IMG/VR virus record: IMGVR_UViG_3300023109_000076
Span: 1-32,067 of that record
Direction: 5' to 3' (one strand)
DNA from: a virus
Length of the DNA: 32,067 bases
The notes below the pieces were generated by a model, which saw only the letters and a list, made by a program, of their open reading frames with translations, did no database searches and was not told the DNA's origin. Positions within the stretch are counted from its first letter, which is position 1, and the number at the start of each line of letters is the position of its first letter. Shown here piece by piece: positions 1 through 32,067 of the stretch. Made by a program: the position numbers and the translations under genes.

Positions 1-147
1 TGGTATATTGAATATAATGATATGAATAAATTGATGATTAATTTTATTAAATGTGGAGAGAATAGAGAAGAATTTGGTGGAATTATGATAAGTGGAAAAG
101 AAGAATGTTTAATGGATGGATTGGAAATATATTTAGATGATAAATAA
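1..147 (+). CDS. 3' end of a cytosine-free gene, unknown product (partial)
   Basis: An open frame runs from the first base of the window to a TAA at 145-147, giving 48 residues of a C-terminus ending LEIYLDDK. I do not recognise the family. The coding strand contains no C, so the peptide has no Ala, Pro, Thr, His or Gln, Leu is only TTA/TTG, Arg only AGA and Ser only AGT. This is the same composition as the complete gene that follows at 256, so the two probably belong to one island that continues to the left of the window. The start is outside the window. Confidence that it is coding comes from the open frame, its acidic/hydrophobic periodicity and the shared bias with its neighbour. Confidence 0.6.
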   Translation, partial: WYIEYNDMNKLMINFIKCGENREEFGGIMISGKEECLMDGLEIYLDDK

Positions 148-192
148 TGTTATTTAGAATGAATATATATTAAAAAATAAATGTTAAATAAG

Positions 193-223
193 TTTGTAAA
201 TTGAAGAATTCTCCCTATATTAA
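193..223 (+). promoter_or_regulatory. Bacteroidetes-type promoter for the cytosine-free gene
   Basis: TTTG at 193-196 is followed after 19 nt by TATATTAA at 216-223, close to the Bacteroidetes vegetative consensus TTTG-N19-TAnnTTTG. A start site about 7 nt downstream would fall near 230. The only four C in bases 1-778 (211, 213, 214, 215) lie in the spacer, so they would not be transcribed. The match was made by eye. Confidence 0.45.
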
Positions 224-255
224 GGTATATTAATTAATTAAAAAAAATAAAGGTT

Positions 256-720
256 ATGAAAAGATTTGAAAAGGTATTAAATTATTTTGTTAAAAAAGGT
301 TATGTTGTTAATAATATTAATGATGAAATTGTAATGTTTAATGATGTTGAATGGAATGATTATTATGAATTAGAAGGTTATAAAGATATATGTTGTGTTG
401 AGGTGGATAGTAATTATATGAATAGAAAGAAATATGATGTAATTGTTGTGAAGAATAAAAAGGTATATGGTAATAATAATATGGATATATTATTTAAAGA
501 TATATTGAAGAAATATATTGGTGATGATAAGAAGGTATTATTGAGTGAGTTTATGAATAAATTTAATAATAATAGTTTGTTTGGTTTATTATATAATTTT
601 AGAAGTGGTAGGTGGAATGTGAATGATTATAATGATAGGTTTGAAAATTGGTGTAGAAGAAGTGGTATGTTAATTAAAGAAAAGATTAATATTAATAATA
701 GATTGTGGTTGGTTAAATAA
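256..720 (+). CDS. Cytosine-free gene, 154-aa protein of unknown function
   Basis: This complete gene has not one C in its 465-base coding strand. The protein therefore uses only fifteen amino acids: Ala, Pro, Thr, His and Gln, whose codons all need C, are absent, while the other fifteen all occur. Codons are also restricted (Leu TTR, Arg AGR, Ser AGT, Tyr TAT, Asn AAT, Asp GAT, stop TAA). The product is rich in Lys, Asn, Asp, Val and Tyr, with no signal peptide or membrane segment; it contains a Cys-Cys pair near residue 46 and Trp residues in its C-terminal third. I recognise no family. The ATG is preceded by AATAAAGGTT, the same context as the gene at 826. A host-type promoter lies at 193-223 and an AT-rich hairpin follows at 738-780, so it may be a single transcription unit. 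That it is a real gene is supported by 154 stop-free codons despite the extreme composition. Confidence 0.75.
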   Translation: MKRFEKVLNYFVKKGYVVNNINDEIVMFNDVEWNDYYELEGYKDICCVEVDSNYMNRKKYDVIVVKNKKVYGNNNMDILFKDILKKYIGDDKKVLLSEFMNKFNNNSLFGLLYNFRSGRWNVNDYNDRFENWCRRSGMLIKEKININNRLWLVK

Positions 721-737
721 TATAATAAGATATAAGA

Positions 738-780
738 GGGTATTATATATAGGTATTAATTTATTTATATATAATATACC
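738..780 (+). terminator. AT-rich hairpin ending the cytosine-free unit
   Basis: Bases 738-751 (GGGTATTATATATA) and 766-780 (TATATATAATATACC, with two extra bases) can pair as a long AT-rich stem. The C at 779-780, the first two after base 215, would pair with G at 739-740 at the foot of the stem. There is no clear T-run after it, so termination is inferred, not shown. Confidence 0.4.
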
Positions 781-825
781 TCCAGCATAGACTGATAATA
801 TAATAATGATAAACAAATAAAGGTT

Positions 826-966
826 ATGAAGCATCCATCATATAGTAAAGCATCCAATCAATACGCTAATAGATCTAATAATAAGCTCTCTAAGCAATCC
901 AAACAAGCATTAGCCGATGAGCTTAAACGCTTTCAAGAAAGACTAAAAAGCCTTGATAAGGGTTAG
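826..966 (+). CDS. 46-aa basic hypothetical protein
   Basis: ATG at 826 opens a 46-codon frame ending TAG at 964-966. The start context AATAAAGGTTATG is identical over the last 13 bases to that of the gene at 256, which supports this start. The peptide is Ser/Lys/Gln/Asn-rich in its first half and looks helical and charged at its end (LADELKRFQERLKSLDKG), so a short coiled coil is possible. Its base use is the reverse of its neighbour: I count 28 C in 141 bases, where the preceding 563 bases (216-778) have none. It faces the leftward operon across a convergent intergenic region. I do not recognise a family. Confidence 0.5.
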   Translation: MKHPSYSKASNQYANRSNNKLSKQSKQALADELKRFQERLKSLDKG

Positions 967-1015
967 ACCAATTTGATATAGTGTTGATATAACATTGCAT
1001 GCACATTGACAGTAC

Positions 1016-1088
1016 ATTTCCCTAACGGGTTGGGCACCAACGGGTTACGGCCTTACCTCTCTCCCTCAATCTGCTAGATTTTCGGTGT
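1016..1088. other. Compact, C/G-rich convergent intergenic element (possible structured RNA)
   Basis: Between the ends of the rightward 46-aa gene (966) and the leftward oxygenase gene (1112) lies a stretch much richer in G+C than its surroundings. It holds a direct repeat AACGGGTT (twice, around 1024-1047), a perfect small hairpin GTTGG-GCA-CCAAC, and a second one AATCT-GCT-AGATT followed by TTTT. These could be terminators for one or both sides, or a small structured RNA. It does not fold as a tRNA by my reading. Confidence 0.3.
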
Positions 1089-1111
1089 ATAGTTAATATA
1101 TATTTATATAT

Positions 1112-1576
1112 TTATATATTAGTCATTATCTTATGAGTCCATAAATTCAATGATACTCTTACTCCTTTAATGACTTCATCTACTCCATGTAACACATTAG
1201 ATCCATCAAATATAATGATATCTCCTTTCGTAGTGTTTATATATGTGTCTTTATCTATCTTAAATGATCCTCCTATATATGGTTCTGATATATCGCATAC
1301 TATGGTTCTTTGACTTTTTTCGTCTTTATGCATTCTTAGACCACGGTTGGGTAAGTATTGAGTAATATTGATCCAAGAGATAGTATAGTTTTCAGGAATA
1401 TATTCATTAAATGTATCGGCTATCTCATCAAAGTAACTGCCTTTATTGACGGTATATGCCTTCCAACGACCTCTTGGAGTATATAAAGCTTTAGATTTAA
1501 ACGTATTTCTTATATAGTCACAAAAATCTTGTGGTATAGCATTTTGTATGGTACTAAAGCTTTCAAGTTGTTCCAT
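1112..1576 (-). CDS. 2-oxoglutarate/Fe(II)-dependent oxygenase (prolyl-4-hydroxylase-like)
   Basis: The 154-residue product has the facial triad and 2-oxoglutarate-binding pattern of the P4H-like dioxygenases: H83-x-D85 in MHKDE, a distal H130 in NVLHGV, and R140 ten residues later in GVRVSLNLW, all on predicted double-stranded beta-helix strands. Such enzymes use O2 and 2-oxoglutarate to hydroxylate a protein side chain, a nucleobase or a small molecule, releasing succinate and CO2. Small 2OG oxygenases are common in marine T4-like phages, and their substrates are mostly unknown. It is the last gene of a leftward operon; its ATG overlaps the end of the small membrane-protein gene (1563-1694) by 14 bases. 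The fold class is fairly sure, the substrate is not known. Confidence 0.8.
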   Translation of the reverse strand: MEQLESFSTIQNAIPQDFCDYIRNTFKSKALYTPRGRWKAYTVNKGSYFDEIADTFNEYIPENYTISWINITQYLPNRGLRMHKDEKSQRTIVCDISEPYIGGSFKIDKDTYINTTKGDIIIFDGSNVLHGVDEVIKGVRVSLNLWTHKIMTNI

Positions 1577-1694
1577 TTACTAGTGACACTATAGTAAGTA
1601 TTACTGCCATAATGATGATTGCCGTTAATGCTATAGAAGCTATAGTATAAGAGTCTCTCTTAGATTTATTATCGTAATAAGGATGTTTATCCAT
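1563..1694 (-). CDS. 43-aa small membrane protein
   Basis: On the minus strand ATG at 1692-1694 opens a 43-codon frame ending TGA at 1563-1565. The N-terminal 16 residues are polar and basic (MDKHPYYDNKSKRDSY), followed by a single hydrophobic segment at about residues 17-39, which predicts a one-pass inner-membrane peptide. It lies between two leftward genes with a 6-base gap upstream and a 14-base overlap downstream, so it is likely translated as part of that operon. No family is recognised. Support comes from the clean membrane profile and operon fit. Confidence 0.55.
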   Translation of the reverse strand: MDKHPYYDNKSKRDSYTIASIALTAIIIMAVILTIVSLVNGTT

Positions 1695-1700
1695 TATATG

Positions 1701-1862
1701 TTATTTCACCAGTTCAACCCATCCATGTAATAGGCCTCCTGTTATACGATTATCTATTGTCTGGTAATCTTTTACTTTATAACAATACACAAAGTCATTT
1801 AACAGTCTATCTGTCATATCTGAGGTCTCTCCTATAACTCTATAAGTTTTACCTCTATACAT
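1701..1862 (-). CDS. 53-aa hypothetical protein (start chosen downstream of a longer frame)
   Basis: The frame is open from an ATG at 1916 (71 codons), but the first 18 codons overlap the zinc-ribbon gene at 1870-1980. The internal ATG at 1862 sits 7 bases after that gene's TGA, so I prefer it as the start; the product then begins MYRGKTYRVIGE and ends LLHGWVELVK. It has a beta-rich look with a Tyr/Val-rich N-terminus. I do not recognise it. If the 1916 start is right the two genes overlap by 47 bases. Confidence 0.5.
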   Translation of the reverse strand: MYRGKTYRVIGETSDMTDRLLNDFVYCYKVKDYQTIDNRITGGLLHGWVELVK

Positions 1863-1869
1863 AAAAGTA

Positions 1870-1980
1870 TCATTTACTCTTTCCACACCTACCGCAAGTC
1901 TTTCTATATGGTGCATTTAATGCCCCGCATTTACAATTCCATGTATTATCTACTAATTTCTCAGTCTTAAGGTCCTCCAT
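1870..1980 (-). CDS. 36-aa zinc-ribbon microprotein
   Basis: On the minus strand ATG at 1978-1980 opens a 36-codon frame ending TGA at 1870-1872. The C-terminal half carries four cysteines as C16-x-C18 and C29-x2-C32 (NCKCGALNAPYRKTCGRCG), a small zinc-binding knuckle pair of the ribbon type. Its start overlaps the end of the upstream membrane-protein gene by 14 bases and its stop lies just before the ATG at 1862, an arrangement that fits tight operon translation. Such minimal zinc ribbons can bind protein or nucleic acid; the role here is unknown. Confidence 0.6.
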   Translation of the reverse strand: MEDLKTEKLVDNTWNCKCGALNAPYRKTCGRCGKSK

Positions 1981-2161
1981 AAAGTAAATATAAGATTACT
2001 ACACCTATTATTAATGACATCCCCCATCTCTTATTCATCTTAGATTGTAACTCCTCAGGTATATGTATCTTATTATATCTTATATATACATCTTTTATGA
2101 TGTTGAAGAGAAACATCACTATGGTGAAACTTAAAACCGCTATTGTAAAGCTTTGACTCAT
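1967..2161 (-). CDS. 64-aa two-pass membrane protein
   Basis: The first gene of the leftward operon encodes 64 residues with hydrophobic segments at about 5-24 and 48-61, separated by a basic loop (around KDVYIRYNKIHIPEELQSK). This predicts a small two-pass inner-membrane protein. No family is recognised. A host-type promoter is placed so close (element ending three bases before the ATG) that the message may be leaderless. The downstream zinc-ribbon gene overlaps its end. Confidence 0.55.
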   Translation of the reverse strand: MSQSFTIAVLSFTIVMFLFNIIKDVYIRYNKIHIPEELQSKMNKRWGMSLIIGVVILYLLYGGP

Positions 2162-2164
2162 ACT

Positions 2165-2195
2165 ATAATATAAGGACTTTCTTTCAATCTACCAA
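2165..2195 (-). promoter_or_regulatory. Bacteroidetes-type promoter of the leftward operon
   Basis: Read on the minus strand, TTG (2195-2193) is followed after 20 nt by TATATTAT (2172-2165), then AGT and the ATG at 2161. Spacing and both boxes resemble the Bacteroidetes consensus. The start site would be at or next to the ATG, implying a leaderless or near-leaderless mRNA. Confidence 0.45.
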
Positions 2196-2344
2196 CATAT
2201 TGATCGAAATACTTAAATGGAACAAACGTTATATACGATAATATAGAGAGAATTTTGGTAATAAACCACTAAAACCGTAGGGGAATCGCGGGAGCGTTTT
2301 TACGCTATATAACCGTTTTAACGTACCCAATTTTTTCAATATTG

Positions 2345-2353
2345 ATATTTATA
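2345..2353 (+). promoter_or_regulatory. Candidate late-promoter element ATATTTATA
   Basis: ATATTTATA lies 13 bases before the ATG at 2367 and has no TTG box 19-20 nt upstream. The same (C/A)TATTTATA core recurs before genes at 3229, 6176, 8756, 16689 and 29327. Confidence 0.3.
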
Positions 2354-2366
2354 GTAAATAAACAGA

Positions 2367-3203
2367 ATGAATACACTCTTTGCTGTTGGTTGTAGTTTTA
2401 CATCAGGTATAAATGCATATCCAAATTACGAACTTACATCGTTTGAAAAAGAACGTCACTGGCTTCCTACACTTACAAACTTACTAGCCAAAGATGGTAG
2501 GCAGTACAAATGGGTTAATAAAGGTGTGGGTGGTATAGGTATGAAAGGTATACTTTACAACTTACTAAATATACTTCCGATCGTAAAAAGTGGGGACATG
2601 TTAATATTAGGTTCTACATATTATGATAGAATGTCTTATATAGAAAATGTTGATGAGTCACAACTTAACCAAGTAGTGATTACTCCTAAAGGTGCTGAGC
2701 AATATCTAGACGGTACAGGTCCTGATATATTTCCTGAACAAAGTAAACAGTACAACGACCTTCTGGTAACTCATTATGTAGAAAATAGTTTCTTGTGTTC
2801 AGACGATGGCATGAACTACCTACATACTGAAGGTATATTCTTAGAAAGAGCTTTTCGCAATTTGTGTGAGTTATTAGAAGCTAAAGGAGTAACCTGTTAT
2901 AGGTGGAGTAATGAAATATGGTTTGACGAAAACTTTGAATTGGTAGAAAAATGGACTAAGGATTATGTCGACGATGGACATTGGTCTCCTAATGGTAATA
3001 CAGCTGTAGGAAGATTCTTTTATTGGTGTATTAAAAATGGATATAAAAACTTTAGTTCTCAATACTTAGAGAAATGCCTTACACAACCTAGAACCTTATG
3101 GCATTGGGATCCAGAAGAAGTAAAGAACCAGCAGGAATTTTTTGATATTCATGATTTTAAGTACCATAAATTTAAAAACCCTAATGATAAACCATTTATT
3201 TAG
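2367..3203 (+). CDS. SGNH/GDSL-type hydrolase
   Basis: The 278-residue product shows the SGNH hydrolase blocks: GCSFTSG near the N-terminus with S10 as the expected nucleophile, NKGVGGIG (51-58) as the second glycine/asparagine block, and DDGHWSPNGN (202-211) giving the D-x-x-H pair D202 and H205. Members hydrolyse ester bonds of acyl groups on lipids, sugars or glycans. There is no signal peptide, so it acts in the cytoplasm or in the virion. Phage copies of this family are common in marine metagenomes and have been proposed to modify or deacetylate glycans; that is not shown here. It is the first gene of the rightward block, preceded by the candidate late element at 2345. Confidence 0.75.
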   Translation: MNTLFAVGCSFTSGINAYPNYELTSFEKERHWLPTLTNLLAKDGRQYKWVNKGVGGIGMKGILYNLLNILPIVKSGDMLILGSTYYDRMSYIENVDESQLNQVVITPKGAEQYLDGTGPDIFPEQSKQYNDLLVTHYVENSFLCSDDGMNYLHTEGIFLERAFRNLCELLEAKGVTCYRWSNEIWFDENFELVEKWTKDYVDDGHWSPNGNTAVGRFFYWCIKNGYKNFSSQYLEKCLTQPRTLWHWDPEEVKNQQEFFDIHDFKYHKFKNPNDKPFI

Positions 3204-3215
3204 AAAATAGTTCTT

Positions 3216-3224
3216 ATATTTATA
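3216..3224 (+). promoter_or_regulatory. Candidate late-promoter element ATATTTATA
   Basis: The element lies four bases before the ATG at 3229, too close for a normal leader if it is a -10 box. No TTG box is present at 19-20 nt. Weaker than the other copies. Confidence 0.25.
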
Positions 3225-3228
3225 AAAT

Positions 3229-3654
3229 ATGAAACCTATAGAACCTAAAAAGTTGTTCGACATATTTCAAGCTGATGATGAAGCTGTGTATAAAGAACAC
3301 GGTATGACCGAAGTATTAGAAAGTTCGTATGTTCTATTAGGTATGGTAGTAAGAGGTGTAGAAAACTTTCACTTAATGGATGTAATGTATTCTAAAAACT
3401 ACCCTAATGAGTATAAACGTAATAAAAAAAATATATCAATACGGTATTTTACTAAGTTATTTTCCTATCTTAAAAGAATAAAAGATAAACCAGAACAAGT
3501 AATTGCTGAATTAGAGGTAGGATTTGATTATACTCAGATAATAATGTCTTTAGATTTCCTAAGAGTATTTTTCGAAAAGATAGAACACTACGAAAAGTGT
3601 GCACTGATAAAGTCGTATATCGATACAGCAATAGTTTTCAAAGAAGATATATAA
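3229..3654 (+). CDS. 141-aa hypothetical protein
   Basis: The product is predicted to be mostly helical, with no membrane segment. Its C-terminal end, FFEKIEHYEKCALIKSYID (about 114-132), resembles the short UvrB/UvrC-type helical motif in which E-x-Y-E-x-C/A-A-x-I/L-R/K recurs, so it may be a small protein-interaction helix pair. That resemblance is only by pattern. It lies between the SGNH hydrolase gene and the lipoprotein gene, with 25 and 71 bases of spacing. I do not recognise the family. Confidence 0.55.
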   Translation: MKPIEPKKLFDIFQADDEAVYKEHGMTEVLESSYVLLGMVVRGVENFHLMDVMYSKNYPNEYKRNKKNISIRYFTKLFSYLKRIKDKPEQVIAELEVGFDYTQIIMSLDFLRVFFEKIEHYEKCALIKSYIDTAIVFKEDI

Positions 3655-3671
3655 AATAACCTGTTAATTAG

Positions 3672-3702
3672 TTGTTACTCTGATATAAAGTACCTATATT
3701 TA
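3672..3702 (+). promoter_or_regulatory. Bacteroidetes-type promoter for the lipoprotein gene
   Basis: TTG at 3672-3674 and TATATTTA at 3695-3702 are separated by 20 nt, one mismatch from TAnnTTTG. The ATG of the lipoprotein gene follows at 3726 in the context AATCAAGGTTATG. Confidence 0.5.
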
Positions 3703-3725
3703 AGTATAATAAAAAAATCAAGGTT

Positions 3726-4298
3726 ATGTTTTCAATGTTTGCACTAGGTCTCTTTCACGGGATTATTATTTTAGTTACTATTCAACTTAGTAAGTTAGTT
3801 TTTTCTTATATCAAAGCAAATGGTATAGATGAATGGGTCGGTTTACTTGTAGTTGTTATTTTACTTACTCTCAGTACTTCCTGCACTAAAGATGAAATTA
3901 CTCAAGATTTATGCGGTGACTGCCAGGTAAGGTTTGAAATTCCTTTCGAACAAGATGCTAACGGTTATTATCATGCAAAACTTTCATTTAATTCAGCAGG
4001 TGCTGCTAGATTTAACATAGATGCTTATGCTTCAACTATTGCAGATAAGGATTTATGGGAAAATGATACTCCTAACTTCTATTCTATCTTTTCAGGTAAC
4101 ATAGAACTTACTAACGATGTAGGTGTAGTTCAGCATTCTAGATTACAGCATGATAAAAGTGGTTTTACTAGACGTACAGTTGGACCAGTTCTTACAGATC
4201 ATATAGGTGATACACTAGTAGTATCGGTAGATACTCATTGGGTTTATGCACCATTGTGGGAAAATACAAAAAATACTTTAAAAATAATTATAGAATAG
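3726..4298 (+). CDS. Putative surface lipoprotein with an extra N-terminal membrane segment
   Basis: The 190-residue protein has a first hydrophobic segment at about 5-28, then a second (38-50) ending LSTSC, where C53 is a plausible acylation site. The residues after the cysteine, TKDE, match the Lys-Asp/Glu-Asp/Glu type of lipoprotein surface-export signal described in Bacteroidetes. The mature part (about 137 residues) looks beta-rich, with two further cysteines (LCGDC, about 62-65). The -3 lipobox position is Ser rather than Leu, and a 52-residue leader with two hydrophobic segments is long; there is no alternative Met between them. A phage-encoded surface lipoprotein could act in superinfection exclusion by masking a receptor, which is inference. 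It has its own host-type promoter at 3672-3702. Confidence 0.6.
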   Translation: MFSMFALGLFHGIIILVTIQLSKLVFSYIKANGIDEWVGLLVVVILLTLSTSCTKDEITQDLCGDCQVRFEIPFEQDANGYYHAKLSFNSAGAARFNIDAYASTIADKDLWENDTPNFYSIFSGNIELTNDVGVVQHSRLQHDKSGFTRRTVGPVLTDHIGDTLVVSVDTHWVYAPLWENTKNTLKIIIE

Positions 4299-4329
4299 TT
4301 GATTCTTAAAAATAAAAGTATTATCTTAT
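4299..4329 (+). promoter_or_regulatory. Bacteroidetes-type promoter upstream of the HD/sigma operon
   Basis: TTG at 4299-4301 and TATCTTAT at 4322-4329 are 20 nt apart. The 90 bases that follow are almost pure A/T and include TATAAATA at 4393-4400, identical to the T4 late-promoter core, 18 bases before the ATG at 4419. The operon could thus have both an early-type and a late-type start. Confidence 0.4.
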
Positions 4330-4418
4330 AGAATATTATTATTATTATTAATAAATATAAATTTAAAAAGATAATATATAAATATATAATTATATAAATA
4401 TATATAAAATAATCTATT

Positions 4419-5153
4419 ATGACATTATCGGCAGAAAAAATACACAAAAATTACGAAAAGCATCTAAAAATTATAGATAGCTACATAGGTGACCGTAAGG
4501 ACTCTATCAAAACTATGATTGAATCTTTAGGAGAGAACTACATTATGTCACCTGCAAGTGGTAAATCATGGTACCATAATGCTTTTCCCGGTGGATATGT
4601 CGATCATATCAATAGAGTAGTGGAATATGCGGTAAAGCAGTCAAGGTTATACGAAGAGATGGGTGGAACAATTGATTACACCGAAGAAGAACTAGTCTTT
4701 GCCGCATTATTTCACGATTTAGGTAAGATAGGTGACGGTGAATCACCAAACTACATACCTCAGACTGATAAATGGCGTCAGGATAAGCTATCAGAAATGT
4801 ATACACCTAATCCAGACCTACAGTTTATGTTAATTCCAGATAGGTCACTCTTCATACTACAGAAATTTGGTATACAAGTTAGTCAAAAAGAGTTTTTAGG
4901 TATAAGATTACACGATGGTGTGTTTGATGATGCTAATAAATCTTACTTCTTTAGTTATCAAGAAAGTTCTCGTCAAAAAACAAGCCTAATATCAGTACTA
5001 CACACAGCCGACTTCTTAGCTTCCAAGGTTGAATACGATATATGGAAGGGGAACGGTGGTTCATCCCAACCAAAAGTACAAAAAACACAGTCCTCCACAG
5101 GTAAATCAGTGAAATCTTCAGAAGGATTAAGTAAATTACTTAAAAACATATAA
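4419..5153 (+). CDS. HD-domain metal-dependent phosphohydrolase
   Basis: The 244-residue product carries the HD superfamily ligands in order: H63 (YVDHINRVV), H99-D100 in LFHDLGKIG, H165-D166 (RLHDG) and H195/D198 in LHTADFLAS. HD proteins bind one or two metal ions and hydrolyse phosphate esters of nucleotides or nucleic acids. Residues 50-60 (SWYHNAFPGGY) are typical of the branch found in T4-like marine phages, where the substrate is not established. The last 30 residues are a Ser/Thr/Gln/Lys-rich linker ending in a short helix. The stop at 5151-5153 is followed one base later by the next ATG, so it is co-transcribed with the membrane protein and sigma factor genes. Confidence 0.8.
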   Translation: MTLSAEKIHKNYEKHLKIIDSYIGDRKDSIKTMIESLGENYIMSPASGKSWYHNAFPGGYVDHINRVVEYAVKQSRLYEEMGGTIDYTEEELVFAALFHDLGKIGDGESPNYIPQTDKWRQDKLSEMYTPNPDLQFMLIPDRSLFILQKFGIQVSQKEFLGIRLHDGVFDDANKSYFFSYQESSRQKTSLISVLHTADFLASKVEYDIWKGNGGSSQPKVQKTQSSTGKSVKSSEGLSKLLKNI

Positions 5154-5154
5154 A

Positions 5155-5475
5155 ATGACAGAAATTTTTACAATACACAACATTATAATCGGGGTTTTAG
5201 TTGTTATTCTAAGTTTTTTATTCTACCTTTTAAGAAACTTACTAATCAAAGTGGAAAAATACGAAGATGTAGTAAGAGACCAAGTTGAATATTTACAAAA
5301 CATATCAAAACTAGTAGCACAGTCGCAATCAAACCTTAAAGACATAGATTCACGTGGGGTATTTGAATCAGACGATGAGGTAGGAGAGTTTTTCAAAATT
5401 TTAAAGAGTATACAAGAAGAACTCAACCGTTACATGCTCCCCGAAAACTATGGCAAGGAAGAAATCCAAAGCTAA
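5155..5475 (+). CDS. 106-aa membrane-anchored coiled-coil protein
   Basis: A single hydrophobic segment at about residues 8-30 is followed by a charged, heptad-like helical region (VEKYEDVVRDQVEYLQNI) and a conserved-looking stretch GVFESDDEVGEFFKILK (about 68-84). Proteins of this layout are common, and unnamed, next to the late sigma gene in marine T4-like phages, from memory of the pattern. It overlaps the sigma factor gene by 26 bases, which suggests translational coupling. A role in tethering a factor to the membrane is possible but not supported further. Confidence 0.6.
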   Translation: MTEIFTIHNIIIGVLVVILSFLFYLLRNLLIKVEKYEDVVRDQVEYLQNISKLVAQSQSNLKDIDSRGVFESDDEVGEFFKILKSIQEELNRYMLPENYGKEEIQS

Positions 5476-6154
5476 TTACTTTACAAAAGAAACAGAAGAG
5501 TACATAAAGAAGTATAACGTATCTACAGATCACGAATACCGTGCTAAGATATTTACAGACCACATCTACTTACCTTTTTACAAGTTAGCCGAAAACATCA
5601 TACATACTTTTAAGTTCTACTATACAGATGTTGAAGCTATAGAAGATCTTAAACACGAAATCGTATCAGTACTACTAGAAGAAAAGATAATGAAGTTTGA
5701 CCCAACTAATGGTGCAAAAGCATTTTCTTATTTCGGTACAATCGTCAAAAGGTGGTTAATTAACTACAATAATAAGAACTATAAGAGACTTAAACAGGTA
5801 GGCTCCTTCACAGAAATGGAGGAAAGTTATGAAGGTCATCGACAATACGATGATGACTATAAAATAACCCTTTCTAAATTTATAGACTCATGGTGCTCTT
5901 CAGTATACGACAGATTAGATGAACTTTTCTTTAAAGATAACGAAAAAGTAATTGCAGATGCAGTACTCACATTATTTAGAACTCGTCACGATATAGAAAT
6001 ATTTAAAAAGAAAGCACTCTACATCTATATAAGAGAAATGACTGATTGTGAAACTCCTCACTTAACTAGAGTAATATCGATACTAAAAGAAGACTTCAAG
6101 CAAAAGTATCAAGTACTTTATGACCAAGGGTTGATTACGAATAAACCTTTGTAA
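5450..6154 (+). CDS. Late-transcription sigma factor (T4 gp55-like)
   Basis: The 234-residue protein has a sigma region 2-like core at about 40-115: an acidic helix with DLKHEIVSVLLEE, then KFDPTNGAKAFSYFG (82-96) and IVKRWLINYNNKNYKR (98-113), matching the -10 recognition and melting helices of the T4 gp55 group. No region 4 is evident, as expected for gp55, which needs a co-activator instead of a -35 contact. It would redirect host RNA polymerase to late promoters of virion genes. It sits just before the 15-kb virion block, the first gene of which has a candidate late element 9 bases before its ATG. Confidence 0.75.
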   Translation: MARKKSKANYFTKETEEYIKKYNVSTDHEYRAKIFTDHIYLPFYKLAENIIHTFKFYYTDVEAIEDLKHEIVSVLLEEKIMKFDPTNGAKAFSYFGTIVKRWLINYNNKNYKRLKQVGSFTEMEESYEGHRQYDDDYKITLSKFIDSWCSSVYDRLDELFFKDNEKVIADAVLTLFRTRHDIEIFKKKALYIYIREMTDCETPHLTRVISILKEDFKQKYQVLYDQGLITNKPL

Positions 6155-6157
6155 CTC

Positions 6158-6166
6158 TATTTATAA
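6158..6166 (+). promoter_or_regulatory. Candidate late-promoter element CTATTTATA
   Basis: It lies just after the sigma factor stop codon (TAACT-CTATTTATA) and 9 bases before the ATG at 6176. There is no TTG box at 19-20 nt. The same TAACTCTATTTATA string is present before the gene at 29327. Confidence 0.4.
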
Positions 6167-6175
6167 AGAAACAAT

Positions 6176-6535
6176 ATGAGCTTAGATAAGGAAATATTCA
6201 GCGGAAAGACTCTATCTGACCTCTTTGGAGAAATTCACGACAACTCAACCAATACCAGAGCACAAATTAAGGCTTTGATAGGTGAACTTAAACCTCTTAT
6301 AGAAAATGTGGGAGACGCTACCTTAATTGTTCCTATGATAAAGGAATATATGGAGATAGGTGTTAGGAATGATGAACATCTTATAAAGTTAGCTACTGTC
6401 ATACAAAGAATTGAATCTGCAGCAGCAAAAGGAGAAACAAATGAGATGTTTGACTTTTCTGAATTGCAAGGTCTATTAGAAGAGTCACAAGACACAGTAG
6501 ATGAAGTCGAAGATAACCAAGAGGAAGAAGAATAA
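6176..6535 (+). CDS. 119-aa conserved phage protein, helical with acidic tail
   Basis: The product starts MSLDKEIFSGKTLSDLF and is predicted all-helical up to about residue 90, then ends in a very acidic tail (DTVDEVEDNQEEEE). The pattern LIGELKPLIENVGDATLIVPMIKEYMEIG is one I associate with a small unnamed family sitting between the late sigma and baseplate genes in marine T4-like phages. Function is unknown; the position suggests a virion-assembly or late-gene role. Its TAA shares a base with the ATG of the next gene (TAATG). Confidence 0.6.
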   Translation: MSLDKEIFSGKTLSDLFGEIHDNSTNTRAQIKALIGELKPLIENVGDATLIVPMIKEYMEIGVRNDEHLIKLATVIQRIESAAAKGETNEMFDFSELQGLLEESQDTVDEVEDNQEEEE

Positions 6536-7659
6536 TGTTTGGAAGAGTAGCAAGCCTATACGATACAATCTCCAGTGAATTTAGCTCACCAGATGTATTT
6601 CATGCCAGAGTAGTTGATGTAATTATGGATGCCAATCATCCTGACTACGAAACATTCGGAGCAACAAACTCACTTTACGGTGTTAAGTACAAACCTATAA
6701 ATTCTAACGTAGATGAAGAAGCAGACGAACAGTTTTTATTTGCTTACTGTCAACGTAATGATTCGATAAAAGTACCCCTAAAAGGGGAAGTAGTAGAAAT
6801 AATATCTCAACCTGATGAAGATAGGGATAAAGATTCTACTCAAACTAAAGATTACTGGCGTAGTATAGTAAATTTTTGGAACCACCCTCATCATTCGGCA
6901 AGTCCAATAACTGAAGAAAATGATTTTGGAGATGATTTCGAAGAAAAACAAACTATAAACCCACTACAACTCTTTCCAGGTGATGTAGCTATAGAAGGTA
7001 GACACGGTAACACTCTTAGATTTGGCGGTACTAATTTTGATTCTAATCCTTTTTCTGAAGATGACAACAACGGTCAACCGTTTATAATTCTTAAAGCTGG
7101 ACAAAAAGAAGGTGAAGATTCAATAGAAACTGTAGTTGAAGATCCTAATGAGGATAAATCTTCGATATATATGACTTCAGATCATATAGTAGAGTTAACT
7201 CAAGCTAACGAAAAAAGAGATGCATTTGAGGAAGAACCTGAAATGGCAGATGTACACAAAGGACCTCAAGTAATAATAAACTCAGGTAGATTGTTTTTTA
7301 ATGCAAGAGATGAAGGTGCTTTTATTTCTGCAAATGAAATGATAGGTCTTAATGCCAAAGTAGTAGGTATAGATTCTGATGACTACATTGGGTTAGATAG
7401 TAAAAAGATTTACTTAGGTACTGACGCATTCAATGAAGATGAACCTGCACTAAAAGGAGATACAACCACAGTTTGGTTAGACGATTTAGTGAGTTTGTTA
7501 GAGGCATTAGCTAATACTATGGCAACAACACCTCCAGCTCCTCCAACCTACATAGCAGCATTAGTAAAAGAAGGAATAAAGCTAAAAGCTCAGTTACCTA
7601 AACTTAAGAATTTACTTAACAACCTACACTCTAAAAAAGTGTTTATAGATACTAAATAA
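6535..7659 (+). CDS. Baseplate hub/spike protein with OB-like N-terminus (gp5-like)
   Basis: The 374-residue protein opens with a beta-rich domain (ARVVDVIMDANHPDYETFG... VPLKGEVVEII, about 24-90) that resembles the OB-fold region of gp5/VgrG-type spikes. This is followed by NFWNHPHH (112-120), the segment GRHGNTLRFGG (155-165) and a run of short beta units, then a helical C-terminus (VSLLEALANTM onward). In contractile tails such proteins form the central hub and membrane-piercing spike. No lysozyme domain is visible. Its position just before the gp25 and gp6 homologues fits a baseplate role. The assignment to gp5 is by pattern and position, so moderate. Confidence 0.5.
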   Translation: MFGRVASLYDTISSEFSSPDVFHARVVDVIMDANHPDYETFGATNSLYGVKYKPINSNVDEEADEQFLFAYCQRNDSIKVPLKGEVVEIISQPDEDRDKDSTQTKDYWRSIVNFWNHPHHSASPITEENDFGDDFEEKQTINPLQLFPGDVAIEGRHGNTLRFGGTNFDSNPFSEDDNNGQPFIILKAGQKEGEDSIETVVEDPNEDKSSIYMTSDHIVELTQANEKRDAFEEEPEMADVHKGPQVIINSGRLFFNARDEGAFISANEMIGLNAKVVGIDSDDYIGLDSKKIYLGTDAFNEDEPALKGDTTTVWLDDLVSLLEALANTMATTPPAPPTYIAALVKEGIKLKAQLPKLKNLLNNLHSKKVFIDTK

Positions 7660-8738
7660 TGCCATACGTTAATATACCTCCTAGTTTTTTACCCTCTGCT
7701 ATTGCTAAGATAACTGGCAAAATAGAAGGTGAAATAACTGGTGCAGTACTTAGTAAAGCTAAAAGCCTAATAGATAAAATGCAATCGGAAGGTTGCCCAA
7801 AAGACTTAGCAAGGTTACAAAACCAAGTCAACGGGTTAAATACCATGATAGGGTCAATAGACGGGAGGTTAGCAAAGTTTCAATCACTTCCTAAGAAGTT
7901 AAAAGGGCCGTTGAATGGACTTAAAACCGCTTTAAAAATTATATTAGCCATTCCTATACCTCAGGCAGTACCCCCTGGTATTGGTTTACCGATTAATATA
8001 ACTACTAAGTTTGCTGATATGCTTCATCTTATAAAAGAGTTCATTAGACAAATATCAGACGACGTAGATGCATTAACCGTTATTACTAAAGGCTCTTCAG
8101 TACAACTAAAATCCATAACACGCAACCTACAGAAGTTACAAATAGGAACAAAAGTGTGTATACTTGAAAAAGAGTTAGAAAATCTTCAAGAGGAAGAAGA
8201 ACTTACATTTGAAGACATGGTTAGATTAGGATTAATATCTGATGATGGAGACTTAATTACCTCTAGCTTAAGAAGAAGAGCAATTGATTTAGACACTTAC
8301 GGGTCATTATCTGTTAACGCAATAGCAAACAAAACAGGACTGACCCCACAGCAAGTAGCTGAACAGTTAAAAAACAAACAGGATATTACCCCTGACAATG
8401 ATATAGAAAAAGATTTTGTAAAGGTATTAGACAATCTTGATAATGCAACACATAGTGGTATAAAAGCAAAATTAAAAGATGTTCTTGATTCCTTTGTTGA
8501 CAACGACGATACAACTAAAAGCACAGGAGATAAATTTACACATATAGGTCCAAACGGTATACTTTACAAACTGGACATTATAAAAGATCCAGATTCTCCT
8601 ACAATCGCTCCTAGAAGATTTGCTGTAGCAATTGACCCTAGTAACGTAATAGTACTTAGAGGACCTAAATCATTTAGTTCTTCTGTAGAAATACTTTTAA
8701 ATGAAATTAAATTCAGAATAGATAATCAACTTCCATAA
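7659..8738 (+). CDS. 359-aa putative tail/baseplate structural protein
   Basis: The product has an N-terminal part rich in Gly/Ile/Pro and helices (residues 1-120, including a hydrophobic stretch LKIILAIPIPQAVPPGIG at about 91-108), a helical middle, and a Pro/Asp-containing C-terminal part. The segment NKTGLTPQQVAEQLKNK (about 224-240) looks like a small helix-turn unit. No signal peptide is present. It starts on a TAATG junction from the spike-like gene and belongs to the virion block by position. I do not recognise a named family. Confidence 0.5.
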   Translation: MPYVNIPPSFLPSAIAKITGKIEGEITGAVLSKAKSLIDKMQSEGCPKDLARLQNQVNGLNTMIGSIDGRLAKFQSLPKKLKGPLNGLKTALKIILAIPIPQAVPPGIGLPINITTKFADMLHLIKEFIRQISDDVDALTVITKGSSVQLKSITRNLQKLQIGTKVCILEKELENLQEEEELTFEDMVRLGLISDDGDLITSSLRRRAIDLDTYGSLSVNAIANKTGLTPQQVAEQLKNKQDITPDNDIEKDFVKVLDNLDNATHSGIKAKLKDVLDSFVDNDDTTKSTGDKFTHIGPNGILYKLDIIKDPDSPTIAPRRFAVAIDPSNVIVLRGPKSFSSSVEILLNEIKFRIDNQLP

Positions 8739-8743
8739 CTAAA

Positions 8744-8752
8744 CTATTTATA
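8744..8752 (+). promoter_or_regulatory. Candidate late-promoter element CTATTTATA
   Basis: It lies in the 17-base gap before the ATG at 8756, three bases from it. No -33 box is visible. Such a short distance would give a leaderless message, so this copy may instead act at translation. Confidence 0.25.
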
Positions 8753-8755
8753 TAT

Positions 8756-9181
8756 ATGAAACTCGATCAATTAAGAAAGATTATACGAGAAGAAGTACGA
8801 GCAGCAGTTAAGGAGGAGTTACAAGATGTAATGAATGAAGCAGTGAAATATGCTTCTACTCCCACACAACACACTGCTAACGTATACCAGGCTGTAGAAA
8901 AGGGGCAACCCAAAAAATGGTCTGTTGGCAAAAGTGCAACTCTAGATGAGATGTTAAACGCTACCAAAGAAGAAATGACAGGTGAAGATGCTAAAAATAT
9001 AATGGGTGCTTCTGGAGCTCAGAAACCTAATTTTGCATCAATGATGTCAAATCAAATGGTAAGAGAAAACAACGGACCTATGCCTGGAATAGACATTACA
9101 AAATTAGACTTTGTATCTAAAGCAAAATCAGTTTTAGATGCAGCATATAAAAGAGATAAAACAAAAACAGGATCATTTTAA
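8756..9181 (+). CDS. 141-aa small virion-block protein with helical N-terminus
   Basis: The N-terminus MKLDQLRKIIREEVRAAVKEEL is a strongly amphipathic helix of a type that begins many unnamed proteins of marine phages. The middle is polar, and the C-terminal third has PGIDITKLDFVSKAKSVLDAAYKRD. Its last base is shared with the start of the gp25-like gene. Likely a baseplate or tail accessory protein by position; no family name is recognised. Confidence 0.5.
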   Translation: MKLDQLRKIIREEVRAAVKEELQDVMNEAVKYASTPTQHTANVYQAVEKGQPKKWSVGKSATLDEMLNATKEEMTGEDAKNIMGASGAQKPNFASMMSNQMVRENNGPMPGIDITKLDFVSKAKSVLDAAYKRDKTKTGSF

Positions 9182-9591
9182 TGGCATTTGAAGTAAAAAA
9201 AATAGACCCAATTGATTTGCAGCCTAGAAAGGCTGTAGGAGTTAGTCTTCCTTTTTCTGGTAAAGCAGTTTTCAATCAAACATATCAGACTAAAGATGCT
9301 ATTAAGACTAACATCATAAACTATTTTCTTACTTCTAAAGGCGAAAGGTACTTAAACCCTACCTTTGGTAATAGTCTACAAAATTTACTATTTGAACAAC
9401 TGACACAAGATAAAGTACAACAAATAGAAGAACTAGTAAGATCAGACCTTGAACTGTATTTTCCAAAAGTTGAACCTGTAGAGATAAATACTATAGGTAA
9501 TGCAGATAACAACACAGTTAACTTTTCTTTAAAATATAAATTAAGAAACACAGGTATTGAAGATGAAGTTGTAATAAATTTTGAACAATAA
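9181..9591 (+). CDS. Baseplate wedge protein gp25-like
   Basis: At 136 residues it has the length of T4 gp25 (132). The family signature is clear: LTSKGERYLNPTFGNSLQNLLFE (50-72), with the conserved G-E-R and F-G, followed by the helix that leads to the strand EINTIG. gp25/TssE-like proteins sit in the inner wedge of contractile-tail baseplates and help initiate sheath assembly. It is followed with a TAATG junction by the gp6-like gene, the same order as in many contractile phages. Confidence 0.85.
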   Translation: MAFEVKKIDPIDLQPRKAVGVSLPFSGKAVFNQTYQTKDAIKTNIINYFLTSKGERYLNPTFGNSLQNLLFEQLTQDKVQQIEELVRSDLELYFPKVEPVEINTIGNADNNTVNFSLKYKLRNTGIEDEVVINFEQ

Positions 9592-11405
9592 TGGCAGAAC
9601 AAAGAGACATAAAGTATATAAACAGAGATTTTAACGACCTAAAAACGTCGTTAGTTGAACTGGCTAAGAATTACTTTCCTGACGCTTACAACGACTTCAG
9701 CCCTACTTCACCCGGTACCATGTTTATAGAAATGGCTGCCTATGTAGGGGACGTTTTATCTTTTTACCAAGATAATCAACTTCAAGAAACATTCCTACAG
9801 CACGCTAAAAACCCTTCTAACTTATATTCATTAGCTTACATGATGGGGTATAAGCCAAAAGCAACCTCAGCAGCAGAAGTAGAGCTAACAGTAACACAAA
9901 GAGTAGAGGCTACAGGAGTTAGTTATAAACCAAACTTCGATCAAGCTTTAACTCTAAGTAAGAATGCTATTATAAAAGCTACTGTAGGAGAAAATTTAAG
10001 CTTTCTCACAAATGAATCTGTAGATTTTAACTTTAGTAGTTCATACGATCCAACTGACATACGTATACATTCACTTGATAGTGGGAACCCTGCAGAATAC
10101 ATACTTAGTAAAAAAGTAAGAGCATTCTCAGGAACAATTAACACGGTTACACAAACTTACACTACAGCAGAAAAATTTGCTACATTTGAAATAAATGAAG
10201 ATAATATCATCGGTATATTAGATATTGTTGACAGTGACGGTAATGAATGGACCGAAGTACCATTCTTAGGACAAGACACAATTTTCGATACTCAAGCAAA
10301 CACTAACACTGATAGTAATATAGTACCAAACAACCTTAAACTTAAAAAGGTACCACGAAGATTTGTAACAAGACTTAACTCGACAGGTAAGCTACAAGTA
10401 CAGTTCGGTAGTGGGATAAGTGTACAAGACGATGAAGATATCATTCCTGACCCTACAAAGATTAGACAATCCGACACTTTTATAAGTTCCAACGAATTCT
10501 TTACTGCGTATGATCCTTCAAACTTTCTATTTACAAAGAGTTATGGATTAGCTCCTTCTAATACAACACTCACAGTAAGGTACTTAACAGGAGGAGGAGT
10601 AGGAGCAAACGTACCTTCTGACACCATAACGTCTGTTGACACCGTTGTTACTTCTGCTATAGATGATACATATGTAGCTACGTTAGCATTTACTAACAAA
10701 GAACCTGCATCTGGAGGAAAAGATGCTGATACAACAGATGAGTTAAGACAAAACTCTTTAAGATCTTTTGCAGAACAACAACGAACGGTAACATTACAAG
10801 ACTACACTGTAAGATCTCTTTCACTACCTGCTTCATTTGGTAGTATAGCTAAAGCTTATGCAACTAAAGATGGATTAGTAAGTAACGATACAAGTGCTTT
10901 AGGTTCAAATCCTCTTGCAATAGGACTTTATATACTAGCGTATGACATCAACAAAAAACTACTTCCAGCAAGTAGAACACTTAAACAAAACCTCAAGACA
11001 TATCTTGCAGATTTTATGCCAGTAACAGATGCAGTAGATATAAAAGATGCATTTGTAGTAAATATAAAGGTAAAGTATGAAATAGTAACCTTACCAAGTT
11101 ATGCAGCTAGAGATATTCTTTTACTTTGTAACCAAAAGTTGATTGAGTATTTTGAAATAGAAAAATGGAGTATCAATCAACCTATAAACCTATCTACTCT
11201 CTACACACTCCTAGACGAAGTAAGAGGTGTACAGACAGTAAAAGCAGTAAGAATAGAAAATTTAGCTGGAGGTAGATATTCAGAACATGCTTACGACGTA
11301 AAAGGAGCAACCAAAGATAACATAGTTTACCCATCATTCGACCCATGTATATTTGAAGTAAAATATCCACAGGAAGATATTGAAGGTAGAGTAACAACAT
11401 TGTAA
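9591..11405 (+). CDS. Baseplate wedge protein gp6-like
   Basis: The 604-residue product begins with IKYINRDFNDLKTSLVEL and SPTSPGTMFIEMAAYVGDVL (about 6-60), the N-terminal pattern of T4 gp6/phage J-type wedge proteins, where the first part describes the virion-surface core and the rest the dimerisation region. It is close in length to T4 gp6 (660). The C-terminal region (AVDIKDAFVVNIKVKYEIV and LYTLLDEVRGVQTVKAVRI) matches the conserved core shared with gpJ. gp6 forms the continuous ring of the baseplate wedge. Context: gp25-like gene upstream, tail genes downstream. Confidence 0.82.
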   Translation: MAEQRDIKYINRDFNDLKTSLVELAKNYFPDAYNDFSPTSPGTMFIEMAAYVGDVLSFYQDNQLQETFLQHAKNPSNLYSLAYMMGYKPKATSAAEVELTVTQRVEATGVSYKPNFDQALTLSKNAIIKATVGENLSFLTNESVDFNFSSSYDPTDIRIHSLDSGNPAEYILSKKVRAFSGTINTVTQTYTTAEKFATFEINEDNIIGILDIVDSDGNEWTEVPFLGQDTIFDTQANTNTDSNIVPNNLKLKKVPRRFVTRLNSTGKLQVQFGSGISVQDDEDIIPDPTKIRQSDTFISSNEFFTAYDPSNFLFTKSYGLAPSNTTLTVRYLTGGGVGANVPSDTITSVDTVVTSAIDDTYVATLAFTNKEPASGGKDADTTDELRQNSLRSFAEQQRTVTLQDYTVRSLSLPASFGSIAKAYATKDGLVSNDTSALGSNPLAIGLYILAYDINKKLLPASRTLKQNLKTYLADFMPVTDAVDIKDAFVVNIKVKYEIVTLPSYAARDILLLCNQKLIEYFEIEKWSINQPINLSTLYTLLDEVRGVQTVKAVRIENLAGGRYSEHAYDVKGATKDNIVYPSFDPCIFEVKYPQEDIEGRVTTL

Positions 11406-11406
11406 G

Positions 11407-12456
11407 ATGGCAATATATAGATTATATCCTGAAAAAGACACCTACCTTAATAGTTATTCAACTACCGGAGGCTTTTATGCAAATGCCGGTAAGGATGAAA
11501 TATTAGAAATAGGTGGTTATGTAGACATTGATAAGTCTGGTCAGGCTAAGAGAACTCTTATACAATTTAATCAAGGTAAATTAGTTAGCGCCATTGACGG
11601 TAAAGTAACCGGTCCAATTTCAGCAAGCCTTAACCTTAATCTTGCTAATGCAACTGAGTTACCAACATCTTATTCAATATCGGCTTTTCCTATATCATCT
11701 CAATGGACAGAAGGTTTAGGTAAAGGGGATGACACTCCAAATAATACTTCAGGTTGTTCTTGGAAGTATAGAGATGACGGAGTAACAGAATGGTCTACTT
11801 TAGGAGCAGATTACTCTACCGGTAGTTCAAGTACGGTATCATATAATGTAAATGACAGCCATGATCTTTCTTTAGACGTAAGCAATATTATATCAGCTCA
11901 TTACTCAGGTTCAATCACAAATAACGGAATACTTCTTAAAATAGACGACAGTATTGAATTTAACACTACATCGTCTACACTACTTAAGTACTTTAGTAAC
12001 AATACAAACACAGTTTATCATCCATACTTAGAATTAAAGTGGGACGATTCTACAGTTACAGGCAGTCTTACAGAATTAGATACAGACATCGCTACTGTAA
12101 AAATAAAAAATGCAAGAGAACAGTACTCAATTACAGATTCTATAAAATTTAGATTATCGGCTAGACCTAAATACCCCACAAGAACATTCACTACTAGTTC
12201 TATTTACTTAACGGAGTATAAATTACCCGTTGAATCATATTGGGGTATTAAAGACGAAACTACAGGAGAAATGGTAGTTGATTTTGACACATCGTTTACA
12301 AAGATTAGTGCAGATGATACTAGTGCGTACTTTAATGTTGATATGAACGCTTTATCACCTTTACGTTATTATAGGTTACTTGTAAAGACTACTGTAAACG
12401 ATAACACTATTGTTATTGATAATAAAAATATATTCAAGGTAACTAAGCATGGCTAA
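11407..12456 (+). CDS. 349-aa tail structural protein, DNRLRE-like beta domain
   Basis: The N-terminal about 220 residues begin AIYRLYPEKDTYLNSY and include IGGYVDIDKSGQAKRTLIQF, TSYSISAFPISSQWTEGLG, DLSLDVSNII and GILLKIDD, the beta-jelly-roll pattern of DNRLRE-type domains found in secreted and phage structural proteins. The remainder (about 225-349) is another beta-rich domain ending in NKNIFKVTKHG. In phages such proteins are usually fibre- or baseplate-associated and may bind carbohydrate; this is inference. It overlaps the next gene by 8 bases. Confidence 0.6.
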   Translation: MAIYRLYPEKDTYLNSYSTTGGFYANAGKDEILEIGGYVDIDKSGQAKRTLIQFNQGKLVSAIDGKVTGPISASLNLNLANATELPTSYSISAFPISSQWTEGLGKGDDTPNNTSGCSWKYRDDGVTEWSTLGADYSTGSSSTVSYNVNDSHDLSLDVSNIISAHYSGSITNNGILLKIDDSIEFNTTSSTLLKYFSNNTNTVYHPYLELKWDDSTVTGSLTELDTDIATVKIKNAREQYSITDSIKFRLSARPKYPTRTFTTSSIYLTEYKLPVESYWGIKDETTGEMVVDFDTSFTKISADDTSAYFNVDMNALSPLRYYRLLVKTTVNDNTIVIDNKNIFKVTKHG

Positions 12457-12787
12457 TGAAATCAAAATACAGAAGAAAGTATATGATCCTAAGACGTTTG
12501 ATAAAGTTATCGACAGAGACTTCAAAACGTTTGCTCAACCGGACGACCCTGCTTTACAACCTACAGTAGAGGAGTTTTTTAGCTTATACGATCAGTTATA
12601 TTTTGAAATACCTTTAGAAGGAGAAACTAATTCCCATACCTTTTTAGTTACAAAAAGTTCTGAACTATTGGATTACGAAAAAGATACTGCAGATATACAA
12701 CCTCTTTTAGATGAAATAAGTACACTTAGAGAACAAGTTTTATCTCTAAATGAACAATTAATAGAAGCAAATACACCTAACGTTTAA
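12449..12787 (+). CDS. 112-aa tail/baseplate accessory protein with C-terminal coiled coil
   Basis: The first 80 residues are mixed alpha/beta with the stretch VEEFFSLYDQLYFEIP (40-55), and the end (about 84-107) is a heptad-type helix LLDEISTLREQVLSLNEQL. The coiled coil suggests oligomerisation, perhaps with the large tail protein that follows at a TAATG junction. No named family is recognised. Confidence 0.55.
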   Translation: MANEIKIQKKVYDPKTFDKVIDRDFKTFAQPDDPALQPTVEEFFSLYDQLYFEIPLEGETNSHTFLVTKSSELLDYEKDTADIQPLLDEISTLREQVLSLNEQLIEANTPNV

Positions 12788-15711
12788 TGAGCACATTCAA
12801 ATACACTGTAAAGGGAATACCATTAAGCGGGGTAGGTTCGTCAAAACAGCTTGACGATAAGGATCAAAAACTGATACAATCCTTTGATATAAATTCATTT
12901 TTTGACACCTCTAAACACAGATTAGATGTATTTGTATATAATTCAGACAACACCTTTTTACAGAGTGTTTACGATTATCCAAACTATTCAGCACTACTTA
13001 ATGCAGCATCAGCCGGTAAAGATGGTTTACTTAACCTAACGTTAGACCCAGCTAAGGATGCTAAAGAGTTAGGATATGAAAACGGGGATATAAGATTACT
13101 ATACAAGTTTACTGATGATTTATTTTCTGACGATAAAAGAGTAAAACAGTTTTTCGTACACGATATATCACCAGACCGTACTGAATTACGTGCTTTATCA
13201 AATCACCTAACAGATGACGAGATACAAAATTATGCATCTGAGTTAGAGAAAAAACTTAATACTGGTTCATTCTTTTCTGAGTTTAACTTAAACTTCGAAA
13301 AACTTGTTACATCTATTGGTATTAACGTAACTACCGAAAGGATAGATGAAGGGTTATCACTAGTTGTAAAACTATACAAACCTTTAGATAACACAGTATC
13401 GGTAAAAGATATATTTAGTGTTGTAAATCTTGTTAGTGATACTAAGTATTTTGAAATAAGTTCAGAGTATTTACAAGATGAAATAAAGTTAGGGTACATT
13501 AAAGGCCCTAATTTTAATGTTGAAATAGTAGATGAAAATTCTAATCCAACAGAGTTTTTCAATTACAATGAACTATTTAGTTACCCTGTTACAAGTTCAT
13601 ACTTTGAGCTGAGATCACTTTTCAATGAAAAAAGTGCTCAAATAGCTATAGATCATTCTGATTACGAAGATTTTATTCACTTTAGTTCTGCTGAAGAAAG
13701 ATTAAGAAACTTCAAGTATAAGTTAGATTTAATAAACAGTTACGAAAGTAGTCTACACTCTATAAACAGTACCGGATACACTAAGACAGGTGTCACAGGT
13801 AGTGTTAGTTATTACGAAAACCTTATTGAAGGTATAGTACAGAACTTTGACCATTACGATAGGTACTTATACTATGAAAGTGGAAGCAGTGCTTGGCCTA
13901 AACTCAACAGTTCAAGGCCATATTTTAACCAAGCCTCAACAACTAATGAGAGTATTACTTGGTTTACCAATCAAATAGTAACAGCATCAAACTACGATAA
14001 TACCAACGTTGACATATTATCTAATACTATTCCTACTTTTTTAAGAGAAGATACGCAAAATACTCCATACTTAATGTTTGTGCATATGATAGCACACCAT
14101 TTTGATAACTTGTGGATTTATTTTAAAGCAGTCTCTGATAAGTATGATGCAGATAATAGGTTGAACTTTGGTGTATCAAAAGACTTAGTAAAACAGGCAG
14201 TTGAGTCACTAGGTGTTAAACTGTACAATAGTAATCAAAATTTAGATAATTTATTTTCTTTACTTACTGGGGAATCATATGTTTCTGGTAGCGAGGTAAT
14301 TAATGAAATTATAACAGCAGTATCAGGTTCAGGTAGCGAACACCTACAACCTATGCCTAAGGATGACTACCTCAAAGAAGTTTACAAACGTATTTACCAC
14401 AATCTACCTTTGATACTCAAATCTAAAGGTACAGAAAGAGGATTAAGAGCATTAATAAATTCTTTTGGTATACCTAACAGTATCCTTCCAGTAAAAATAT
14501 ATGGCGGTAAAGATACTCAAACTGAAAAATTTACTGGTCAAAATTACGTTACTAGTTCTTTAGACAAGATCAGATTAGATAACACAGGTAGTCTCGTCTC
14601 AGGTAGCACTCTTTCGAAGTATGCTTCTATTCGCAATAGAAACAGTAAATATACAGACGACCTACACACTGTTGAGGTAGGATTTTCAATTACAAAGTTA
14701 TTAGATGATTATTTAGAATCAAGATTGAGTAGTAGTTTTCATATTGATGACTACATTGGTGACCCTAGAGACTCATCTAACGACACTTACTACGAACTAC
14801 AATCTTTAAGAAACACACTGTATAATGAAGATGCAGACCTTGGTAGCAATGTTTGGGACTTTATAACAGAAAATTGGGACCAATACAACGGTTATTGGAA
14901 TACAGAAGGTATATTTAGAAACCCTTCTGGGTTTGTTAGGTTAATAAAGTTTTTTGATAACAGCATATTTAGAGTAATCAAAGACCTCATTCCTGCTAGA
15001 TCTACTATCAACACTGGAGTAGTTATTAAACCAGATATACTTACACGAAACAAAGCAAAACAAGTTTCTGTATCATTTGAAAATAAAATATACACAGGTA
15101 GTATAGAGGTAGGTAGCATAACCGGTAGTCATGGTGAATCTTTTGGGTATAAACAAAACTACAACACAAACCATTCAGCTAGTATACTTTCTCCACTAGG
15201 TTACGTCCATAGAAACGTTACCGACCAAAGTCCTAAATTTACAGGAGAATTTTCAGGTAGTCTAGTAATAGCATCCGATGGTGAATTAAATAGTGGCAAT
15301 ACATTTAAGAAAGGTGCACAACCTATTATTGACTTTAACTTAACAGTATTTAACCTATCATTACCAATACCACCATCTTGTGACTTGTTCCTTAGAGCTA
15401 CATACCTCGGTGACATACTTAACTTTTACGGAGAATTTGAAAGAGGCACAGTACGTACTATTTATCCAGAGACGGTTGATGCTACTTCCGGTAGTATAAA
15501 CCTTATAGTTGATTATACTTTATATGAATATGCCTCTGCAGTAGCAGAAGGAGTAACATATGGAGGAGGTGGTACCGGAATATTTGACGGATGGTATACC
15601 GAAGCTAATGGAAGTGGTTCACTAATTACGACAGGTAGTACCCTGACAGTGACATATGATTTACAAATCATTTCAGGTTCAGAATATTATGCAAACTTTT
15701 TAAATGACTAA
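12787..15711 (+). CDS. Large tail protein with gpI-like segment and C-terminal B-repeat-like end
   Basis: This 974-residue protein is the largest in the window. Residues about 528-563 (YKRIYHNLPLILKSKGTERG...INSFGIP) match the tail-protein-I pattern shared by P2 gpI-like baseplate proteins, which link the baseplate to fibres. A helical region precedes it and beta-rich Ser/Gly/Thr-rich material follows. The last 45 residues contain FDGWYTEANGSGS...TVTYD (about 932-958), resembling a Listeria/Bacteroides-type B-repeat, which is often a carbohydrate- or surface-binding module. It follows the coiled-coil gene at a TAATG junction and precedes another tail gene the same way. Confidence 0.65.
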   Translation: MSTFKYTVKGIPLSGVGSSKQLDDKDQKLIQSFDINSFFDTSKHRLDVFVYNSDNTFLQSVYDYPNYSALLNAASAGKDGLLNLTLDPAKDAKELGYENGDIRLLYKFTDDLFSDDKRVKQFFVHDISPDRTELRALSNHLTDDEIQNYASELEKKLNTGSFFSEFNLNFEKLVTSIGINVTTERIDEGLSLVVKLYKPLDNTVSVKDIFSVVNLVSDTKYFEISSEYLQDEIKLGYIKGPNFNVEIVDENSNPTEFFNYNELFSYPVTSSYFELRSLFNEKSAQIAIDHSDYEDFIHFSSAEERLRNFKYKLDLINSYESSLHSINSTGYTKTGVTGSVSYYENLIEGIVQNFDHYDRYLYYESGSSAWPKLNSSRPYFNQASTTNESITWFTNQIVTASNYDNTNVDILSNTIPTFLREDTQNTPYLMFVHMIAHHFDNLWIYFKAVSDKYDADNRLNFGVSKDLVKQAVESLGVKLYNSNQNLDNLFSLLTGESYVSGSEVINEIITAVSGSGSEHLQPMPKDDYLKEVYKRIYHNLPLILKSKGTERGLRALINSFGIPNSILPVKIYGGKDTQTEKFTGQNYVTSSLDKIRLDNTGSLVSGSTLSKYASIRNRNSKYTDDLHTVEVGFSITKLLDDYLESRLSSSFHIDDYIGDPRDSSNDTYYELQSLRNTLYNEDADLGSNVWDFITENWDQYNGYWNTEGIFRNPSGFVRLIKFFDNSIFRVIKDLIPARSTINTGVVIKPDILTRNKAKQVSVSFENKIYTGSIEVGSITGSHGESFGYKQNYNTNHSASILSPLGYVHRNVTDQSPKFTGEFSGSLVIASDGELNSGNTFKKGAQPIIDFNLTVFNLSLPIPPSCDLFLRATYLGDILNFYGEFERGTVRTIYPETVDATSGSINLIVDYTLYEYASAVAEGVTYGGGGTGIFDGWYTEANGSGSLITTGSTLTVTYDLQIISGSEYYANFLND

Positions 15712-16646
15712 TGACTGAGATAGAATTTACAAATACAAAACCATCAGCTTATGGAGGAGCAGTAAATGCCAACCTACTTATTAGTAGTAGTGTTTCCGGG
15801 TCAAAAAACACCCCACAACCACCGTTTGCTATTGTGGGTATATCGATTCCTTTCCAAGATGATAACAATATAAAGCTAGAATCAGCATTAAAAGAGGTTA
15901 CTGAATTAAGATTTGATTTTACTGAAGGCGTAGTTACACCTAAAGTACTAGAACGTCAAAGAAGAGATGGCTTTTTTTACCTTAGACTACAAAAAACATT
16001 TGTAAGTAGTTTACCACCGGTAATTGATACATTAGCAGCGGGTACCGCAGCAGAACAGGACATATACAGATATGACGATTCAGAATTTGTATTTGTACCG
16101 TTTTTTGAAATCGGGTTCAATAATAATGATTCAAATCCTCTTATTAATAACTCAAACAGTAGTAAGACTAACGCAATTAGGCAGGTAGTTGACAGAACAT
16201 CAGATGCAGCAAACCCAACTAACCTAGATGCCATACTTACTCAAACAGCTCAACCTGCACAGGTACAGAATTGTTCTTATACAAAATCAGGACTTATTAA
16301 CGGGAGGTACTTAGGAACTAAACTTACAAGTGGAAGCGTCGTAGGTAATGACCCTGCTATATCTTTTAGACAAATTGGAGCATCAATACACTTATTAGAT
16401 GCTTCTCCAACAGCAATAAGAAATATAAACGATAATGCCAGATTAGTAGAACAGGTATACTTTAACCCACTTTTATCAGGATCTCATCCAAACAAAGCAG
16501 TACAAACATTTCCAAGTGGTTCTAACTTTTTGTATGAAGAACAAAGTAGAAGATTTATCAGGTTAGCAAGTAAAAAAGTATACATTGTTGAAAAAGATCA
16601 AGTATTAACCACCGATGAATTCGGTGTAGCAATTTCAGTTGATTAA
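15711..16646 (+). CDS. 311-aa tail/fibre structural protein
   Basis: The protein begins with a Ser/Gly/Asn-rich stretch, followed by a beta-rich part (PPFAIVGISIPFQDDN) and the segment LERQRRDGFFYLRLQKTF (about 80-97). It continues with a Asn/Ser-rich insertion and ends in IRLASKKVYIVEKDQVLTTDEFG. There is no signal or membrane segment. Virion-block position and Ser-Gly richness indicate a structural role; I do not recognise a family. It is followed by 42 bases containing a candidate late element. Confidence 0.5.
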   Translation: MTEIEFTNTKPSAYGGAVNANLLISSSVSGSKNTPQPPFAIVGISIPFQDDNNIKLESALKEVTELRFDFTEGVVTPKVLERQRRDGFFYLRLQKTFVSSLPPVIDTLAAGTAAEQDIYRYDDSEFVFVPFFEIGFNNNDSNPLINNSNSSKTNAIRQVVDRTSDAANPTNLDAILTQTAQPAQVQNCSYTKSGLINGRYLGTKLTSGSVVGNDPAISFRQIGASIHLLDASPTAIRNINDNARLVEQVYFNPLLSGSHPNKAVQTFPSGSNFLYEEQSRRFIRLASKKVYIVEKDQVLTTDEFGVAISVD

Positions 16647-16661
16647 AACACTATAACTAAC

Positions 16662-16670
16662 ATATTTATA
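16662..16670 (+). promoter_or_regulatory. Candidate late-promoter element ATATTTATA
   Basis: It lies 18 bases before the ATG at 16689, a spacing compatible with a short leader. No TTG box is seen at 19-20 nt upstream. This and the copy at 29300 are the best placed of the set. Confidence 0.45.
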
Positions 16671-16688
16671 TAAAACACATATAATAAA

Positions 16689-17345
16689 ATGGGATATTTA
16701 GATAATTCGGTCGTAACAGTTGATGCGATCCTAACCAAAAAAGGAAGAGAGCTGTTAGCTAGAGGGGACGGTTCTTTTAAGATCACTCAATTTGCACTAG
16801 CAGACGATGAGATAGATTACACCTTATACAATCCACAACATCCCTCAGGTTCTGCTCTTTACGGTGAGGCTATAGAAAACTTACCTTTATTAGAAGCCTT
16901 TCCAGATGAGACACAGATAATGAAGTACAAGCTCACTACACTACCAAGAGGTACTTCAAAATTACCAATATTAGATATTGGATTTAGTTCAATTACACTC
17001 AAGCAAGGTGCATCAGTAGCAGTAACCCCTCAAACACTTAACTACTTAGGAGCAACTACAATTTTTGAGAACGAAGGATATACAGCAACACTTGCTGATA
17101 TTAGAGTATTGAATTCATTTACAGGTGTAGGTGTTAACACAGAAGAAGCAGAAAGATTAAACACAGGTACAACAATTGGAACAAATGTTTCTAAAACAGT
17201 AATTGGTACATCAATCAACTTGACAGCAACTTCAGTAAACACTTTATTTGGAGATAGAACACAGCTACAAACTACTTTAACAGTAATAGGTAGAGGTTCT
17301 GGTGCAAGAATTACAATACCAGTAACAATTTCCAAAACTAATTAA
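16689..17345 (+). CDS. 218-aa conserved virion structural protein
   Basis: The N-terminus contains AILTKKGRELLARGDGSFKITQFALADDEIDYTLYN (13-48), a strongly conserved-looking pattern in tail or baseplate proteins of marine T4-like phages (recognised by pattern, no formal family name). The rest is beta-rich and Thr/Ile/Val-rich, ending GRGSGARITIPVTISKTN. It opens a run of four fibre-region genes and has its own candidate late promoter, so it may be needed in quantity. Confidence 0.6.
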   Translation: MGYLDNSVVTVDAILTKKGRELLARGDGSFKITQFALADDEIDYTLYNPQHPSGSALYGEAIENLPLLEAFPDETQIMKYKLTTLPRGTSKLPILDIGFSSITLKQGASVAVTPQTLNYLGATTIFENEGYTATLADIRVLNSFTGVGVNTEEAERLNTGTTIGTNVSKTVIGTSINLTATSVNTLFGDRTQLQTTLTVIGRGSGARITIPVTISKTN

Positions 17346-17347
17346 TT

Positions 17348-18373
17348 ATGTCATACAAAAGATTTGATAAAGAAGACGTTGTAGTAAGTGCTGAATCAAT
17401 CACCTCTCCTGTATGGACTGGTGGAGCTACTACACTATCAACGTTTTTTACTTCATCAACACAAACCGGTGGAACGTCTGCCGATTACTATTATAACATA
17501 TACAACACAGGTTCAGCTTTAGCTAATTCGAGAGTTCAATTTGCTGTTGCATATGCTGATAAAAAAGGAAGTGGTTCACTTTCATTTAATATTAACGTAC
17601 CAGGTAAGTCACCTTCATCAACAATATACGGACAGTACAGAAATCTTGTACTAGGAGATGAAGATAAAGATTTTACATTCGGTTCAAAAGTGTCAGAACA
17701 TTTTTATGCTCTTACAGTTGATAGAGCTAGATATAAAGAAAAATTACTTCCAGGTTCTCTAGATTTAGTACTAGGGATATCAGGGAGTGGAGCTAGATTA
17801 CGTCTTACTGATGATAGTCAAGTAAACTCTACTATAAGGTTTAACGATGCAGGAAGGGTATATGAATTAGTTTCTGGTTCTGCTGGTACAGTTTATACTG
17901 CACAAAATGCAAACGGATATACAGAAGCATCTGGTTCATACGGTAAACTACTACCAGACGTAGGAGTAATTTTACTTAACGGTAATGCATTAGACTTACC
18001 AACTGGATCTGCAGGAGGTATACAATTAAGTACAGGAAGAGGAAGCAACACTGCTGATCTTAACCAACGTGTTTTATTTGATGCTATAAAGTTTGGAGGT
18101 AATTTTAGAGTACAATCTGAAGAAACTATTTCATCTAACTTTGTATTTGTAAGAGCAAGGAATAGTGAATTTAACTATTCTACTAATCCATCTCTCATTA
18201 CTGGTTCTGGAGAAATTCGTCACAATGTAATGATCGATACTCCACAAACCTTTGTTACCACCATTGGACTATACAACGACAACAACGATCTATTAGCAGT
18301 AGCTAAATTATCAAGACCCTTACTAAAAGATTTTACAAAAGAATCTTTAGTTAGAGTTAAGCTTGATTATTAA
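17348..18373 (+). CDS. 341-aa fibre-region structural protein, paralogue A
   Basis: The product begins YKRFDKEDVVVSAESITSPVW and ends with a conserved tail: ARNSEFNYSTNPSLITGSG...TTIGLYNDNNDLLAVAKLSRPL (about 271-327). The next gene has the same opening and closing plan with a different middle. Both are Ser/Gly/Thr-rich and beta-rich, as tail-fibre-connected proteins are. They probably are paralogues from a tandem duplication that diverged in the middle, where host contact or partner specificity may lie. Its stop is two bases upstream of an ATG. Confidence 0.6.
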   Translation: MSYKRFDKEDVVVSAESITSPVWTGGATTLSTFFTSSTQTGGTSADYYYNIYNTGSALANSRVQFAVAYADKKGSGSLSFNINVPGKSPSSTIYGQYRNLVLGDEDKDFTFGSKVSEHFYALTVDRARYKEKLLPGSLDLVLGISGSGARLRLTDDSQVNSTIRFNDAGRVYELVSGSAGTVYTAQNANGYTEASGSYGKLLPDVGVILLNGNALDLPTGSAGGIQLSTGRGSNTADLNQRVLFDAIKFGGNFRVQSEETISSNFVFVRARNSEFNYSTNPSLITGSGEIRHNVMIDTPQTFVTTIGLYNDNNDLLAVAKLSRPLLKDFTKESLVRVKLDY

Positions 18374-18376
18374 TGA

Positions 18377-19387
18377 ATGAGCACATACAAAAAACTAAAC
18401 AGGCAAGATGTATATGTCTCTGACTACGTAGCACGTAAGCAATGGCATGCTACAGGTAGTTTATTGACAGACTACGGTATTGATATCCTGAGAGGTTTTT
18501 CAAGTTCGTTAGACCACTACCCTAACGACTACTTTAATGGTAGATCTCAAGAACTGGTTTGGAAAAGTATCAATCACCTTTACTATAAAGACAGTATAGG
18601 GGATAATATCTACTCAGGATCTAACGAACACTACAGACAGTCATCATTAAGTAAAACCGGTTCTAGGTTGATAGATGATGAGGTTACTGTAATTTCTATT
18701 CCTAAAAATGTATTCGGTACACATATTGACAAACATAATTTTGTACTAACTCCTGATGCTAGTTCTAAATATATTTTAGATGACTACGTTGTGGACTTCA
18801 ATACCGGTGTGAGTGAGTATACTGAAAACGTAACATCACTGTTTGGTGCAAAAGGTATTGACTTAACTGACTATTTAGTTGACGAAGGAGATTACGTAGA
18901 TGAAGAAACAGACGGACAGTATGTTGAGATAGACACAGACCAGCAAAGAATTGAAATAATTGATGACGGAGAAGGTAATTTAATATTTTCAGGTTCTGAC
19001 GAATATTATACCAAACCAGAAAGAATACTTGGTGATGTAATATACACACATGGGCAAGTTGTAATAACCGATAAGGATATAGCTAGATATTATTCTACTT
19101 TTATAGACCCGTCTCTTAGCTGGAAAGCAAATCAACCTATTTATACGTATAATGTACACTGTAAGGTTAAAGATTCGGAGTTGAATTTTACCTATAATAA
19201 AACAGCGTTAACAGGTTCAAATGGTGAACTAGCCAGCAATGTAGTAGGAAGTGATTTCACTCCTTATATTACGACAGTTGGTTTATATAATGACGCCAAC
19301 GAACTAATAGCTGTTGCTAAAACAGGTAGACCGATTCCTAAAAGTCAACACAGTGATATGACATTTGAAATAAAAATTGATATATAA
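18377..19387 (+). CDS. 336-aa fibre-region structural protein, paralogue B
   Basis: It shares with the preceding gene the start YKKLNRQDVYVSDYVARKQW and a C-terminal block KDSELNFTYNKTALTGSNG...TTVGLYNDANELIAVAKTGRP (about 261-320). The middle (about 60-250) is different and rich in acidic residues and Tyr (for example DYLVDEGDYVDEETDGQY). It is probably a structural protein of the fibre-baseplate junction. Its end overlaps the ATG of the following S74 gene by one base (TAATG). Confidence 0.6.
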   Translation: MSTYKKLNRQDVYVSDYVARKQWHATGSLLTDYGIDILRGFSSSLDHYPNDYFNGRSQELVWKSINHLYYKDSIGDNIYSGSNEHYRQSSLSKTGSRLIDDEVTVISIPKNVFGTHIDKHNFVLTPDASSKYILDDYVVDFNTGVSEYTENVTSLFGAKGIDLTDYLVDEGDYVDEETDGQYVEIDTDQQRIEIIDDGEGNLIFSGSDEYYTKPERILGDVIYTHGQVVITDKDIARYYSTFIDPSLSWKANQPIYTYNVHCKVKDSELNFTYNKTALTGSNGELASNVVGSDFTPYITTVGLYNDANELIAVAKTGRPIPKSQHSDMTFEIKIDI

Positions 19388-20034
19388 TGCCTATATTCTT
19401 TAGAGCAAATAAGACACAACCGCTAACCTATAGTGAAATGGACCAAAACATGGGTTCGTTTTTCTACTCTAGTTCAATAGCAAACGAAGGTGCTACACTA
19501 AAGTTACACTTTTCTGGTAGTTCACAGGTACCGGTAAACAATGTTGCACATGAAGTACCACTAACCAAAGGACTTACACCACAGACAGATAGAAGAATAG
19601 CTTTCTATTCAGGTAGTAATTCAGTTACAACTGCACCTGGTCTCATTGCTAGTCAGTCTAACAATAACGTTAGTGTAGGTATAAACATAAACGAGGCAAC
19701 CGATCTACCCCTCACCTATAACTTAGAAGTATCTGGTAGTATAAGAACATCAGCAGCAGTTTTTCAGTCATCAGACGAAAGACTAAAAAGTAATATTGAA
19801 ACGGTAGACGAAGCACTTTATAAAATTGTTTCTTCAAGAGGAGTTACTTTTGATAAAGACGGTAGTAGACAAGTAGGAGTGATTGCACAAGAAATTCAAA
19901 AAACTGTTCCAGAAGTTGTTTCAGAAGATAATAATGGCTATCTTAGCGTTAACTATAATGGTATAGTAGGTGTTCTTATTGAAGCAATAAAGGATTTAAA
20001 AGCTGAAATAGAAGAACTTAAAAGTAAATTATAA
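19387..20034 (+). CDS. Short tail-fibre protein with peptidase S74 chaperone domain
   Basis: The N-terminus (FFRANKTQPLTYSEMDQNMGSFFYSS) is shared in plan with the following gene and likely attaches to the same virion part. The C-terminus is an intramolecular chaperone of the S74/endosialidase type: SSDERLKSNIETV starts at residue 128, with S129 and K134 at the positions of the catalytic dyad, followed by GVIAQEIQKTVPEVV and a coiled coil EAIKDLKAEIEELKSKL. The domain helps trimerise the fibre and is then cut off by its own activity. At 215 residues the fibre shaft is very short. Confidence 0.78.
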   Translation: MPIFFRANKTQPLTYSEMDQNMGSFFYSSSIANEGATLKLHFSGSSQVPVNNVAHEVPLTKGLTPQTDRRIAFYSGSNSVTTAPGLIASQSNNNVSVGININEATDLPLTYNLEVSGSIRTSAAVFQSSDERLKSNIETVDEALYKIVSSRGVTFDKDGSRQVGVIAQEIQKTVPEVVSEDNNGYLSVNYNGIVGVLIEAIKDLKAEIEELKSKL

Positions 20035-21560
20035 TGGCAATAACGTTTAGAGGAACTAAAGGTTCTTCGTTATCACATAGCGAACTAGATCAAAACTTTA
20101 GAGAGTTTTTCTATTCTGCATCTTACGAAGGATCGAATCTCGAACTACATAAGTTATCTTCTGTGAGTAGTTCTGTAAGTATTCCTCTATCTAACCCTGT
20201 CGGACTTAACGGTGCAATTCAGTTTAAAAAAGGTAGTGCAGTATCTGGAGCAAATGCTCAATTTACAGGTAGTCAAAATCTTACATTTGTCGATAATAAT
20301 CTTAAAGTAACTGGATCTGTACTAATAGACGCATCTGGACTTAATAAAGAAGTAGTTATAAGTGGTAGTACCACAATGACACAGAACCTAACAGTACAAG
20401 GTACATTAACTGCTGAAGAGTTTGTTACCGAACGTAACACAACAATACAAATATATAATTCAGGTTCTACAATATTTGGTGACAGTGCTGACGATAGTCA
20501 TGAAAGAACAGGTAGCTTAAAAGTATTAGGAGCATTTAATTTAGTAGGGTCTGGTAGTGTTACCAACCTTACAGGATCATTTTCAAGTTCGTTTGAAGGT
20601 AGAGTAAGAAGTACCGATACAATAGCATCAGGTTCTTTCTCAGGTTCTTTTGAAGGAGAAGGAAGCGGTGTTACGGGTATTATTTCATCATCATATGCAG
20701 TAAGTGCATCAGTAGCACCATTTACTGGTATTACCGGTAAACCAACTTTAGTATCATCATCAATTCAACTAGGTTCAGATATTTCAGGTTCATTTACCAG
20801 CGTATCAGAATCTATTGCAAACAGTTTAGATTTAAGACTTACTACTGCATCCTCTAATGCTAATATAATTACATTTACAAAAGGAGGCGGGTCAACATTC
20901 AACCTGACAATCGATACAGGTTCAACTTCAGGTATCAGTAGTGTAGTAGCAGATACAACACCACAACTAGGAGGTAATTTAGACCTTAATACTAAGACAG
21001 TATCAGGTTCAGGAACAATTGATATTAACGGAAACATATCAGGTAGTTTACTAGACATTAGCGGAACAGGTACTTCGAAATTCTCAAGTCATCTACAAGC
21101 TCATTGTTTAGGTATAGGTACTTCACCATCTGGTACTTCAGGTCAAATAAATGCAACCAAAGGAGTATTCTCAGGTCATATATCAGGATCAAGTTTATCA
21201 GTCTCTGGTGACATCACAGGTAGCGCACTACTAGTCAATGGGGCTATAAATGCTACTGGAGATGTAACAGCGTTTCATTCTTCTGATGAAAGATTAAAAG
21301 ATAATATAACTCCAATAGAGAGTGCAATAGATAAAATAAATCAAATAGGAGGATATGAATTTGATTGGAATAGTGATTCTGAGCATAGCGGTCACGATGT
21401 TGGTGTTATTGCTCAAGAAATCGAAAAAGTGCTGCCAGAGGTAGTAACAACAAGAGAAAACGGATTTAAAGCCGTACGTTATGAAAAAATAGTCGCGTTA
21501 TTGATACAAGCTCTAAAAGAGCAGCAGTCACAAATTGATGATCTCACATCGAGATTATAG
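20034..21560 (+). CDS. Tail-fibre protein with peptidase S74 chaperone domain
   Basis: Residues 1-45 resemble the N-terminus of the previous gene (FRGTKGSSLSHSELDQNFREFFYSA). A long Ser/Gly/Thr/Val-rich beta shaft follows (about 45-410), with many SGS and SGT units, and then an S74 domain starting at residue 416 (SSDERLKDNITPI; S417 and K422 as expected dyad) with GHDVGVIAQEIEKVLPEVV and a terminal coiled coil. The chaperone should trimerise the shaft and autocleave. Presumably the receptor-binding region is the shaft end near residues 300-410. This gene ends the virion block. Confidence 0.82.
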   Translation: MAITFRGTKGSSLSHSELDQNFREFFYSASYEGSNLELHKLSSVSSSVSIPLSNPVGLNGAIQFKKGSAVSGANAQFTGSQNLTFVDNNLKVTGSVLIDASGLNKEVVISGSTTMTQNLTVQGTLTAEEFVTERNTTIQIYNSGSTIFGDSADDSHERTGSLKVLGAFNLVGSGSVTNLTGSFSSSFEGRVRSTDTIASGSFSGSFEGEGSGVTGIISSSYAVSASVAPFTGITGKPTLVSSSIQLGSDISGSFTSVSESIANSLDLRLTTASSNANIITFTKGGGSTFNLTIDTGSTSGISSVVADTTPQLGGNLDLNTKTVSGSGTIDINGNISGSLLDISGTGTSKFSSHLQAHCLGIGTSPSGTSGQINATKGVFSGHISGSSLSVSGDITGSALLVNGAINATGDVTAFHSSDERLKDNITPIESAIDKINQIGGYEFDWNSDSEHSGHDVGVIAQEIEKVLPEVVTTRENGFKAVRYEKIVALLIQALKEQQSQIDDLTSRL

Positions 21561-21578
21561 CGACAGAAACCAATTTAT

Positions 21579-22079
21579 ATGGAAATGACATACCCTACCT
21601 GGACTTACCAGGGCAGGATCTTCAATGATATATCAGACTTTCCAACCGGTACTCATGGATTTATTTATGAGGTTTTTCACAAACCTTCTGGACTAAAGTA
21701 CCTTGGTAAGAAAGTATTGTTTTTCGAAAGAAATAAGAAGTTAGGAAAAAAAGCATTAGAAGCTTTAAAAGAAGAAAGAAAAGCAAAAGGTATCGGAGGT
21801 CGTACCCCACTTAAGCAAAAGGTTATTACTGAATCTGATTGGAAAGATTATTACGGATCTCATCCAAAGATAAAGCAACTTGTTAAAGATTCTAAAGATC
21901 TGAGAAAAGATTTTGAACGAAAAATTCTTGACATTGTACCTAACAAGAAGCTTTTAACGTATTATGAGTGTAAACACCTATTTATAAATGACGTACTAGA
22001 GACATATAGTCATCAATACATAAATGACAATATACTAGGTAAATTTTATAGAAAAGATTTTCATCATGCTAAAGATTAA
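21579..22079 (+). CDS. GIY-YIG endonuclease, SegE-like
   Basis: The 166-residue product has GFIY (27-30) and KYLGKK (40-45) as the two halves of the GIY-YIG motif, then SDWKDYYGSHPKIKQLV (86-102) and TYYECKHLF (127-135), where E130 is the likely metal-binding glutamate. This layout matches the SegE-type nucleases of T4-like phages, which make site-specific DNA breaks and can spread as free-standing homing endonucleases. It directly follows the fibre genes. Its end overlaps the next gene by 14 bases. Confidence 0.7.
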   Translation: MEMTYPTWTYQGRIFNDISDFPTGTHGFIYEVFHKPSGLKYLGKKVLFFERNKKLGKKALEALKEERKAKGIGGRTPLKQKVITESDWKDYYGSHPKIKQLVKDSKDLRKDFERKILDIVPNKKLLTYYECKHLFINDVLETYSHQYINDNILGKFYRKDFHHAKD

Positions 22080-22851
22080 AGAAATAATAGGGTTACCATC
22101 CTTACAGTACCATTTAGATAACAATCTAACGTTATCAGAGAATATCTACCGTTATAGCTCTGACGCCTTTATACAATTATTTGCTGAAGCAAGAGATGCT
22201 TGGAGAGACGGTTATATTACGTTAAACGAGGATGATCAAATATTATTAGAAAGCACCGATATAGGTGAGTATGGAGATTACAATGGAATGAAAGTACCTT
22301 TAGATTTACCGATGGTATCACCAGATAAGAACGCTTTGTTCGAAATAGGCTGCATGATTGATAACATGATCGAAAACGAGGATACGATTGACGAAGCTAT
22401 GAGTATAGACGAAATGATCGATTACGATCTAGTCAAAGAGCTTGTCGAATCAATCGGCGGTACTATTAATATGGAAAGATTTAGACAAGCTGTAGAGATC
22501 CATAATGAAACATTCGACTATTCTGGATTTGACTTACTTAAAGCAGCAGTTGATTATATTCCTGAAGCAGAGTATAGAGGTAAAAAAGTAGCACTTAACA
22601 AACCAAAGCGTGGTGGATCTAAAAAGTTCTACGTTTATGTTAAGTCAAAGAAAGGTAACGTTAAAAAAGTATCATTTGGTGATACTAATCTTTCAGTTAA
22701 GTTAAAACAAAGAGGAGCTAGAGCATCTTTCGCAGCTCGTCATAAATGTTCAACAAAGAAAGACAAAACAAAAGCAGGTTATTGGTCTTGTAATATAGGC
22801 CGTTATTGGAAATCATTAGGTGGCGGATCAAACTTCTCAGGTTACTGGTAG
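22066..22851 (+). CDS. 261-aa protein with conserved C-terminal Lys/Cys domain
   Basis: The N-terminal part has LSENIYRYSSDAFIQLFAEAR and GEYGDYNGMKVPLDLP, and the C-terminal about 95 residues (YRGKKVALNKPKRGGSKKF through CSTKKDKTKAGYWSCNIGRYWKS) form a compact basic domain with two Cys. This C-terminal pattern recurs, from my memory of the pattern, in many marine T4-like phage proteins without a known function. It may bind nucleic acid or the capsid, which is unproven. It overlaps the SegE-like gene by 14 bases and its last 32 bases overlap the next gene. Confidence 0.55.
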   Translation: MLKIKEIIGLPSLQYHLDNNLTLSENIYRYSSDAFIQLFAEARDAWRDGYITLNEDDQILLESTDIGEYGDYNGMKVPLDLPMVSPDKNALFEIGCMIDNMIENEDTIDEAMSIDEMIDYDLVKELVESIGGTINMERFRQAVEIHNETFDYSGFDLLKAAVDYIPEAEYRGKKVALNKPKRGGSKKFYVYVKSKKGNVKKVSFGDTNLSVKLKQRGARASFAARHKCSTKKDKTKAGYWSCNIGRYWKSLGGGSNFSGYW

Positions 22852-23110
22852 ACCTTATTCTGAAAAAAAAGAAAACGGTTATATATTAAGAGAGTTCTCT
22901 CACGATACTCCTTCATTTGAATTTGTATGGCATAGAGATAAAGAAGACCGTATGGTTGAATCTACACACACAACAGATTGGTTATTACAACTTGACAATC
23001 AAGTTCCCCAACGATTATCAAAAGACAAACTATTTATACCAAAAGAGACATATCACCGTTTGATAAAAGGAACTGGTGATTTAGTTGTAAAGATATGGCA
23101 AAAGGATTAA
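22820..23110 (+). CDS. 96-aa small conserved phage protein, GTG start
   Basis: The product begins with a GTG start (22820) inside the end of the preceding gene; no ATG is available before the conserved part. It contains REFSHDTPSFEFVWHRDKEDR (30-49) and ends FIPKETYHRLIKGTGDLVVKIWQ. The Glu/His/Arg pattern looks like a small beta sandwich (cupin-like) of a family common in marine phages, with unknown role. The next gene starts within its last codons. Confidence 0.55.
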   Translation: MADQTSQVTGRPYSEKKENGYILREFSHDTPSFEFVWHRDKEDRMVESTHTTDWLLQLDNQVPQRLSKDKLFIPKETYHRLIKGTGDLVVKIWQKD

Positions 23111-23232
23111 CTTTAGGTAACTACGTAGGTGGTACTAAAAAAAAGAGACCAGGCATACATGCTAAGTCTAAAACATCTAAGCTAAAAGGTAGTAGGAACT
23201 ACAAAAAGGCATACAGAGGACAAGGAAAATAA
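23095..23232 (+). CDS. 45-aa basic small protein (KRPGIHAKSKTSK type)
   Basis: ATG at 23095 lies inside the end of the preceding gene (16-base overlap), and the frame ends at TAA 23230-23232. The product is very basic, with KKKRPGIHAKSKTSKLKGS (residues 15-33) and the ending NYKKAYRGQGK. I recognise this as a small family widely seen in marine phages; the high charge suggests nucleic acid or ribosome binding. Function unknown. Confidence 0.6.
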   Translation: MAKGLTLGNYVGGTKKKRPGIHAKSKTSKLKGSRNYKKAYRGQGK

Positions 23233-23234
23233 TT

Positions 23235-23699
23235 ATGAAACTATTAAATATTTTAACAGAAGAAAAAGGAATAGTAGCTGCTAATGCAACTATAAAGTTC
23301 CTTCGTGAAAAAATTTACCCTAAACTAAATGATAGTGACATGGATAAATTTGTTGTTGAAATGTGTGACCATTTAGATGCTACTCCTCCTTCATATAGAT
23401 TAAATGAAGAAAATTATTACACTAGGTACAAGGAAGAAGCAAACCATTTAGAAGCAGAACTTAAAGATACGTACAACAGAGATGATATCGACGTAAGGAT
23501 AATAGCACATTCAAATGGAGATAAAGCAATGGGTAAGGTAACAGTAAGAACTGAAGATGAGCTTCCACCTTCAGAATACCTTAACATAAAGAACACTTTA
23601 TCTGCAAAAGGTTTTGACATAACAGGAGGAGCAAACTATTCAGAACGTGAAGACGATAGAATAGTTTACCCTACTATAAAATTTGAATTCAAGATATGA
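23235..23699 (+). CDS. 154-aa hypothetical protein
   Basis: The product starts MKLLNILTEEKGIVAANATIKFLREK and is predicted alpha in the first 90 residues, then beta-rich to the C-terminus (KVTVRTEDELPPSEYLNIKNTL and VYPTIKFEFKI). No membrane segment or motif is seen. It is followed with a 4-base overlap by the next small gene. Not recognised. Confidence 0.5.
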   Translation: MKLLNILTEEKGIVAANATIKFLREKIYPKLNDSDMDKFVVEMCDHLDATPPSYRLNEENYYTRYKEEANHLEAELKDTYNRDDIDVRIIAHSNGDKAMGKVTVRTEDELPPSEYLNIKNTLSAKGFDITGGANYSEREDDRIVYPTIKFEFKI

Positions 23700-23887
23700 A
23701 ACTATCCAAAGTCATATTACAAAACAATACAATAGTTGAAAACATTGAACTTGCATTAACTGCAAACGATGTAAAAAGATTGACTAAAAATATATCTGAA
23801 AAGTTAGAAGAATATTTAGATATTGAAAATAGAGATCTTTTAGAAACCACTGTTGCTGCTGCAATCAAAGAACTTATTGTAGAATAG
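23696..23887 (+). CDS. 63-aa hypothetical protein
   Basis: The ATG overlaps the preceding stop region by 4 bases (ATGA), suggesting coupled translation. The product (MKLSKVILQNNTIVENIELALTAND...) has a short beta start and a helical, acidic C-terminus (LEEYLDIENRDLLETTVAAAIKELIVE). No family is recognised. Confidence 0.45.
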   Translation: MKLSKVILQNNTIVENIELALTANDVKRLTKNISEKLEEYLDIENRDLLETTVAAAIKELIVE

Positions 23888-23919
23888 TTTGGTTGTTTAA
23901 AATAATGTTCTTATCTTAT
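23888..23919 (+). promoter_or_regulatory. Bacteroidetes-type promoter for the primase gene
   Basis: TTTG at 23888-23891 and TATCTTAT at 23912-23919 are separated by 20 nt. The ATG at 23937 is 17 bases downstream and is preceded by ACGGTT. The -7 box is the same string as that at 4322. Confidence 0.45.
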
Positions 23920-23936
23920 ATGAGATACGGACGGTT

Positions 23937-24860
23937 ATGGATTACACTTTTCTTTTAGGATCAATTGAAAACATATTGGGCAAAAGTCACAAGAAAGCTA
24001 GAGACAATTATGCTTTCCACTGTCCTTTTTGTAATCATCGCAAACCTAAGTTAGAAATTAATATGCATACCAACGAAGAAGGTAAGAACTTCTGGGAGTG
24101 TTGGGTATGTCAAACTAGAGGTACAACTGTTCGTTCTTTGTTATACCAACTAAAAACTCCTAAAGAATCAGCAGTTGAAATATTAAGATACTTACCAAAA
24201 GGTGGTAGTATAGAATATAAAAACCTATCTATATTAGAGATACCTGGAGAGTATCAACCGTTACATAATGCTTCAAGTAGCTCAGTTGTAGCTAATATTG
24301 TAAAAAAATACCTATATGACAGAGGACTTACCGACAATGATTTTATTAAATATAGCATTGGGTACTGCACAACTGGAGACTATGGAGGAAGAGTTATTAT
24401 CCCGAGTTATAATGGATCCAATCAACTCAACTTTTTTGTTGCACGAACTTATGACGGAAATTACTATAAGTACAAAAATCCAGAAGCTTCTAAAGACATA
24501 ATCTTTTTTGAAAACTTAATCAATTGGAATGCACCTATTATACTCTGTGAAGGAGTATTTGATGCCATTGCTATCAGAAGAAACGTTATACCTTTATTAG
24601 GTAAAAGTATTTCCACTTCACTCTACAAAAAATTAATTACATCACCATTAACCGACATATACGTAGCTCTTGACACAGATGCAAGAGACCAAGCAATTAG
24701 TATGTCAGAAAAACTATTAAACCAAGGTAAGCGGGTCTTTTTGGTGGACCTACCAGGTAAGGACCCTTCTGAAATGGGTTTTACTGCATTTACCAAATTA
24801 ATTCAACAAGCGGAGGAACTGGACCTTTCCAATTTAATGCTCCGAAAATTAGACCTATGA
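23937..24860 (+). CDS. DNA primase (DnaG/gp61-type: zinc finger plus TOPRIM)
   Basis: The 307-residue protein has an N-terminal zinc-binding finger (C29-P-F-C32 and C55-W-V-C58), an RNA-polymerase-like middle with GGRVIIPSYNG (150-160), and a TOPRIM domain: E205 in LCEGVFDAIAI, D246 and D248 in VALDTDARD, and D277 in GKDPSE. These residues bind the metal ions of primer synthesis. No helicase domain follows, so the helicase must be elsewhere. This matches the T4 gp61 type. It lays down RNA primers at the phage replication fork. The nuclease gene overlaps its end by 4 bases. Confidence 0.85.
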   Translation: MDYTFLLGSIENILGKSHKKARDNYAFHCPFCNHRKPKLEINMHTNEEGKNFWECWVCQTRGTTVRSLLYQLKTPKESAVEILRYLPKGGSIEYKNLSILEIPGEYQPLHNASSSSVVANIVKKYLYDRGLTDNDFIKYSIGYCTTGDYGGRVIIPSYNGSNQLNFFVARTYDGNYYKYKNPEASKDIIFFENLINWNAPIILCEGVFDAIAIRRNVIPLLGKSISTSLYKKLITSPLTDIYVALDTDARDQAISMSEKLLNQGKRVFLVDLPGKDPSEMGFTAFTKLIQQAEELDLSNLMLRKLDL

Positions 24861-25639
24861 TTAAACAAGGTATGAATATTCTCGAACAAAACGAGAAGAA
24901 AAGATTAGACTTTAACCCCGATTTAAAGCAAATTAATTTTTTAGACCGCAGAGTCTATAAGCGAGGCGAAGGAGTATATTACCCGTCCGTAACCACTATA
25001 CTCCAATACATGCCCAAAAATAAGTTCTTCGAGACATGGATGAAGGACGTTGGGCATAACGCCGACCTTATAATGAGGAAAGCAGGTAAAGAAGGTACTC
25101 AAGTACATGAAGCAGCAGAAGACTTAGTAGAAGGAAAAGAAGTTAGCTGGATGGATGATTACGGTAGAGCTAAATACTCTCAGCTAGTTTGGGAAATGAT
25201 ACTTAGGTTTGCTGACTTTTGGAAGACTCATAAACCTGAACTTATATCTTCAGAACAATTCGTATGGTCCGACGAACATAAGTTTGCAGGTACAGCTGAT
25301 ATAGTATGTAAGATGAACGGAGAAGTGTGGCTAATAGATATTAAAACGTCTAACAGTATACATAAATCATATGACCTACAATTAGCTTCATATGCAAAAG
25401 GACTTGAAGAGAGTAGAGGTATAAAGATTGACAGAACTGCTATACTTTGGTTGAAAGCTCAATCAAGGGGACCGTCTAAACAAAAGAAAGTTATCCAAGG
25501 TAAAGGTTGGAAGCTATTGCAGATAGATGAAATCGATAAGAACTTTGAGTTGTTTAAACTCATTTACAAACTTTACGAATTGGAGAACCCTAATACTGAA
25601 CCTATTTATAATAGTTACCCAACAACGGTGAAAGTATGA
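24857..25639 (+). CDS. PD-(D/E)XK nuclease, RecB/Cas4-like exonuclease fold
   Basis: The 260-residue product shows the core residues of the PD-(D/E)XK fold: H84 in GTQVHEAAE, E133 in the strand before AGTAD, D148 in GTADIV, D161-x-K163 in WLIDIKTS, and the helix residue Q175 in LQLASYA. Such proteins cleave DNA, usually as exonucleases acting in recombination or in clearing host DNA. There is no Cys cluster, so it is unlikely to be an iron-sulphur Cas4. It lies right after the primase and overlaps it by 4 bases, consistent with a replication/recombination role. Confidence 0.75.
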   Translation: MIKQGMNILEQNEKKRLDFNPDLKQINFLDRRVYKRGEGVYYPSVTTILQYMPKNKFFETWMKDVGHNADLIMRKAGKEGTQVHEAAEDLVEGKEVSWMDDYGRAKYSQLVWEMILRFADFWKTHKPELISSEQFVWSDEHKFAGTADIVCKMNGEVWLIDIKTSNSIHKSYDLQLASYAKGLEESRGIKIDRTAILWLKAQSRGPSKQKKVIQGKGWKLLQIDEIDKNFELFKLIYKLYELENPNTEPIYNSYPTTVKV

Positions 25640-26295
25640 AAAAAAGTTTGATATATGCATTTATTTTACTATCTTTATATGGATGCGGGTCTTACACCCT
25701 CACTAACAATAAAGGTTATGAAATTAAAAGCATTCTTACTATTACCGAAGTTGGAGATACGATCGCTGTACCCTACAGACAGTTTGTCAAGTATAGAGAC
25801 ACTGAATTTGTTAGGTACAGATACAATAATAACTGGTACTGGAACAACTGGAGATACAACGATCCTTACTTCTGGTATCAATACAATAGCTGGAACGTAT
25901 ATGGACAATGGAATTACAATTACTACCGCAATAATTTTATTTATCAGCCTCGTAGTATCCCTAGTGTTAGACCGAAAGTTAAACCAAGACCTAGACCAAG
26001 ACCTAGACCAAACGTCCCAAGAGAACCAAGAGAACCAAGAGAACCAAGACCATTAAATAATGAAAATATCAGACTTAATCCTAGAGAAACGCAACAGACC
26101 CAAACTCGTAGTAATGGCGGGGGGAGCAGGTACAGGCAAGTCGTACCTTCTCAATCAACTAGATCTAGGATCACTCCACCAAGTCAACCCAGACAAATAC
26201 GTGGAGGATCCAGACAGTCCGGCATACAACAAACTAACTCCAGGGGTAGCTCTAGCCAACAAGGAGGCAGAAGCTCTGGCAGACGTCAAAACTAG
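25636..26295 (+). CDS. Periplasmic lipoprotein with Arg/Pro-rich and Arg/Ser/Gly-rich tail
   Basis: The 219-residue protein has a classical lipobox LYGC with C17 after a hydrophobic leader. Mature residues are beta-like to about 60, then very Tyr/Trp/Asn-rich (about 60-105), then two tandem-repeat segments (PRPRPRPRP and PREPREPREPR, 116-139) and a Ser/Gln/Arg/Gly-rich tail. The mature start (GSYTLT) lacks the Lys-Asp/Glu surface signal, so it likely stays in the periplasm. Its last 236 bases overlap the next gene in another frame. This tail type (SSGRRQN ending) resembles real flavobacterial secreted proteins, so I think the overlap is genuine. Alternatively the protein ends near 26060. Confidence 0.55.
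   Translation: MKKSLIYAFILLSLYGCGSYTLTNNKGYEIKSILTITEVGDTIAVPYRQFVKYRDTEFVRYRYNNNWYWNNWRYNDPYFWYQYNSWNVYGQWNYNYYRNNFIYQPRSIPSVRPKVKPRPRPRPRPNVPREPREPREPRPLNNENIRLNPRETQQTQTRSNGGGSRYRQVVPSQSTRSRITPPSQPRQIRGGSRQSGIQQTNSRGSSSQQGGRSSGRRQN
25984..26007 (+). repeat. Two 12-bp tandem repeats (CCAAGACCTAGA)
   Basis: Two perfect copies of CCAAGACCTAGA are followed by CCA. They encode part of the PRPRPRP segment of the lipoprotein and are prone to replication slippage. Confidence 0.8.
26017..26043 (+). repeat. Three 9-bp tandem repeats (CCAAGAGAA)
   Basis: Three perfect copies of CCAAGAGAA, followed by CCAAGACC, encode PREPREPRE. The unit is a multiple of three, so copy changes would not shift the frame. 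Confidence 0.8.
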
Positions 26296-26986
26296 CTTTG
26301 TTTGGGACACTACTGCATCTAATCCTGATAAGATAAAACTATTCTTAAACAAAGGGTATGATGTGTATATGGTTATGGTTTATACTCATCCAATGATAGC
26401 ATACATATCTAACTTTTCAAGAAATCGAAACGTTCCTAGATCAGCAGTATTTTCAACTTGGAGAAATGTTTACGACCTAATTGACAACTACAACAAAATG
26501 TTAAAAGGTAATTTGTCAATTTTTGTAAACACTAGAGAAGGAAAATTTGATAAAGAAATAGAAGCATTTAATGCGGCAGCTAAAAACGGTGCAGCAGGAA
26601 TATCTGACTATATCGAAAGATACAATAAAGCTAACGATACAGGTAAATCATCTTTTAGACAAGAATATGAAATGTCTGATCAAGAAAAACAAGAGTTCTA
26701 TAATGCAGTCAAAAATGTAGACTACGATACAGATGACTATAGTGAAGATAGAGCACTTAAAAAATACTTCACAGATTGGTATAGAAAGAACGGCGTAGGG
26801 CCAGGTGATGATAAGATGGATAAAAAAGTACAGTCTCATAGAAGAGCGGCTGATAATGCATCTAAAAAACAAAAAAAGGTATTAGATGATATTGCTGATA
26901 CTTTATATGATCCTATATTTCAGGAAAAACTTAAACACTCTACTCCTGCGGAGATTGACAGTAGAGTGCAAAACTTTTTAGCATAA
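26060..26986 (+). CDS. P-loop kinase (zeta-toxin/AAA-like nucleoside-type kinase)
   Basis: The 308-residue product has a clear Walker A motif GGAGTGKS (21-28) after a hydrophobic strand (KLVVMA), a NPDKY segment (43-47) and VWDTTASNPD (81-90) where D83 probably follows the strand that positions the substrate. This plan resembles the zeta-toxin and related small-molecule or nucleic-acid kinases. The C-terminal half is helical and charged. Its first 236 bases overlap the lipoprotein gene in another frame. It precedes a nucleotidyltransferase and a HAD phosphatase, suggesting a joint nucleotide or NAD-related pathway, which is inference. Substrate unknown. Confidence 0.7.
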   Translation: MKISDLILEKRNRPKLVVMAGGAGTGKSYLLNQLDLGSLHQVNPDKYVEDPDSPAYNKLTPGVALANKEAEALADVKTSFVWDTTASNPDKIKLFLNKGYDVYMVMVYTHPMIAYISNFSRNRNVPRSAVFSTWRNVYDLIDNYNKMLKGNLSIFVNTREGKFDKEIEAFNAAAKNGAAGISDYIERYNKANDTGKSSFRQEYEMSDQEKQEFYNAVKNVDYDTDDYSEDRALKKYFTDWYRKNGVGPGDDKMDKKVQSHRRAADNASKKQKKVLDDIADTLYDPIFQEKLKHSTPAEIDSRVQNFLA

Positions 26987-28200
26987 TGGCAATAGCACTT
27001 TACCCAGGAGGATTTAAACCACCCCATAGAGGTCATTTTGAAGTAGTAAAAAAACTACTCAATAATACACACGGTGGTAAAATATATGATAAAGAATCTG
27101 CTCAAGATGCAGCATCAAAAGCATTATCTGGAGAAAGTGATAAAGTAGAACCTATTAATAAGGTTGTAATATTTGTTGGAGAAAAAGATCGTAATGGTAT
27201 ATCAAAAGAGATAGCTATTAAGATATGGAATATTTATAAGAAATATTTAGGTAACGTAGAAGTTTATTCTGAAGTACCTAATCCTATGGCAAATGCTTCT
27301 GCTTATGCAAAGAAAAGACCAGAAGAAAAGTTTTATGCTGTAACAGGTATAAGAGGAGAAGACGATATGGTGGACCTTAGACGGATAACATCGTTTAAGA
27401 ATAGAGAAAATGTACAAGGATTGGTATTTCCAGCACCAGGAGGAACAAGAGCTACTGATTTGAGAAACGCAGTTTTATCAGGTAGTTTAGATAGAGTGAG
27501 AGACTTCTTTCCTAAAGAGTTATCTAGAGAAGAACTTAATAAAATAATCAGTATGTTAAAACAAAGTATCATATCTGAAATAATGACTAATAAAGTAGAT
27601 GAATTTTTTGATGAATGGTTTACAGAAACACAACCAGTTAACGAATTTTATTCTACTCCTGCTACTAGAACTAAAGCAACAATACCATCAGCTGATAGAG
27701 CTAAATTGGTAACTCTTTACAATAGAATAAGGAGTCAAATTGAAACAGATGGTGTAACTGTATCATTCAAAGATGATCATATCACTGTTACATTAGATGA
27801 CAGTGAGTCAACAGGGTTTGACTACAAACCTTACTTAGCTTCTCTATTAGAGTATATGATTGAAGAAGGTATGAAGATCACTCCTTTACCAGAAATAAAA
27901 ACAGTGAAAGATATATCTGAATCGTCAAACTTTTTTGGAAGAACTGCTTACTACGACCCCAATGTAAATGAAATAGTTCTTTACACAGAAGGTAGACATC
28001 CAAAAGATGTAGTTAGGTCTTTTGCACATGAAATGGTACACCACATGCAAAACCTAGAAGGTAGATTAGGTAAAATAGAAACTTCTAACACAAACGAATC
28101 AGAATACCTACTTAAATTAGAGCAAGAAGCTTACCTTACAGGTAATATTACTTTTAGAAATTGGGAAGATAAAATAAAAAACGGTTATGAAAAATCTTAA
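26986..28200 (+). CDS. Nucleotidyltransferase fused to a zincin-like metallopeptidase domain
   Basis: Residues 1-170 form a HxGH nucleotidyltransferase domain: YPGGFKPPHRGHFE (6-19, HRGH at 14-17) and GTRATDLR (153-160), where the ISTxxR-like segment belongs. Residues about 315-404 contain FAHEMVHHMQN with H348-E349-x-x-H352 and a downstream E in EQEAYLTGN (about 380), the three-ligand pattern of small zincins. The middle 180-310 is a helical linker. The first domain resembles NMN/phosphopantetheine-type adenylyltransferases; substrate unknown. The second would be a protease or a degenerate structural module. Its end overlaps the HAD gene by 14 bases. Confidence 0.65.
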   Translation: MAIALYPGGFKPPHRGHFEVVKKLLNNTHGGKIYDKESAQDAASKALSGESDKVEPINKVVIFVGEKDRNGISKEIAIKIWNIYKKYLGNVEVYSEVPNPMANASAYAKKRPEEKFYAVTGIRGEDDMVDLRRITSFKNRENVQGLVFPAPGGTRATDLRNAVLSGSLDRVRDFFPKELSREELNKIISMLKQSIISEIMTNKVDEFFDEWFTETQPVNEFYSTPATRTKATIPSADRAKLVTLYNRIRSQIETDGVTVSFKDDHITVTLDDSESTGFDYKPYLASLLEYMIEEGMKITPLPEIKTVKDISESSNFFGRTAYYDPNVNEIVLYTEGRHPKDVVRSFAHEMVHHMQNLEGRLGKIETSNTNESEYLLKLEQEAYLTGNITFRNWEDKIKNGYEKS

Positions 28201-28732
28201 TGAATTACTTGGTGTTGGGTACCCTCTTATGGAAGAAAAACCTAAACCTAAATATAAAATATATTGTGACATGGATGGAGTTCTTACTGACTTTGAAAGC
28301 AGGTTTGAACACTATACAGGAATGCATCCACAAGCATATGAAAAAGAAAAAGGTATAGCTGCTTTTTGGAACTTAATAGATGTAGAAGTTGGTGTAAAGT
28401 TTTGGGTAGGTATGCCATGGATGCCACAAGGTCAAGAGCTTTGGAATTTTATTAAACCTTATCAACCAGACTTACTAACTTCTCCTTCAAGAGATAATAA
28501 CTCTAGATTAGGAAAAAACTTATGGGTAAAGAATAATCTAAACCCTAAACCGAAAGTAATATTTGCATACTCTGCTGTTAAGCAAAGATATGCTAATGAA
28601 AATAGTATACTAATTGACGATAAAAAGTCAAACATTAACGAATGGACAGCTAAAGGTGGTATTGCTATTAGATGTAAAGACGGAAATGTTACCCATGTTA
28701 TAAAAAAATTAAAAGAACTAGGTTATGAATGA
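28187..28732 (+). CDS. HAD-superfamily phosphatase (5'-nucleotidase-like)
   Basis: The 181-residue product has the HAD motif I CDMDGVLTD with D28 and D30, motif II LLTSPSRD (T98/S99), a basic residue region GKNLWVKNN (109-117), and motif IV LIDDKKSN (D144-D145). The sequence is typical of the 5'(3')-deoxyribonucleotidase-like branch, which removes phosphate from nucleoside monophosphates. It has a short N-terminal extension and no membrane segment. It sits after the nucleotidyltransferase (14-base overlap) and before a zinc-binding protein (8-base overlap), so it is part of a tight operon. Confidence 0.75.
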   Translation: MKNLNELLGVGYPLMEEKPKPKYKIYCDMDGVLTDFESRFEHYTGMHPQAYEKEKGIAAFWNLIDVEVGVKFWVGMPWMPQGQELWNFIKPYQPDLLTSPSRDNNSRLGKNLWVKNNLNPKPKVIFAYSAVKQRYANENSILIDDKKSNINEWTAKGGIAIRCKDGNVTHVIKKLKELGYE

Positions 28733-29297
28733 ATCTCTACTTAAAAAAGAGTTTAAACAAAGTGATGTAGAAAGAGTTAGAAACTTAGTAAATAAAGACT
28801 TTACATCTAAAACCAAAATTCAGACAGGTTACCAGAAGTCATATGAATTTCATAAAGAGGGAGACATATGGGAAGAGTCTGGTAAAAAATGGACTATCAA
28901 GAATGGTTTGAAGCAAAATATTACCAAATTAGATAGTATAAAGCAAAAAGTAAAAATCCCTCTTAGTTGCCCTAAATGCAGTGGACCGATGAAACATTGG
29001 TTAGCAAAAAAAATGTATAAAATTCATGGATTTTGTTTTGACTGTACTATAGATTACGAAGCAACTTTAAAAAAAGCTGGACTATATGAGGAGTATGAGA
29101 AAAAAATGCTTACTGGTAATGTAGCAGCTTTTGCTAATGATTTAGAATCATGGGTAATGGAGACTTTAGCATCTAATATTTCTATGGTAACAGAGCAGGG
29201 TGATGTTGAAGAATGGCAAAACACTAGTAAGAAATTTGATCAAAAAATATTAAACGAATTGAATGGTTATTTAAAAGAGTTACGCAAACATATTTAA
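28725..29297 (+). CDS. 190-aa zinc-finger protein, marine-phage family
   Basis: Four cysteines, C82-P-K-C85 and C104-F-D-C107, flank about 18 residues including KHWLAKKMYKIHGF and predict a small zinc ribbon. The N-terminus has SDVERVRNLVNKDFTSKTKIQTGYQ and GDIWEESGKKWTIKNG, a conserved-looking beta unit, and the C-terminus is helical. I recognise the pattern as one of the unnamed proteins frequent in marine phages. It may bind nucleic acid or another protein. Its start overlaps the HAD gene by 8 bases in GGTTATGAATGA. Confidence 0.6.
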   Translation: MNESLLKKEFKQSDVERVRNLVNKDFTSKTKIQTGYQKSYEFHKEGDIWEESGKKWTIKNGLKQNITKLDSIKQKVKIPLSCPKCSGPMKHWLAKKMYKIHGFCFDCTIDYEATLKKAGLYEEYEKKMLTGNVAAFANDLESWVMETLASNISMVTEQGDVEEWQNTSKKFDQKILNELNGYLKELRKHI

Positions 29298-29299
29298 CT

Positions 29300-29308
29300 C
29301 TATTTATA
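29300..29308 (+). promoter_or_regulatory. Candidate late-promoter element CTATTTATA
   Basis: It is 18 bases before the ATG at 29327, right after the preceding stop (TAACT-CTATTTATA). The 14-base string TAACTCTATTTATA is identical to that at 6153-6166. No -33 box is visible. Confidence 0.45.
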
Positions 29309-29326
29309 GTATATATAACCATTACA

Positions 29327-29683
29327 ATGACCCAAAAAGAATTACTTGAATCTCTTTTACTGGAGATCAAACACATCAAAACTCACATGCCGAATGGTGA
29401 GCTGAAGCAGATGGCTAATGATTTTCAAAAAATGAAGGAAGATGTATCAGACTTAAAACGTACACTACTTAATCCTGATGATGGAGTCATAGTAAATACT
29501 AACAAAAATACTGAAAGCAGAATATATCATGAATCTAGAGCTGAACTATATGCTGAAAATGTAAGTAAGCTTAATGAGCTTCAAAGTTGGAAAGCAGGAG
29601 TGAATAGAGCTTTATGGATAATTTTTGGTATACTAGCATCAGTAATTATAAGAATGTTAATGATGCATTCAGAACAAGGATAG
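29327..29683 (+). CDS. 118-aa protein with C-terminal membrane segment (holin-like possibility)
   Basis: The first 85 residues are helical and charged (coiled-coil-like around KQMANDFQKMKEDVSDLKRTL), and residues about 94-113 (RALWIIFGILASVIIRMLMM) form a single membrane span with a short C-terminus. A small late gene with one transmembrane segment is compatible with a holin or a tail-associated membrane factor, but there is no specific motif and no endolysin next to it. Treat the holin idea as a possibility only. Confidence 0.5.
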   Translation: MTQKELLESLLLEIKHIKTHMPNGELKQMANDFQKMKEDVSDLKRTLLNPDDGVIVNTNKNTESRIYHESRAELYAENVSKLNELQSWKAGVNRALWIIFGILASVIIRMLMMHSEQG

Positions 29684-29684
29684 T

Positions 29685-30785
29685 ATGACCAGTGAAGAAG
29701 TAAAAAATATTACATTAGAGTCTTTGAGAGACTGGTTTAAGAAAGAGAAGTGGGTTCGCATCTCTTCTTCTGGTAATATAGCTGGCCCTTGTGGTACTTC
29801 TAAAAATAAAAAGAACCCAGACAGATGTTTACCGAAAGCAAAAGCACAGTCATTAAGTAAAGCTCAAAGAGCGGCTACTGCTGCTAAGAAAAAGAAAGCA
29901 GGGTCTAAAGGAAAGACAGTCGTGAAAAATACAAAGAAAGCAACAGTAAAAAAAGAAAATACTAAACTTGCTGAAGTAGCAGCTCCAAGTACTGTACCCT
30001 CTAATATTATGTACAGCCTTAACACTACAAAAGGCATGTCCGGTAATCACCGCTACCATATTGGTACACTATTACAAGCTTTGCATAGAGGATCTACTAT
30101 TCAAGATATGCAACCAGAAGAAAAATTCTATCTACATACTGTTAAATTTAATTCTAATGTCACTATCTTTCCAAAAGTAGTAAATGAAGATCCAGAGGAA
30201 GGTTACGATGATGATTTTAATATTCGTGATGTAGGTGAAACAGATGTAGTAATATACGACAATGGGGTAGAAGGATTAGATTACCCTGAACCTTTACCAG
30301 ACGGCTGCAAGACTGCTAATCAATCCCCTAACTACTCTATCTATACTCACAGTAGAAATTTTAAAGTAGTTAAAGTTGAAGAATTAACTACAGGGTGGGA
30401 TGGAGACGATTATAATGATAAAACAAATCTACATGTAAGAGCTTTATATGCTGCTTGCAAACTTGAATATATCCCAGATGTTGACGAAACAAAAAAAGCA
30501 ACAGTAATGAAAAAAGTACCTAAAGCTACACAAACAGTGGATGAAAAAATTAAAAGACCTTCAATACAAGGTATAAAAAGAAAATTACGTAAGGCAATTA
30601 CTAAAGAAGACATTACTAATTTAGTAATAGGTACTATAGCAGAGGTGCAACAAAAAGAAAACGTACTTCAAGAAGACGATAGATGTACTAGATTAGCTAA
30701 AAGCAAGTACGACACATGGCCATCAGCCTATGCTTCAGGAGCAGTAGTTAGGTGTAGAAGAGGTGAAATCTGGAAAAAGAAATAA
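29685..30785 (+). CDS. 366-aa protein with basic N-terminal and C-terminal marine-phage motifs
   Basis: The N-terminus contains KEKWVRISSSGNIAGPCG and NPDRCLPKAKAQSLSKAQR, then a Lys/Ala/Thr-rich segment (about 60-95). A mixed central region follows, and the C-terminus has RCTRLAKSKYDTWPSAYASGAVVRCRRG (about 330-357), another motif widely seen in marine phage proteins. The basic N-terminus and paired Cys suggest nucleic-acid or structural binding. No enzyme motif is visible. It is followed by one base before the next ATG at 30787. Confidence 0.55.
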   Translation: MTSEEVKNITLESLRDWFKKEKWVRISSSGNIAGPCGTSKNKKNPDRCLPKAKAQSLSKAQRAATAAKKKKAGSKGKTVVKNTKKATVKKENTKLAEVAAPSTVPSNIMYSLNTTKGMSGNHRYHIGTLLQALHRGSTIQDMQPEEKFYLHTVKFNSNVTIFPKVVNEDPEEGYDDDFNIRDVGETDVVIYDNGVEGLDYPEPLPDGCKTANQSPNYSIYTHSRNFKVVKVEELTTGWDGDDYNDKTNLHVRALYAACKLEYIPDVDETKKATVMKKVPKATQTVDEKIKRPSIQGIKRKLRKAITKEDITNLVIGTIAEVQQKENVLQEDDRCTRLAKSKYDTWPSAYASGAVVRCRRGEIWKKK

Positions 30786-30786
30786 T

Positions 30787-31200
30787 ATGAAGTTTCTTAG
30801 TATACTTTATGAAATGAAAAAAGATGCCTGTCCGGCAGCTACTCAAGACTTAGAATTAAATACTAAGAATAGAGATGCCTCGATAAAGGCTGACCACATA
30901 CAGTACGGTCCTTTAAATGTTGATAAACCAGGTAGTTACTGGAAAGATATTGCTAAATACTGGAATACTACATTAGAAGCAGCAAAAGGCACCAACTGTA
31001 GTAACTGTGTAGCATTTGACATATCACCAAGAATGGATGACTGTATGCCCGGTGTAACATCTGATGAAGATGGTAGATTAGGTTACTGTTGGATGCACCA
31101 CTTTAAATGTCATTCAGCTAGAAGCTGTAGAACATGGGCTAAAGGAGGACCAATATCAAATGATAAAGTATCATTAAAATGGAAGGAAAGAAATGACTAG
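30787..31200 (+). CDS. 137-aa cysteine-rich marine-phage protein
   Basis: The frame is open from 30763, but the ATG at 30787 fits better: it follows the previous stop by one base and gives MKFLSILYEMKKDACPAAT. The product has seven cysteines: C15, C71, C74 (NCSNC), C86, C101 (GYCWMHHFKC), C108 and C114. Together with His105 they are likely metal ligands or disulphides. The pattern GPLN...NC-x2-CVAFD...KCHSARSCRTW..GGPI is one I recognise from unnamed marine phage proteins. Function is unknown. The next gene begins within its last codons. Confidence 0.6.
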   Translation: MKFLSILYEMKKDACPAATQDLELNTKNRDASIKADHIQYGPLNVDKPGSYWKDIAKYWNTTLEAAKGTNCSNCVAFDISPRMDDCMPGVTSDEDGRLGYCWMHHFKCHSARSCRTWAKGGPISNDKVSLKWKERND

Positions 31201-32067
31201 AAAAGAAATGCTTAATACTATCAAAGAAGTGCTTCGAGAAGAAGCTACTATTGATAAATATATAACAGTTATTAGTGTCATAGACGGTAAACGTAATCTT
31301 GATAATGATCAAATACAAATGATCTTTCAAGGTGATGTACATGGTACATTTTATATTTACACCAATGAAGAAGGTGAATATGAAAACGAAAAGAAAATTA
31401 CTAAAGAAGAAGCTTTAGAATACATTAAATACTACAATGCTAGACTTAAAGGAGACTCTGAAACAGAAGAACGTTTAGGAGCAAAACTAGGAGTATTAGG
31501 AATAGAATCTGAACTTAGATTTAATCATGGTGAGATATCAGGTGATCCTTCTGTATTTTCTTTAAATGAAGGCCCCGGTAAAGATTATTTAGATAAAGCT
31601 GCTAGAGCATATTTTCAAGCTAAAGATTTTGAAGATGCAAAACCTAAACCTAATCCTAACGATGTAGCAGCTTACATAGGCGAAGCTGAAACAGATGAGA
31701 TAGATGAACATGTATTAAGAGATTTCATCAAAAAAGGTAACTATAAAGAAGTTCAAGTAGCAGAATACCAATTTGATGAAAATAAATATGATTTCTCTAA
31801 AGCAGCTGGAGCAGGAGAGTATGATAGTTCTATCATTATATTTAAAGTAGTAGACAAATCAGGTAAACATATTCTAATACCTGGTGATAGCGGTAAAAAA
31901 TCTTACCCGTATTTATCCACTACAGATAGAGGTATTCTTGGAGACACATATCCTCTACTTGAAGCAGAACATGTAGAAATACTTAAAAGTATAGCTGATA
32001 TTTTTCAACCAACTGATGTTTATGAAAACTACGATGACGGTAAAGTAAAAGGTAAATCAAAACCCGG
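31193..32067 (+). CDS. Large phage protein, unknown (partial, runs off the window)
   Basis: ATG at 31193 overlaps the end of the preceding gene by 8 bases, and the frame is open to the last base (291 codons plus two bases). The N-terminus MTRKEMLNTIKEVLREEA is the amphipathic helix that starts many marine-phage proteins. It is followed by a beta-like segment (ISVIDGKRN, MIFQGDVHGTFYIYTNEEG) and an acidic, helical middle. The rest is beta/helical with DSSIIIFKVVDKSGKHILIPG. No motif is recognised; the C-terminus is missing, so a domain there cannot be judged. Confidence 0.6.
   Translation, partial: MTRKEMLNTIKEVLREEATIDKYITVISVIDGKRNLDNDQIQMIFQGDVHGTFYIYTNEEGEYENEKKITKEEALEYIKYYNARLKGDSETEERLGAKLGVLGIESELRFNHGEISGDPSVFSLNEGPGKDYLDKAARAYFQAKDFEDAKPKPNPNDVAAYIGEAETDEIDEHVLRDFIKKGNYKEVQVAEYQFDENKYDFSKAAGAGEYDSSIIIFKVVDKSGKHILIPGDSGKKSYPYLSTTDRGILGDTYPLLEAEHVEILKSIADIFQPTDVYENYDDGKVKGKSKP

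Follow-up and report, generated by a model that had tools for sequence, protein, structure and literature searches.

The window, as we call the whole stretch of DNA analysed here (32,067 bp, a complete IMG/VR record), begins with two genes whose coding strand is nearly devoid of cytosine (Table 1). Positions 1-778 comprise 328 A, 293 T, 153 G (19.7%) and 4 C, the latter only at positions 211, 213, 214 and 215, and both gene X (256-720) and the visible part of gene Y (1-147) are free of C, in agreement with the counts given in the initial annotation of this DNA. The two C-free runs of the region lie at 1-210 and 216-778, the second (563 nt) being the longest in the window; beyond position 778 no such run exceeds 88 nt, and the longest G-free run has 50 nt. 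It had been argued that neither chance nor AT bias is sufficient to produce such a composition. Markov simulations (20 x 32 kb), in which the longest C-free run was 62 nt at order 1 and 72 nt at order 3, bear this out and rule out a chance origin. The region is truncated by the contig start; positions 1-147 are 90% identical to the end of a 138-aa C-free gene (L002:4494-4910), and at the homologous locus of an 80-kb contig one unbroken C-free run of 1,079 nt spans both genes. The C-free stretch indeed covers two genes, as originally proposed.

Table 1. Features of the cytosine-free locus at the start of the window.
Feature	Position	Strand	Remarks
Family Y gene, 3' end	1-147	+	No C in 147 nt; 5' part lost at contig start
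Predicted Bacteroidetes-type promoter of gene X	193-223	+	Motif match: TTTG 193-196, 19-nt spacer 197-215, -7 box TATATTAA 216-223
Gene X leader (predicted 5' UTR)	224-255	+	Without C
Gene X	256-720	+	154 aa, zero C
Terminator-like hairpin	736-782	+	MFE -19.3 kcal/mol, z -4.45; C returns only at the end of the 3' arm (779-783)
46-aa gene with ordinary C content	826-966	+	28 C; end of the C-free unit

All four C are situated in the spacer of the predicted X promoter, and the second C-free run begins exactly where the -7 box does, at position 216. Homologous X promoters in contigs L002 and L003 have the form TTTG-N19/20-TATATTTA, and the terminator-like hairpin has the same architecture in L002, L003 and L018 (z -4.2 to -5.2). 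The gene that follows was said to carry 28 C in 141 nt, which proved correct, and its homologue (L003:843-989) likewise contains C. A search of Rfam with positions 1-1200 of the window gave no match. Just downstream of the C-free unit, on the minus strand (1112-1576), a small 2OG-Fe(II) oxygenase is encoded (Pfam E 1.6e-6, with a weaker match to Tet_JBP), which could act in nucleic acid or protein modification.

Because gene X has no C, its product is devoid of Ala, His, Pro, Gln and Thr. The AlphaFold2 model of X (pLDDT 82.4, pTM 0.72) has a predicted winged-helix-like domain in its C-terminal half, and an alpha/beta fold is predicted for Y (pLDDT 86), both models being of fair quality. Neither protein could be assigned with confidence to a family of Pfam or PHROGs, and no structural match reaching E 0.001 was found in PDB for the two models, or in BFVD for that of X. 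A relationship of Y to the phage antitoxin Dmd was considered and rejected, as the matches were weak (E about 1) and were taken as chance. No X was found in the bacterial genomes searched, and tblastn of X, Y and other C-free proteins against 50,697 cultured phage records gave no credible relative.

The rest of the window is occupied by T4-like tail and replication genes, which are collinear with those of Flavobacterium phage immuto. Its gp6-like baseplate wedge protein is 56% identical to the immuto counterpart over 604 aa, and the genes for the gp25-like protein, primase, exonuclease and an HD-domain protein are found in the same order. On sequence grounds, the window phage is a T4-like phage of the Immutovirus lineage; its host would be a member of Bacteroidetes, which fits the TTTG-N19-TAnnTTTG promoters and A-rich leaders. 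Among cultured phages, the one relative is gene 128 of immuto (MW353175, QQO91807.1), a hypothetical protein gene homologous to Y (E 2e-4 to a protein of contig L069, and hhalign E 2e-5 to the Y profile). It is located in the same accessory region, ahead of the baseplate genes, and like the C-free genes it stands far below its genome in C content (1.4% versus 15.3%); however, with 5 C in 357 nt it is C-poor rather than C-free, and immuto differs from the window also in that it has no recognised X gene. In immuto, at L103:18607-37015, a 7-deazaguanine DNA modification pathway looks complete (QueC, QueD, QueE, FolE, QueF and DpdA).

The phenomenon extends far beyond this single locus. A search with X led to three contigs, the above-mentioned one of 80 kb (89% identity) and two others of 25 kb (75%) and 12 kb (97%), and X homologues are C-free in all 9 further contigs. 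Homologues of Y in independent metagenome contigs lack C as well. In a codon-blind profile search, in which conserved X peptides were back-translated into all codons, 8 contigs were retrieved, and in 8/8 the X gene lacks C; the same kind of search with family 3 gave 4/4. The question of whether C is lost in all homologues of the 154-aa protein, raised when the locus was annotated, is answered in the affirmative for those found. An independent sample of 80 loci (727 kb) was obtained via the neighbouring HD-domain gene. A C-free run of at least 180 nt was present in 8 of these 80, and a G-free run of at least 80 nt in none; in L069, a C-free run of 1,890 nt covers four genes inside a 43.8-kb contig. 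Five relatives (L056, L063, L088, L093 and L094) have no C-free run despite 8-10 kb of upstream sequence, and the module is therefore accessory. X falls into two clades which do not match the phylogeny of the HD gene: the window is 92.6% identical to L002 in X and 79.0% in HD, and 67.3% identical to L018 in X and 80.3% in HD. From this discordance, the module seems to have passed between phages while remaining C-free. Contigs frequently end within a C-free gene, as at position 1 of the window and at the ends of L003, L004, L018, L023, L049 and L100, perhaps due to low complexity or to near-identical modules shared in the assembly graph.

Unrelated genes of the same kind were found by searching 2.9 million viral contigs for stretches in which a promoter and a start codon precede 160-170 C-free bases. 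Three such pattern scans gave 8, 14 and 8 C-free stretches, and in total 30 phage contigs, including the window, bear C-free units; the number rises to 31 if L127, which nearly duplicates L125, is counted. The genes concerned belong to at least 20 protein families, each C-free wherever it was seen; both totals are lower bounds, as the patterns demand particular promoter and leader words. An eight-gene cluster in L125, recurring in L127, has one C in 1,959 nt, and L151 has a C-free run of 1,354 nt. The units of L146/G040 and L191-L195 have sigma70 promoters and Shine-Dalgarno sites, and G040 has its closest cultured baseplate relatives in T4-like phages of Sinorhizobium and Caulobacter (39%). 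A distant C-free X is encoded by L192 (E 5e-9); a 142-aa protein of G040, similar to X by eye, was dismissed as its relative at an hhalign probability of only 1.4%. In the larger contigs, C content of genes is bimodal: 21 genes have no C at all, few have 0.5-4%, and the main peak is at 14-15%. L146 also has, on its minus strand (870-1121), a divergent transcript whose own coding strand lacks C over 252 nt before it turns C-rich (Pro/His-rich) within the gene; it adjoins a plus-strand C-free unit of 1,493 nt.

What is free of C at these loci is the predicted transcript, from its start to the stop codon or terminator, the untranslated leader included. The run that starts at the -7 box of the window ends in the 3' arm of the hairpin, and the same start or end was found in L002, L003, L018, L025 and L069 where the contig reaches it. 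Over 55 C-free ORFs, C amounts to 12 of 17,151 nt in coding sequences (0.07%), 0.5% in leaders, 2.8% in promoter spacers and 3.5% in the 60 nt after the stop codon, at 14-23% G in these compartments (23.2% in coding sequences). In a comparison set of 203 ordinary genes sharing this promoter type, the four values are 13.7, 10.2, 14.3 and 13.1% C; the promoter spacers flanking C-free units are thus also depleted of C, about 5-fold. The clusters of G039 and G046 contain C solely in the promoter boxes that separate neighbouring C-free genes. C profiles step at gene edges, which rules out a smooth effect of location. The C-free leaders rule out a cause acting purely at the protein level, intergenic stretches free of C likewise speak against a composition bias of the proteins, and a DNA-wide cause is disfavoured because C is retained just outside the start-to-stop interval. 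Avoidance of restriction at the DNA level, one of the causes initially considered, does not fit: the C-free stretches are bounded as transcription units are, and C is normal elsewhere in the genome. The gene class that we propose is delineated accordingly, by a complete or almost complete lack of C between the predicted start of transcription and the stop, with G at its normal level, and by maintenance of this state in homologues found without codon bias, such as those of X and family 3.

Codon and residue usage is informative as to how the C was lost. Ser makes up 5.85% of residues in the C-free genes and is encoded solely by AGT, a codon which accounts for 26% of Ser codons in ordinary genes; all Arg codons are AGA or AGG, and the residues that rise in place of the lost ones are Asn, Asp, Glu, Lys and Tyr. 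The sigma70-type genes behave likewise (Ser 6.9%, entirely AGT). In 28 partly C-poor genes, the depletion is alike at codon positions 1, 2 and 3 (0.24, 0.29 and 0.24) and affects every neighbour context (0.13-0.58 of normal), most strongly before and after G, and therefore acts on the base and not on one motif. Strand-specific deamination had been named among the candidate causes; C would change to T in the course of transcription or in R-loops, and only tolerated alleles would survive. In its favour, it would track the direction of transcription, a divergent C-free stretch is present in G040, and Cys is enriched 2.3-fold in C-free genes. However, conversion of ordinary genes by C-to-T changes predicts 13.5% Ile, 9.8% Phe, 10.7% Leu, 2.1% Ser and 2.4% Arg, whereas 7.8, 5.0, 8.1, 5.9 and 4.6%, respectively, were observed; replacement of TCN by AGT and of CGN by AGA is unreachable through such changes; and C persists in terminators and in promoter spacers, including those between adjacent C-free genes of G039 and G046. 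Deamination is contradicted by these results, and we consider it very unlikely. APOBEC-type hypermutation, which resembles the C-free units in strand-specific loss of C, differs from them in the same codon and amino-acid usage. The proteins are adapted to C-free coding and not passively mutated. We infer selection against C in mRNA, and since avoidance of C overrides protein constraint, the cost of each C would have to be large.

Several mechanisms might impose such a cost. Destruction or modification of RNA at C by a nuclease, toxin or editing enzyme of host or phage, with only C-free messages surviving, would leave the same transcript-level pattern; that C is tolerated beyond the stop codon, or when base-paired in the terminator stem, would be in line with it. 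On the other hand, every neighbour context is depleted, if unevenly, while RNase toxins usually require a motif, C is retained in most genes of these phages, and no candidate enzyme was identified; we regard this mechanism as improbable, though less so than the other alternatives. A somewhat smaller probability is given to avoidance of G in the template. 7-Deazaguanines, made by the DpdA pathway, would replace G in the DNA of these phages, and a C-free coding strand equals a G-free template, on which RNA polymerase would read no modified G. The pathway (DpdA, QueC/D/E, FolE) would act on precisely the complement of RNA C; genes for DpdA and preQ0 synthesis occur in all three near-complete genomes examined that have C-free or C-poor genes of the Y/X type (immuto, G041 and G042), and both the intact G of the non-template strand and the boundaries tracking transcripts would be explained. 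Unlike the C-free trait, however, the pathway is also present in a relative without such genes, G011, whose 73 kb include DpdA but no C-free unit; a search of the sigma70-type phage G040 (55 kb, probably partial) gave no DpdA, template G is normal in the other genes of these phages, and 7-deazaguanine modification of DNA is described as protection from restriction (PMC6884629). DpdA as the sole correlate was rejected on account of G011, and also because C-free contigs, among them the window and G001, are mostly fragments not covering the DpdA region. The Pfam TGT profile missed even known copies of DpdA and was uninformative.

Avoidance of RNA structure or of Rho is less probable again. Without C, neither G-C pairs nor C-rich Rho sites can form, and C returns only in terminator stems; yet neither purpose requires removal of every C at the expense of Ala, Pro, Thr, His and Gln, and, as Rho sites need C-rich stretches, a single C should be tolerated. 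That the window contig and several of its relatives begin inside a C-free gene might raise suspicion of an artefact, and a chimaeric assembly or bisulfite-converted reads had been named as findings that would overturn the whole observation. We find this scarcely credible: the units come from independent contigs of many metagenomes with normal C elsewhere in the same contigs, the 1,890-nt run is embedded in a 43.8-kb contig, the frames are intact and use AGT for Ser, and the codon-blind sample of 80 loci contained C-free runs and no comparable G-free ones.

The explanation which we tentatively prefer, with a confidence somewhat short of even, is that these short accessory operons are cytosine-free transcription units selected for CTP-independent expression. 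Messages that need no CTP were among the candidates proposed from the window, and this one remains the best fit, since in unrelated genes the unit, leader included, begins where transcription starts and reaches as far as the stop codon or terminator. RNA polymerase could copy such genes end to end without inserting CMP, each C in the RNA being strongly selected against, and they would stay expressed when CTP is scarce or a chain-terminating analogue is present. C-less cassettes of in vitro transcription assays are templates of this kind, transcribed without CTP until the first C, with the difference that they are man-made, whereas the C-free units are natural coding genes. C is also the only base that can be dropped from a protein gene, because the start codon ATG and the stop codons between them use A, T and G; therefore, any pressure towards a reduced alphabet would end in loss of C. 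A cost per C that applies from transcription start to stop, leaders included, points to the making or keeping of RNA, and the near-total absence of C implies a large cost, like that of a chain terminator. Prokaryotic viperins (pVips) make such a compound, ddhCTP, which terminates phage RNA chains (review, PMC12926258). This is a known defence in which insertion of a C analogue stops phage RNA, and a C-free message would be immune to it; pVips differ from the C-free units in being host enzymes and not a class of phage genes, and no published C-free escape genes for viperins were found. X, Y and the other products might then be early counter-defence or take-over proteins, needed before the rest of the genome is expressed; as to X and Y, whose predicted folds have no significant structural match, a role as early regulators or in counter-defence is a guess. 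Slightly less probable still is a more specific version, in which phages of at least two host groups keep CTP-free 'bunker' genes, purged of C for expression under a cytidine-directed block of RNA synthesis (ddhCTP or exhaustion of CTP), with products that may lift the block.

Several points count against CTP-independent expression as the selected property. Clusters of up to eight genes are many for one counter-defence, and any penalty on RNA C or template-strand G predicts the same pattern. The searches gave the products no recognised function or fold. Moreover, the divergent transcript of G040 lacks C over merely its first 250 nt or so, becoming C-rich inside its gene; the roughly 5-fold depletion of flanking promoter spacers is a further point against; and since partly C-poor genes exist, the constraint does not apply to every gene in an all-or-none manner. 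Partial depletion (2-10% C) is frequent in genes close to C-free units, as in G001 (oriented 56.6-58.5 kb) and G041 (oriented 89-98 kb); these are possibly genes losing C.

A gene class that avoids one of the four bases appears to be new as far as the literature shows, no report of C-free phage genes being found in full texts (a scope to which subscription papers and preprints do not belong). Some force makes each C in these messages costly enough to override the use of Ala, Pro, Thr, His and Gln. If this force is a CTP analogue or shortage, C-free genes would mark phages that face such a defence, together with their counter-defence proteins; if it is a C-specific RNA nuclease or an effect of template bases, they would point there instead. 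C-free units can be detected from sequence alone, and the cultured phage immuto offers an entry point.

A separate case is contig L143 (G037), where positions 1-8409 contain 34 C in 8,409 nt at 18% G. It is apparently a circular element of 8.3 kb (with a direct repeat at its ends) that encodes two serine recombinases and an HTH_17 protein. Its intergenic DNA is also C-poor, and hardly any G would be present in a possible antisense gene; thus, its asymmetry tracks the DNA strand, unlike in the phages. Finally, a 20-mer, ATGAAATAGTTTGAAAATAT, flanked by AT inverted repeats, is identical at L069:2204-2223, L100:271-290, L128:4043-4062 and L145:11174-11193, following C-free genes in different phages, and it is possible that this element is a C-free terminator or regulatory hairpin.

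Follow-up and report, generated by a model that had tools for sequence, protein, structure and literature searches.

A phage lipoprotein gene whose 3' end overlaps a P-loop kinase gene in another frame: evidence for dual coding by overprinting

The window, that is, the whole stretch of 32,067 nucleotides analyzed here, is a 32-kb contig of a tailed phage (IMG/VR record IMGVR_UViG_3300023109_000076). The exonuclease, lipoprotein, kinase and cytidylyltransferase-like genes described below are located on the plus strand. According to family matches, a primase gene and a gene for a PD-(D/E)XK exonuclease (24857–25639; phrog_298, E 1.8e-44) lie 5' of the gene pair under study, and a cytidylyltransferase-like gene (26986–28200; phrog_395, E 1.7e-4) and a deoxyribonucleotidase gene lie 3' of it. 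A 61-aa ORF in another frame is nested within the primase gene (24316–24501). The gene at 26986–28200 combines a cytidylyltransferase-like N-terminus with a C-terminus bearing a HEMVHH metallopeptidase-like motif; the version of its product in Flavobacterium phage immuto has 907 aa.

The first gene of the pair is a lipoprotein ORF of 219 aa (25636–26295), the ATG of which overlaps the exonuclease stop codon as ATGA. Its assignment rests on the sequence and on homologous ORFs with a recognisable lipobox in 95 loci that have the overlap. The signal peptide II and the lipid-attachment residue Cys17 (...LLSLYGC) are encoded at 25636–25686. They are followed by the head of the lipoprotein (25687–26059), in which an alignment of homologues revealed a conserved GDTI.VPY segment and then Y/N/W-rich and K/R/P-rich stretches. 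The second gene encodes a P-loop kinase of 308 aa similar to zeta toxins and polynucleotide kinases (PNK) (26060–26986; Pfam, PHROGs and Foldseek matches). At positions 26060–26295 both genes are intact, and the same nucleotides belong to two ORFs in different frames, as in the overprinted gene pairs of viruses. This 236-nt overlap contains the Walker A motif of the kinase (GGAGTGKS, 26120–26143), as the initial annotation had stated, and in the +2 frame of the kinase it encodes the C-terminal ~77 residues of the lipoprotein, a basic, R/S/Q/G/P-rich tail that is predicted to be disordered. Each lipoprotein codon consists of the third base of one kinase codon and the first two bases of the next one, so that the kinase third base supplies the first base of the lipoprotein codon.

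The G+C content of the overlap is 48.3%, compared with 32.7% in the rest of the kinase gene and 33.6% in the window, and only 0.14% of the 236-nt stretches of the window have a G+C content as high. The raised G+C content that had been noted earlier was thus confirmed, although the figure of 50–53% given for it was slightly generous (51.7, 46.7 and 53.3% in the three full lines of sequence). The kinase's own frame also remains open for 133 codons further upstream, through the lipoprotein head (25655–26056), and in the relatives the median length of this upstream opening is 81 codons versus 20 in the third frame. This is probably a by-product of the N/Y/W-rich head, although no selection test was made.

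The kinase matched the Pfam family Zeta_toxin (PF06414; E 9.8e-10, 38.6 bits with a cut-off of 22.3) and phrog_2071 (E 2.1e-9), which identifies a Walker A kinase core. The structure model of the kinase had a mean pLDDT of 82, and a Foldseek search with this predicted structure pointed to PSTK, zeta toxins and PNK, at only ~9–17% identity to the solved structures. An epsilon-like antitoxin partner was not recognised, and a zeta-toxin function is not claimed for the protein. No relatives of the kinase were found in bacterial genomes. Among isolated phages, they were found only in Pelagibacter phage HTVC008M and Methylophilales phage Melnitz, the kinases of which have 11 and 6 stops, respectively, in the frame corresponding to the tail; in HTVC008M, the kinase-like gene is likewise followed by a cytidyltransferase gene. 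The closest isolate to the contig is Flavobacterium phage immuto (72% identity for the exonuclease and 56% for a baseplate protein), which has neither the lipoprotein nor the kinase at the corresponding place. The resemblance of the tail to flavobacterial secreted proteins that had been suggested from the sequence alone fits this relationship.

The lipoprotein has the features of a bacterial-type lipoprotein, namely an N-terminal signal, a lipobox (LYGC) and a cysteine (Cys17) that is invariant in 33 aligned homologues. Searches in Pfam, NCBIfam and PHROGs, a tblastn search in INPHARED and a scan of bacterial genomes gave nothing significant for this protein family. Matches of the lipoprotein of locus L005 to the superinfection-exclusion protein Cor (E 0.12) and matches to TonB (E 0.05–0.27) were treated as noise from signal peptides and low complexity, and a match of the repetitive tail of locus L133 to an adenovirus minor capsid protein (E 5e-4, under the family cut-off) was also treated as noise. 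The model of the lipoprotein (mean pLDDT 49) was too poor for a fold search, and the tail is predicted to lack structure (pLDDT ~38–46). In loci L133, L134 and L136–L138, the lipoprotein head has an N-terminal extension ahead of the signal segment, and the tails contain tandem SRPSNNY repeats.

To evaluate the conservation of the overlap, IMG/VR was scanned with the kinase, which gave 14 loci, then 80 and then more distant ones; after the removal of duplicates, 124 distinct loci remained. An overlap of at least 150 nt in the same frame was found in 102 of the 124 loci, with a length of 203–239 nt in nearly all of them, and was absent from the other 22. It was retained down to ~50% identity of the kinases, and the stop codon of the tail frame fell in the same region in ~100 relatives. 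The overlap is thus shared by many marine phages with kinship to Flavobacterium phages. Two criteria of overprinting were met: both frames are conserved as proteins across the relatives, according to the kinase alignment and the analyses of the tail frame, and the lipoprotein frame is phylogenetically narrower than the kinase, since HTVC008M, Melnitz and several clades have no overlap. Dual coding by overprinting, as proposed in the initial annotation, is therefore supported by ~100 relatives and by the negative controls described below, as far as can be judged from sequences; the translation of both products is inferred. The alternative of a gene fusion was not supported, as the kinase ORF is intact and separate and it is the head upstream of it that looks exchanged.

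It could be assumed that the tail frame is open by chance or because of the local base composition, with selection acting on the kinase alone. When the synonymous codons of the kinase were redrawn with the codon usage of its downstream part, the observed openness was reached in none of 128,000 redraws (64 sequences), and the median open run was 4 codons, compared with the observed 51–78. Reshuffling the codons of the window's own overlap within that region left the frame open in 4.5% of draws, so that the avoidance of stops in a single sequence is by itself weak evidence, and this assumption is also favored by a synonymous rate that is not strongly reduced. It is contradicted, in addition to the redraws, by the shared region of the stop codon in the relatives and by the base choice and the normal codon usage of kinases without the overlap described below, and we consider it already refuted.

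The residues expected in the tail, given the kinase residue and the codon that follows it, were calculated for 101 overlaps, with 21 kinases without the overlap as a control. Stops and cysteine were never used in the tail frame (0 observed versus 933 and 287 expected, respectively), and His (1 versus 30), Phe (21 versus 137), Tyr (52 versus 241), Trp (68 versus 237) and Lys (68 versus 186) were depleted, while Gln (836 versus 103), Gly (457 versus 100), Pro (685 versus 310) and Asn (440 versus 226) were enriched. At the same codons of the 21 control kinases, the usage was normal, with ratios of observed to expected mostly near 1 (154 versus 155 for stops). The same was true for the control region 3' of the lipoprotein stop (ratios 0.84–1.03). 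The frequency of T at the kinase third position was 0.13 in codons 3–74 and 0.57 downstream in the 101 overlap loci. At fourfold sites, C was used in 400 of 529 cases where Gln results and in 1 of 339 where His would result. The pattern goes beyond an avoidance of T or of stops, and neither a composition bias nor an RNA element would have a reason to separate Gln from His. In addition, kinase leucine was encoded as CTN in 848 of 1031 cases in the overlap and in 545 of 1321 downstream, which keeps the second base of the lipoprotein codon from being T.

These results also bear on a nucleic-acid element at the start of the kinase gene, such as an RNA structure, a translation-initiation ramp or a packaging or regulatory site, which could constrain the third bases. 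The biased codons do begin at the kinase start codon, which would agree with such an element, and a conserved structure was not searched for in detail. However, the base choice follows the resulting lipoprotein residue (C for Gln and not for His, no Cys, no stops), and the bias is absent 3' of the lipoprotein stop and from the kinases without the overlap, which makes this explanation extremely improbable.

To allow for the kinship of the loci, 45 path-disjoint pairs were taken from a tree built with the non-overlapping part of the kinase. In these pairs, 1 of 403 third-base changes inside the overlap touched a stop or Cys, compared with 530 of 1736 outside it (p 1e-54). The check for reduced synonymous change recommended by the initial annotation was met only in part: kinase third bases changed modestly less inside the overlap than outside it in independent pairs (0.179 versus 0.234), but the rates were equal at large distance, and the signal consists in which base is allowed. 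The tail, as judged by this codon choice, drifts in sequence but not in character; what selection preserves in it is a basic, disordered and Cys-free make-up and not an exact sequence. For this reason, a plain test for reduced synonymous change would understate the dual coding, and in a classical synonymous-constraint scan this overlap might go unnoticed or look weaker than it is.

Another possibility is that translation of the tail frame yields a small protein of its own, or depends on frameshifting, and does not form the end of the lipoprotein. In locus L003, the head is parted from an otherwise intact tail frame by a 1-nt indel, located in an A-rich stretch just upstream of position 4001, which would agree with this possibility; the indel may be an assembly error, a recent mutation or a slippage site. 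In contrast, the lipoprotein heads with a recognisable lipobox have 51 different lengths and every one of them is in frame with the tail. Moreover, there are lineages without the overlap that encode the whole lipoprotein, including a tail, in one ORF ahead of the kinase. A separate product or frameshifting is thus very unlikely, and the tail is read here as the end of the lipoprotein.

The existence of relatives with stops in the tail frame had been named at the outset as a result that would refute the dual coding. Such relatives do exist, but only where no lipoprotein reads into the kinase, so that they act as controls. In L005, a lipoprotein of the other head type has an S/N/R-rich tail of its own that stops where the kinase begins, and the vacated frame already has 5 stops and 2 Cys codons. 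S/N/R-rich basic tails are also encoded ahead of the kinase in L133–146 and L100–103, while L075 and L121–132 have no lipoprotein before the kinase and L012–14/L099 have a short one; in all these lineages except L005, the vacated frame has 9–15 stops. The non-overlap lineages other than L005 show an ordinary third-base usage in the kinase (T 0.48–0.54). The independent tails resemble the overprinted ones, with a net charge of +7 to +13 compared with a mean of +12, and without Cys or His.

The root of the kinase tree was not inferred, and the ancestral state at its base is uncertain. L005, L075 and the L133/L136–146 group are nested inside clades with the overlap, and the overlap was therefore probably lost in these lineages. 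The fewest changes by which the gains and losses of the overlap can be explained number 6, and the starred branches of the tree force 4; with only ~4–6 independent gains or losses, a tree-based sign test cannot reach significance. For the overlap, a single origin at the base of the sampled clade and two separate origins both remain possible. The stops in the distant kinases of HTVC008M and Melnitz indicate that the kinase frame is the older of the two.

Two types of heads were distinguished, a short one with the GDT[ILV]xVP motif in 47 of 54 cases and a long one with this motif in 2 of 35, and they alternate 19 times on the kinase tree. The loci L108 and L109 share 94% identity in the kinase, 74% in the tail and 48% in the head. 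In 4 of the 5 pairs examined, DNA similarity ended near the end of the exonuclease gene, where the head cassette that is exchanged has its left limit, and returned ~7–13 nt before the kinase start. It seems that lipoprotein heads have been exchanged while the tail remained with the kinase; the exchange by recombination is inferred, no formal recombination test was made, and the two types could partly result from fast divergence instead.

Taken together, these data suggest that two proteins are made from one message across the same 236 nt, with a lipoprotein tail overprinted on an older kinase frame, selected for its bulk properties and joined to heads that are exchangeable upstream; we put the probability of this reading as a whole at about 0.93. 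The overlap and its conservation, dual coding in which both frames are selected at the protein level, the lineages that lack the overlap and the alternation of head types are demonstrated by sequence comparison, while actual translation, export, the direction of gain at the deepest node and exchange by recombination are inferred. Ribosomes starting at 25636, where initiation may be coupled to termination of the exonuclease (ATGA), would produce an exported lipoprotein that takes its last ~77 residues from the +2 frame of the kinase, and ribosomes starting inside the lipoprotein gene at 26060 would produce the kinase from its own start on the same message. The lipoprotein probably gained its tail by reading into the older kinase frame. 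Selection on the tail favors an arginine-rich, Gln/Ser/Gly/Pro-rich, disordered tail with no Cys, almost no His and few bulky hydrophobic residues, acting almost wholly via the synonymous third bases of the kinase and partly via the first base of its Leu codons. As the tail is fixed inside the kinase, exchange of heads can take place in front of the kinase ATG, and a head that arrives in frame gains the tail. A further and tentative proposal, to which we give somewhat less than even odds, is that the kinase 5' end serves as a fixed in-frame socket, that is, an overprinted tail selected for composition, onto which different heads are repeatedly recombined and which can give way to a physically similar tail that is encoded separately. 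The overlap would then persist by easing head exchange and not by saving space.

The absence of cysteine fits an exported protein in an oxidising location. In flavobacterial lipoproteins, an acidic run at the mature N-terminus has been described as a surface-export signal; since the mature lipoprotein considered here has no such run, a periplasm-facing outer-membrane protein is a reasonable guess, with lipidation and location being inferred. It could be speculated that it is an envelope protein made during infection for superinfection exclusion or envelope modification, with the basic tail binding acidic envelope polymers. Such a role is preferred over lysis because the lipoprotein gene sits among replication genes, with a confidence of no more than one in three.

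A description of this lipoprotein/kinase overlap was not found in our literature searches. Overprinting itself is known; what is new, as far as these searches show, is how large and widespread the family is in tailed phages, that selection for composition can be followed base by base, that heads are apparently exchanged onto an overprinted tail that stays fixed, and that several lineages lack the overlap. Visible base by base, the selection on bulk composition in two frames is unusually clear in these tailed phages, and the case illustrates that genuine dual coding can be underestimated when only the synonymous rate is tested. Section 13 of a recent review (PMC8227390) raises the question whether genes overlap because of their composition bias or acquire this bias by selection after the birth of the overlap, and calls for homologous regions without overlap. 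The present gene family provides ~100 overlaps and several lineages without the overlap, which cover a graded range of divergence. In this family, the bias is absent where the overlap is absent, so that it looks like a result of the overlap and not like its cause.

A comparison with known systems indicated several similarities and differences. The zeta toxin/PNK-like P-loop kinases (PF06414, phrog_2071) have the same Walker A core, and the present kinase differs from them in its low identity to solved structures and in the absence of a visible antitoxin. In the Rz/Rz1 spanins of phage lambda, Rz1 is a short lipoprotein nested in the gene of its functional partner, the inner-membrane i-spanin. 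The present pair is similar in that a phage lipoprotein is encoded in an alternative frame of a neighboring gene; however, only the lipoprotein tail overlaps, and the partner gene encodes a P-loop kinase, so that the o-spanin (Rz1-like) criterion of an overlap with an i-spanin partner is not met. In arrangement, the pair is like overprinted terminal overlaps of viral genes, e.g., phiX174 genes A and K (reviewed in PMC8227390). In these, the 3' end of one gene also lies over the beginning of the following gene in a different frame, and one of the frames has a restricted phylogenetic range and many disorder-promoting residues. High disorder in young +2 frames has already been reported (Willis and Masel 2018, as quoted in this review). 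Unlike these overlaps, the present pair is found in large tailed phages and not in a small genome, its young frame is selected for composition, the head of the young protein appears to be exchanged, and a tail is encoded separately in lineages that do not have the overlap.
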